A stretch of DNA of 64,000 bases from positions 40,221,440 to 40,285,439 of the forward strand of contig NC_134841.1 in the NCBI RefSeq assembly GCF_965363235.1, read 5' to 3'. Below the pieces are notes generated by a model. It was not told the DNA's origin. It worked only from the letters and a program-made list of their open reading frames with translations, and ran no database searches. The DNA is from Mytilus galloprovincialis (lineage: Eukaryota > Mollusca > Bivalvia > Mytilida > Mytilidae). Both the position numbers and the translations under genes were made by a program. Each line of letters opens with the position of its first letter. The stretch's first letter is position 1. This document shows positions 1-64,000 of this stretch, one piece after another.

Positions 1-78
1 GCCTTATTTATATAAAAAAAATGAACGAAAAACAAATATGTAACACATAAACAAACGACAACCACTGAATTACAGGCT
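1..78 (+). repeat. Fragment of a dispersed mussel-type repeat
   Basis: The stretch from the window edge to the phrase ending CTGAATTACAGGCT is also found near 60800-60870. It stops abruptly at about 78, where a Penelope-like tail begins, so this is a chimeric junction of two repeat families. Confidence 0.6.
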
Positions 79-215
79 ATGTTGTGTCTTTTGTACTATT
101 ATTTGTCTATTTGTCTTTTTATTTGTTAGCCATGGCGTTGTCAGATTATTTCGATTTATGAGTTTTTCTGTCCCTCTGGTATCTTTCGGCCCTTTTTCAG
201 TACATATCCATACAT
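79..215 (+). repeat. Solo 3' tail of a Penelope-like element
   Basis: It matches the 3' untranslated tail of the Penelope-like copies at 35281-35650 (minus strand) and 38765-39165 (plus strand). Shared landmarks are GTTGTGTC, the phrase AGCCATGGCGTTGTCAGATT, and GTCCCTCTGGTATCTTTCGG. No coding part is attached, so it is a heavily 5'-truncated copy. Confidence 0.65.
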
Positions 216-429
216 ATTTTAGTTACATTGGTTTTAATCTTGCATATAATGGACATATTTCTTAATATAGTATAAGAACAAAATTTAACAAGATCTCTTA
301 GTTCATTTCTTTGCCATTTGCTTCAGCTGTCCAAATTAACAGATTGAATACGTTAAGCTTCATTTCAATAACTGCCAGCATATGATGTATACTGCTTGTA
401 CTTTTTATATGTCATTCATACCGTTGTTT

Positions 430-775
430 ACGAGTTTAGTTCTTTTCACAGATGATATCGAATATGTTCATAATGTTGTAACTACAATCCACCTCCTTTT
501 CACCACGAATGTGACCTACCCAATTAGACTATTTACCGAGCGTTTGTAATAGCATGAGCAATACGACGGGTGCCACATGTGGAGGAGGATCTGCTTACCC
601 TTCAGGAGCATCTGAGATCACCCCAAGTTTGTTTTTTTTGGGGAGGGGGGTGGGTCGTGTTGCTTAGTCTTTCGTTTTCCATATTGTGACGTTTGTACTA
701 TAATTATTTGTCTGTTTGACTTTTTTTCTTTTTTGGCCACGGCGTTGTCAGTTTATTCTCGATTTATAATAGATA
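430..775 (+). repeat. Solo 3' tail of a Penelope-like element
   Basis: It carries the same order of landmarks as 38800-39100: GATGATATCGAATATGTTC, GAATGTGACCTACC, AATTAGACTATTTACCG, ACGACGGGTGCCACATGTGG, ATCTGCTTACCCTTC and TGAGATCACC. Truncation removes all coding sequence. It is somewhat diverged and has a G-rich expansion near 640-655. Confidence 0.75.
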
Positions 776-779
776 TGAA

Positions 780-1075
780 AATGCGGTATGAGTGACAATA
801 AGACAACTTTCGCTTCAAGTCACAATTTTCAAAAGTAAACCATTCTAGCTCAAAGTACGGTCTTCAACACGGAGCCTTGGATCACACAGAACAGCAAGAT
901 AGCTATATAGGTCCCCAAACATTACTAGTGTAATAGCATTCAAATGGGAAAACCAATGGTGTAATCTATATTTAAAAACGAGAAAAGAGACACATTCATG
1001 AACCACATCAGCAAACGACTACTACTGAATATCTGATTCCTGACTTGGGACAGGTGCAAACTTATAGAAATAAAT
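780..1075 (+). repeat. Dispersed repeat, same family as 60605-60905
   Basis: The order of short shared phrases matches 60620-60890: a variant of AATGAGACAACTCTCC, AAGTACGGTCTTCAACA, CGACTACTACTGAAT and GACTTGGGACAGGTGCA. It is diverged and has no coding capacity that I can see. The family is present many times in this window in both orientations. Confidence 0.55.
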
Positions 1076-1639
1076 TTTCTTGTTTATTCAGATTGATGAT
1101 ATGATACTACTAATGAGATTACAAGACATTTTGAGGAACCTATAGTAATAATAGTTCAATTCCATTTATTGCAGGATCTACCCAATAGAAAACACACTGT
1201 AAAGCTATTATGACATATTTTATTTGGTTTTCAATCTTTTTTATCAACTGAATAATGTTGTTTCTTTTGAAGGAGGCAGTCTTAAAATGTATTTTAATCT
1301 CTCAAATATAATTGATATGATAAATCCGCAAGGAAGACATGTACTTCCGGGTAAATCAAGTAAATTTATTCATGTTTATTCGCGTTTTGGGTTTAACTGA
1401 GATTCATAACCATCGTAAAGTATGTGAAGCATAAGTTTATAAAATGAAGTCTATGGCAAGCTGATTTTATAATATATTCAATAAGAAAAAGAAAAAAAAC
1501 CAACATTTTATTAACTTCTTTCGTCTGAAGTCCTTTGTCTGTAATTAACTCAATCAGGAATGCTCAAGCTAGGTACTAAAAAAACAAAAAATGTTCTTTA
1601 ACCAAGATTTTATTCATAACCTCAGACACATACTTGTGT

Positions 1640-1905
1640 ACAAGAGGACCGAAACAGTTGAAGAGCGCTAGCTTTGTGACCAAAAGAATCTATAATTGAA
1701 AGCTAGGTCAATGTAAGGTCAGCTTTGCATGAGGGAGTTGAAACCTTATAAGTTTCTTTAAAATTTATAAATTTATAAAATAACGTGCAACTAAAGAAGA
1801 CTTTGTTATGAATTTTGTCAGTACCGAAGTACAATAACTGACTACTGAGCTGAAGATCTCCTCGGAGAATGATAGTCAACCAGCAGCAGTATCTGAACAC
1901 ACTGT
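1640..1905 (+). repeat. Diverged copy of the 355-bp dispersed repeat family
   Basis: The part GTCAGTACCGAAGTA, TGACTACTGAGCTGA and GTCAACCAGCAGCAGTATC parallels the unit at 43970-44058 (ACCGAAGTGCTGACTACTGG, GTCAACCAGCAGTGGCATC). It is more diverged than the three copies at 43.2-44.3 kb and is probably an old insertion. Confidence 0.5.
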
Positions 1906-2345
1906 TCCAAAAATGAAAGAACACGTTATATATCTCATACATATGTGTGAGAAGCGAAACAGTTAAAAAGGTCTCGACTTAAAGCAGTCTTAGAAGACGT
2001 GTAGTCCTAATATTATCAACTTTTAGAGATTTATTCTATAAGATATAATTCAAGATATTACGGTTTATCTCTTTCATAAGATAAACCAATTCAATTAAAG
2101 AGAAATGATTACTGCATCATTCGGATGCGGCTCTCGTTTCCCGCCAATCAACGTCACATGACTCGTCAGCATTACTTTGCACTAGCCACTCTTGTAGCCA
2201 GATATGTAAAAGTTTCAAAAATGTAATCGTAAAAAAATCATTGACATCCGCATATCATATTCCAATATTTTGATATGAAACTATCGAAGAGACGGTAATT
2301 CTACAAGAAAGGATTTTCATTTGCAAGGGCCAGCAAATGACGAAA

Positions 2346-2447
2346 TTAAAATGTAAACCGAACTGTCGCCACACGCTCCGATGCCATTAACACGAGGAAC
2401 ACATCCAGCTTCTTTGTTTCGACATGTTTGGATGTGTAAAGATCATT
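2346..2447 (-). CDS. Possible exon end, downstream half of an ORF split by the DIRS element
   Basis: Read on the minus strand, the DNA left of the DIRS element is open from its edge to a TAA at 2346-2348 and ends in residues such as LDVFLVLMASERVATVRFTF. The frame equals that of the open stretch on the right side of the element (8286-8398) when only one GTTC is kept at the insertion point. That agreement is the only evidence that this is coding. I recognise no family, and neither part is longer than about 40 residues, so chance is possible. It could be the terminal exon of an unidentified gene. Confidence 0.3.
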   Translation of the reverse strand, partial: NDLYTSKHVETKKLDVFLVLMASERVATVRFTF

Positions 2448-2492
2448 GAACTGGGATTTTTGTGGGTAAAATCCTTGTTCATGAACTATTTG

Positions 2493-2611
2493 CACTTACC
2501 TGCCTCCTTAACTAATTGCAATTTCCCTCTACTTCCCCATACGTTCGTCGAGTTTTTTAATATAAATACGGTAACACCTCCAGTTATCTCCCTTGTGTAA
2601 CTCTTCAGTTT
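2493..2611. repeat. DIRS inverted terminal repeat, left copy
   Basis: About 119 bp starting CACTTACCTGCCTCCTTAAC and reading toward CTCTTCAGTTTT. It is the reverse complement of 8150-8268 with only a few differences visible by eye. Confidence 0.85.
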
Positions 2612-2655
2612 TCGAGACCAATATAAAGTAATTCCTCGAGAGGGGAGGAGGGCGG

Positions 2656-2757
2656 GTGAGGCAGGTAAGTGTAAATATTTCATGAACAAGGATTTTACCC
2701 ACGAAAATCCCAGTTCACTTCAATATTTCCACTTACCTGCCTCCTTAACTAATTGCA
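2656..2757. repeat. DIRS internal complementary region
   Basis: This is two abutting segments: one complementary to the left outer end of the element (around 2448-2505), the other to the right outer end (around 8241-8285). DIRS elements are known to use such a region to align the ends while a circular intermediate forms. Its presence shows that both true termini of this copy are preserved. Confidence 0.8.
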
Positions 2758-2826
2758 AAAGAATTTGCAGCCCTACTAAAGAAGGTGGGAAAGGAATTAA
2801 ATAAGGAATTAAAAAATTATATTCAG

Positions 2827-3809
2827 CTATTTCTGTCTTCCTCTCTTGAAAGAATCCAAAATTGCTGACTTGGCAAAAATGGACTGGTGGTCAGGAACAT
2901 CCTTCAAATAGAATGAAGTGAAAGTAGTTTCAGATGTCCAGTGAGCTACTTTTAAAATTTCTTCAGCTGATACACCACAAAATAAAGCCCATGAAGTAGA
3001 GAGTCTTCTTGTATCATGTGCTCTTACTGTTTTTAAAGTGTCGTTATCTGCATTTTCATATGCATATCGCACTGTATTAACAATCCATCTTGCAATAGAA
3101 TCCTTTGAAGTTTCTTTGTGATGGTTTTTTTGATAAGTAACAAACAGTTTGTTTGATTTCCTTATAGATTTTGTTCTATGTATGTAAATCCTTATAATGC
3201 ACGGCAAGGGCATAGTTTTAAATCCTCAGAATCAGTCGCATAAGAATTAAATGAAGGAATGAATAAGGGCTCCCAAGGCCAATTGAAAGTCTGTGTTTTT
3301 GCAAGAAACTGCATATTTGGTAATAGTTTAAATTCCATTTTTGTCAAATCTGAAATGTCCATCATCTAATGATAAGCTATGAATTTCACTAACTCTACTG
3401 GCTGATGCAATAGCTACTAGAAAAGCTGTTTTGAATGTTAAAACTTTAATTCAATTGAATCTAAAGGTTCAAAAGGATGTTTTGTTAGCATCAATAAAAC
3501 TAAAGGTAAATTCCAATTTGGGGTCAATTGACGAATTGGTGGATTCATATTAACTTTAATCAATGACGATAACTCAGAACTGTTTGAAATTTCTAATCCA
3601 TTATTATGAATCAATGCTATGGCTGACTTGTAACCTGTAATAGTCTGTGGTTTGCATTTTCTTACAGTAGAAAGATATAACAAAAATTCTGCTACTTCTG
3701 GTATAGTTGAAGAAGTGGAATTGATATTTTGTTCTTTACACCAACTGTCATATATTCTGAGTCTTGCATCATACACTGTTTGAGTAGATGTTTTTCTGTC
3801 ATTTGCCAT
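2827..3809 (-). pseudogene. Tyrosine recombinase region of the DIRS element (fossil)
   Basis: The upstream part (3438-3809) resembles a phage-integrase-type core-binding domain (MANDRKTSTQTVYDARLRIY; EVAEFLLYLSTVRKCKPQTI). The downstream part (2827-3213) has the catalytic half: a His-x-x-Arg motif in AHDTRRLSTSWALF and a His plus presumed Tyr nucleophile in HWTSETTFTSFYLKDV. In DIRS elements this enzyme inserts the circular DNA copy by recombination instead of a DDE integrase. The region is no longer a single open frame. Confidence 0.8.
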
Positions 3810-4000
3810 AATTTCTGCAGTTTTTTTTCAGAAAATCCTTTTGACTTATGACGCAATTTGATAATTTCCATGCCACAAGATTTAATGTTTCTGGACTCGG
3901 ATGAAATATTTGTATTCGATTGTGAATTTGTGAAAGCAGATCGGGCAAAAGTGGTAATTTTATTGGAATATCTATCAGTAGATCCAACATCTGAGGAAAC

Positions 4001-4093
4001 AAAGATTGTCTTGGCCACATTGGTGCTATTAGAAGAACAACTGTCTTTTCTTCTCGAATCTTTTGTAATATCCGAGGAACAAGGATTGGAGGA
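4001..4093. repeat. 93-bp direct repeat, left copy (target duplication of the insert)
   Basis: Identical by eye to 4637-4729. Both start AAAGATTGTCTTGGCC and end GGATTGGAGGA. It is DIRS sequence duplicated around the insert at 4094-4636. Confidence 0.9.
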
Positions 4094-4636
4094 TATATTT
4101 TGAATCTTTGGAAATCATACATGATAACACATCTGAAATCTGTACCCTGTTACTTATCGAATAATACATTACACAAAGAGAAAATACACACATTAATTAA
4201 TTTTATACTATAAGTACATACCTCGCAGGAGATAACAGTCACGATGTTATGTGGTCTGTATTTTTATATCTCTTTAATTTATATTGATTACGGTAATCCA
4301 TGGTTTAAAGATGCACTCGATTATGTTATAATGTTATGTGAATCTGGTTTATATGTGCACTCCTTTATGTTATAATGTTATATTATTTATAACTAGTATT
4401 ACATTCTAGAAAGATATTTCTTTTTTCACTCATTGTCATATAAAAGAATATAAGTATTATTACATGTATACTATTTTTTTCTGATAATACAGTGCACTTT
4501 TTCAGCCTTCTGTTTCCCGGACAGTTGGTTTAAATGTAAACGGGAATCCACAGTTTGCATCCTGGGCAACTGAGGAAATTGTAAACAGGAAATATTTGGA
4601 ATAAACTTTTTAAATTTAAAAAAAAAGAAAAAAAAA
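4094..4636 (+). mobile_element. Retroposed poly(A)-tailed insert inside the DIRS element
   Basis: This 543-bp AT-rich segment has no DIRS homology. It ends, on the plus strand, in an A-rich run from about 4618 interrupted by one G. AATAAA at 4600-4605 lies 13 bases before the run, the normal spacing for an mRNA 3' end. The insert is flanked by perfect 93-bp direct repeats. Together these suggest reverse transcription of a polyadenylated RNA into the site, with an unusually long target duplication. I see no recognisable coding region in it, so the source transcript is unknown: a 3' UTR, a LINE tail or a non-coding RNA. Confidence 0.65.
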
Positions 4637-4729
4637 AAAGATTGTCTTGGCCACATTGGTGCTATTAGAAGAACAACTGTCTTTTCTTCTCGAATCTTTT
4701 GTAATATCCGAGGAACAAGGATTGGAGGA
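4637..4729. repeat. 93-bp direct repeat, right copy
   Basis: The second copy of 4001-4093, immediately after the A-rich run. No mismatch is visible between the two copies, which suggests the insertion is recent relative to most debris here. Confidence 0.9.
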
Positions 4730-6239
4730 GGAAATGCATATGCATACATGCCGCTCAAATTTACAGTTCGAGCATCTACTTGAAATGCTGCTATGTCTGG
4801 AACCGGAGAGCAATACACTGCTAACTTTTTGTTCTGAGCTGTTGCAAACAGATCTATACTTGGAGTTCCCAGTCTCTGAAATATCATATTTACTATGATA
4901 TTGTTGAGTGTCCACTCTGTCATCTTGAAAAGATTTTTCCCCCTCGAAAGAGCATCTGCTAGTAGATTTATCTTTCCCGGAATGTGAACTGCACGGATAG
5001 TTACTTTGTTCTGAATACACCATTGGTAAAGGTCCCAAGTTAGGTAACACAGTTCTGGCGAATGGGTTCCGCCCTTGTTGATATAACTTATCACTGTTGT
5101 ATTGTCCGACCTTATCAAAATATTCATGTCTTTCATGATCTGTACAGCTTCTTGAAGAGCTAACTGTACAGCCTTCAATTCCAACCAATTTATATGTTTT
5201 AGTTGATAAGACTTTGGCCATATTCCTGATGTCTGCCAAGTTCCTAGATGAGCTCCCCATCCTAGTTCTGAGGCATCTGTGATCAATGTCAACTGAATTT
5301 TCGGCTCCTGTAAAGGCATTCCTGAAAATATGTGTCCGATTTGTCCACCATCTTAAATGTACTGTCAAGCTCATTCGTACAGGAATGAACTGATTCAATG
5401 GTTGGATGTTTGGCCTCCATAGTGCTAACAAATAAAGTTGGATTGGCCTCATATGTAATCTTCCCATGGGTATTAGGTAAATGCATGAAGCCATCAGACC
5501 TAGCAATTTTAAAATTACTACTGCTTGAATCTGTTGACTGTTTAGTAATGCATGTATTATTTCCAAAATACTTTGAAATCTTGTCTCTGTTGGTGTTACT
5601 ATCCCTTTCTCTAGATTGAAAAGGGCTCCCAAGTATTCTATATGTTGGGTTGGTATTAAGTTTGACTTTTTTCTGATTTACTATAAGTCCCAAATCTTGA
5701 ACTAGACGGAGTACAAAATGCATTTGTTTTACAAGAGCTGTTCTGTCTGAATTGCTGGTCAGCCAATCGTCTAGATACATGAATATCTGAATCATTAACT
5801 TTCGTAGGTATGCTGCTAATACAGCCATAATCTTTGTGAACACTCTTGGGGCAGATTTGAGCCCGAATGGCATTGCTCGAAATTGGAAGCTGTGACCTAG
5901 AAATCGGAATCTCAGGAATTGTTTGTAATCTGTGTGAATTGGGATATGAAAATATGCATCTGCTAAATCCAAAGTTACTGCATAGTCTCCCTTTTTTAAA
6001 GCTTTCATAATTGAACGGAGTGTTTCCATCTTGAAATGATGAGGCACTACTATTTGGTTTAGAGGTTTCAGATTGAGAATCGGTCGCAAACCTCCTTGTC
6101 GTTTTGGAACTACAAAAACTGTGCTGTAATAACCCAAGTTTTCTTGCCCAACAGGAGCATGTTCTATAACATTTTTTTCTAACAAAACACTTATTTCTGT
6201 TAAAATAACCGACTCGTGAATACCATATCTTGGAAACAC
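4640..6239 (-). pseudogene. Reverse transcriptase and RNase H region of the DIRS element (fossil)
   Basis: The RT part (about 5640-6239) has the palm motif YLDDWL preceded by AMPFGLKSAPRVFTKIM, and upstream VVPKRQGGLRPILNLKPLNQ. The RNase H part (about 4730-5319) shows the four acidic positions in order: TDASELGWG, LELKAVQLAL, RSDNTTVISY and LADALSRG. This organisation is normal for DIRS pol. The reading frame is interrupted, so no functional product is expected. Readings that extend the RNase H frame into the A-rich insert are chance. Confidence 0.85.
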
Positions 6240-6413
6240 TTGTCTTTTTTATGTTTAAACATGGATGACTCATAAACTCCAGTTTTAGTCCTTCCAGTAA
6301 AGTTTCTAAAACCCATTGATCTCCTGTGATCTTTGTCCACTTCCTGTGAAACATTAGCAAACGTGCCCCTACCTGGGGACTTATATTTACAGTTTGTACA
6401 AGGTTCTTTGAAC

Positions 6414-8083
6414 TTATTTCCTTGGAGCTGGAAAACCTTTTGGGCTCCCAGCTGCTTTCCGAAAAAAAATTCCTTTCCTTGAAAAATTTCCTAGACGAAA
6501 ATTATCTTTGTTGGAGTAAGTGTTAGTTCTGGCAACTTTAGCTCCACTTTCAGAATTTTCAGAATAGTCACCTTTCCTCTTTTTGTTAAAGTCATTTACC
6601 GGAGTGCGATCATCTCTAGACTTTTTAAAGTTCTTGCTATAACTAACAGTATTATTATAAACATTCTCGGTTTCTCTAGCATCCCGTAAATTTTCTACTG
6701 ATGTATGCAGTGTGTCAAAGTATTTTCCATTAAAAAGTTGACTACCAAAAACGGGCAACTTTAACAACTTCTTTTCTGTCGACTTACTAATGAAGTTAAC
6801 ATTTTTCAGAAAAAGTTTTCTTCTACTTAATACTGAATTTGCCATGATTCTGCCTGATAAATCAGCCATACTTCTAAAGAAATTAATTAATGCTTTACGT
6901 CCTTAAATTCTATCATCTTCACAAGTTGCCTCATCCAAAAAGGCAGAAATCATAGTACCATATGAAACGGCTCTAAAAAGTGCCCTGGCAGAATTGTCCA
7001 TACGACGAAAATCATTATCTAATTCTCTGTGAAAGGGTGGAATATTAACTCCAGATTTAAAAGATTTGCCTTTATGACCAATAGGTAGCCCTTCCTCAAT
7101 AATGTCATCTAACTTAGGAGGACTACAGAAAGCATTAAAATCATCTTTCTTAACCATGAAAGCCTTATCATCCCTGCCACGAACAGCTCTGTTTTTCAAA
7201 TGACCAGAGATAGCTTCCTTTTCTACAGATTTTACCATGTCAATAATTGTTCCTTCCAAAGGTAATTTTATTGCTGATTTTTTATCATTCTTGTCAGGTT
7301 TTAGTCTTGCCGAAACAAAAGAAGGATGTTCCTGATGAGCCTCTGACGCTTCAGGCTCTATATTTATAACAGTTGCCATTTTATTAATGAAAGAAATCCA
7401 CTCAATTGGATCAGAAGCACCAGGTGCCCCTCGTGGTACTTCCATATGGGGTGCATGTACATTTGACTAGATCGTGACGATGCAGACCCATCAATCTTTT
7501 CTTCTGGATCAAGATAAGAAACTTGATCTTGATCAACATTTGTCATTAAAGACATCTGATCGTCATAGCTTTTGAATTTGTCAAAATGTGGCCTTTGGTT
7601 TTGCAAAGTTACAGAACTAGGCTTTCCAGGAGGTTGAACATCAAGAACATTAGCATTGATATCAATCAATTTCGTTTTGAATAAGTTTTGTATTTTTAAT
7701 TGTACCTGTTCTTGTACAATGGCCGAAATATCGACCATACAAGTGCTGTTGTCAGGTGTATTTTCAGTGACAGTGTCGTCATTTGAAGCTCCGACTGCCG
7801 CCTCCACAGGTGGACTTATGTCTTTGAAATCTGTCAACCCGTCTACACAGACGGCTTGAGACAGTTTATTCAATTTAATTGCCTTCTGAATACTTTTTTC
7901 AATCATTTTCATGACCAAACTCCGATGTTCCTTTGACCAATTTTTGCAAATTTTGCTTGGGAATGACTCGTTACAAATACGATGTTTGTAACATTCATCG
8001 TGCTCATCCAGAGTATTGATCCTGTCCGGACATTTTACACACTTCTTAAACTTATCTTCTTGTTTCTCCGTCTTACGATACAA
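6414..8083 (-). pseudogene. Gag-like region of the DIRS element (fossil)
   Basis: Three overlapping or adjacent open stretches on the minus strand occupy the first third of the element, upstream of the RT. The most upstream has a Cys/His-rich start (CVKCPDRINTLDEHDECYKH), then a charged, low-complexity middle. The most downstream is basic (NDFNKKRKGDYSENSESGAK). Position and composition fit the DIRS first ORF, presumed nucleic-acid-binding. Sequence similarity of this ORF between families is usually low, so the call rests mainly on position. Confidence 0.6.
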
Positions 8084-8149
8084 CTTCTATAATCCAAAAA
8101 AACGTACAGGGAAAGCAACGCATGTGCTTTAATGGCTGCCGCCGAGAGA

Positions 8150-8268
8150 AACTGAAGAGTTACGCAAGGGAGATAACTGGAGGTGTTACCGTATTTATAT
8201 TAAAAAAACTCGACGAACGTATGGGGAAGTAGAGGGAAATTGCAATTAGTTAAGGAGGCAGGTAAGTG
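8150..8268. repeat. DIRS inverted terminal repeat, right copy
   Basis: Reverse complement of 2493-2611. The outermost part (8241-8285, reading through GAAATATTGAAGTGAAC) is repeated inverted in the internal complementary region at 2713-2757, which fixes the right terminus at about 8285. Confidence 0.85.
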
Positions 8269-8285
8269 GAAATATTGAAGTGAAC

Positions 8286-8398
8286 AATTTAATTAATGAA
8301 TCTTCGCCATAAAACTTATACAATGCACGAATGACAGGGACAGCTTCCAATTTGTCAGTGGCTCGTTGACCGGAGATCAATTTAATGGCAGAAAAAAA
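8286..8398 (-). CDS. Possible exon, upstream half of an ORF split by the DIRS element
   Basis: The minus-strand frame abutting the right DIRS terminus reads AIKLISGQRATDKLEAVPVI followed by RALYKFYGEDSLIKL with no stop, and has the look of coding sequence. An in-frame stop lies just upstream (about 8400), so if real this would be an exon with an acceptor near 8395-8400; no convincing polypyrimidine tract is visible there. It continues in frame into 2447-2346 if the element is removed with one GTTC retained. The family is unknown. It could be a host gene or another repeat. Confidence 0.3.
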
Positions 8399-8639
8399 TC
8401 TTCACACCAGGAGCCCCCATTTAGAATTCCACACGGCACAAGATGCACAAGGAAAACACGATTCAAAAGGAGAACCACTGATCCAAAGAATTCCTTACCT
8501 GGTTACAGCGGTTTGCAGATTTCGACAAGCATTAATCTTGGTATGTTCTATAAAAAAGTTGATGTTTTGTGGCGTATAATTATTCTAATTGATATTTATC
8601 TCATAATGAATATTATAAGATTGATATGTTAGTGATAAA

Positions 8640-9205
8640 GATAAGATTTACTGAAAGGATTATTTTATTATTATAATTTGATGTCATATATTTAATTTGA
8701 ATTTCACATGAGCAATATGATCGCACTGTGGCCTTTTTACTGTCTCTGCTTTAATGTACAATATTTTATATAACCATTCAGTCATTTGGAAGACGCACCT
8801 AGCGTTATTACACACCAGATAAACACGAGGGCAATAAGTGCAAATTCGTCAACCTTTATCTCTATTAAAAACATGATCATGATGATACCACTAATTATAC
8901 ACAATTATACACTATGTGTTAGTTGGCTCAGCTGACGTGTAAATGAAATACACTATTATGTATATGAGAGTTCGAAGGCAAAGGATAAATTGTGTGGCGG
9001 ATGACGCTATATATAGCTTAATTTAGAATAAATCCAATCAGAGTCGATGGCTTCTATTAAAGTATTTACACGTGCATATTCTTTGAACAGTCTTTAATAT
9101 TTCCTAATACTGTTCGATACACTTTAATCGACATTACTATAAATAGAAATGTACATAACATATGCCTACAGTTTTCTCGTTTGATTGTTGGGTTTTTAAT
9201 TACTC
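8640..9205. other. Gene-free AT-rich stretch
   Basis: I see no coding, RNA or repeat signature here beyond short AT-rich runs. Confidence 0.6.
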
Positions 9206-9209
9206 ACTA

Positions 9210-9484
9210 ATGCGGTATGGGCTTTGCTCATTGTTGAAGGCAGTACAATGACTTATTGTTGTTAATGCGGTATGGGCCCTGCTCATTGTTGAAGGCAGTA
9301 CAATGACTTATTGTTATTAATGCAGTATTGGCCCTGCGTATTATTGAAGGCAGTAAAGTGACTTATTGTTATTAATGCGGCATGGGCTCTGTTCATTGTT
9401 GAAGGCAGTAAAAATACTTATTGTTGTTAGTGCAGTATGGGCCCTGCTCATTGTTGAAGGCAGTACAATGACTTATTGTTAATG
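9210..9484 (+). repeat. 55-bp minisatellite, five units
   Basis: Five tandem copies of a 55-bp unit start at 9210, 9265, 9320, 9375 and 9430. The unit begins ATGCGGTATGGGCCCTGCTC and contains ATTGTTGAAGGCAGTA. It is derived from a dispersed repeat whose longer form is at 62325-62445 (GCGGTATGGGCTTTGCTC, ATTGTTGAAGGCC). After the fifth unit the sequence continues with a form of the same family (CTGTGAAGAGTTGTCTCATT). Units 3 and 4 are the most diverged. Confidence 0.9.
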
Positions 9485-9907
9485 ATTTCTTTGCCTTTTG
9501 GTGTACTGTGAAGAGTTGTCTCATTGATTCATACCAATTTTTTTTTACATGAGTGGGTTACTCAGTTACATGTATATATATATATATACTTTTCAATTTG
9601 CGTTTCTATTTCTTGTTAGCTTGCTTGCTTGAATTTATGCATGTTTCACTTTGTCTAGCTATTTACCTTATGCATGTGTTCTTATTGTGTAATATGCTTA
9701 TAATTTGATATTTGATTTTTGTATTAAATATCAAGTCAGTTTAACTCGAGAGATCTACAGAGCTCATGTTTACGTTGTTGAAACATACATATCATGCCCG
9801 ACCCTAAATTTTCTGACTTATTCAAATAGAGTTAATATAGTTTTACAAGGAAATATAATTATACAAGCAAAGCTGAGTTGATGTTTTCAACCTCAACATA
9901 TGATCTG

Positions 9908-10022
9908 CAGGCCCGTAGCCAGGAATTTCCAAAGGGGGGGGGGGGTGTATTTGGACTCATTAACTTGACTTTGACAGTGTTTATTTGGTTTCAAAAGGGG
10001 GGTTCGCCCCCTGGCTACGGGT
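9908..10022. mobile_element. hAT-like MITE, about 115 bp
   Basis: Inverted ends CCCGTAGCCAGG (9912-9923) and CCTGGCTACGGG (10010-10021) flank a ~85-bp core with two G-rich runs. The element starts CAGGCCCGTAG, like hAT termini, and lies between two copies of ATGATCTG (9900-9907 and 10023-10030), an 8-bp target duplication typical of hAT. The right end seems to have lost the last few bases of its repeat. It has no coding capacity. Confidence 0.7.
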
Positions 10023-10165
10023 ATGATCTGTTATTACTATTGGTATACGTTATTCAGATAGCTCACTAAAGCTCATGACCAGGACTTTTAGTTTACCACC
10101 AAGTCAACTTAGAGCAAATAAGGGAATTGTGTGCAATTTTGACAAAATTATCAAATTACTTTATA

Positions 10166-10369
10166 AACTCACGAAGCAGCAGACAGAGCATGGTACACAA
10201 TATCCTCTTTACTTTGAAGTGCGATAATGTGATTGTATATAAACATGTATTGTTTATAATATTTTTGATTGTCATCATCATCTAACACGGATATGTGAAC
10301 ATTACGGATACCTTTGTATTTTACCATCACATTTCTTTTACATGTATCACATGTCAGCACGAACTATGG
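10166..10369 (-). CDS. Possible terminal exon of an unrecognised gene
   Basis: The minus-strand open stretch reads FVLTCDTCKRNVMVKYKGIR and continues to HALSAAS followed by a stop. A candidate splice acceptor (CCCATAG) sits directly before the TTC of this reading. Features are a CxxC pair near the start and an acidic DDDD stretch, with charged and hydrophobic residues distributed as in a folded domain. I do not recognise the family, and no other exons were found nearby. It could be a gene relic or chance. Confidence 0.3.
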
Positions 10370-12060
10370 GCTTTCCCACAACTATTTTTAGAAACAAAAC
10401 AAATATGTGGTATGTACTTTTAGGACTTTTACAGACAAATACGCATTTTATCCAGAGGGGAGACTCCATGAATTTTTAAATTAATTTCAATAACTCTTGA
10501 TCTATCTCATATTAAAAGGAACATTTAGCATTCTTATCTATATACAAAGCTGATTGACACAATCTTTTTAATTCTAGTCGGAATTAATATACTATGCATC
10601 TATATACACCCACATTGAATTTCACTCTAGCACATAGTTCTTTTAGGTCACAAAATATATTCGAGGTAAAACTATTCAAGTTTGGACTTTCCAAAAAGCT
10701 GCACAGACTGCTTAGCTGTATCCGAATTTTAAGTTTTACTAGGAATGCATGTGGCAGGTTGCCGACTTAGTACATGCAGTGTGGTACGTTCTATATGTAT
10801 TGATTGATACGAATAAATTATTTTTTAAAAGTATGTTTTACACCCTTGTTTTTAAAATATTTTTCACGTTACTTGTTGAAAATAAAAATATGTACAAATG
10901 TACTCGACTTCGAAGGGGTACCAAGAATAGCATAAATTATATATACAGGTAATGTATTTTCGTAAACTTTGTAGAGGATAATAAAATTGAGAATGGAAAA
11001 CTAATATTAGTGCGTATTACAGATTAACAAAGCAATTAGGTAGATTCATGGTATACCACTATCTTGCATTGTACTTTTGCAGTGACCAATCAGTCTAGTT
11101 GTTACCCAAATCTCCGAATTTGTACACAGATGTTCAATTTTATTGATAAGAATGTTTATCTCTAGGGAAAACTTCCTGATTTATCGCATTATAAATATAA
11201 AAAATATTTTAACAAGTACCAAACATATGTGCTTTAGAATAAATTTGTTTAACTAAGCCGGTTAAGGCGAGATAACTCTTTTAGTAAACATTGATAATTC
11301 ATGAGCGGTTTATCAGTGGATGTATTACTGCTAAAATAATTATAAATGCGTTTTTATGATGATTTAAATATATATTTCACATGAAAAATACAACAAAAGT
11401 GTGATATCGTCCAAAACAAATCTTGCTGAGGGGATATCATGGAAGGATAACAGCCCCATGATAACAAAGCTATTACAAAAGGAAAAATATGATTGTCCAA
11501 GATTCAAACGTATGAACAAAGAATAATGCCTTCTTAGCTAGTTCACTTAAATGGACCTTTAGGTTGTCGAAAAGAGGGGGGTTATGTATAGACACACTCA
11601 AGTGGCAAGATCGTTTCCCGTAATTGTACGTCGGATCATATTAGGTTTTTACTTTCCTGCGGTACCGCAGGAAGTTCTGTTGAGACCATCTCATGTCTAC
11701 CCTGAGTGGCCGGTTCTGAATGGGTACCAGTTCGAGCTTGACTGTTTTATGATACATAGTATGGCCTATGTATTCAGCGTGCATATAGAATTTTACGATA
11801 CAGAAACTGTTAATCTTTACTCCCCTGAAACCAGGGGGTGATTAATGCGAATAATACTAGACGTATGGGGATCATAACCCTCGTTCTCTTTAGGCTGAAC
11901 CTTGAGGAACTTTAGCATCCATTGCTACCAATGGGGCACAGATTTGTCAGTTATCAATCATGTCAGCATTCTGTAATCATGTCAGACCTCGTCATTCTAA
12001 GTGAACTGTGGCCGTTATTTCCACATTAGTTATTTGTTTGTTATGTTTTTGCCTGAAACT
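10370..12060. other. Gene-free AT-rich stretch
   Basis: I see only short chance ORFs. A GC-richer patch at about 11570-11950 may be an unclassified dispersed repeat. Confidence 0.5.
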
Positions 12061-12064
12061 TGAT

Positions 12065-12250
12065 TCTTTGATTAAAAGATATCTTATTTAGTTTATCTGT
12101 ATAACTTTATAAAATATCGTATTAAGTGTATGAGATATATCTTAAAAAGACATAGTTTTAATTCATGAATTATCTCAATTAGTTTGTAAGATATCTTATT
12201 GAATATTTAGATATTTTGAATTAGATATAAGATATTTTATATTAGAGATG
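12065..12250. repeat. Degenerate AGATATC-rich palindromic array
   Basis: Repeated AAGATATCTTAT and similar self-complementary motifs occur at irregular 20-40 bp spacing. The same motif builds a denser array at 52575-52940. It ends right at the left edge of the TLR-A tandem duplication. Confidence 0.6.
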
Positions 12251-12253
12251 ATA

Positions 12254-12263
12254 GGGACTTTCC
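12254..12263 (+). promoter_or_regulatory. Exact NF-kappaB-type motif in a dispersed repeat
   Basis: GGGACTTTCC fits the classical kappaB consensus (GGGRNYYYCC). It is about 1.4 kb upstream of TLR-A1 and belongs to a dispersed repeat, so function is only a possibility. The paralogous site at 21178 reads CGGACTTTCC and lacks the first G. Confidence 0.25.
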
Positions 12264-13650
12264 GTTTTGAATTTTCCTCTGAGTATTTTTGTGATTTTAC
12301 TTTTTATATAACGCCCTATCGTACTTATACATACAGCCATTGCATTATTGTGCTATGGTCATTTTTCATATTCCTGACTTTTTGTTTGCCTACTACTATG
12401 TTCACTTTTTTATCAAAGATTTTCTTTGTCGACATATTAATTCTTTGCATTGTTTTATAAGGATAAAGATTATAACACAATGCCACCTGTTGTACTCTAA
12501 GTTTTGACATTTAACAAAACTGTCTGTTTGTTTTGTTCACACATTGTTGTTAATAGAATATTATGCTACAGTCATACCAGTGAGATCTTTAGCTAGCTAT
12601 AAAACAAGGTTTTATCTACCCGTTTCTTTATAAGAATATGCCTGTACCAACTCAGGAATAAGAATCAAAATAAGAATATTTATTAAATCCAAGTAAAGGG
12701 CCCGTTTTCATGCATTTACACACACATATTATATATATATAGTATTAACTATACATTAATTTGTAAGATATATTATAATAAAAATAAATTATCAAATAAT
12801 TATCCTCCACACAAAATGGTGTTTGAAAATAAATAAATAAAATAGAATATTAATCCTTTATAGTTCATACAAAAAAGCCCTAAAAAATAAGATAAACTAA
12901 ACTATATCACTACTTCGTGTATATTGAGTTTGCGGAATGCAAATTTTCTGTTATTGCAAAACAAATATTAGTACTTATAAATCTTGACACTGACATATTA
13001 AAATTTTTGGATCCACATGACGTCAGCCAAATAAATTGTACATACTTTGAAATACAAGGGAAGTTTTTACATTAAATGCTTGTTTAAGATAGAAATAAGA
13101 TTCCGTTCCTTTTCATATGCAGAGAAATAAAAAATACAAAAGGAATATTCAAACTAACAAGTCGAAAACCAACCGACAATGTCATTTCTAAAAACAAAAC
13201 GACAAAAATACAAACATTAGATAAAGCACAACATTAAAATCTGAAATCAAAGTATTTTAGAAGATTATTCATAATAATCAATCCAAAGACAACCACTACG
13301 TACCCTTTTCATATTTTTCAGAATTATATAAGAGAATAAAGAAGGCGGGAACTAATGGAATATATTAACTGATCATCGACTCTAAACTCGCTAATTTATA
13401 TATAGTTCTTACAGTGGGTAATTGCTAACCAAAATTTAAAGTTACTAGACCACAACTATGGAGCTGATGTAATATGCAAATAGTTTTAAACGAACAAATA
13501 TTTAAAATGTCAAAAACTGTGTACGGAATATATACTTTATAATTCATCGATGAGTTATAATTAATAGCATGTAATTCAGTCTACAAAACAAATTAACTAC
13601 TTCTTAACTAATCTCTTCTGTGCGTTTAAAAGAAGTATGTTGTTCAGTAT

Positions 13651-16230
13651 ATGAAGAAACGAGAGAAAAAAGTAAACAGACACACACGTAACTTCGTAAG
13701 AATGCCTTATTTTGAATACGTGGCAATTTCGTTCATGCTTATTCGCTTTGTGACATCCTTACATTGTGACATTGCGTTTATGGAATCAAAAGAAGGAAAG
13801 TTGAAGATAGCCAATTGTCAAAATATTGGACTAACGCAAGTTCCGTCTTTTCTTCCAAATGATATCAATATACTGGATCTTAGTGAGAACAATATTAAAA
13901 ATCTCAGCAATTATGATTTTGAACGGTACGGAATATTGGAAAAATTGATCGTAAAGAAAAACAAACTTCATCATATAGAAGATAAGAGTTTCGTTGGATT
14001 AAATCGATTGAAGATTTTGGATATGTCAGAAAACAAATTGAATTTGTTGCATAGCTATACGTCGGATTTGTTTTTACCATTGGTAAATTTAAGAAACCTA
14101 GATATACGACGTAACATGGAGCAACAGTCTGAAACTAATTTGTACCACTACCCTGATAACGCTTTTGCTGTTTTAGAACAGTTGGATTTCTTTGCATTGG
14201 ACATGGCTCCAAATCCGAGTTTTGGAAAAGGATTTAGGAGATTGAAAAAGTTGAAATCGTTGACTTTCGAACTTTGTTATTTGCAATATCTTAACAACAG
14301 TGTGTTTGAAAACTTTTCTTCGAACATAAATGAGTTAAATTTAAAGGTGTGTCGTTTACATTTAGTTCATGTAGAAAATGATATTCTTCTTCCCTTTCCA
14401 AAAATGACCAAGTTAAACCTAGACGGAACTTGTATGCATCTAAAGCAGGCACTCAATATCTTATCTCCTTATCGTGGTAAAAGGTTTAAACTAATAAATT
14501 TCGGAGGATTGAGCTGTCCTGCATTCAATAATGAAAATTATACTTTTGTAGTGACAATCACAAAAGTAATGATGCAATATCTAAGAACTATTTGTGTCGA
14601 ATGGTTAGACTTATCCGACAACGGGATAGTTGATTTTGAGGAAGATTCGTTACTGTCGTATGATAGACCAGAATGTTTAGAAAATATTTTCTTTAAAGGG
14701 AACCGTTTCGCCTTTTCGAAGGGCAGGCAAATGGATGAATTAAAAAGTTTTTTACAAAACTGTAAAAACTTAAAAACCTTAGATTATTCATATATTCCAG
14801 TTAAATATGAACTGAGCAATAACGACCTAGATAGAAACATTGTTCATGAGAAACAGCAATTTGAAAGTAAATCTTCTGAAGTCATTATTTTGCCTCGCTC
14901 CTTGGAAACTTTACTTCTAAGTAATGTGTTATGTTATGATTTTCAAAGAATTTTTTTAATTCCAGAAGGAAGCAATTTGACAAACTTAGATGTTTCTTTT
15001 GGTTTTTCTCTTACAAGTATTCTTTTTCAAAAGAACTCCTCTCAGAAAATCGAAACATTGGTAATTGATGGTCATCCGTATTCTTCTTTTATAGTTCAAG
15101 AAGAACTGATGAATAACGGAAAAATCAAAACTTTAAAATGGAGAGATGCTAGTTTGTATATTCACATGAACCCTGAAAATAAGCATTATTCTTCGAGAAT
15201 ACAGGAACTATTTAAGAAGTTAAAATACTTAGAACACTTAGATATGTCAAAAAATTCCCTGTGGTTTTTACCTGCAAATGTATTTGAAAGCATGACATAT
15301 CTTTCAGAAATACGTTTGTCCAAAAACTTATTCCATTTGGTTCCCCGGCAAATCATGGATCTTACAAACATTAAATTATTAGATTTTCGACAAAATCTTT
15401 TAACAACATTGGATAAAAACACACGAGTTTGGGCAGATTCAATGAATCAACAACACGGCTTGAGTATTCTAATGGAAGATAATGCATTTGAATGTAATTG
15501 TGACAATTTGGACTTTATTGATTGGATAAATAAAACCAAAGTCAAGCTTGACAGTCGCTCGTATAAATGTACGCTTGTTAATGGTTCCTTAATCACTGTT
15601 CGGGAATCCTACGAGAAGATGCATGATTTGTTTTCCCATTGTGAAAGTTCAACATGGCTTACCGTTGCCTCAACTTTGTTGTCCACGTGCTTCGTAACAG
15701 GTTTTTTATTTTTGATATATAGTAAAAGATGGGAAATTTCTTTATTCTTTTACCAAAAATTCCGAATCATTGTCAAAAAGAAATACTGCAAAAGCTTCAA
15801 ATATGACGTTTTCGTTTCGTATGGGGACGATAGTAGACCCTGGATTAAAAACTATCTAATTCCAAAATTAGAACACGAGTGGAAACTCAAAATGTGTTTC
15901 AAAGATCGTGACTTCTTACCCGGGTGTTCCTATTTTGATACAGAAGCAGAAAGTATAGAAAACAGTAGACATGTTATATTTTTGCTTACTCCGTCTTTTA
16001 AATCGTCAGAAGATTACCTTTTTGCAGTTGAAAGAGTAAAACACGAGAAAAGGATACGTAATATAGAAAACATTATAGTTTTAGCAAAGGATATTTCATT
16101 GAAAGACATTCCAACAGAACTAACTTATATTTGGAACTATGTATCATTCATCCAGTGGCCAGATGACACCGATGATTTCGATATCATGTGGCAACAATTA
16201 AGACTATGGGTTTGTAGTGATTTGATGTAA
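13651..16230 (+). CDS. Toll-like receptor, TLR-A1 (intact, single exon)
   Basis: A predicted 859-aa type I membrane receptor. A second in-frame Met at residue 18 (13702) gives a cleaner signal peptide (MPYFEYVAISFMLIRFVTSL), so translation may start there. Leucine-rich repeats run from about residue 60 to 600 (LDLSENNI, LDMSENKLNLL, LDMSKNSL). One C-terminal cysteine cluster follows (C615, C617, C640, C664), the single-cluster arrangement of vertebrate-like TLRs. The transmembrane helix is about 668-690. The TIR domain runs from about 715 to 859, with box 1 YDVFVSY (718-724), box 2 RDFLPG (753-758, BB-loop proline kept) and box 3-like FIQWP (833-837). By family it would recognise microbial ligands and signal through MyD88-type adaptors; the ligand cannot be inferred. 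It differs from TLR-A2 at L647I, R729G and S760F (A1 residue first). Confidence 0.95.
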   Translation: MKKREKKVNRHTRNFVRMPYFEYVAISFMLIRFVTSLHCDIAFMESKEGKLKIANCQNIGLTQVPSFLPNDINILDLSENNIKNLSNYDFERYGILEKLIVKKNKLHHIEDKSFVGLNRLKILDMSENKLNLLHSYTSDLFLPLVNLRNLDIRRNMEQQSETNLYHYPDNAFAVLEQLDFFALDMAPNPSFGKGFRRLKKLKSLTFELCYLQYLNNSVFENFSSNINELNLKVCRLHLVHVENDILLPFPKMTKLNLDGTCMHLKQALNILSPYRGKRFKLINFGGLSCPAFNNENYTFVVTITKVMMQYLRTICVEWLDLSDNGIVDFEEDSLLSYDRPECLENIFFKGNRFAFSKGRQMDELKSFLQNCKNLKTLDYSYIPVKYELSNNDLDRNIVHEKQQFESKSSEVIILPRSLETLLLSNVLCYDFQRIFLIPEGSNLTNLDVSFGFSLTSILFQKNSSQKIETLVIDGHPYSSFIVQEELMNNGKIKTLKWRDASLYIHMNPENKHYSSRIQELFKKLKYLEHLDMSKNSLWFLPANVFESMTYLSEIRLSKNLFHLVPRQIMDLTNIKLLDFRQNLLTTLDKNTRVWADSMNQQHGLSILMEDNAFECNCDNLDFIDWINKTKVKLDSRSYKCTLVNGSLITVRESYEKMHDLFSHCESSTWLTVASTLLSTCFVTGFLFLIYSKRWEISLFFYQKFRIIVKKKYCKSFKYDVFVSYGDDSRPWIKNYLIPKLEHEWKLKMCFKDRDFLPGCSYFDTEAESIENSRHVIFLLTPSFKSSEDYLFAVERVKHEKRIRNIENIIVLAKDISLKDIPTELTYIWNYVSFIQWPDDTDDFDIMWQQLRLWVCSDLM

Positions 16231-16502
16231 AATACACTTCCAAATTCTCCTATGTATTTAAAAATCATAGGGTTATTTAAAAGGAAAATATTGTAAAATC
16301 AAATAGTTAGCAAAATAGTGTAAAACAAATAGCTAGCAAAATATTGTAATAAATAATAATGGCTTCAAAAACTTCTTGATCAAACTTATGGTTAAACATA
16401 TAGAATTATATGATAAATGCATCTTGCATTGTTCGTGATTGTTCAGTTGAATTGTCCATTATATATTGGAATTCAGAACTCATATTCTTGTTTGATAATA
16501 TA

Positions 16503-16900
16503 CACTACAAACTCCTCAGAGTCTGAATTGACCAGTTTTTGTGCTCGACCAGTAAAATCGAGCACACATTTTACTCGACTAGTCTCGACATTGTCTCGAC
16601 TGTACTTAACTGTACTTTAGTGTACTCGACTAGGTCTCGACTAGGTCTCGATTTTACTTAATTAGTCTGATTCAGTACTTGATGATCTTTGTGTAGTCTG
16701 AAATGGTCTTGACCAAGGCTCGACCTGTCTCGACCTGTCTTGACTAGTCTCGACTCAGTCTCAACCAGTCTCGACCTGTCTCGACTAGTCTTGACCTTCA
16801 AATTTAGTTTTGACTGGTGTAAATCAGCCCATCTAACTAAATTAAATATTGATCTTAAAAAATTCAAGCTTATTAGGTAGTTTGATTTATTGTTGTGAAA
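16503..16900. repeat. CACTA terminal inverted repeat, left, with TCTCGAC subterminal motifs
   Basis: It matches the reverse complement of 19845-20242 with few differences. Between about 16545 and 16800 there are more than a dozen copies of CTCGAC variants (such as TCTCGACTAGTCTCGACC), the usual subterminal pattern of CACTA elements. Confidence 0.88.
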
Positions 16901-16925
16901 TGAAAGAATTTAATTTTACAATATG

Positions 16926-17900
16926 TAAAAAAAAAATTATTATATAAAAATTCAGATAGGCATCTTTAATTTTTTTTATAACTTTTTCAAATCAACTTGG
17001 ATTTTCATCAAACTATGCAGCTATCTTACATATATATCAAGCTTACTGAATCCCATTTCATTTAGTTTTTTGTTGTATTGCTGTAAAATTTAAGAATTAA
17101 AGTAATTTTGGTAAAAAAAAGCTAGGATTTGCAATTCGGACAAAATAGAGATAGTACACTTTAATTTTTTAAATAACTTTTTCAAATCAACTTGGATATT
17201 CATCAAACTATGCAGCTATCTTACATATATATCAAGCTTACTGAATCCCATTTCATTTAGTTTTTTGTTGTATTGCTGTAAAATTTAAGAATTAAAGTAA
17301 TCTTGGTATAAAAAGCTAGGATTTGCAATTTCGGACAAAATAGAGATAGTACACTTTAATTTTTTTTATAACTTTTTTAAATCAACTTGGATTTTCATCA
17401 AACTATGCAGCTATCTTAAATGTATACTAAGCTTACTAAATCCCGGGTCATTTTGTTTTTTGTTGTATTGCTGTCAAATTTAAGAATTAAATTAATCTAG
17501 GTCAAAAAAGCTAGAATTTGCAGTTCGAACAAAATAGAGATAGTACACTTTAATTTTTTTTATAACATTTTAAATTCAACTTGGATTTTATTGAAACTAT
17601 ATAGCTACCTTGGTGATGTATTCTTCTTACTGAATCCCAGGTTGTTATAAAGTTTGTTGTATTGCTGTCAAATTTAAGAATTAATTTAATCTAGGTAAAA
17701 AAAAGCTAGGATTTGCAGTTTTGACAAAATAGAGATGGTACACTTTAATTTTTTTCATAACTTTTTCAAATCAACTTAGATTTTCATCAAACTCTACAAA
17801 TATCTTTGCAATATATTGATCTTACTGAAACATAGGTTGTTATTTTGTTTGGTGTATTTCTGTCAAATTTAAGAATTTAATTAACCTAGGTCAAAAAGCT
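16926..17900. repeat. ~194-bp tandem units, left arm of the CACTA element
   Basis: The marker GCTAGGATTTGC or its variants recurs at 17121, 17315, 17510, 17705 and (degenerate) 17898, so the period is 193-195 bp. The units become more diverged toward the centre of the element. Confidence 0.85.
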
Positions 17901-18359
17901 ACGATATTAGAAATATATCTTTTCTCATAATTTGGGAAAAAGTATACATAAAAAATTAATATAATTCCTTTAATGTTTTATTCCTTTTGATATACACTAT
18001 ATAAATATATCAAAAAGGGATGAAACATTAGAAATTATTAAAATAGTTCTTCTGATTTGTGGTGATTTATAAAGCAATACCTTCTGCTTGGGGCAAACTT
18101 ATTAAAAAGATCACATCTACCAGAGAGTTTTAAATTCTAAATAACATTTATTCAAAGTTGCAACATCCTGTTAAATCTAAATCGCAGGGCTTTTAATTCA
18201 CTAGATAAGTAATACACGAGTTTAAGAAAAGTAGGGCTTTCTTTTTACCTGTAAAACTCATGTGTACTGATGTAATTAAATCATGTATAGTGTCATGTCA
18301 TTAAATTTGACAAAAATATATTTTAAAACTTCATAACAACCTGGGATTTAGTAAGATCA

Positions 18360-19795
18360 CCAAGGTAACTATATAGTTTTGATAAAATCCAAGTTGATTT
18401 GAAAAAGTTATTAAAAAGCTTAAAGTGTACTATCTCTATTTTGTTCGAACTGCAAATTCTAGCTTTTTTGACCTAGATTAATTTAATTCTTAAATTTTAC
18501 AACAATACAACAAAAAACTAAATGAAATGGGATTCAGTAAGCTTGATATATATGTAAGATAGCTGCATAGTTTGATGCTAATCCAAATTGATTTGAAAAA
18601 GTTATAAAAAAAATTAAAGTGTGCTATCTCTATTTTGTCCGAATTGCAAATCCTAGCTTTTTTTACCAAAATTACTTTAATTCTTAAATTTTACAGCAAT
18701 ACAACAAAAAACTAAATGAAATGGGATTCAGTAAGCTTAATATATATGTAAGATAGCTGCATAGTTTGATGAACATCCAAGTTGATTTGCAAAAGTTATT
18801 AAAAAAATTAAAGTGTACTATCTCTATTTTGTCCGAATTGCAAATCCTAGCTTTTTTGACCTAGATTAATTTAATTCTTAAATTTTACAACAATACAACA
18901 AAAAACTAAATGAAATGGGATTCAGTAAGCTTGATATATATGTAAGATAGCTGCATAGTTTGATGCTAATCCAAATTGATTTGAAAAAGTTATAAAAAAA
19001 ATTAAAGTGTGCTATCTCTATTTTGTCCGAATTGCAAATCCTAGCTTTTTTTACCAAAATTACTTTAATTCTTAAATTTTACAGCAATACAACAAAAAAC
19101 TAAATGAAATGGGATTCAGTAAGCTTAATATATATGTAAGATAGCTGCATAGTTTGATGAACATCCAAGTTGATTTGCAAAAGTTATTAAAAAAATTAAA
19201 GTGTACTATCTCTATTTTGTCCGAATTGCAAATCCTAGCTTTTTATACCAAGATTACTTTAATTCTTAAATTTTACAGCAATACAACAAAAAACTAATGA
19301 AATGGGATTCAGTAAGCTTGATATATATGTAAGATAGCTGCATAGTTTGATGCAAATCCAAGTTGATTTGAAAAAGTTATTAAAAAAATTAAAGTGTACT
19401 ATCTCTAATTTGTCCGAATTGCAAATCCTAGCTTTTTATACCAAGATTACTTTAATTCTTAAATTTTACAGCAATACAACAAAAAACTAAATGAAATGGG
19501 ATTCAGTAAGCTTGATATATATGTAAGATAGCTGCATAGTTTGATGCAAATCCAAGTTGATTTGAAAAAGTTATTAAAAAAATTAAAGTGTACTATCTCT
19601 ATTTTGTCTGAATTGCAAATCCTAGCTTTTTATACCAAGATTACTTTAATTTTTTAATTTTACAGCAATACAACAAAAAACTAAATGAAATGGGATTCAG
19701 TAAGCTTGATATATATGTAAGATAGCTGCATAGTTTGATGAAAATCCAAGTTGATTTGAAAAAGTTATAAAAAAAATTAAAGATGCCTATCTGAA
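18360..19795. repeat. ~194-bp tandem units, right arm, with a 388-bp dimer duplication
   Basis: About seven inverted copies of the left-arm unit. Within them a dimer made of two distinguishable units is repeated: 18471-18858 and 18859-19246 are nearly identical at a 388-bp period. This is a small higher-order repeat, so the right arm grew recently by unequal exchange. Confidence 0.85.
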
Positions 19796-19844
19796 TTTTT
19801 ATATAATAATTTTTTTTTTACATATTGTAAAATTAAATTCTTTC

Positions 19845-20242
19845 ATTTCACAGCAATAAATCAAACTACCTAATAAGCTTAAATTTTTTAAGATCAATAT
19901 TTAATTTAGTTAGATGGGCTGATTTACACCAGTCAAAACTAAATTTGAAGGTCAAGACTAGTCGAGACAGGTCGAGACTGGTTGAGACTGAGTCGAGACT
20001 AGTCGAGACAGGTCGAGACTAGTCAAGACAGGTCGAGCCTTGGTCAAGACCATTTCAGACTATACAAAGATCATCAAGTACTGAATCAGACTAATTAAGT
20101 AAAGTCGAGACCTAGTCGAGTACACTTAAGTACAGTTAAGTACAGTCGAGACAATGTCGAGACTAGTCGAGTAAAATGTGTGCTCGATTTTACTGGTCGA
20201 GCACAAAAACTGGTCAATTCAGACTCTGAGGAGTTTGTAGTG
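19845..20242. repeat. CACTA terminal inverted repeat, right
   Basis: Reverse complement of 16503-16900, ending GAGGAGTTTGTAGTG. It carries the same GTCGAGAC-rich subterminal zone. Confidence 0.88.
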
Positions 20243-20993
20243 ATATATTTTTGATGCGTGACATGCATATAATTTCATATTCATTACTTGATATTATTTA
20301 AAATATGCATTGAAGTTTAGCGGCCAATCTTGGAGTTTCCAAAAGCCTTAATTTGACAAATACGTGGGTTTTATTTATACCGCAGTATCTTGTATCAGTG
20401 TATTTTTTTTAATTCTTCATTGAATCATTCGCAATAAGTGACCCGCCATGACATTTGCAGGCTTATGGAGGTAGAACGTCATTGTTAGAAAAATTATAAA
20501 CATGATAAATATCGAGATTCAATGAAATACGTATTTGTGAAGAGGAGATAAACACTTGCCTTTGCTTCTCTTTTGCGGACGCCGAACTTTACATCATATA
20601 TAAGTTTTGAAGAAGTTTTACTTTATCGTTTGAAGTGAAAAATATTTGAATCTACATTTTAAATTGATACAAAAAAAAAAAAATCAAATTTCTGCCAAAT
20701 AGATTTCCTTTCATAAATGAAGTCTGAAATATATCCATAATAAATGCACCGTATCAAATGCATATAAGAGAACACCTACTTATAAACTGTTACGCGTCGC
20801 ATACTATGTATAGAGACATGCATAATAAATTTAAATTAAAAAAAGGAATTCTTAAAGCTTCCTTTGACATTTTAAACTTATTTTATTTCAACAAGTTTAA
20901 ATTACATGTTCTAAAATAGAGATAACAATTGTTTGCATTGTAGTAAATCTAAGTCTTTGAAAATTTATTCAAATACGCTATTAAACATCACTA

Positions 20994-21178
20994 TGCTTCT
21001 TTTTTTTTGCGGTTTCATATGACTTTAGCTTTTACGTAAACAGCATATGTAATCCTCGGTAAAGCAACTTGCAAAATAATGAATACATTTTAACAACGAT
21101 GGCAACATAGTTTTACCTCATGTAAAAATGCAATATTATTCGTTTGATGTGTTTTATTTGATTTTGTCATTTGATTAC
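20994..21178. other. Spacer between the two TLR-A units
   Basis: About 185 bp not present at the outer edges of the duplication. Its last ~40 bp (GATGTGTTTTATTTGATTTT) are the 5' part of the same dispersed repeat whose interior begins both units; the fuller version is at 40805-40930 in reverse. The duplication junction therefore lies in a repeat. Confidence 0.7.
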
Positions 21179-22578
21179 GGACTTTCCGTTTTGAATTTTC
21201 CTCTGAGTATTTTTGTGATTTTACTTTTTATATAACGCCCTATCGTACTTATACATACCGCCATTGCATTATTGTGCTATGGTCATTTTTCATATTCCTG
21301 ACTTTTTGTTTGCCTACTACTATGTTCACTTTTTTATCAAAGATTTTCTTTGTCGACATATTAATTGTTTTTTTTAAAAGGATAAAGATTATAACACAAT
21401 GACACCTGTTGTACTCTAAGTTTTGACATTTAACAAAACTGTCTGTTTGTTTTGTTCACACATTGTTGTTAATAGAATATTATGCTACAGTCATACCAGT
21501 GAGATCTTTAGCTAGCTATAAAACAAGGTTTAATCTACCCGTTTCTTTATAAGAATATGCCTGTACCAACTCAGGAATAAGAATCAAAATAAGAATATTT
21601 ATTAAATCCAAGTAAAGGGCCCGTTTTCATGCATTTACACACACATATTATATATATATATAGTATTAACTATACATTAATTTGTAAGATATATTATAAT
21701 AAAAATAAATTATCAAATAATTATCCTCCACACAAAATGGTGTTTGAAAATAAATAAATAAAATAGAATATTAATCCTTTATAGTTCATACAAAAAAGCC
21801 CTAAAAAATAAGATAAACTAAACTATATCACTACTTCGTGTATATTGAGTTTGCGGAATGCAAATTTTCTGTTATTGCAAAACAAATATTAGTACTTATA
21901 AATCTTGACACTGACATATTAAAATTTTTGGATCCACATGACGTCAGCCAAATAAATTGTACATACTTTGAAATACAAGGGAAGTTTTTACATTAAATGC
22001 TTGTTTAAGATAGAAATAAGATTCCGTTCCTTTTCATATGCAGAGAAATAAAAAATACAAAAGGAATATTCAAACTAACAAGTCGAAAACCAACCGACAA
22101 TGTCATTTCTAAAAACAAAACGACAAAAATACAAACATTAGATAAAGCACAACATTGAAATCTGAAATCAAAGTATTTTAGAAGATTATTCATAATAATC
22201 AATCCAAAGACAACCACTACGTACCCCTTTCATATTTTTCAGAATTATATAAGAGAATAATTCTTATACGATTAATATAGTTAACTGTGATTGGCCAATT
22301 CCACTTTCTATTTTCGGTTTACACATCGATAGACTGGGTTGCCGGAACTACTTTTGTAACTAATGTAAACAATATGGCGGCTCTAAATCGCGAACGGCAA
22401 TCGTGTAAATATAACCGGGCTTAAATTAATTTATATTTTATAGTTGTAGTAAAAATTTAATAAAACGGAGTTCATAATTACAGTTGTAAACCATTTATTT
22501 AATTGTTAAAAAATACGGAAATCACATGACCTTCCATTCATCAGAAAATAATCGTCTGCTAAAATCTGTACAGTAAAC

Positions 22579-22961
22579 ATGGAGCTTGATGCGGATTTTG
22601 ACATATCTACGTTACCAGATCTGCCAATAACGAAATGCAACTGCCAGAAGAAATGAATGCCGAAGTTGTTGAACTATTTGAAATAATGCACCAAGAAGTT
22701 GAAGGTTTTGATGAAATGCTACTTCATGCTGTAACAAGCATCAACAATGATCAAACCCTACCAGTACCTAGCACAACTTCTGTTGAAACAGTTGATTTCC
22801 AAGCACAACATAATCAAGAACCTGCACCAGTACAGGACTCAGACAATACATCAAAAAGATTTAAAAATCTAGACAAAGAGACCTTGCTTGAAATAGAGCA
22901 AAATCAATACAGTGCCTCAACCAAAAAGAATACAAAGTGGGGAGTTGGAGTCTTTAAGTAA
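22579..22961 (+). pseudogene. First exon region of the Crypton recombinase gene
   Basis: An ATG at 22579 opens MELDADFDISTLPDLPIT, an acidic N-terminus. A frame change near 22630 leads into the reading MQLPEEMNAEVVELFEIMHQ and on to RFKNLDKETLLEIEQNQYSA and TKKNTKWGVGVFK. The last part resembles the lead-in to the core-binding domain of Crypton and related host proteins. A candidate donor (AAGTAAGA) follows at about 22957, and the recombinase resumes after a TTTTCAG at about 23668. The exon junction does not restore frame cleanly, consistent with decay. Confidence 0.55.
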
Positions 22962-23667
22962 GACTTGATAAAACAAAACTCTGTTTGGAACACAGTAGTA
23001 GGATTGTCTGTTGTTTTTCCACCAAACCTACCCAGGCAATGATCCGTTTTGACAGATAATATAAATCAAAACATGACCATTTCCCAGAAAGGAGTGGATT
23101 CATCTCAAACTTCACTTGAAATACATTTATTATATAATTACCAAAAGATAAAATAAACATTAAACATGAATTAACACAACATGATGTAATATTAACCTTA
23201 TACATTTCAATGTTTATTACCTGACAAGAGCAAAAATACTTTAAAAAGACAACTTTCTCATGTGTGCTCTTTCCCCATCAATTCTTAGTTATATCACGGA
23301 CAGTCACACAACACTTATATTATTACCTCGTACAGTTAGAACCGATTCTTTTCAATGTCATTGTTTACACGCAATGCCCATGGGTAAAAAAAAAGAACTT
23401 GAGATTCCAGTTGTACACAATGTTTTATATGACCTAATTAATGAAATACAACAAAACAAAGATAAATTTTAGAAAATATGAAATGAAAGGAGATGGGGCG
23501 TATACATGTATTCTATACAAATAGGTTTATTAGACAGCAACCAAACAACATAAGTAACCAAAAAAAAATATCTTCTTGTGTTAATGTTATATATCGTAGA
23601 TAAAAATAAACATAAGCAAATGAACTTTTTTGAAATAAAACTATATTTGTACATTATCACTTTTCAG

Positions 23668-24918
23668 CTTGGTGTTCTGAAAGACTGGCAAGCACTTTGG
23701 ACTTTCAGACCGTGTCTGTTGATTGTCTTAATAGCAGTTTGAGGCAATTTTATGCAGAGGCTCAACCTCAAAACATATCCAAAAGGGCTCTGAAAATGCC
23801 AGAAGAGCATGCACAGGAATACCACAAAAATTCTTTAAAAAATGTACGTGCTGCTTTGAACAGACATCTGAAAGACATAGGCCGTGGCATTGACATTGTC
23901 CGTGATTCAGAATTATGCAGCAAATTCCATGTTGAGTGCTAAGCTGAAACTTAACTTGCGCAATGGATTGTCAAGACCAACACAGCATCACCCTATAATA
24001 ACAACTCCTGAATTGCTTAAAATAAATACATACCTTATGAAAAAAGAGGACCCTGTAGCACTCCGTTTCAGAGTATGGTACCTTTTAGGCATACATTTCG
24101 TCAGCCGTGGGGTAGAATTTCATCATCAATTGAGCATTAATTCCTTCAAATTTGAAAGCGATGAAATGGGATCCGAATTTCTGTCAATATCGCATGAAAC
24201 ACACCAAAAAAATCACCAAGGTGGACTAGACGACGCAACAGAAGAAACACAAGATAAGAGAATGTATGCCGTACCCAATTTTCCGTCCTGTCCTCTTTCT
24301 ACAATAAAGCACTTTCTATCCAGATGTGATCCAGCCGCGAAATCACTGTTCAACCAATGCTGCAAAGAAGCTTTACGCTGTCCATCTATGTACAACACAT
24401 GGTATAATGTAACACCTGTGAAAGTTAAAAACTTCTCAGCTTTCATGCCCGACATATGTAAAAATGCTGGTGTTAAACGTTATACAGGGCATTCACTCAG
24501 ATCTACAGCTATTACCGCCATGAGTGATGCTGGTTTAACAGACAGGAGCATCATGTTTATGTCAGACCATAAATGTGAGGAAAGTCTAAAATCATATTGC
24601 AGGAGACCGAGCACGGTTCAAAAGCATACCATCAGTTCGGTGTTAGACAAGGTAGCAACGGGTAATTCTTCAACATCAGTAGCACTTGTACCAGTTGCTC
24701 CTTCTACTTCCAGTTCTACCGCCATTTCTCCAATTCAAAATAATGTTATAGACACAGAAACTGGACAATCTGTTCCCACCGAAAGAACCCCACTCCGCTC
24801 TCTTGATATACCAAATCAAAACGTTCTAGTTAACAGTCAGTCAACTCTTCAAAACCACAAAATGTCTGGATTTGCAGCAAATTCAGTATTTCATAACTGC
24901 AGTTTCAATTTCAGTTAA
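23668..24918 (+). pseudogene. Crypton tyrosine recombinase (frame-broken)
   Basis: The core-binding half (about 23668-23935, SLRQFYAEAQPQNISKRALK and KNVRAALNRHLKDIGRGIDI) and the catalytic half (about 23940-24918) are in different frames; a further shift lies near 23690. The catalytic residues are recognisable: Arg in HFVSRGVEF, His-x-x-Arg in GHSLRSTAITAM, His in MSDHKCEESL and the Tyr nucleophile in SLKSYCRRPS. The C-terminus is Ser/Thr-rich and ends FHNCSFNFS. The family is the Crypton recombinase that gave rise to host genes of the KCTD1, QRICH1 and ZMYM2 type. A domesticated host gene is less likely because an empty site exists in the paralogue. Confidence 0.8.
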
Positions 24919-25636
24919 CATGTGACACTTTTGAACTGTGTAGTTGTGTATTGCGTGTACACATTGATGGCGTGGATTACAAATCCGGATTATTTGACTT
25001 TTGACTGTTAAAATTCAGTTATTCACATTGAACGTTTTTGATGTTCTGTTATTGTTTCTTTTATATGTTTAAAGACATAATTATTTAGCAAAATGTGTTG
25101 TTAATTCTTACTTTGTTAGTCTTTTACGAGACGGAGTGATGACCTACATTTACTTCCCTGTGTATCGATTTCACTCTGATATATTCAAAAACAACTTAAT
25201 ATCTTTGAATTAAGAATTATAAGGATTAAACACATTTCGAAGGACTTTTATGTTAAGTTTGTGAGTTAATCACCCGAGTTTACACATCAATAACCTCTAG
25301 GAAAAATGTGTTTAATCCTATAATAAAGAAGGCGGGAACTAATGGAATATATTAACTGATCATCGACTCTAAACTCGCTAATTTATTTATAGTTCTTACA
25401 GTGGGTAATTGCTAACCAAAATTTAAAGTTACTAGATACAACTATGGAGCTGATGTAATATGCAAATAGTTTTAAACGAAAAAATATTTAAAATGTCTAA
25501 AACTGTGTACGGAATATATACTTTATAATTCATCGATGAGTTATAATTAATAGCATGTAATTCAGTCTACAAAAAAAATTAACTACTTCTTAACTAATCT
25601 CTTCTGTGCGTTTAAAAGAAGTATGTTGTTCAGTAT

Positions 25637-28216
25637 ATGAAGAAACGAGAGAAAAAAGTAAACAGACACACACGTAACTTCGTAAGAATGCCTTATTTTG
25701 AATACGTGGCAATTTCGTTCATGCTTATTCGCTTTGTGACATCCTTACATTGTGACATTGCGTTTATGGAATCAAAAGAAGGAAAGTTGAAGATAGCCAA
25801 TTGTCAAAATATTGGACTAACGCAAGTTCCGTCTTTTCTTCCAAATGATATCAATATACTGGATCTTAGTGAGAACAATATTAAAAATCTCAGCAATTAT
25901 GATTTTGAACGGTACGGAATATTGGAAAAATTGATCGTAAAGAAAAACAAACTTCATCATATAGAAGATAAGAGTTTCGTTGGATTAAATCGATTGAAGA
26001 TTTTGGATATGTCAGAAAACAAATTGAATTTGTTGCATAGCTATACGTCGGATTTGTTTTTACCATTGGTAAATTTAAGAAACCTAGATATACGACGTAA
26101 CATGGAGCAACAGTCTGAAACTAATTTGTACCACTACCCTGATAACGCTTTTGCTGTTTTAGAACAGTTGGATTTCTTTGCATTGGACATGGCTCCAAAT
26201 CCGAGTTTTGGAAAAGGATTTAGGAGATTGAAAAAGTTGAAATCGTTGACTTTCGAACTTTGTTATTTGCAATATCTTAACAACAGTGTGTTTGAAAACT
26301 TTTCTTCGAACATAAATGAGTTAAATTTAAAGGTGTGTCGTTTACATTTAGTTCATGTAGAAAATGATATTCTTCTTCCCTTTCCAAAAATGACCAAGTT
26401 AAACCTAGACGGAACTTGTATGCATCTAAAGCAGGCACTCAATATCTTATCTCCTTATCGTGGTAAAAGGTTTAAACTAATAAATTTCGGAGGATTGAGC
26501 TGTCCTGCATTCAATAATGAAAATTATACTTTTGTAGTGACAATCACAAAAGTAATGATGCAATATCTAAGAACTATTTGTGTCGAATGGTTAGACTTAT
26601 CCGACAACGGGATAGTTGATTTTGAGGAAGATTCGTTACTGTCGTATGATAGACCAGAATGTTTAGAAAATATTTTCTTTAAAGGGAACCGTTTCGCCTT
26701 TTCGAAGGGCAGGCAAATGGATGAATTAAAAAGTTTTTTACAAAACTGTAAAAACTTAAAAACCTTAGATTATTCATATATTCCAGTTAAATATGAACTG
26801 AGCAATAACGACCTAGATAGAAACATTGTTCATGAGAAACAGCAATTTGAAAGTAAATCTTCTGAAGTCATTATTTTGCCTCGCTCCTTGGAAACTTTAC
26901 TTCTAAGTAATGTGTTATGTTATGATTTTCAAAGAATTTTTTTAATTCCAGAAGGAAGCAATTTGACAAACTTAGATGTTTCTTTTGGTTTTTCTCTTAC
27001 AAGTATTCTTTTTCAAAAGAACTCCTCTCAGAAAATCGAAACATTGGTAATTGATGGTCATCCGTATTCTTCTTTTATAGTTCAAGAAGAACTGATGAAT
27101 AACGGAAAAATCAAAACTTTAAAATGGAGAGATGCTAGTTTGTATATTCACATGAACCCTGAAAATAAGCATTATTCTTCGAGAATACAGGAACTATTTA
27201 AGAAGTTAAAATACTTAGAACACTTAGATATGTCAAAAAATTCCCTGTGGTTTTTACCTGCAAATGTATTTGAAAGCATGACATATCTTTCAGAAATACG
27301 TTTGTCCAAAAACTTATTCCATTTGGTTCCCCGGCAAATCATGGATCTTACAAACATTAAATTATTAGATTTTCGACAAAATCTTTTAACAACATTGGAT
27401 AAAAACACACGAGTTTGGGCAGATTCAATGAATCAACAACACGGCTTGAGTATTCTAATGGAAGATAATGCATTTGAATGTAATTGTGACAATTTGGACT
27501 TTATTGATTGGATAAATAAAACCAAAGTCAAGCTTGACAGTCGCTCGTATAAATGTACGCTTGTTAATGGTTCCATAATCACTGTTCGGGAATCCTACGA
27601 GAAGATGCATGATTTGTTTTCCCATTGTGAAAGTTCAACATGGCTTACCGTTGCCTCAACTTTGTTGTCCACGTGCTTCGTAACAGGTTTTTTATTTTTG
27701 ATATATAGTAAAAGATGGGAAATTTCTTTATTCTTTTACCAAAAATTCCGAATCATTGTCAAAAAGAAATACTGCAAAAGCTTCAAATATGACGTTTTCG
27801 TTTCGTATGGGGACGATAGTGGACCCTGGATTAAAAACTATCTAATTCCAAAATTAGAACACGAGTGGAAACTCAAAATGTGTTTCAAAGATCGTGACTT
27901 CTTACCCGGGTGTTTCTATTTTGATACAGAAGCAGAAAGTATAGAAAACAGTAGACATGTTATATTTTTGCTTACTCCGTCTTTTAAATCGTCAGAAGAT
28001 TACCTTTTTGCAGTTGAAAGAGTAAAACACGAGAAAAGGATACGTAATATAGAAAACATTATAGTTTTAGCAAAGGATATTTCATTGAAAGACATTCCAA
28101 CAGAACTAACTTATATTTGGAACTATGTATCATTCATCCAGTGGCCAGATGACACCGATGATTTCGACATCATGTGGCAACAATTAAGACTATGGGTTTG
28201 TAGTGATTTGATGTAA
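25637..28216 (+). CDS. Toll-like receptor, TLR-A2 (intact, single exon)
   Basis: An 859-aa near-twin of TLR-A1 with the same architecture: signal peptide (alternative start at Met18, 25688), LRR ectodomain, single C-terminal cysteine cluster, one transmembrane helix and TIR domain. It differs from A1 at residues 647 (Ile), 729 (Gly) and 760 (Phe). The last two are inside the TIR domain, close to box 1 and just after the RDFLPG BB-loop. A fourth, silent change lies near the stop. The first ~1.9 kb of coding sequence show no difference by eye, although the non-coding flanks differ by about 1%, which suggests gene conversion. The Crypton now sits about 315 bp upstream of the start, so the distal upstream region shared with A1 has been pushed 3 kb away; A2 may be regulated differently. 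Confidence 0.95.
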   Translation: MKKREKKVNRHTRNFVRMPYFEYVAISFMLIRFVTSLHCDIAFMESKEGKLKIANCQNIGLTQVPSFLPNDINILDLSENNIKNLSNYDFERYGILEKLIVKKNKLHHIEDKSFVGLNRLKILDMSENKLNLLHSYTSDLFLPLVNLRNLDIRRNMEQQSETNLYHYPDNAFAVLEQLDFFALDMAPNPSFGKGFRRLKKLKSLTFELCYLQYLNNSVFENFSSNINELNLKVCRLHLVHVENDILLPFPKMTKLNLDGTCMHLKQALNILSPYRGKRFKLINFGGLSCPAFNNENYTFVVTITKVMMQYLRTICVEWLDLSDNGIVDFEEDSLLSYDRPECLENIFFKGNRFAFSKGRQMDELKSFLQNCKNLKTLDYSYIPVKYELSNNDLDRNIVHEKQQFESKSSEVIILPRSLETLLLSNVLCYDFQRIFLIPEGSNLTNLDVSFGFSLTSILFQKNSSQKIETLVIDGHPYSSFIVQEELMNNGKIKTLKWRDASLYIHMNPENKHYSSRIQELFKKLKYLEHLDMSKNSLWFLPANVFESMTYLSEIRLSKNLFHLVPRQIMDLTNIKLLDFRQNLLTTLDKNTRVWADSMNQQHGLSILMEDNAFECNCDNLDFIDWINKTKVKLDSRSYKCTLVNGSIITVRESYEKMHDLFSHCESSTWLTVASTLLSTCFVTGFLFLIYSKRWEISLFFYQKFRIIVKKKYCKSFKYDVFVSYGDDSGPWIKNYLIPKLEHEWKLKMCFKDRDFLPGCFYFDTEAESIENSRHVIFLLTPSFKSSEDYLFAVERVKHEKRIRNIENIIVLAKDISLKDIPTELTYIWNYVSFIQWPDDTDDFDIMWQQLRLWVCSDLM

Positions 28217-29544
28217 AATACACTTCCAAATTCTCCTATGTATTTAAAAATCATAGGGTTATTTAAAAGGAAAATATTGTAAAATCAAATAGTTAGCAAA
28301 ATAGTGTAAAAAATAGTTAGCAAAATATTGTAATAAATAATAATGGCTTCAAAAACTTCTTGATCAAACTTATGGTTAAACATATAGAATTATATGATAA
28401 ATGCATCTTGCATTGTTCGTGATTGTTCAGTTGAATTGACCATTATATATTGGAATTCAGAACTCATATTCTTGTTTGATAATATATATTTTTGATGCGT
28501 GACATGCATATAATTTCATATTCATTACTTGATATTATTTAAAATATGCATTGAAGTTTAGCGGCCAATCTTGGAGTTTCCAAAAGCCTTAATTTGACAA
28601 ATACGTGGGTTTTATTTATACCGCAGTATCTTGTATCAGTGTATTTTTTTTAATTCTTCATTGAATCATTCGCAATATGTGACCCGCCATGACATTTGCA
28701 GGCTTATGGAGGTAAAACGTCATTGTTAGAAAAATTATAAACATGATAAATATCGAGATTCAATGAAATACGTATTTGTGAAGAGGAGATAAACACTTGC
28801 CTTTGCTTCTCTTTTGCGGACGCCGAACTTTACATCATATATAAGTTTTGAAGAAGTTTTACTTTATCGTTTGAAGTGAAAAATATTTGAATCTACATTT
28901 TAAATTGATACAAAAAAAAAAATCAAATTTCTGCTCTATAGATTTCCTTTCATAAATGAAGTCTGAAAGTCTGAAATATATCCATAATAAATGCACCGTA
29001 TCAAATGCATATAAGAGAACACCTACTTATAAACTGTTACGCGTCGCATACTATGTATAGAGACATGCATAATAAATTTAAATTAAAAAAAGGAATTCTT
29101 AAAGCTTCCTTTGACATTTTAAACTAATTTTATTTCAACAAGTTTAAATTACATGTTCTAAAATAGAGATAAGAATTGTTTGCATTGTAGTAAATCTAAG
29201 TCTTTGAAAATTTATTCAAATACGCTATTAAACATCACTAAGAGCCAATAAATACAATAATTTTGTGTTTTATAAATTAGTGCCTTCGATAAGTAAAAAC
29301 TAATATTATTATGAATGCACCTATATAGAGTAACCCTTTTCTTGGATATAAATGTTGATTTTCCTTATTCCATCGATCATTTTTCAGTTGACATATGGGA
29401 TGATACTTCAACATAAATAATTGATGATTTTAAAATCAGGGTCAGCAGTAGTTCGAATAGAGCAGTAGAAAATCCTGTCGCTGCAGATTTTCAGCAAGAT
29501 TACAGACATATCGTAATGGTGACCGTCAAAGTTTATGGTGTCGA

Positions 29545-29825
29545 CTTTAGTTACAAAAGTATTGATTGATCGATATGTGTTTAAATGCTACTTTCAACAC
29601 TATTGTACTATTTCGTGGCGATCAATTTTTATTGATGGACGACACCTGAGTGCTCAGAGATAATCACTGACCTTTGATATAAAACTTACAATTCTACTCT
29701 CAATAAAGATTGCAGTCGAAGTCACTTGCCATGTGCGGGATTCGAACTAACCTTGGTGTTGACAGGCTAGTGATACAGCATTTTGACTACTTAGACCACT
29801 CAGAAGGCCCATCGAAGCTCCCCAG
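29545..29825 (-). mobile_element. tRNA-derived SINE
   Basis: On the minus strand a perfect Pol III B box GTTCGAATCC (complement of 29738-29747) lies downstream of an A-box-like TGAGTGGTCTAAG (about 29795-29808). The body includes the complement of TTTCGTGGCGATCA and ends in ATTGATT-type repeats. The same family is at 60130-60412, and divergence between the two is substantial, so both are old. Confidence 0.75.
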
Positions 29826-30598
29826 TTAGTAGGAATCTTCCTTATAACATGTTACAGTGTTGGGTTTTTTTATTTCTGGGCACACCCCTGTTAATGACGT
29901 CAGTAAAATGAACAAACATGAGCGTGACTTATCAGTTGAAATATTTAAACGCCATACAACGTGATAGGGAATACGCTTTAGCTTTGATATTGGAATGCGA
30001 CAATGAAAAGTAGTTGAAATCATCACGTTCGCAATGGTTTGGTTTAAGGGCAGCATTCTATGTCAATATTATGGAAATTATCATGATATTAAACTCAATG
30101 TCTTTTTATACATGTTAAGTTCATTTGTATATATGAAGTGCACTCACTAAAACGTACGTAATTGATTGACGACAGAAAATAATCAATAAAGCTTAAATGA
30201 TTTTATTTTGTTGATACTGACGAAGTTTTTGTAAATTGGTTAGGTTTCTTGTCCAATGAGTATGTTTTCGGACAGATCGATAATAAAATACTAATCAATC
30301 GAAATGTGAGCACCTGCTTCAAGAACCATTGATTGTTTTTTTCATCTGAAGGAGCTTCCTTTATTGCGAGTTTTGCCTTGATCTCGTTATTTAAAAAGAC
30401 ATTTTATTTCTTTTCGAACCATATGATTGCGACTATAGTTTTTAAATGAAATTAAACATCGAAAATTATGCAATGTAGCAACACATTAACGGCTTTCTTT
30501 AGAGGTATGAAGTAAACAAAAATACTTGCTACGGTAAAGCAATTCTCAAATTGAAAAAAAAATAGTTTCAATCGAAACACAACTTACTGAATGTGACA
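29826..30598. other. Gene-free stretch upstream of TLR-B
   Basis: AT-rich, with no feature I can support. Confidence 0.55.
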
Positions 30599-30599
30599 A

Positions 30600-30705
30600 A
30601 CAACTGAGCAACATGAACCTCACAAAAAAACGGAAACAATCTTGGGTGATCCTAAAACATATGCATATCCTGCTCCATGATTGGCACTCGTCGTGTTTCT
30701 CATGT
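30600..30705 (-). repeat. Solo 3' tail of a Penelope-like element (relic)
   Basis: Minus-strand match to the tail: GGGTGATCCT, ATCCTGCTCCATGATTGGCA and CGTCGTGTTTCTCATG parallel GGGTGATCTCAGG, ATCCTGCTCCACATGTGGCA and CGTCGTGTTGCTTTATGTG at 35440-35520. The left edge of the TLR-B tandem duplication falls inside this relic. Confidence 0.65.
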
Positions 30706-31439
30706 TGATACACACTTTTTTATCGTTTCAAAAATAAAATTATATGAGGTAGTCGTTATATTTCTTTTTGTAATCTCTTTTCGTTTTTATCGAAATACAT
30801 ATCGATTTCTGAATATCATGGTACTATTATAACATTAATTTTGAAAGTATATCTTTTTTAATTCCTTTACTATTTGATGATTTTGTAAATGATACAAAGT
30901 TCACAGTTGTGTCTTAACACACAAATACGTATTTCTGGGTTACTTTACTATTATATGAACTCAGTCAATTTGATTACGAATGATTATTATATTTCTACAC
31001 CTGGATGGTTACATATTTTTTTTTCTCAAATTCACATAAAAAATATTTACCCGGAAGAAAGAGTATAAAATGATATTAGTTAAAGCGTATAAAAGATACC
31101 TACAATAGTTATCAATTTGGTTAATCCGCATAGCAAAGTGTCGGTTTGTTAAGATGGTTATTTAAAATTAAATAGTGTACGATAATTATTACCAAGAATA
31201 TGGACTGATACAATTTTGACATCGGAATTTATATAAGCCATAATAACAAATTGATTCTGTGATCTATAGTTTTTGTTTTATTTGTGCGTGTATAAACGGT
31301 GATATAATAACGATATATTAGTAATTGTTAAAACACATTTATTGGGATGTATAACTATATTTATCAGATAGTGCCGTGCTTGTTCATTTTAATTTATTTA
31401 GTATATGCTCAAGAATGTAACATAACAGTTTATGATTAT
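30699..31439 (+). repeat. TLR-B upstream region, original copy
   Basis: 741 bp covering the 5' flank and first 31 codons of TLR-B. It is repeated with one 2-bp indel and very few other differences at 33763-34501, a shift of about 3.06 kb. It probably contains the promoter. Confidence 0.92.
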
Positions 31440-33923
31440 TTATCAGAACGGGTTAAGTTTGCGGACTGTAGTAGACGAGGTTTTAGCGAAGTTCCACAGT
31501 CACTTCCACGTGATATCACCGTTCTGGATCTTAGTGGAAACAAAATTCGTCGTATCAGTAACTACTCTTTTGAAAATTACAGTTTATTACACAATTTATC
31601 GTTGGCTAAAAATAAACTTCACATAATGGAGGAACATGCATTTAATGGATTAATCCGATTGAAGTTTTTGAATATGGCTGACAACATTTTGAACCTGAGA
31701 TATGTCTATACAACAGAAATGCTTTTGCCGTTGCAAAATTTGAATAATCTGGACATACGACGGAATATTCCGAATCAACCGACTCTGGATTTATACCATT
31801 ATCCTGATCAAGCTTTTGCAGTTTTACAAAAGCTAGAATTCTTAGCATTAGATATGGCTCCAAATCCGATTTTCGGAATAGGATTTCAAGGGCTGAAAAA
31901 TCTGAAATCATTAACGTTTGAATTTTGTTTTTTAAAATATCTACGAGGGTATACATTCGAAAACTTTTCAGCGAATTTAGACGAATTGAAACTGACTAGA
32001 TGTCATTCAAATTTTTTGGAGATGGAACACAATGCTTTTGTCCCTTTTCCTAAAATTACCAAAATACATTTTGAAGAATCATGCATGCATCTGAAACAGG
32101 CTCTTAACATACTGTCACCATATGAAGGCAAGACTATTGAAATTATGAATTTTCGATGCCTTAACTGTCCCATTTTCAATAACAATGAATATCCGTTTTC
32201 ATTAAAAGTCACAACAGCCATGATGAGATATTTGAAAACAATTTGTGTAGAAACTTTAGATTTATCAGACAACGGGATAGTTGATTTTGATGAAAACTCG
32301 CCATTGTCATTCGATAGAACAGAGTGTTTAAAACATTTATATTTTTAAGGAAACAGGTTTGCGTTTGCCTATGGTAGACATATGGACGAGTTAAAAACAT
32401 TTTTTAACAAATCTCTTGCATTGAAAACATTTGACTATTCTTATATTCCAGTTCGATATAAGCTATACACAAATGATTTTCGTCAATATTACGGAAAAGA
32501 TTATCATTTGTCTAACAATGTGATTTATTTGCCTCGTTCATTAGAAAAATTAGTTTTGGGTAATGTTCTGTGTGAGGATATTTCTAGATTATTCTTTATA
32601 CGTCGAGGAAGCAATTTGACTTACCTAGATGTGTCGTTTAGTTATACAAACAATGCTGTAGTTTTTGAAGGAAACGCCTCATACAAAACTGACACTTTGG
32701 TCTTAGATGGTCATTTTCACTTGACATTGTACACAATAGAGCTTGTTAATTTTATAAATGTAAAATATCTTTTGCGGAGAAGTGCTAGTTTGTTTCGTAT
32801 AATGCATACTAGTTCAGATGACATGTTTTTCAAAAGATTTATAGCACATTTTAGAAAATTTAAATACCTCAATCATTTGGATTTGTCAGATAATAGTCTT
32901 AATAATTTACCAGAAAATTTATTCATTAATATTGATCATCTATCAGAATTATCTTTGTATACGAATTTGTTTCAGTCCACTCCAAGTGAGATCATTTCTC
33001 TAAATGATATCAAAGTACTTGACCTTATAAGTAACTTACTACCAACAGTGGATTATAAAACTCGTGTTTGGGCGGATTCAATGAACCTAAAACATGGTTT
33101 ATATTTTCTTCTTGATGGCAATGCATTTGAATGTAATTGTGACAATTTGGATTTTATCAAGTGGATTCAAGAAACAAAAGTCAATCTAGACAGCAGATCA
33201 TACAAGTGTACACTTCTAAACGGAACTGTTATAACCGTACTTGATGCATATGAAAACATGCATGGTTTGTTTTCCCACTGTAGAAATTCAATATGGCTGA
33301 TTGTCTCTTCCATTTTGTTAGGAACAAGTTGTATCTTGACTTTAATAGTTTTATTATACAATAGACGATGGAACATAGCTATATTTTTTTACCGCATTTT
33401 TCGAAAGATTGTTGAAAAGAAATATGGTAAAAAATACACATATGACGTTTTTGTTTCATATGGCGGGGATTGCATACCTTGGATAAAAAAATACTTTATT
33501 CCAAAACTAGAAAACGAATGGAAATTCAAAATATGCGTAAAAGATCGCGACTTTTACGGCGGAGAGTCATTTTATGACGCAGAGGCAGACAGCATAGAAA
33601 ACAGTAGACATGTTATATTTTTACTTACTCCAATATTTAAAGTCTCGCCAGACTGTCTGTTTGAAATTGATAGAGTGAAACACGAAATAAGTATGCAAAA
33701 CATTGAAAATGTCATAGTCATATCTAAAGACATAACTTTAAAAGATATTCCTGAAGGGCTAACTCATGTTGATACACACTTTTTTATCGTTTCAAAAATA
33801 AAATTATATGAGGTAGTCGTTATATTTCTTTTTGTAATCTCTTTTCGTTTTTATCGAAATATATCGATTTCTGAATATCATGGTACTATTATAACATTTA
33901 TTTTAAAAGTATATCTTTTTTAA
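31347..33923 (+). pseudogene. Toll-like receptor TLR-B, disrupted, with a chimeric 3' end
   Basis: Homologous to TLR-A along its length, with signal peptide (MYNYIYQIVPCLFILIYLVY), LRRs, cysteine cluster (NAFECNCDNLDF), transmembrane helix and TIR. Three lesions are visible. First, codon 334 (32346-32348) is TAA where the paralogues have AAA (HLYF-stop-GNRFAF versus HLYFKGNRFAF). Second, the BB-loop reads RDFYGG instead of RDFLPG, losing the proline. Third, after DIPEGLT the TIR is cut and about 50 codons come from duplicated upstream DNA (HVDTHFFIVSKIKLYEVVVI), so box 3 is missing. The frame is otherwise open, so inactivation is recent. A downstream Met at 32382 would give a product without a signal peptide. 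It might still yield a truncated secreted LRR fragment of 333 aa, but I favour a pseudogene. Confidence 0.88.
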
Positions 33924-34501
33924 TTCCTTTACTATTTGATGATTTTGTAAATGATACAAAGTTCACAGTTGTGTCTTAACACACAAATACGTATTTCTGG
34001 GTTACTTTACTATTATATGAACTCAGTCAATTTGATTACGAATGATTATTATATTTCTACACCTGGATGGTTACATATTTTTTTTTCTCAAATTCACATA
34101 AAAAATATTTACCCGGAAGAAAGAGTATAAAATGATATTAGTTAAAGCGTATAAAAGATACCTACAATAGTTATCAATTTGGTTAATCCGCATAGCAAAG
34201 TGTCGGTTTGTTAAGATGGTTATTTAAAATTAAATAGTGTACGATAATTATTACCAAGAATATGGACTGATACAATTTTGACATCGGAATTTATATAAGC
34301 CATAATAACAAATTGATTCTGTGATCTATAGTTTTTGTTTTATTTGTGCGTGTATAAACGGTGATATAATAACGATATATTAGTAATTGTTAAAACACAT
34401 TTATTGGGATGTATAACTATATTTATCAGATAGTGCCGTGCTTGTTCATTTTAATTTATTTAGTATATGCTCAAGAATGTAACATAACAGTTTATGATTA
34501 T
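33763..34501 (+). repeat. TLR-B upstream region, duplicated copy
   Basis: Copy of 30699-31439 fused to the TIR-coding region of TLR-B at the shared bases CTCAT. The fusion creates the chimeric tail of TLR-B and a second promoter-like region with no full gene behind it. Confidence 0.92.
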
Positions 34502-34525
34502 ATATATATTATAAGACGGATATAA
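34409..34525 (+). pseudogene. Truncated second TLR-B start (signal peptide only)
   Basis: The first 31 codons of TLR-B are repeated, then seven unrelated codons (IYIIRRI) and a stop. The product would be a 38-aa secreted or membrane-inserted peptide at most. It marks the right edge of the partial tandem duplication. Confidence 0.7.
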
Positions 34526-34529
34526 ATCG

Positions 34530-35280
34530 AGGAATATGACTTTGAAAATATTTATGTGGATAAAACAATGCAAGCCATACATTTCACATAATTTTCACAT
34601 GGCCTTGGCTGTTATGTTAGATAATTATTTGCATACACATGCAATTTTGTAAGATTTATAGCAATTACAACACATGTATAATCTTACACTAGTGTACTAT
34701 ACGAAACAAACACAATCCGAGTTTTTTACTCAGAGCATGGCCAAATTAGATGTTTTCCTATAAATAAAGTTTTAGAGACATTTATTGGTACTCTATGCTG
34801 CAATATCTGAATTGCTACACTTTTGAATTACATGCGTTTTCTAAAATTCAGTTAACTCGTTCAAATGAAAATGTTTTCTATCTACTAAATCTAGCGCTCG
34901 TTTACGCTGTGCATAGTAAGACATCGTTTTCAATGTCAGATGTGAAGCGTTTACAGAGCACTTGAAATGAAGATGATTTTACTTTTAATGCTATCTTTTC
35001 GTGTACATTATAAATAGTTTACGTTTTCATTCAAAAGTTACCACTATATTGTATTTGAAAATGTATAAAAACCACTTTACTTGGACGAAAACTTAACATT
35101 GGTTGCATAATATTCAGTTCTGTATGATTGAACAGATTATTATAAATCAATGCTTTTTCGTGTGTTGTAAATTATTTATTATTGAAATATTGCTTTACAA
35201 AATCATTGTTTATGATAAAAAAAATAAAATATTGCAATAAATAAATATATATTTATTTATGTCTTTGATATGCTATAAGA
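34530..35280. other. Gene-free AT-rich stretch
   Basis: No supported feature between the TLR-B duplication and the Penelope-like element. Confidence 0.6.
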
Positions 35281-35599
35281 ATAGTTAAGAAAGAGGGACG
35301 AAAGATATCAAAGGGACAGTCAAACTCAAACTGACAACGCCATGGCTAAAAATGAAAAAAAAAAGACGAACAAACAACATCACACATGACACAACATAGA
35401 AAACTAAAGAATAAACAACACGAACCCCACCAAAGAACTATGGGTGATCTCAGGTGCTCCGGACGGGTAAGCAGATCCTGCTCCACATGTGGCATCCGTC
35501 GTGTTGCTTTATGTGATAACAAATCCGGTAAATAGTCTAATTCGGTAGGTCACATTCATGAAAGGGAATAGGATTGTAGTTACGATATAAGGAACATAT

Positions 35600-37180
35600 C
35601 CGATATCATTTGTGAAACGGTTATTTATAACGGTCAACCAACTCGTGATGGCGTCCGTAAAATTTACGAAGGGATGATTTCAACTTCACCATTTGGAACT
35701 CTTGGTTTAATAGCTTCCTTGTGAGCTGCAACCCTCTATCTAGAAAATCATGATAGGAAATGCAAGCACGGGAATATCGTATCAATTGGGAGATGTATAC
35801 CCCGTATACAGGTGCTGCTGGAATGTTGCTACTAAGAAATGGAAAGTTCACAATTGGAAAGCTGAAATCATCTCTTTTGTCGTAAAGTTTTGTTTTCAAC
35901 CGACCCTCATTGTCATTTTCTAGATGTAAGTCAAGATATGAGGCCGACTTAACTGTATCTGTAGTATCTTTTATCTCTAGCTCGATGGGATAGATGCGTT
36001 CCAGATAGTCACCAAATTTTAAATTATTTAGTGAAAGAACATCTATATAGCAGAAAGTACAGTTTAAAGATATTGCTAACTTCTTATCTTTCTTCCTAAG
36101 AAGTAAATCAGCCTCATAATAATAAAGAAACAAGTCGGCAAGTAGAGGGGCACAGTTTGTTCCCGTTGGAATGCCGACAGTCTGTTGAAAAACACGTCCT
36201 CCGAACGTTGTCAATCAAGAAAGCAAGCATCTTGATAATATCAGTTTCAGAGAATTCTTTGTTTGAATCAGAGTGATCCTTTACAAAATAGGATTCATCC
36301 CTCCCTAAGACAAGATATTTGTATCTACATTGGCCATTCTTTTTTTATGAAGCAAAGCAATACCAACTTTTTCAATTTGTCTCTTAGTTTGAAATGTGGA
36401 ATACTTGTGTAAAGAGTAGAAAAGTCAAATGTTTTAATACTGTTACAAGATGAAAGAGAGTTAGATTGTATGTACTCTAAAAGATCTTTGGAATTTTTTA
36501 AGTATCCAAAACTGATTCACGCCACCTCTAGAATAGGCAGTTTCACAATAACTTTGAAGCCCGTCTTTGATTGCTGATAAAATTGATGTTAATAATTTAG
36601 AAAGAAGTTTCGTGGAGCACTTGGAAGACCCAGCAATATATCGTTGTTTGTAAGGACACTTACGTAGTTTAGGTATCCAATACAGTGATGGAAGATCCAG
36701 TTCTTCATCTTTGGTTGAAATTCCAAAGTAAAACAGAACAGACCTATGATTATCCAGGATTTCCTCTTTGGTAAGTGTCGTGAGGGTATATGTTGAGTTT
36801 CCAAGTGAATTTTCAATATCTAATTCGTTTATCAAGCAGTTAATGTAATGAGTTTTACACACAAAAACGATGTTGTTTGGGACTTTATCTGCGGGGTCAA
36901 CAACATATTTGTCATGGAGGTAGGATAAGTGTTTTGCATCATTTGGGTCTTTAAAGATTGACGTAGCATGGGCATTGATAGACCCATTTAGTTTCTTAAT
37001 TCTGATTTGTATCAACGACATAACTGCCTTAATCCATTCTGAAAGAGTGTCTACGTCTTCCTTCTCGCGCTTAACCCATTGCCTGGCATAATCCTGAACT
37101 GAATCCATCAAAATTTTAAAGTTGTATTTCCAATTTATGGATTTAGGTTCACAATATTTCGGACCTTTCGATAACACATT
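35600..37180 (-). pseudogene. Reverse transcriptase region of the Penelope-like element (fossil)
   Basis: Contains the RT motifs listed for the element. In this clade the palm motif is YIDD-like within a context FRYIDDVLSLNN; here the region is degraded. Upstream it includes conserved stretches such as SLYWIPKLRKCPYKQRYIAG. No complete product is expected. Confidence 0.8.
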
Positions 37181-37699
37181 TCGTAGAGAAGTGTTATTAA
37201 CATTTTTGATGTCACCGGTAATAACGTGGCTAGCAGGATTATATGTGAATTGGGAACTAGCACAAGTTCAATCAGGAGGTTTAGACATGAAGTCGTCAAT
37301 ATCGAGATTCTACAAAACGTGTTTGTAATTGAAAATTTTAGTTGCAATAGGTTTGGTATAGGTATAAGAAATTATTGATACAGACTGGTCTTTGAAATAA
37401 GCAGGTATTTTCGGTTGAACTAATTTATGATGAAGGATATTGCCTAAGTTGACGCCATCAATACCTTTGTTGGCAAAGGAAAGATTAAGGAAAGATCTTT
37501 TCTTTTTTTCATCTTTGCCAATGCGTACTGGCCTGAAAAGTCTGTGACGTGCAATATCCGAAATTATAGCTTCAAGTTTGTATTGGTTTGAATGAGGGTT
37601 TGTAACAGTGGATTCCAAACATAAATTGAACAGAGAATGAAGTTTTGAAAGGGGTAATGAATAAAGTTTCGTGCGAATGTGATGAATACCTAACGGCTT

Positions 37700-38270
37700 T
37701 TGTATAAATGGCAGCAAGCCATTAATAGATACATAATACAGAGAAGGTGATGTATGATGACGATTACCATGACTGCGTCTACGTCGAGGAGTCGAGTTGA
37801 AAATATTCATCACATTCACTGAGTTACACGAAGTACTAGATATAATACCTATACCATCAATTTTGTCATTGCGACCATAAGGTGTCGCAGTTCCCAATTG
37901 TCTAATCCAGTAGTCCTCTTTTTGTCTACGGAGAGTCATTGAAAGATTAGGATTGTTAGAGTTATGGTAGATCTTTTCGATAATGCGAACTGTCATAGAA
38001 ACGATGGAATGATCGGGCTGATTGAAATGCTGGTATAGAATGTCGTTAGCATTGAGGTTAATGTCTGATCTATGACCACACATACTTGTTTAGACTTCCT
38101 TTTGTTTCACCGACATATACCAATCGGCAAAGGTTGCACTCTAATCCGTAGACGACATCTATCGATTTACAATTCAGATCACCGTAACTTCTAGTAAAAT
38201 ATGACTTCTTGGTCAAATTGCTAGTGAATTCAGCATCTGTAATTAAAATTGCACAATTTTGCAGCCTTTG
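37700..38270 (-). pseudogene. GIY-YIG endonuclease region of the Penelope-like element (fossil)
   Basis: The paired motifs VVYG and YVGET are separated by a CxxC (ECNLC), followed by a His-rich segment (MCGHRSDINLNANDILYQHF) and FNQPDHSIVSM. In the family this nickase prepares the target DNA for reverse transcription. Confidence 0.75.
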
Positions 38271-38764
38271 GTTTCACATTTCGAAATGCGACAGTGTTGT
38301 ACTGTTTCATCAAAAACCAAAATGTCTGTAAGGAGAACTGAACATGGCTGTATATGTGTAATATTGCTGTTGTCACTAGGACGATGATCTGAATGAGTCA
38401 TGTTTCAGATATTTGTCATGTCTGGTGATGAGAAGAGTTGATACAATTATTTAAACTCAAAAATCCCTTTCAAGGTTAAATATGTTATTAAAAATCACTA
38501 TCAGAAATTAAGACGTTGGGATACTATTGTCAGTGAGACAATTATGAACTAAAAATGGACCTTAGTGTCATTTCCATTTTCTCTCAACTAGTACACATTT
38601 TATTTTTTGTGCTTAAGGAGATAGACCTAGGTTAAGGGAGATAACTCATAAAATCATCAGTATGTTTGTGTCAACCACTTTCATAAATATATTCTAAGCT
38701 TCTAGGTAACATAGTTTATTTCCACTCTGTTTCAGGTAAATGCTTAAAATACATTGATGAAACT

Positions 38765-39165
38765 TTTACTTTTTACGGACGCCATCACGAGTTGGTTGAC
38801 CGTTATGAAATAACCGTATCACAAATGATATCGGATATGTTCCTTACGTCGTAACTACAATCCCCTTCCCTTTCCTGAATGTGACCTACCGAATTAGACT
38901 ATTTACCGGATTTGTTATCACATAAGCAACACGACGGGTGCCGCATGTGGAGCAGGATCTGCTTACCCTTCCGGAGCACCTGAGATCACCCCTAGTTTTT
39001 GGTGGGGTTCGTGTTGTTTATTCTTTAGTTTTCTATGTTGTGTCATGTGTACTATTGTTTTTCTGTTTGTCTTTTTCATTTTTAGCCATGGCGTTGTCAG
39101 ATTGTTTTAGATTTATTAGTTTGACTGTCCTTTTGGTATCTTTTGTCCCTCTTTTACAAACGCAT
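38765..39165 (+). mobile_element. 5'-truncated Penelope-like copy, opposite orientation
   Basis: The plus strand starts within the last codons of the RT (FYGRHHELVDRYEITVSQMI) and runs through the whole 3' tail. It faces the main copy head to head, so the pair 35281-39165 has near-identical 3' ends pointing outward. Such inverted partners are common in Penelope-like insertions. Confidence 0.85.
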
Positions 39166-39189
39166 TACTGATTTAATGAGTTATCTCCC

Positions 39190-39345
39190 TGAACCAAGTT
39201 CTACCCCCTTAAGCTCGACTCCGTATGCGGATTTTTTCGCTGTGTTGAAAACCATTGGTGGACTTCCAGTGTTTTCTACCCTTTGGTCGGAGTTAGGACT
39301 CTTTGACACATTCCCAATTTCAATTCTCAATTTAATATATTTTAT
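39190..39345 (+). repeat. Dispersed repeat 3' end, same family as 60450-60595
   Basis: Shared phrases are GTGTTGAAAACCATTGGTGG (versus CATTGAAGACCTGTTGGTGA), TCTACCCTTTGGTCGG (versus TCTGCTCTATGGTCGG), GACACATTCCCAATTTC and TTCTCAATTT. It has no coding capacity. Confidence 0.6.
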
Positions 39346-39369
39346 CAAATAGTATTTGATAAAGGGTAT

Positions 39370-42300
39370 CATTTATTTTTTTATAGGGAGATAGTACTGA
39401 ATGTCTCCAATACTCATCTCTTCCATAAAATGACCCAAGTGCTATCCCACAGTTATATAGACGAAATAAATCATATAAGTAACGTATAGTTATCTATAAA
39501 ACTCCGACATATAAAAATTTAAAACAATGCTTAGAAAATTCAATAAATAACTTTCAGTGAACCGTCCCATTTTCAAAAGTGTGTCTTTACTTCTGAACAG
39601 AAAGGAACTTTATGACAAAAATATCTTCTTCTGCAATGTTATTTTATAATTTTACATGATATAAACAATACAATGGATCATAGCATGGTATTTTTTGTCG
39701 GTAGTATTTTGTATGTTGAAAAACACGAATTCTAACATAGTCATTATTAAATTATTTGTTGCTCGTAACCACTTCGTATATGTAAATTGAAGGCACAGGA
39801 GACAGTTTGTATTACATTCTTTTTAATGTTCATGTATGGCTTTTTCTCTTCTTTTTGTTTTGTCTGCATTGGTTGCAAGAAAGTTATTGCATCGAAACTA
39901 TTGTTTGGGATCAAACTTCAGACAGTGTTGGTACACTGTACCTTTAATATTTACGTCATGTAAAAACAAGAGACAACCTCAGAAACTATCTAGATAAGAA
40001 AATATTGTTCTTCCCGGTATTGCATTTCCTGATGGTATACTCTTTCACTGCAATTTAGTATTTATAAAAGTAAAAAAAGAACTATACTTATAAAAATAAG
40101 AAGATGTGGTGTAATTGCCAATGAGACAACTCTCCGCAAGAGACTAAAATGACATAGAAATGATGTTAAGGTTGTTATTATAACACGGCTCCATTGAAAT
40201 GAACATCACCAATTTACTTTTAACGAAAGTACAAGAGAAACATTGGAAGGACTTAGATGAAGTCGTTCGCTTCTAAAATATAGAAATATACTATTGGTAG
40301 GAATAAAATTTTGAAATTAATAATGTAGTCAACAATAGCGCCGAATATGAACTCACGATCTATTCGCAAATATAAGAGACTGTCAACTATTTTAATCATT
40401 TTGAGTTTGTCGGCTATGACAGGTTCCTAGTACAAAACGTCGAGTTATCGATGCATTATAAGAGTCGAAGTCAGTCGCACTTTTCCCTATCTCATCTCTA
40501 CAATGTATGGCACCCTAACATCGTGTTCGTCGATTATGACAATGACACAATAAATCAAAAATGTTCGTTAAATATCATGCCCTCTCAAGAATCTATATTT
40601 GCGGTTAACAAATAGTAAAAGTTGCGAATATCAATAGGAAGAAATAAATCTGTTTATACATCTACGGTACAAACTATTTACTTCTGTATCTTATAATTGT
40701 ATTTTATCATGGTTGAAGCGATTTATATACTGGTACAAAGCAACATGACCATACTGGGCGACAAGTTACTGAGAATAGATCTGGACTTTAATCCAGGGTT
40801 TTAAGACTGGAATCATAAAAATAAAATCACAAAAATACTGAACTCAGAGGAAAATCAGATCGGAAAGTCCCTAATCATGGCAAAATTCAAATAACAAAAC
40901 ACATCAAAAACGAATGGACAACAACTGTCATATGCCTTACTTGGTACAGGCATTTTCAAATAAAATTCTAATTTATTTTATTTCATTAAAGTCTAATACT
41001 TGAGAAATTTTAAATATTAAACATTGAGTTTCAAACATATTCAATCGATGCAAGAATATTTCAACACTTCAACCTTTGATCGTTTTGAAATTCAGAATAT
41101 TTTGCGCTCTAAGGCGAAAAAGATTTTAAATTCATCAAATAAACGTTATCTAGTTTTACAAAACAGTATAACCGAGCAATCAGAATGCAACACGCATTAG
41201 TAAGATGGGCTACACCATTGTAAAAAAAAAAACATACATGCAGCAATCTATATAAACAGCACTATAGATTTAGAAGAAAATGCTTAACCAAAAACGGTTA
41301 GAAGCTCAGGAGGTGATCGGGTGAATAATGAACATATTATGCTCCTCGTCGGTGTATTGGTACATGCTTTTGTGATCGGAAAGGTAAGATATATATTATA
41401 ATTCTCTCTCTGTGTATTGGTACTTGCTGATTGGATAATCTGTTTGAATTGGTATATACTTCTAGCTTCCCAATTTTTGACCAGTCAAAATATTATCAAG
41501 TTCATGTTGAACCGATTATTGAATTGACTTTTTTTATATTCTCCTTGTACCAAAACCTTTAAAACATATTAAGTAAGTATGACATGTTTCTTGAAATAAC
41601 AACCTGATTGGTCTTTGTGTAAATCAACATAGAAGTATACGACCACGGCTTTTCGATTTGAGTCACGATCGCATTAATTTATGAAGTACACTGTTAATGA
41701 ATTTCAATCGCTGAATAAATAAACTCATCCCAGACAATCTTAACTTAATATTATCATTTAGTTATACAATTTGTATTAATAATAGCGTTCATTGTCGCCG
41801 TCATGTGAAATTGATACATGTAGGTTTTTTTTATCAGATAGTATAAACCTTTCAATGGTGTTCATTCGTAAAGATGTTGGTTTTTCACGAAGCGGAACTT
41901 CAAACACCAAAACGTTGTGATTGGTGAAAAACGTTCTAAACAATTGAATTTCAACCAATTGCGTGACATTATTCTCATTTTAGTGTACGATTAATTATAT
42001 TACCCATAGTCCTTTAGATTCTGTAAAGGCAAATTGGAAGAAATAAATATTTTTATGCATCATCATTGATTCTAAGACTTAATACATTTCTAAAACATAG
42101 AGTTGTAAATATATAAATTCGGTGCAAAGAAGTTCCTGTAGCATTTTGGGTCCCCTTTTACGATTTTTAATTGGAACTCTTCAACAGTTAACGTTTTCGA
42201 AATTCAGCATATTTTGTGCTCTATTAGTGAAAAGGATTTCATAAATACAAATAAATTTGTTGTCTTGTAATTGTTTTTTTTAAATATGTGAGACGTCAGT

Positions 42301-42705
42301 CACTGAGCAATAAGAACGCAACATGCGTGAGAAATATGGCCAACTTTAGTTGTCATTTTGTTAATTTTAGACGAATGCTGATAGTTGTGCGATCCAATAT
42401 GATATAAATATAAATTTATCGAGAAGCACGTTGAATTGTGCAACAAGATTTTTACAGGCGTGTTTGATTTCGAATTCGTGTCATAGATTTAAAACATGTA
42501 AATCATCGTTTTACCTAGATATAAATGATTTCATGTGGGCTGTATCGGTCAAATGAATGCTTTTATGGTGGCTGGCTTGTTTTATTTTCTAGTTTTGACA
42601 TTCTTCACTTTTTATAACTGAGTACACATATGGCATACATAAACTGTTTTTTGGTCAAAGTTTAAATTACGGTTATATAAAATTAGTTGCAACTGAGGTT
42701 AACTT
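39370..42705. other. Gene-free region with an old local duplication
   Basis: No gene is supported. Segments near 41085-41220 and 42190-42350 share a diverged order of phrases (TTCAGAATATTTTGCGCTC and TTCAGCATATTTTGTGCTC; AATGCAACACGCATTAG and AACGCAACATGCGTGAG), indicating an old duplication or two copies of an unnamed repeat. A short piece of the AATGAGACAACTCTCC family is at about 40100-40195. Confidence 0.5.
40805..40930 (-). repeat. Dispersed repeat carrying GGGACTTTCC
   Basis: On the minus strand it reads CGTTTTTGATGTGTTTTG, then GATTAGGGACTTTCCG and TTTTCCTCTGAGTTCAGTAT. It is the fullest copy here of the family found at 12255, 21140-21240 and 44973-45035. Confidence 0.75.
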
Positions 42706-42709
42706 ATTA

Positions 42710-42850
42710 TAGTAGGGTGCCCAGTATCGAAAAAGACGTCTAGTTAACGAGTTTAAGTTAACGGATAACACACGGCTATATTTATATTCAAACTATTTTA
42801 TGATCATGAATGTCGTCGTAAGCTATCGTGGTCACGTTTTTCAAAATTTC
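42710..42850. repeat. Inverted terminal repeat, left
   Basis: Pairs with 46725-46866. Matches are strongest in the outer 16 bases and around ACACACGGCT and GTGGTCACGTTTTT. Confidence 0.7.
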
Positions 42851-43234
42851 ATGGTTTCTTAGGGTGCCCAAAAATACCTCCTCATACAGGCCATCTTCAA
42901 TACGAAAAATAAAATGATTGTTTTCTGTGTTATTTGTTCAAATGATGCTTATCATTTAGCTTAAAAATTAAATTTATCATATTACGAAAGCCGAAAAGAT
43001 TTATATAATTTAAGTATAAATATTTCATGATTTTAGTAGACTATTTTTTTAGCTGAAATTTACCACATTTTAAACGAAAATAAATTTATTTCGTGTTTCT
43101 TTCACGGGATGTTTTCTCTGATTACATCATTAAGATATGGTTCATATGTGTGCCAAATATCTTTCGTATAATGTTACTCGTTTAGAAGAAAATAACAATT
43201 TAAAACACAAATTAAGTGATAATTCTTGCAACCA

Positions 43235-43560
43235 TTGGGTCGATGCCACTGCTGGTGGAGATTTATTAGCCCAGTAGTCAGCACTTCTGTGTTGACTTGA
43301 ATTTCATTGGTATGTTCATAATTATAAATTAACCATTAACAAAACTTTGAATTTTTGAAAAACTAAGGCCTTTCATCTTCAGGAATAGATTACCTTAGCT
43401 GTATTTGGTCATCAATGCTCTTCAACTTCGTACATTATTTGGCCTTTTATAGCATTTTTGATTCGGGCGTCACTGATGAGTCTTTTGTAGACGAAACGCG
43501 CGTCTGGCGTAAATATTAAATTTCATTTCTGGTATCTATGATGAGTTTGTCTGCCTGGAT
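43235..43560 (+). repeat. 355-bp dispersed repeat, plus-strand copy
   Basis: Contains GGGTCGATGCCACTGCTGG, CCCAGTAGTCAGCACTTC, GGCGTCACTGATGAGTC and GACGAAACGCGCGTCTGG, the reverse complement of landmarks in the next two units. It is a mussel-type high-copy repeat by recognition. Confidence 0.8.
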
Positions 43561-43703
43561 TCAAACACGCCTTTTCTCTTGCCGTTAATTGTTTTGTAGC
43601 TTACACTATCAGATCATTAAATAGGACAATTTTCAATAACTAGATCTCTCTTTTTTGCTTGTTTGTTGTCGATTGTATGTTTTGAATACTCTAGCTAGTT
43701 TGA

Positions 43704-44058
43704 ATAGTTATCAAAAGTACCAGGATTATAATTTTATACACCAGACGCGCGTTTCGTCTACATATGACTCATCAGTGACGCTAAGATCAAAATAGTTAAA
43801 AAGCCAAACAAATACAAAGTTGAAGAGCATTGAAGACCCAAAATTCCAAAAAGTTGTGCCAAATACGGCTTAGGTAATGTACTCCTGGGGTCAGAAAATC
43901 CTTAGTTTTTCGAAAAATTCACATTTTTGTAAACAGAAAATTTATAAAAATTACCATATAATTGATATTCATGTCAACACCGAAGTGCTGACTACTGGGC
44001 TGGTGATACCCTCTGGGACGAAACGTCAACCAGCAGTGGCATCGACCCAGTGGTGTAA
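43704..44058 (-). repeat. 355-bp dispersed repeat, tandem unit 1
   Basis: Complete unit from ATAGTTATCAAAAGTACCAG to CATCGACCCAGTGGTGTAA, directly followed by the next unit. Confidence 0.85.
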
Positions 44059-44320
44059 ATAGTTATCAAAAGTACCTAGGATTATAATTTTATACGCCAG
44101 ACGCGCGTTTCGTCTACATAAGACTCATCAGTGACGCTCAGATCAAAATAGTTAAAAAGCCAAACAAATACAAAGTTGAAGAGCATTGAAGACCCAAAAT
44201 TCCAAAAAGTTGTGCCAAATACGGCTAAGGTAATCTACTCCTGGGGGTAAGAAAATCATTAGTTTTTCGAAAAATTCACATTTTTGTAAACAGAAAATTT
44301 ATAAAAATTACCATATAATT
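44059..44320 (-). repeat. 355-bp dispersed repeat, tandem unit 2 (partial)
   Basis: Starts again at ATAGTTATCAAAAGTACC and is truncated after TACCATATAATTGA, so only about three quarters of a unit is present. Confidence 0.85.
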
Positions 44321-44455
44321 GAAGATCGTTGTTTTGTTTTAGGAAATTTTGTTGTTGTTGGTTTTTATAACTGTAATTGTTTTTATTGAATTGATAGTTT
44401 TGTTATAATTGTAAAATATAAATTAATTACTTTAGTCACGTTTCAGATCCAGAAT

Positions 44456-44755
44456 ATGGCACACATTCACAGTCTTGTTAAACCATGCCAATCATATCAA
44501 GCCCTAAACGAAGTAGGAATGAAATTCTTTATCGAGGCTCTGGGAGCAAGGAAATATCATGTATATTTTAGTATATTGCATGATGCCTCAGACCTAGACC
44601 ATCTTCGTACTGATGATAACAACATCCTGTACCACTATGGTTGCTATAAATCTTACGATATCAGACACAACTGCAGTTATTTTGAAGCTGAATTAAGTTC
44701 TTGTTCGTCTGTAAAAATGTTTCAGGTCATTTATAGAAGGTCGTCAAATTCCTGA
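44456..44755 (+). pseudogene. Fragment of an uncharacterised transposon-associated protein
   Basis: The open stretch MAHIHSLVKPCQSYQALNEV is followed by GMKFFIEALGARKYHVYFSI, DLDHLRTDDNNILYHYGCYK and ending SSNS. Segments like HYGCYKSYDIRHNCSYFEAE, with spaced Cys/His, look like the N-terminal part of a large invertebrate protein family that I know only as uncharacterised. Further decayed coding may extend to about 44930. The fragment lies inside the 42710-46866 element and is read on the plus strand, as is the fragment at 45040-45190. It is not a complete gene. Confidence 0.5.
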
Positions 44756-44972
44756 CTGGAAAAAGTGTTTTTGAGTCATTAGGAACCAGCAGGCCTTAAT
44801 CAGATTTCTTAGCAAATTGATTGTTCAGCATCATGGTAGATCAACAGTTACTATGACACATGAGAAAGTCCTTTATCTAGGATCCAAGGACCCTAAATCT
44901 GCTCAGAAGGAGTATTAAGGTTTTATAAATTATTTTGTACGACCGATGAAGTAGATACCCGCATGATATTAT

Positions 44973-45035
44973 GGACTTTCCGAATTGAATTTCCTCTGAG
45001 TTCAGTATTTTTGTGATTTTACTTTTTACATGCTA
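44973..45035 (+). repeat. Short copy of the GACTTTCCG dispersed repeat
   Basis: GGACTTTCCGAATTGAATTT and CTGAGTTCAGTATTTTTGTG match 40805-40930. It separates the two protein relics in this element, so it may have inserted into the gene. Confidence 0.7.
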
Positions 45036-45039
45036 GTCA

Positions 45040-45190
45040 TGTATACAAAGAGTTCGGTGTGAAAGGCATCAAGGGTACTAGGATGATAATAAAATCACAA
45101 GATACAGATGTTCTGATCTTTTGCGTTCATTACTTCTCCTCCATGCAGCATAAACATGAGCTATGGTTTCAAACGGGCACTATAGGTGTA
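45040..45190 (+). pseudogene. Second relic of the uncharacterised protein, nuclease-like motif
   Basis: One plus-strand frame reads YKEFGVKGIKGTRMIIKSQD followed by TDVLIFCVHYFSSMQHKHEL and WFQTG. The acidic DTDV followed by hydrophobic residues resembles the core of PIN/XPG-type nuclease domains, and the ELWFQTG ending is typical of an unnamed family repeated in bivalve and cnidarian genomes. Only about 50 residues survive; the rest of the domain is not visible. Confidence 0.45.
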
Positions 45191-45904
45191 ATACCACCAT
45201 TGATTTTTCCCTATTAGTCTTTGTTAAATTGGCATTTTAAAAAAAATTGTACAGTATTTACCTTTATTTCAACCAAAGAAATACTTTGCATGTGTAAAGT
45301 TCAATCCTTTCCAGTGATACAGTGAAAATTTCACACTACATTTCATTGCATATAAGAAAGTAACCACCGCCGGAAGTAAGCAACCAAATTTTTACACTGT
45401 TATTTACTGGTTACCTGCTTTGGTAACTATGTAACCTTAACGTTCGGATAAGAAAAGAAGAATGACTAGTTCCTTTCTATCTCAAAGGTGAGATGTCATA
45501 TGAATTCTGCAAAATCTATCCTGTACAGATTTATGCACCTGTCATGCAAATGACTTTTGTCAAAATACTCGTCTGGTTGCAGTTAGAAACATTGATGACG
45601 ACGAAGGTGTTGATGTATAAGATTTCGTTTTTATGTTTGTACCTTATGAATCATTGTTAGCTATCGGATGAAAATGCAGCAGTCCATAGTCTTTTCTAAA
45701 CAATAAATATAACATATACTCAATTTTGAAATCGTGGGAAATATAGTAATAATCTATCTAGTGGAGAAAGATAAGCTCAAAAAAATAAAAAAAGCCCTGC
45801 CATATGGTCTCTTTCCTTCACGTGGTTGTTGGGCTTAAACTACAGGAGACCATATAACTTAGTAGGTAATGCTAGCTTCGATCATAATTTTCTATTTGCA
45901 TTTA

Positions 45905-46000
45905 TTCTATATTTTTCGCGTTCTTGCAATGCTGTTGTCAGCTTGTCTTCATTTTATAAGTTGTGAATGTCCCTTTGGTTTCTTGTGCCTTTTTTGTTAG
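45905..46000 (+). repeat. Degraded Penelope-like tail fragment
   Basis: GCAATGCTGTTGTCAG and GAATGTCCCTTTGGTTTCTT correspond to CCATGGCGTTGTCAGA and GACTGTCCTTTTGGTATCTT at 39085-39140. It is strongly diverged. Confidence 0.45.
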
Positions 46001-46724
46001 CAATTAATTGTAAAATACATCGGTGCTGTACATGACCCTCTCCCTTATTATATTTTTGGAATACTTGTTAAAATTATAGCCAATTGATGCTCGTTTAGTC
46101 ATCTGTATATGTAGGATGGGGTGTTTACCTGTTTCTAACGACGTTTTGTTTCCATAAGTTTAATCCCCCTTTTTCTCCGTTTGCATTAATTTTTACTTCT
46201 GTAAAATAACGCTATACACAGAGCTTTATATTCAATCAAGTTTGACGTTAATGTTACACAAATTTCGACACAAATCGTTTATATATATACTCTTTCACAC
46301 CCAATAACAGAAATTTGATATTTACCTAGACATTGACGAACACATTACTATCAAAAGACGTGATAAATACATTTTGTTTTCGACAAATTTTTAAAGTTAA
46401 GATCTAAAAAACATGTTTAGATATTACTTGTAATGAATTGAATACAAAAATTTCAAATTTAGAAATTAAAATAGGTCCAGGTTACTGTTATTTAACAGCT
46501 GTTTAAAAATTTCAAATTTGAACCGTATATGCAAAAAAGTCTATTTAAAGTCTTTTTTGGCGATAAAAATATAAAATAAGTTCTAAATGTAGATACAAAC
46601 GATATTTTTCATTAAATTAGTTTTTTTTTTTTGCTCCAAACGCATATATGTAGGAGAAAGAAGCTAATTAAATGTGATTGTTCATTTTATTGATATTTTT
46701 GCTTTAACCTTTGACCCTGATTTA

Positions 46725-46866
46725 AACAAAAACGTGACCACGGCAGACAACGACGAAAACGGTATTTCGATGAGGTTTGTTCTCCTCTTTCCAATTATAT
46801 AAAATAAAGCCGTGTGTTATTCCGTTAAGGCAAATCGATCAAATTTGTTGACTGGGCACTCTACTA
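46725..46866. repeat. Inverted terminal repeat, right
   Basis: Partner of 42710-42850, ending CTACTA followed by TTA. Confidence 0.7.
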
Positions 46867-46869
46867 TTA

Positions 46870-47630
46870 ATACCTAATTGAATCCAAATGTTTGCCAATA
46901 GCGATATATCAATTATTTATTTTGTTTAGATAAATGGTAAATTAAAAAAAAAAAAAAAATATGACAGTTAATGACACTTTAAAACATAGGACAGAAAACA
47001 AATGTCATCTATTATCAACTAGCTTTTTAAATTCCGTGCATAATTCCTTTTGTTGTTATTTATTGCCTGTTTCAATACTAAAAATCTATCCCCGATTCTA
47101 AACTGTGAAAAATCTCCGAATCTAAATATCTTGATAATTTAGGTAATATTCAACTTACTTTATTGAACTGTTATACAATGTATTAATTTTCAAAGACGAT
47201 TATCAGATGAAACAAATAACATTTAACTAGTCATTTTATAAAAAGACATCAGCTGTACCTTTTGGAAGATTTTAACTTTTCACGCAAATATATAAAATGA
47301 CACTGTATCAGCTTCTCCCTTCTAAATGTTGACTTCTGTTTCCAATGTTTGGCTAGACATTTTACCAACTTCAACCATTCTTCATTAAATGTCCTGTAAC
47401 AAGTCAGGAATATGACAGTTGTTATCAAATAGTTCGTTTCTATGTATGTTCGCGTTTGTTCTTGTTGCACGCCAGTGTTCCCGTTGTTCCCATTGGGTTA
47501 TTTTATAGTTGACTTATTCGGGAATAATTCATGTTCGGTACTTAAAAGACCAGACGACGTAGAAGGGTAAACCTTAATCTAAGATGTGGTGAAAATGTCC
47601 TTAGTTAATTAGGTATAGCCACATCGTTAG
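46870..47630. other. Gene-free AT-rich stretch
   Basis: Homopolymer and AT-rich sequence with no supported feature. Confidence 0.55.
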
Positions 47631-47634
47631 ATCA

Positions 47635-47800
47635 ACCAACTCGTGATGGTGTCCATATAATTTACTAAATGTCATTTTTCTATCTTTCCTCCTTATAACT
47701 TTGTTGTGGCAGTTTCTGCGTATACGATTGGACAGAGGGAATGTAATTGTTGAGAAATGGGAAATTGGGTAGTTTTAATCGTCATATGTAGTATTTTTTT
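47635..47800 (-). repeat. Penelope-like RT end fragment (relic)
   Basis: CAACCAACTCGTGATGGTGT corresponds to CAACCAACTCGTGATGGCGT at 35634, the codons of GRHHELVD in the main element. The following ~150 bp are diverged RT sequence. Confidence 0.55.
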
Positions 47801-48224
47801 ATTCAAGTTCATGTTTACAACGTAACGTAAAGATATCTTTTAACATACCATTACGTTAATAAAAGACAATACATGAAGGTAAATTTATTGTCGAAATGTG
47901 CATCTGGTGAAGTAATTTGGTACAGTTTAAGTTATTATGTACTTTCCAAACCATACTTCCAGAAACTGTTGAGTTGATATGTGTTCAAATACAAAAGGAA
48001 TAAAATATGATGCATAGTAAACTTCAATGACTTAGCAATCCAAAGAAAAGAATATATAAAAAGACATCTGAAGGGCAACAGTCTGATTAAGCACATTGTA
48101 CATTTTTTGTACGCTACAAAGCGGAATAATTCATCAATCAATTTCGTAAACTTCATGTGCTTTAGTTATATAACAATATGAATCTGTTTGCAAAATATTT
48201 TTTTTTGGATATAAATCATGTCTG

Positions 48225-48425
48225 TACCGAATCACCTACTCACCATGGAGTATGATCTACTTATCCCTCGAGGGACCTCATATCACTTTTGATATTTGGT
48301 GGGTCTTTTTTGTTAAATCATTGGTTTTGTAACTGGCATATTGTTGACTGTCGATTTCTTTCATTTTTGTCATGGCGTTGTCATATTCTTGTCGAGATAT
48401 TCCCTTTGTGTCTTCCGTTTACGGC
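48225..48425 (+). repeat. Degraded Penelope-like tail
   Basis: CATGGAGTATGATCTACTTA, GGGACCTCATATCAC, TTGGTGGGTC and CATGGCGTTGTCATATTC keep the order of the tail landmarks at 38940-39100. It is among the most diverged copies here. Confidence 0.55.
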
Positions 48426-49130
48426 AAACTTCGGTTTACAAAACCGTTTCTCTATTAAATGATCATATTGGATGTCTTCTTTTTATGATGGCCATAATTG
48501 TATATTTATTATTGGTATATTGGTACTCTCATTATTATTAACTTTGAATAGTATTGTTTTCAATATTGTCCTTATATGTGTTGGTGTTTGTTTTAATGAT
48601 ATTTAGCGAAATATTGTTTTACTTCTTTATGTTTTTATACTCATTTGAAACCAATTTGTAATTTCTTAATAAAACAAAGTTGTATTTTAACTTGGCCAAA
48701 TTTCTTTATATAATCATGATGGTGATCACCACTGTTTTAGAATAATTGAACATATGATTCTAAATTGATCTTATTTTAACTACCAATTTATTTTGACACT
48801 AGAACTATATATAGATAACATTGTTTGTAAAGTTACCTAACAAACAGGAAGTAAATATTATTGATTGATTTCTTATCAGTACAAAAAAAAAAGGAAAGAT
48901 ATTTTATCTTTTTTTTTTTGTTTCTGCTAATAACGACGAGTAAGAAGATTATTTTAAATCGAAAAATTGCAATATTTATTTACAGATTCCAGATTTTTTT
49001 GAGCAGACACCATCACATACTTAGTATGAAACTTAGACAAAAAAACTGAATCGCGGAAAAAAAGGCATAGGATACTACAAGGTGATTCGGATAAATATAT
49101 TTCTGTTTGAACTGATTCTACACTGGAATT

Positions 49131-51655
49131 ATGTTAAAAGATATAATTTGGATGTGTAAATTATATCAGTTTGTGCCTATATTTTGCATGTCGCTCTCTG
49201 TAGTATGTGCCAAAGAGTGCAGCATTGTAGTTTCAGAAGATTCAAACGAATTCATTAAAGTAGCTGACTGCAGTAGACGAGGGTTAAGCCAAGGTCCACA
49301 GACGCTTCCCCGTGATATAATCGTTTTGAATCTTACGAGAAATATCTTTCTGATTTTCAGCATTTCTCATTCAAAGGGTACAGATTTTTACAAAAAGAAA
49401 CACTGTCTGAAAACAATCTTCAGAAAATTGAAGATAATGCATTCTTTGGATTAAGCAGATTAAATAATTTGAATATGTCAGACAACACTTTGAATGTGTT
49501 AACTGTCTATACATCCAAAATGTTTTTACCGATTGAAAATTTGACCGTTTTAGACATACAACGGAATATACAAGAACACAACAACGATGTGTATCGGTAC
49601 CCGGATGTAGCATTTGGTGTTTTTTTTTAAATAGTATATTTGGCATTAGATCTGACTCCCATTCAATTATTAGGCCAAGGTTTTCAAAACCTACAAAACC
49701 TGAAATCGTTAATATTCGATCGTTGCTTTTTGAAATTTTTACGAGGAGACACTTTTGAGAATTTTTCTTCAAATTTAGAAGAATTAAGACTGACTAGATG
49801 TCTGCATTATTTTTTACATGTTGATGATAACGCTCTTTCTTCTTTCCCAAAAATTTTCAAAATAAATTTTGAAGGATCATACATGCATTTAAAACAGGCT
49901 CTAAGCATGCTATCGTCATATAGTGGCAATACTTTGGACATAATCAATCTTAGAGGACTAAATTGTCCAAGGTTTAATAGTGATAAATATCCGTTTGTAT
50001 TAACAGTCACAAAAGACATGATGAGATATTTGAAAACTGTTTGTGTAGAAACTTTAGATTTATCAGACAACGGGATAGTTGATTTTGAAGAAAACTCGCT
50101 ATTGTCATTTTATCGACCAGAATGTATAAAACATTTATACTTTAAAGGAAATAGATTTGCATTTACTAAAGGGAGACAAATAGACGAGCTGAATACATTT
50201 TTCAACAAATCCATTGCATTAAAAACGTTCGACTATTCCTTTATTCCAGTGCGATATTGGCTAGAAGAAAATGCTGTTCATCATAACGAACAAAATTCAT
50301 ACTTCTAACAACATCATATATTTACCACGATCTTTAGAAACATTAATTTTAAGTAATTTATTATGCAATGATATCCGAAAAAAAAATTTTGAACGTCACG
50401 GCAGCAATTTGACCTACCTTGATGTGTCGTATAGTTATTCAAATAGTGTTGTTATTTTTGAAGGCAATGCATCATACAAAACTGAAACTTTAGTCTTATA
50501 TTGACATTTCCATGCAGCACTCTACCAAATAGGGCTAATCAGTTTCCTTAATGTAAAAACTTTATTGTGGAGAAGTGTTAATTTGCTATATGCTATGTAC
50601 CCTTTGGATAACATGTTTTTTAATAGATTCATAACTTTGTTCAGAAAATTGAAAAATCTCGAACATTTGGATATGTATTCAAATTTACTCTGGATTATGC
50701 CAGATGATTTATTTCTTGATTTGGATCATCTATCAGAATTACGGTTGTTTAAAAATTTGTTACAGTCCGTTCCTACTCAGATAATTTTTTGTAGTACTAT
50801 CAAAACACTTGACCTTCGAAATAACTTACTGTCAATTGTGGACTATGCTACACGTGTTTGGGCAGATTCAATGAACACAAATCATGGAATTTCCTTATAT
50901 ATCGATGGCAATGAATTTGAATGTAAATGTGATAATTTGAATTTTATCAAGTGGATACAAGAAACCAAGTAAATCTAGACAGCAGATCGTACAAATGCAC
51001 ACTTTTAAACGGTACTGTGATAACTGTACTCGACGCATATGAACAGATGCATGTTTTATTTTCCCACTGCAGAAATTCTATATGGCTGACAGTTTTTTTC
51101 AATATTGTTAGGAACAAGTATTATTGGTGTTATTATACTAATTATTTACAGTAAACGCTGGAACAAAGCGGTTTTTTTCTACCGCAAATTCCGAAATATG
51201 GTTGAAAAAAATATGGTATATGATATGATGTTTTCGTTTCATATGGCGGGGACTGAATACCTTGGATTACAAAATGTCTGATTCCAAAATTAGAAACTGA
51301 GTGGAAACTAAAAATATGCTTAAAAGATCGCGACTTTTTACCTGGAGAGTCATATTTTGATATAGAGGCAGAGTGCATTGAAAGTAGCAGACATGTTATA
51401 TTTTTACTTACTCCAAAATTCAAAAATTCACATGAATGTCTATTCGAAATTGAAAGAGTGAAACATGAAATAAGGATGAAAAACATAGAAAACATTATAG
51501 TCATATCAAAAGACATGACCTTAAAAGACGTTCCCGTTAAACTTGCTAATATTTGGAACTATGTAATTTTTATTCAGTGGCCAGCTGATGATTGTGATGA
51601 CCATGACGTAACGTGGCAAAAACTAAAGAAGTGGATTAGGAGTGATTGGCTTTAA
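49131..51655 (+). pseudogene. Toll-like receptor TLR-C, decayed pseudogene
   Basis: Homologous to TLR-B from signal peptide (LYQFVPIFCMSLSVVCAKEC) to the TIR end (FIQWPADDCDDHDVTWQKLK). It has at least seven disruptions. Frame shifts are near 49345, in the T-run at about 49628, near 50265, in the LRRCT at about 50970 (a deletion in ACCAAGTAAATC) and around 51100-51230. An in-frame TGA is at about 50504 (LVLY-stop-HFH versus LVLDGHFH), and another TGA is in TIR box 1 context near 51257. The BB-loop RDFLPG and the box 3-like FIQWP survive, so the ancestor was a normal TLR. It is closer to TLR-B than to TLR-A (for example ETLDLSDNGIVDFEENS). No function is expected. Confidence 0.9.
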
Positions 51656-51867
51656 TTAAACATAATCGATTTAAGTACGCACAAACTTGACCAAGAAATA
51701 GTTTGCCTTGTTTAGTACGCTTATCATTATCCGATTTCAGCATGCACAAAGAGACACGGCGGGTTAAGGTTTTGTTTGACGTTCATGATTGAAAACTATA
51801 TTTGTGTTGATGCTATTGGTTGTTTTGGCTTGAAAAATTATACAAATGAAATAAAAAAACACTTTAT

Positions 51868-52092
51868 AAGGGAGAGACGAAAGATATAAAGGGTCATTCA
51901 AAGTCATAAGTCGAAAACAAACTGACAATGTCTCTGAAAAAACCCCAACGAAAAACGACAAAAAGACAAGCAAAAAACAACAAAACACAACGTAAAAATT
52001 ATAGACTGATCAACACGAACCCTACCCAAAATCTGGGATGATCCAGAAGATCCTGCTCCACATATGGCACCCGTCCTGTTGCTCATATGTGA
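51868..52092 (-). repeat. Solo 3' tail of a Penelope-like element
   Basis: Minus-strand landmarks GGGAGAGACGAAAGATAT, CAAACTGACAATGTCTC, GATCCTGCTCCACATATGGC and ACCCGTCCTGTTGCTCATAT match 35290-35520 in order. It begins 0.2 kb after the TLR-C stop. Confidence 0.7.
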
Positions 52093-52099
52093 CTAGCCA

Positions 52100-52570
52100 T
52101 GATATTTCCATGCTTATGGGGTACCTTGTCTGAAATTGGCTTTTTGTATATTATATAGAACATACTAAAAGAAAACCTTCTGTCATGATAGTATGACCTA
52201 TTAGTTGTTACAACAATGAATCAAGTCTTTGCAAATATCGGCATAATGAGACTATTCGATGACGACTTTTTATTATAGAAGGTACTAATTTATGATTATT
52301 GTGTTTATTAAAGTATATCATTCTCCGCTCGTATTTCGTATTCTATATTACGTATTTTATTTTATTTCTTGCACACCTTTATATTTATATATTGTGTAAC
52401 TAAAGAATATTTTATAAAAATTATTATTATGGGTGCATATAAAATGCTTATTGTTATGTGTATGTATCCTATCAGCTGTATTGCTTTTGGAATAGAGTAT
52501 TATTATTTGAAATACAGAATTATTGTATTTTAATTGGCGCTTAGTATTGCAAGCCGTTTTATTATTTATT
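52100..52570. other. Gene-free AT-rich stretch
   Basis: No supported feature. Confidence 0.5.
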
Positions 52571-52574
52571 TTAA

Positions 52575-52940
52575 CCTCACGATATCTAATAAACTTTATA
52601 AGATATCTCATATAGTTTACAAGGTATCTTATATAATTTATAAGATACCTTATATAGTTTATAAGATACCTTATATAGTTTATAAGATATCTCATATAAT
52701 CTATATGATATCCCATAAAAAAAATATAAGATATCTTATAAAGTTTTTTTTAGATATCTTGAAGTTAGAATAAATAGTTAAATATGCGACGGGGTTAAAT
52801 ATGTTTTGTGAGATCTCAACCCTCCCCCATACTTCTAGCCAGTATATATGATATCGTGTAAAGTTTATAAGATATCTTATAAAAAAAAATACATTATTTA
52901 AGATATCTAGATAAATGAGATATCTGAGATATCTTGAATT
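52575..52940. repeat. Palindromic minisatellite of AGATATCT motifs
   Basis: About ten near-copies of a ~20-bp unit such as TATAAGATACCTTATATAGT lie between 52575 and 52745, with a sparser second block at 52845-52940. Each unit is largely self-complementary, so ORFs appear on both strands. Between the blocks (52780-52835) is a fragment containing GACGGGGTTAAATATGTTTT from a dispersed repeat. Confidence 0.8.
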
Positions 52941-53129
52941 AAGAATAAATAGTAAAACGGCTTGCATAGCTTAGTAATCTCCCACTGCGTATTTCAATAC
53001 AATTTTCAAATGAATTGAAGTCATATGACATGAGTTTCTTGTAATTGTAATGTTATCGAAATTATTGAACAAATGTGCGCATGCATAAAACTTTTTATAT
53101 CATGTATTTGGTTTTGATGTTATATTTGT

Positions 53130-53400
53130 TATTTTCGTGGGATTTTGTCTGATGCTTGGTCCGTTTCTGTGTGTGTTAGTTACATTGTAGTGTTGTGTCG
53201 TTGTTCTCCTCTTATATTTATGCGTTTCCGTCAGTTTTAGTTTGTTACCCCGATTTTGTTTTTTGTCCATGGATTTATGAGTTTGAACAGCGGTATACTA
53301 CTGTTGCCTTTATTTATACATTGTGACTTGGATGGAGAGTTATCTCATTGGCACTCATACCCATCTTCTTATTTATATATTTATATATACACTAAGCTAA
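53130..53400 (+). repeat. Dispersed mussel-type repeat
   Basis: Recognised by GTTGTGTCGTTGTTCTCCTC, GTTTGTTACCCCGATTTTG, TTTTTTGTCCATGGATTTAT and the end phrase GATGGAGAGTTATCTCATTG followed by GCACTCATACCCATCTTCTT. The end phrase is shared with the families at 59990-60030 and 63435-63500. Confidence 0.6.
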
Positions 53401-53409
53401 GTCCTACAT

Positions 53410-54090
53410 GCAGTTTTTTTTTATATTTAATACGAATCTATAACGTATTTTCGACAAATAATATTTCATTCAATGATTGTTAATTGCAAGCTTATTAACT
53501 TTCGAGTTTGTTCCCAAAGTTAACCGAATCGTGATATTGGGCCGATTCGTTTCTGGCATCCGGTGTATACCCGTGTCATTCGGAGCAACAGATTTTTTGT
53601 TCGTTTAAAAAACGGAATATACCGGAATACACTGTTTTAGTTTGTCCTACGATTCATTTCCAAGATGGTGGAAATGTTGAACGTGAACAAGTTTATTGAA
53701 TTACAAGTAAAACCAAATACCGCAATTATGTTAATTGATTATTCATCAACAGCACCTCGAATTAGTAATTTAGTAAATTATTTATTATAGTCACATGTGT
53801 AAATATGTACAGATTATAAAAATATAATATATGATAAATATTAATACCCCCGGCCCAATGGACCTATAAGTCACCTCAAATGAAATTAGATAATCATAAA
53901 ACAATTATATCACGTTCAAATTGTTCATGAAATTATTTTTTTTTGAAGAAAGTTAATTTTAAATATGTTAATATATAAATATTAAACTATTGTAAACAGA
54001 ATTGCGTCTTTTGGAATATGCCTGTACGATGTATTTGGCTAGTTTTCGAGTATGACTAATAATTAAAACAAGTAAGCTTTTCATTATAGT
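53410..54090. other. Gene-free AT-rich stretch
   Basis: No supported feature. Confidence 0.5.
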
Positions 54091-54099
54091 TCATAGATT

Positions 54100-57000
54100 T
54101 AAAGGAAGTATAAGTTCACCAAACACATGTTCTCGTATACCAGAGTAGAATGTACAGTCTAGTAAAAAATGAGTTTTAGTTTTGGGTCATGTCTTTAGTG
54201 CAAAATCTTTCTGCTGGTCGTTCACTAATATATCGTCCGGTTTCTATCCTCAGAGGCAATATTCCACATCTGAATTGTGCTAAATGTGAGCGTTCGACTT
54301 TAGTTAAATTGATTTTACATACTGTTCCTGATTAAAGCCATATTTGCAAGTTATATAAGTACGACGTTTTTGGCACTTGTTGTATATTATCATTCCATAT
54401 GTTTGAATAAAGGCGCTAAATGATCATTTCTACAGTTTTCAAATTAATAGCAGTTTTTGATTCAAAATAATGTTCTAAATTAAGTTGATAGAAAATGTCC
54501 TTCAATTCGCTACACCAATTGTCGGTACAACGGTTATAGTCTGCATTAAAAGCGAGCTTCGTTATGCGATCATCTTCAAACTTGAGTAGTCTGTTCTAAT
54601 ACCTCACCATGTTTGTCCATCTTCGAAACTGGCGTGGGATCCATCCGACACCCCCATGTAGGGCGAGAGTAGGCGCAAAACGGTGAACACCAAGAAAATA
54701 TCGGATTTTACGGTTTTGGATATTGTATATTGTTTGAATTTTTCTGTATCCTCAGACACTTGAGGCATATTCTACGAAAGGAACTACACAAGAGTAATAC
54801 AGTTTTTTGTAGGCATTAAATCCAAAGTCTTTATTGTTATGAATTTTGAATATGATCTTCCATAGTGCTCTTCCACCGCCTTTCGACAAATTTTCCCGTT
54901 GGTTATGAAATTTCCGTTATGACCGAATGTAATCCCTAAATATTTGTAATTTTCAACCTTCTCCAATTTGTTTTCCCACTGTAAATTCAAAATTAGTTTC
55001 TTTGGTTCTAGGTTTCCTGAAGTGAATATTTTTAGATTTATCCGTATTGATTAACTACCTCCAACGTTTACACCATTGGTGAAGTGTATTCAACATACAC
55101 TGAAGATCCTCAGCCGATTTTGCAACTAACGCTATATCATCCGTATACAATAATAATGATAAATTCGTTTCAAGTAAGTCTAGCCCAAGATTGAGGTCAT
55201 TAATTTCTTGGACAAGATCGTTTATAAATATGGAGAAGAGGTTCGGCGATAAATTATCTCCCTGTTTCACATCAATTTTACAGAAAAAACTCAGAACTTT
55301 GGTATACACTTTTGACAGAATTGTACAACTTTCCATCAACTTTATTCAGCAAAAGTTTGTATAACATCATATCTCTGTCAATAAAATCAAAACATTTCTT
55401 ATGATCGATGAACATGATGAATGCAACAAATACCGATTTATTATTTCAATAACACTTTTCAAAGTAAATATATGGTCTTCACTTGATCTATTGTTTCTAA
55501 ACCTATTTTGTTCGTGGGCAAGAATATCATTATTTTCAAGATGACTGACGAGCCGTTGATTTATAAAAGAACTATACAATTTTCTAGTGCACGGCACAAG
55601 ACTAATTCCTCTGTAGTTCATTGGTACTCGGAGATCGGATGACGGGTCCTTCAGGATTGGACATATGATGGCTTTTCTCCAGATGGTTGGAATTATACTG
55701 GTGTCAAATATTAGTTGGAAGAGTTGTTGTAATGTTTGAATGATTATCGAGAATTCTAAAATGCCGCACGGAATTTGGTCGGGTCAACTTGCTGATTTTG
55801 ATTTTGCATGCATCACAATATTAGTTATTTCATGAATCGTAATATTAGAGTTTAAATCCTCATTCGACATAAACAACGGATCTTCCATTTCAGATTCCAA
55901 TAATTGTTTATGAACTTTTGACTGATTATAATGGTCGTTTTCAAATTCGGTGTTGTTTTTCCCGTTGTAAAGCCTTTTAAAATCGATACGCCATTTGTCA
56001 AGAACGTCCTTTTCGTTTGTTCAGACCGCGCCAGATTCATCAACGACTTCCATCGGAATGTCCTTTACATCTCTAGGATCAAGCTTGCGGATCTTGTCCC
56101 ATAACTCATTAGGAGTCGTTATTACCATTGTTTCAATATCGACTGCCATAGCTTTCTTGTATGTGCGTTCCGTTCGTCTGAGATTTTTTTATCAAAAACA
56201 TCTCTCGCTTGACTGAACTCGCGTCTAAGAGCTAATTTAACACTTCGATTTCCGTCACAATGTACAAAATTCTTTTCTTTGTGTCGCATATCATTCCATA
56301 AATTCATTAGGTTATCATTCCAATACGGTTTCCGTTTTTTAATTCATTAAAATAACAGTGCACAAATTGTCATTAATTTTGTCTACATTGTCTTGGGTTT
56401 AACCTACATCGCTCAATTTTCTTAATTACTTCAAATAGTGCGGACCTTCTAATATCGCTTGTCATGACATCTAACGGAATGCGGTCAAGCTTGAAACGCG
56501 GTTGACACTTAGTTTGATCTTTAATCCTGTACGATAGTCCATGATGCGTAACATTAAATTCACACATAATAACCGAATGGTCATGTAATTTTGACTTGTC
56601 ACCAATTAGTTCTAGCAACCTATTGTCGTTGACAACTGACTGAATAGTTAACACCTTGAAGTAATTCAAATATTCATAAATATCCTGCGGGACGCATATA
56701 TAATCTACTACGGCTTTCCCTTTTTTCGATATAGAGGTAAAAGTGTCGTTAGGGAATCTTCCGTTGAGTACACAAAATTTGGCTTCATTTAGAAAATCTA
56801 ACAGTTCGTGTCCGTGCTAATTGATACTTTTGTCTATCGGTTGTCTTTTTGGTAGATTATCGATTTCATTCAATGTTTCCTAAAGAGATCCAATTCGTGA
56901 GTTAAAGTCTCCTATCAAATATATTCCATCATTCTCTTGTTCATGTATATTTGCGATAACATATGTGCATAGAAACTTTGAGTAACACGGCCTCTACTTG

Positions 57001-57370
57001 ATTTCCCGGGAGTCAAATAACACGCAAATACAAGAAATTCAAAATCAGTTAAACGGCCGTTAAATTTTATTCCAAGAATTCCATCAAATGACTTATCAAC
57101 TACGGAAACATTAAAAAGTCAAATAGCCAGTTTTTTTACAAGTACCCCCACTCCATGAGATGCTTTAAGCGTCTTTTTGTGTATTTCAGATCTATTAAAG
57201 CCAAACCATGTATACCCAGGGACACTAATTTTATCTTGGCTAGTAAGATGAATATTTATGAAGGTCTTGGTATTTTCCGATGATTTTTTTTTCAGAAAAA
57301 GGACATATTTAATATTTCTGTAATACCTTTGTTGCTTTATCTCTCTATAACTAGTTCCATTTAGCTCTTA
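54100..57370 (-). mobile_element. LINE (non-LTR retrotransposon), decayed
   Basis: Minus strand. An APE-type endonuclease region comes first (about 57370-56380; readable pieces SVPGYTWFGFNRSEIHKKTL, GILGIKFNGRLTDFEFLVFA and CYLTPGKS). A linker leads to the reverse transcriptase (about 55700-54700), with NYRGISLVPCTRKLYSSFIN, HEQNRFRNNRSSEDHIFTLK, VKQGDNLSPNLFSIFINDLV, the catalytic-site variant LLYTDDIALVA and the thumb motif YKYLGITF. At least ten stops or shifts interrupt it, for example around 55060, 55340, 55630, 55850, 56340, 56820 and 57110. The clade is not determined. No ORF1 was seen, so it may be 5'-truncated. Confidence 0.85.
54700..55700 (-). pseudogene. Reverse transcriptase region of the LINE
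   Basis: Fingers, palm and thumb motifs appear in order, in several frames: NYRGISLVPCT, the GFR-like motif as EQNRFRNNRSSEDH, VKQGDNLSPNLFSIF, YTDDIAL and YKYLGITFGHNGNF. The Y-A/T-DD box is intact. The pieces are separated by frame shifts and stops. Confidence 0.85.
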
Positions 57371-57399
57371 AACGTGAAAAATAATTGTCCGTATTTTTG

Positions 57400-58555
57400 T
57401 ATTTATATTTTTTGTTAAACTTTTTTTTTAAATAGAAAGGGCACTATGTGAAGATTACTAACACTATCTTTTATTAATATATTTATTAGCATTGAAGTCT
57501 CTACGATAAACTCACTTTTGCAGGTCCCAGATGACAACTATGTGCCTTCCATTTTCAATTCTACTATATAGGTTAGACGGCCATAATTTTATCAATCTAA
57601 TGACTTAATTTATATCCCGGATCACACTTTGTTAATGTGTCAAGAAAAATCATGTTTAAATGTAACACGAGTTATATGGCTTTACTAAATATATTTAAAT
57701 CAAGACATCTGTGTAATAGGTCAATGTAAAATGCCCTTATGACTTCTACCTGTCTTCATTGCAACATTATCGTGAATTGTCCGAATATTGCAATTTAATC
57801 AAATATATATATATATACATGTATATATATAAGTCAAGGGTTCTTTTCTTTATGACATGCCCTCGATGATAATGAAGAAAAAAGACTAACTCCCTTCAGT
57901 TTCCAGATAACTTATCTTTGCTATCGACGAAATTTGTCAACATCTTCTCTGTATGTACTATGATTGAGGATCTGGGTGGGGTTTACAAAATAAAGAATAA
58001 AACAGAGAATGTGCAGGCAAAAAAATAATTGAAAAAAATAGGCTAGAAATAAAAAAATAGAAAATAGAAAAAAATGGGGTGCTAAAATATAAAAAAGAGC
58101 GAATTATGGTCAAAATAAAAAAATTAATAACAAAAATGGTCTAGAAAATTTAGGAATATATGAGTGAAGGACAACCCTTCAGATCTTCCTGCTTGAATGG
58201 TAATATTGCTTTCAGATTAGACAAACATTACTACACTGACTCATTTGCATGTTGCACGATTTACAAAAAAAAATCCACGTTTTCGTAAATATCGTATATT
58301 TAGAAGTGTTTTGAAGTTTAAAAAAGTAGTTTTCATGTTCATATTCCTGCCTGAAACTTCAACAGTTGTCTTTGGTCAAATCTTTTGTTTTTTGTCATTT
58401 CGGAAACGAAGTGCTGAAGGCAGATCTTTGACAGTATTCTTAAAATGTATCGATAAATTGCGATTAGTCGGGCGATCAGTGGCGGATTCTGGTGGAGCAA
58501 TAATTAGCATTTTTTGTCATTAAATCGTAAACAAATATTTCTGGCTATGGAACGC
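57400..58555. other. Gene-free region with A-rich stretch
   Basis: An AT dinucleotide run at 57805-57830 and a plus-strand A-rich low-complexity stretch at 57995-58145 (repeated TAGAAAATAG, AATAAAAAAAT). No gene is supported. Confidence 0.5.
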
Positions 58556-58559
58556 CGAC

Positions 58560-59200
58560 ACTGTCTTATTATGACTTTTCTCATTATATGATGTTCATTT
58601 GCCTGTATATGATGTTATTTTACCCTTATATGATGTGCAAATGACATTATATGATGTGCACTTGTCCTTATATGATGTACACTTGTCATTATGTGATGTG
58701 AACTTGTCCTTATATGATGTACACTTGTCATTATATAATGTGAAGTTGTCCTTATATGCTGTCCAAACACATTTATATGAGGTACAAACATCTTTATATC
58801 ATGTCCACAATTCATTATATAATGTGCTTTCTCCATTATGTCATGTGATTGCGTCCTTATATTATGTGATGCTTTCCTTATACGATGTAGAAACGGCATT
58901 ATGTGATGTGCAATCACCTTTATATGATGACAATTTGACATTATCTGATGTGCAAATTATATTATTTGATGTGCAAATTATCTTATATGATGTGCAAATG
59001 GTCTTATATCATGTACAGATGTCTTTATATTATGTGTAAACTTCTTTATATGATGTGAACGTATCCTTATGTTATGTGCTAACATCGTTATATGATGTGG
59101 TAATGTCATTATATTATGACAATGTAACATCATAGGGTGTGGTTCGGTTTACATCTTTATAGGGTGTCAGAACAGCATTATGATGATGTCGAAACATCAT
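58560..59200 (+). repeat. 21-bp minisatellite
   Basis: More than 20 variants of a 21-bp unit such as TTATATGATGTGCACTTGTC. Because the period is divisible by three, long ORFs exist on both strands (LYDVHLS repeats on plus, HHIRTS on minus); these are by-products. The inverted counterpart starts at 63770. Confidence 0.85.
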
Positions 59201-59402
59201 TATGATGATGTGCATTCATCGTCCTGATGGTCAATGAACATGATTACGATTAAAGCGATTACTCACTACGTCAGAACTGATTCCGATCTGCTTCTACAGA
59301 ATTAATATAAACCCGGATCAAATCTTTAGCTATCGTTTGGAAAATGGTTGAGATGTAAAAAGAAAAAACCTTGACATGTTTGTTCCTTGATTAAAGATGA
59401 AA

Positions 59403-59778
59403 AAAATCACACCAGATATTATTGATGGAAAATTGTCAAATTATGAATTTTTATCGATGGGTCTACAATAATGAATATACGAGATCTACAATATTGAGCA
59501 TATGTAGTTAACTTATTACGTTTTAGAAATAGATCTTTAATCTTTTAAGCGAAAGTGCATTTTTAAGATAAAGTGAGACAATGCATTTTAAAAATCACAC
59601 CAGATATTATTGATGGAAAATTGTCAAATTATGAATTTTTATCGATGGGTCTACAATAATGAATATACGGGATCTACAATATTGAGCATATGTAGTTAAC
59701 TTATTACGTTTTAGAAATAGATCTTTAATCTTTTAAGCGAAAGTGCATTTTTAAGATAAAGTGAGACATTTGCATTTT
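59403..59778 (+). repeat. 188-bp tandem duplication
   Basis: 59403-59590 and 59591-59778 are almost identical, both starting AAAATCACACCAGATATT. It is a recent local duplication inside the larger repeat, absent from the inverted partner at 63.6 kb. Confidence 0.9.
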
Positions 59779-59789
59779 AACAAAAATTA

Positions 59790-60125
59790 ACGTTTCAAAC
59801 ATTTCGGCGGAAGATTAAGATCAATTGATACAGGAACTAGTTGAATAATTTCCCTGCAGCGGCGAAAATATGATAAAACAAATTTTGTGGCTCTTATTTA
59901 TAGCTTGCTGTTCGGTTTGAGTAAAAACTCCGTGTTGAAGGCCGTAATTTAACCTATAATTGTTTCCTTTTACACATTATGACTTAGATGTAGAGTAGTC
60001 TTATTGGCACTCATATCATATCTTCTTAGATCTATTTCTATTCATTGCAAAAGACACCAATGAACTCAGAGTCAATTTTAAAAATATTTAATAACGATAG
60101 CTACAAAATTATCCTCTCTTGCATT
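59790..60125 (+). repeat. Inner part of a minisatellite-bearing repeat, left arm
   Basis: The reverse complement of about 63325-63680 at moderate identity (GATCAATTGATACAGGAACT paired with AGCTCCTGTATTAATTGATC; CGGCGAAAATATGATAAAAC with GTTTTAACATATTTTCGCC). With 58560-59200 it forms one repeat whose partner faces it. Confidence 0.75.
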
Positions 60126-60129
60126 TATA

Positions 60130-60412
60130 ATTGTACCGGTATGGATGATTGGTTGATTAATTTGTTGATTGATTGCTTTTTAACGCCACTTTCAACACTG
60201 TCATGCTATATCGTGGCGGTGAGGTTTTATAAGGATGGAAGAAGCCGAAGTCCCCGGAAAGAACCACCGACTTTCGGTAGGAAAAACTAATAATTCTATT
60301 AAATTAAGATTGGAGTCGAGCTTACCTGCCACGTGTGGGATTCGAACTCACAACCTACATGTAAGTGTTGACAGGCTAGATACTTGGACTACTCGCCAAC
60401 CGAGCCCCACCC
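60130..60412 (-). mobile_element. tRNA-derived SINE
   Basis: On the minus strand GTTCGAATCC (complement of 60338-60347) is a perfect B box, and GGCTCGGTTGGCGAGTAGTC is an A-box region with tRNA-like start. The body carries the complement of ATATCGTGGCGGT and AGAACCACCGACTTTCGG, and the tail the complement of GATTGGTTGATTAATTTG. Same family as 29545-29825. Confidence 0.8.
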
Positions 60413-60449
60413 CCCCCCCTCATTATCACTGAACCAGTATATATTTGTT

Positions 60450-60595
60450 TAGGGGCCAGCTGAAGGACGCCTCCGGGTGCGAGAATTTCTCGTTGCATTG
60501 AAGACCTGTTGGTGACCTTCTGCTGTTGTCTGCTCTATGGTCGGGTTGTTGTCTCTTTGGCACATTCCCCATTTCCATTCTCAATTTTATTATAT
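60450..60595 (+). repeat. Dispersed repeat 3' end
   Basis: Copy of the family at 39190-39345, ending CATTTCCATTCTCAATTTTA and an AT run. Confidence 0.6.
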
Positions 60596-60604
60596 ATATA
60601 AATA

Positions 60605-60905
60605 AAAGACTATGTGTTATGATTGCCAATGAGACAACTCTCCACAAAACACCAAATGACACAGAAATTAACAACTATAGGTCACCGTACGGCCTTCAAC
60701 AATAAACAAAGCCCATACCGCATAATCAGCTATAAAAGGCCCCTTAATGACAAATGTAAAACAATTCAAACGAAAAAACTAACGACATAATTTATGTACA
60801 AAAAACGAACGAAAAACAAAAACCGGTATGTAACACGTCAACAGACGACAACCCACTGAATTACAGGCTCCAGACTTGGGACAGGTGCATATTCGTACGG
60901 GAACA
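60605..60905 (+). repeat. Dispersed repeat (fullest copy in the window)
   Basis: Runs from GATTGCCAATGAGACAACTC through CACCGTACGGCCTTCAACAA, CAAAGCCCATACCGCAT and CACTGAATTACAGGCTCC to GACTTGGGACAGGTGCATAT. Partial copies are at 1-78, 780-1075, 9210-9484, 40100 and 62325. Confidence 0.75.
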
Positions 60906-60909
60906 TATT

Positions 60910-62320
60910 AATGTGAAATGAATATTAACCCTGTTTTGTAATAGACCAACACCCTGAGTCGGATTTTTAACATGCTACTTCACAGAAATCCATTTCACCT
61001 TACCCGGACAGATTATTCTGATAAATATGAGAAAATGAGAGAAAAAATAAAACAATTGTGTTTGTCCTGGAACAAGGAAGCACACGTCCTCCTGCCCACA
61101 CTTCATGTTTACATCACGAAGACCGTGAGGGCATTCCGATGTATTGTCGCAACAGAGATTTGACTTTCGACTTTGACTGGTACATGTTACCGATCGTATA
61201 AAAACGCAGACATAACCGAGTGCAAAATAGCTTTCCTTGTCGCTTCAAGTAATACTCATAAATTTTTGTTTTTAGAACATATTAAATTAATTATATGAAA
61301 ATGTTGCGTCGTTAGAAATATATTTTTAAGTTATAAGTAAGTTATATCTAGGCACACATACAGGACAATTGTGTTAACGCATTCGGAAGAACATCTCAAG
61401 AACGTTTATACGGGAAAAATGAATGCCTACATAAATCCAAACTATTAGAAAATCCGAATTATTATAGAAGTGTTTTCACCATGCACTTGCACTGCACTAT
61501 TATTAGAATAGTAGAATAGAATGCTATAGCATTTGGATAAAAATAATGTATACATGTAACTGTTATATATAGAATAATAGGTAGTTTCGTTTTTGATACT
61601 GACTATATCATGTTGAATATCTAGACGAGCCCGTTCATCATCCACGCACGAACTTTTCTCAGAAAAAATATGTCTCTGTAAGTTAACCTCACTTTCAGGT
61701 ATTGTGATGAGACAAGTGCGTGTTACCATCAACGAGAACTTGTGGTCATCCGATGTTCAGTACTTCAGTCCTTTGATACTTTCTGTTCTAGTAAATATTA
61801 CATAAGCCAATGACATTCAGCCTTCACATTTTTGAAGGTGTATATAAATCCGACAAAACCGAGAATCCCAATGGTCTTTAAACAGAAAATAGAATGGAGC
61901 GTTTTCAGATCCGCGTAAGCATAGCTTGGACACACAATAGCTGTAATTTAATTAGATTTGTGTCTGAATAAACATAAAAATACTATATTTATTTTTTGTT
62001 TACTGAGGCCTGGTGGTCTCTGACATATAGAGAGTTGTGTTTTATTTTTTTCTAAGTGAAGATTTACGGCGGTGACTTTTAATATTTTAGGTTTATCTTT
62101 AAAACTACAATAGATTAAAAAAAAATACTGCAATGTGTCTGAATATATTTTATGGTAAATTTTAAGGTCCCATTTTGGGCAATTATGGCTCTTATGAGTT
62201 TTGTTGTTTTATTGCCTTTTATCTTGATACTTATTTATAGGTAAACCTTTTCTGAGCAAAATAGTTTTCTCGTTTGAATTGTTTTACATTGTCATTTCGG
62301 GGCCTTTTGTACTGACTATG
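60910..62320. other. Gene-free stretch
   Basis: Short ORFs only (for example 60972-61163, 61445-61732), none with a recognisable domain. Confidence 0.5.
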
Positions 62321-62324
62321 CGGT

Positions 62325-62445
62325 ATGGGCTTTGCTCATTGTTGAAGGCCTTACGGTTACCTATAAGTGTTAATTTCTGTGTCATTTTGGTCTCCTGTGG
62401 AGAGTTGTCTTATTGGCAATCATACCACGTCTTCTTTTTTTTTAT
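62325..62445 (-). repeat. Dispersed repeat, partial copy
   Basis: The minus-strand version of the start of 60605-60905 (GCGGTATGGGCTTTGCTC, GAAGGCCTTACGGTTACC, TGTGGAGAGTTGTCTTATTG). Confidence 0.75.
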
Positions 62446-62927
62446 ATTATAAGAACAGATTTAAAAATAAGTAAATTATAATTATTGTCATTTTCATCAT
62501 TGGTGGTGGGGACGGCGTAGGAAAGATGGGAATTCCTCTAATTTATTTTCCAAGTTATTACCGTGAAATAGGGAAAAAACAAATCATTCCAAAGACATAA
62601 ACTTTTCACGACTCCCCCCCTAAAAAAACAACAAGAGAACAATTACACACACCTTTCTCAATACGTTAAAAAAATCTCCATTGAAATAAGTTGAAAACAA
62701 ACAATCTGTATATACAAATATGTGAACATTACCAAACCTGACCATTTTGCATTTCGCGGGCAGTACGTGGATTAAGCATGCAGTCTCCGAATTTGGATAT
62801 TTTTGCTTTTTCTGAGGAAAAAAAGATTGTTTCAAAGACAAATAAAGGAAGTACAAAACACTACATGTATACGTCATATCACAAATATATCCGACTTTGT
62901 ATGGTTTTGGAGGAGTAACACTTAAGA

Positions 62928-63074
62928 ATTGAATTCTTTTTGTAACTTCATTGGGGTGTAAAAGCGTTGACCGAAGTACATTTTGTATGAAGCGCGGAAG
63001 CGCTTCATACTAAACATGTGCACACGGTCAACGTTTTTACAACCCTATGAAGTTACAAAAAGAAGCATTCAATA
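62928..63074. repeat. Long imperfect hairpin, MITE-like
   Basis: Arms pair across a centre near 63000: ATTGAATTCTTTTTGTAACT with AGTTACAAAAAGAAGCATTC, AAGCGTTGACCG with CGGTCAACGTT, and GTATGAAGCGC with GCGCTTCATAC. No clear target duplication. It is a fold-back element by structure. Confidence 0.7.
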
Positions 63075-63324
63075 CTTATAATTACATTTTTTTTAGCAAT
63101 TATCATGAAAACACGAATTTTATTATTGTTTTATTTAATTCACCTGTGCACTTTATTGTGGGATCACGTGTTATCATGAATGAAAAGTTTTATTGAGCAA
63201 TACAATTGCTTACGGAATAACCGTGACGTGATGTGCAATTAGCCAATCAGAATAAAGTATCATAATGAAACATACATCTAATGTAATTATTACATTCTAC
63301 ATCTTACCATTTATATTATTCAAT

Positions 63325-63680
63325 AACAGTTTATAAAACAAACCATCTCGCCATATTATGCATGAGTAGATAATGTTATAGCTATTGTTGTGAAATATTT
63401 TTAAAACTGACTGTGAGTTCAATGATGCATTTTGCAATGAATAGAAATAAGAAGATGTGGTATGAGAGCCAATGAGAAAACTCTCCATCCAAGTCATAAT
63501 TTGTAAGAGTAAACACTCATAGGTCAAAGTACGACCTGCAACACGTAGCTTTTGCTAAACCCAAATAGCAACCTATAAAGAGCCTCAAAATTTGTTTTAA
63601 CATATTTTCGCCACAGGCGCAAATTTCTCCAATTAGCTCCTGTATTAATTGATCTTTAAATTATCTCCCTCTGAACTGTT
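63325..63680 (-). repeat. Inner part of a minisatellite-bearing repeat, right arm
   Basis: Inverted partner of 59790-60125, including the segment ATTCATTGCAAAA-like paired with TTTTGCAATGAAT. Confidence 0.75.
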
Positions 63681-63769
63681 TAAAACGTTGATTTTGTTAA
63701 ATTGCATTGTCTCATTTTTCCTATTAATTGCACTCTCGCTAGCGATAAACATATATTTGAGCCGGGTTC

Positions 63770-64000
63770 GACATCATATAATGAAGTAAACCAAACCACA
63801 TAATATAAGATTACAAGCACATAATATAATGACACAACCACATCATATAAAGATATTTGCACATAATATAATGATATGTACACATCATATAAGTATATTT
63901 GCACATGACATAAGTATATTTGCACATCATATAAGGATCGTTGTGCATAATATAAGTACGTTTGCACATCATATAAGAATGTTTGTACATCATATAAGAA
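63770..64000 (-). repeat. 21-bp minisatellite, inverted partner (runs off the window)
   Basis: Units such as GCACATCATATAAGGAT are the complement of the array at 58560-59200. The array continues past the window end. Confidence 0.8.

Follow-up and report, generated by a model that had tools for sequence, protein, structure and literature searches.

The window, that is, the whole 64-kb stretch of Mytilus galloprovincialis DNA analysed, is located within contig C4 and contains a complete non-autonomous CACTA/EnSpm element of 3,740 bp at positions 16503–20242, recognised by its inverted termini, an ATA duplication, an empty site and dispersed relatives. The element ends CACTACAA...TTGTAGTG. The CACTA ends of the original prediction were confirmed: the inverted termini start CACTACAAACTCCTCAGAGTCTG... 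and are exact, the left end being CACTACAAACTCC..., with the right end reading as its perfect reverse complement throughout the 40 bp examined. The target-site duplication ATA is present at 16500–16502 (left) and 20243–20245 (right). The flank was recently duplicated locally, 13335–16502 being 99.6% identical to 25322–28486, and the second copy is devoid of the element. Positions 28457–28513 of this second copy, with a single ATA at 28484–28486, correspond to the element flanks minus one ATA in 57 of 57 bases. The exact 3-bp duplication previously read from this paralogous empty site is thus upheld, because the sequence left when the element is taken out together with one ATA is that of the empty site.

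Each copy of the flank duplication carries an 866-aa Toll-like receptor frame with LRR and TIR domains (13630–16230 and 25616–28216), and more diverged relatives of this receptor-frame duplication are found at approximately 31.3–33.9 kb and 49.4–51.6 kb of the window. The window also includes a 345-aa frame at 23881–24915 with matches to DUF3504 and phage-integrase (tyrosine recombinase) profiles, which we take to represent perhaps a Crypton-like or related mobile element, and two minisatellites (58582–59118 and 63794–64000) with periods of 21, 42 and 63 bp, mutually related in inverted orientation.

The left terminus and subterminal zone (16503–16802, plus strand) contains 11 TCTCGAC-like motifs and the right one (19943–20242, minus strand) contains 12, in the outer 300 bp of each side, with none in the 2,800-bp interior, in accordance with the TCTCGAC-rich subterminal zone that had been described. 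Tandem Repeats Finder (TRF) detected arrays of periods 10, 20 and 31 in the subterminal zones, which hold short direct and inverted repeats. An edge sequence or leader (16917–16977, plus strand) is followed by the left array, or arm A (16978–17905, plus strand), with four full units of 194/195 bp and a partial unit of 149 bp. The right array, or arm B (18301–19768, minus strand), consists of seven full units and a partial unit at its inner edge. Tandem-repeat periods were 195 bp (4.8 repeats) in the left array and 194 bp (7.3 repeats) in the right array, in opposite orientations. The predicted arrays of ~194-bp units opposed about a centre are therefore real; the original prediction is extended by a centre of 397 bp (17906–18302) without any match to the unit profile. 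Nested inverted repeats pair ~75% of the element, consistent with its earlier description as palindromic over most of 3.7 kb. The unit profile had no match elsewhere in the 64-kb window, and the element is non-coding and has no tnp2-type gene.

CACTA/EnSpm elements are characterised by CACTA(C) inverted termini, a 3-bp target-site duplication, short direct and inverted subterminal repeats and, in autonomous members, a tnp2-type (Transposase_21) transposase. The genome searched for relatives comprised 1.38 Gb in 331 contigs. A 47-bp terminus pattern, with up to three mismatches allowed, gave 202 forward and 227 reverse matches (429 in total; none with the reversed control), roughly 215 copies' worth when giant elements, described below, are included. 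Among the approximately 100 of these 429 places that were listed, a hand count gave at least 32 facing terminus pairs separated by 1.0–5.9 kb. The full sequence was examined for 21 copies, the window element and 20 others, selected for the presence of both termini. Other copies were likewise expected to show 3-bp duplications, and an exact one was found in 30 of 31 copies (20 of the 21 full copies, L080, and nine of nine further copies), with 17 different triplets; the exception was L054, and L081 was left out of the count, as an exact-match search did not locate its right end. For a 3-bp match within the window the chance expectation is ~0.023, giving P ~4e-48 for 30 of 31. Ends other than the CACTA motif were not encountered; this constancy is partly a product of selection, since the copies were chosen by matching termini, a criterion that has no bearing on the duplication test. 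The element is thus a non-autonomous member of the CACTA/EnSpm group with CACTA ends and 3-bp duplications, belonging to a family that was apparently mobile in the recent past.

Full units in both orientations were present in 16 of the 21 copies, the other five (L046, L048, L054, L059 and L062) being one-armed. Length differences among copies come largely from the number of units, which varies between arms and between copies. The centre was retained in 13 of 21 copies at 97–99.5% identity; in four of these 13 it is reversed relative to the window, for which insertion in either direction is a sufficient explanation. The one-armed copies, together with L101, show six different breakpoints, as would be expected from interrupted repair after excision. 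Intact 3-bp duplications flank five of these six, which suggests that two arrays are dispensable for movement, unless the deletions postdate insertion.

Several data bear on the origin of the mirrored arms. Both arms open with the same edge sequence, and among the unit classes of arm B the first one lies closest to the outermost unit of arm A (0.034, versus 0.040–0.076), a mirror signal at the outer edge that is modest, several other unit classes giving 0.037–0.042. At the inner side, the last full unit of arm A before the centre differs by ~20% from the remaining unit classes, and in the three copies tested this diverged type gives the best fit to the inner edge of arm B: 96 of 120 positions in the window copy, versus 89 of 121 and 87 of 120 for other units, and 94 of 117 and 98 of 120 in the other two copies, with alternatives giving 84–89 matches of 117–121. 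The two arms of a copy differ by 1.02%, versus 1.55% for random pairs, and none of 2,000 permutations was as low (18 of 21 copies; L047, L048 and L054 were dropped). Among 12 copies with the centre, arms of the same side differ between copies by 1.20% and arms of opposite sides by 1.19%. Mean divergence between single units was 7.3% within an arm, 7.9% between the arms of a copy and 7.4% between copies. Homogenisation of units within copies is unsupported, given that units from one element do not form clusters of their own. L056, which lacks the centre, has a clean palindrome axis (45 bp, with a 2-nt spacer); in L043 and L050, likewise devoid of the centre, such an axis was not found. The arms most likely derive from an entire array that was duplicated in inverted orientation along with its edge units, followed by gain and loss of units and one-sided deletions.

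A search with Transposase_21 (PF02992) detected 49 loci in this genome, against none across 14 control genomes; four of these loci sit between facing copies of the terminus of the short element. They belong to three giant elements, roughly tenfold the length of the short one: one of 32.9 kb (C5:18358751–18391633, L039–L042; duplication TAT; one Transposase_21 locus), one of 37.5 kb (C6:33128978–33166435; duplication TTA; one locus) and one of 51.9 kb (C6:25779727–25831577; duplication TAC; two identical loci). Relatives that share the ends and have an EnSpm-type (tnp2, PF02992) transposase, for which a search had been suggested, are thus present in this genome, and CACTA elements of 33–52 kb are noteworthy in their own right. 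The two loci of the 51.9-kb element may reflect an internal duplication or an assembly error; the position where a second left end might lie holds interior sequence of the giant elements. A 655-aa ORF of the 32.9-kb element matched PF02992 with an E value of 3.7e-21; of the 88 open frames with a length of 55 aa or more in this element, the Pfam comparison covered four. TCTCGAC-like motifs number 19 and 20 in its outer 420 bp and five in its 32 kb interior. The transposase regions of the giants (3,570 bp) are 99.4–100% identical, which points to a probable recent spread.

The first 60 bp at both ends are common to the three giants and the short element. Beyond them, the ends of short and giant elements are 77–84% identical over ~290–330 bp, with nothing further in common; the left terminal zone of the window element shows 79% identity to its left counterpart in the 32.9-kb element, and the right one 80–84% to the ends of that element. 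The 194-bp unit and the centre had no match in the 32.9-kb element, the sole giant read. This element contains a 190-bp tandem array (L040:5930–6668), without a match to the profile of the 194-bp unit. After all 58 first-look candidates had been scored, the transposase loci of the giants' subfamily were L023–L027 only, 97–100% alike; the ends of the fifth related locus (L024, ~97%) were sought in two stretches and not found. With the shared first 60 bp, the subterminal motif, their own 3-bp duplications and the Transposase_21 loci, the giants are likely the autonomous partners of the short element.

To describe the presence of the 194-bp unit elsewhere, a 44-bp unit motif was searched in the whole genome, giving 1,165 forward and 1,160 reverse matches (2,325 in total; control 0). 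Among the 100 matches listed (exact matches on contigs C1–C4), CACTA copies account for 78 and a second mobile family, marked by GGGACCGG ends, for 18, with four unassigned. The longest unit cluster among these 100 was ~2.7 kb, and no long free satellite arrays were seen among them. The proposal that such elements could seed satellite arrays finds no support in this sample, 96 of the 100 listed matches (exact, C1–C4) being inside the two mobile families. Of nine unit places examined outside the terminus pairs, one (L066) is a diverged CACTA copy, with 86% identity at its end, and the other eight (L063–L065 and L067–L071) are copies of the second family.

The second family has inverted ends GGGACCGGTC... 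and a 194-bp array in a single orientation, and its left end has 66 matches in the genome (control 0). A 57-bp portion of the edge sequence of the CACTA arms is present in most copies, at up to 98% identity. The array stops mid-unit in this family, where the CACTA array runs on into the diverged unit and a partial unit, so that it resembles a sub-segment of the CACTA array. Duplications of 3 bp were read by eye in the six copies with both ends in view (TTA in three, TTG, TAG and TCA). PIF/Harbinger elements encode a Harbinger transposase and generate 3-bp duplications, usually of the form TWA; judged from its duplications, the second family might be placed there as a guess. A 7.1-kb candidate within C1:4040001–4047200 was considered as a possible autonomous copy and rejected, as it consists of two short opposed copies without transposase. 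The array of L063 shows a ~692-bp repeat, adjoined by a 147-bp tandem array.

The whole of these data, which come from sequence comparison, is best accounted for by a foldback-shaped, non-autonomous animal CACTA/EnSpm element that is probably moved by the giants, with inverted duplication of an array, turnover of its units and a sub-array in a second family; we assign this account a probability of about 0.8. The transposase of the giants would probably move the short element in trans, as the termini, the motif, the duplications and the transposase domain suggest. It would recognise the CACTA ends and probably bind the TCTCGAC-rich subterminal repeats, after which the element would be cut out and inserted elsewhere with a 3-bp duplication. 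A single array of 194-bp units would have been duplicated in inverted orientation around the 397-bp spacer, the edge units on both its outer and its inner side being copied along, and the arms would then have been altered by gain and loss of units. One-sided deletions, as from interrupted repair after excision, would have given the shorter copies, and part of the array would have come to lie also inside the second, unrelated mobile family. A more far-reaching version is put forward only tentatively: a CACTA-class animal foldback family, powered by autonomous elements of 33–52 kb, might carry a 194-bp satellite in inverted form and have passed it to a second DNA-transposon family, as a mobile repeat cassette without free satellite, its palindrome being formed or re-formed by fold-back repair (compare L056).

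Alternative explanations were weighed against this account. The interior is an inverted tandem array and could in principle be an inverted segmental duplication of a satellite instead of a mobile element, a reading with practically no probability left in view of the exact ends, the empty site and the 3-bp duplications at dispersed places in 30 of 31 copies; a free satellite is ruled out by the same duplications and empty site. Each terminus might have gained its own array, the mirror being due to convergence or later exchange. Unequal unit numbers in the two arms of most copies agree with this, as do the lack of grouping of units by copy and the roughly uniform similarity among those unit classes that were compared at a distance from the edges, but both arms share the edge sequence at their start and the unusual unit type toward the centre, and we consider separate acquisition unlikely. 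That the unit entered the CACTA element from the family with GGGACCGG ends is conceivable, the edge sequence and units being common to both families and the unit classes close. However, the array of the second family stops mid-unit where that of the CACTA element continues inward, it seems to be a sub-segment of the CACTA array, and other CACTA copies have a weak unit match outside the edge sequence (22–27 bits), which leaves an origin in the second family doubtful.

With regard to movement, the limited sharing of ~290–330 bp per end means that a closer autonomous partner may exist, and the giants could be only cousins of another autonomous CACTA relative in which the 194-bp unit and the centre are present as well. 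The end identity of 77–84% over ~300 bp, the lack of unit and centre in the giant read, and the fact that the terminus places listed are ~100 of 429 speak for such a relative. Its probability is nevertheless rather low, since the outermost 60 bp are identical in the giants, the subterminal motif is common to both, and the Transposase_21 loci of the giants' subfamily are restricted to L023–L027 among the 58 candidates, all scored. The 194-bp arrays could also have been selected for transposase binding, as has been proposed for the repeats of Galileo, or their hairpin used in transposition. In some Galileo subfamilies, the long terminal inverted repeats (TIRs) contain tandem repeats with secondary transposase-binding sites (PMC3573991). 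For the Mytilus arrays this is improbable: the candidate recognition motif is absent from them (0 in 2,800 bp), on which evidence their role as extra TCTCGAC-motif binding sites was rejected for the present, and the 3-bp duplications are undamaged in five of the six one-armed copies, though the deletions could postdate insertion.

The element fits the foldback-type structural class, as the greater part of it consists of long inverted termini that contain tandem repeats. Membership in the Drosophila FB, Galileo (P superfamily) or Tetris lineages was rejected, the element being set apart from these by its CACTA-type termini and candidate partner transposase alone. The original prediction had called such a palindromic element unusual; this holds plausibly for a long mirrored interior in a CACTA element, but foldback elements from other superfamilies already show the architecture as such. 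Foldback elements with tandem-repeat arms are suspected of giving rise to satellites and inversions. With ends, duplications and candidate transposase-bearing partners in one genome, this family is a concrete test system for the formation of mirrored arrays, for their effect on transposition, favourable or unfavourable, and for the passage of a repeat between transposon families.

Tetris is a foldback element of Drosophila virilis with TIR-220 repeats, whose transposase was not found and whose superfamily is left unsettled in that study (PMC4079207). It is likewise non-autonomous, and its long inverted termini are built of ~220-bp AT-rich tandem repeats, whose number changes from one arm and one copy to another, without clustering of units by array (PMC4079207). 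In contrast, its repeats also form long satellite arrays of up to 66 copies (PMC4079207), none being seen here among the sampled matches, whereas the Mytilus element has CACTA ends, 3-bp duplications and a tnp2-type candidate partner. Galileo of Drosophila has long TIRs extended by ~210-bp tandem repeats, in unequal number between TIRs, and shows strong structural turnover; it differs in belonging to the P superfamily and in having tandem repeats in some subfamilies only (PMC3573991). Jozin CACTA elements of Chenopodium are also linked to satellite DNA (PMC7320549, PMC8978399), with a satellite array inside a CACTA element in C. quinoa and repeated subterminal units of 10–20 bp; these are plant elements in which the captured array is near the 3' end, whereas here it is mirrored in both arms (PMC8978399). 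In oysters and other molluscs, satellite arrays of about six monomers with abrupt junctions are spread by mobile elements (PMC8268682, PMC5139131), but these are Helitrons with central arrays in a single orientation, and PMC8268682 contains no mention of CACTA or EnSpm. Directed searches of an open-access collection of papers gave no CACTA foldback element; subscription papers and Repbase reports were mostly outside this search, and an entry may exist. From these comparisons, the Mytilus family would be a CACTA element built like a foldback element, with an architecture already known from Tetris and Galileo, and its pairing with CACTA features appears to be new.
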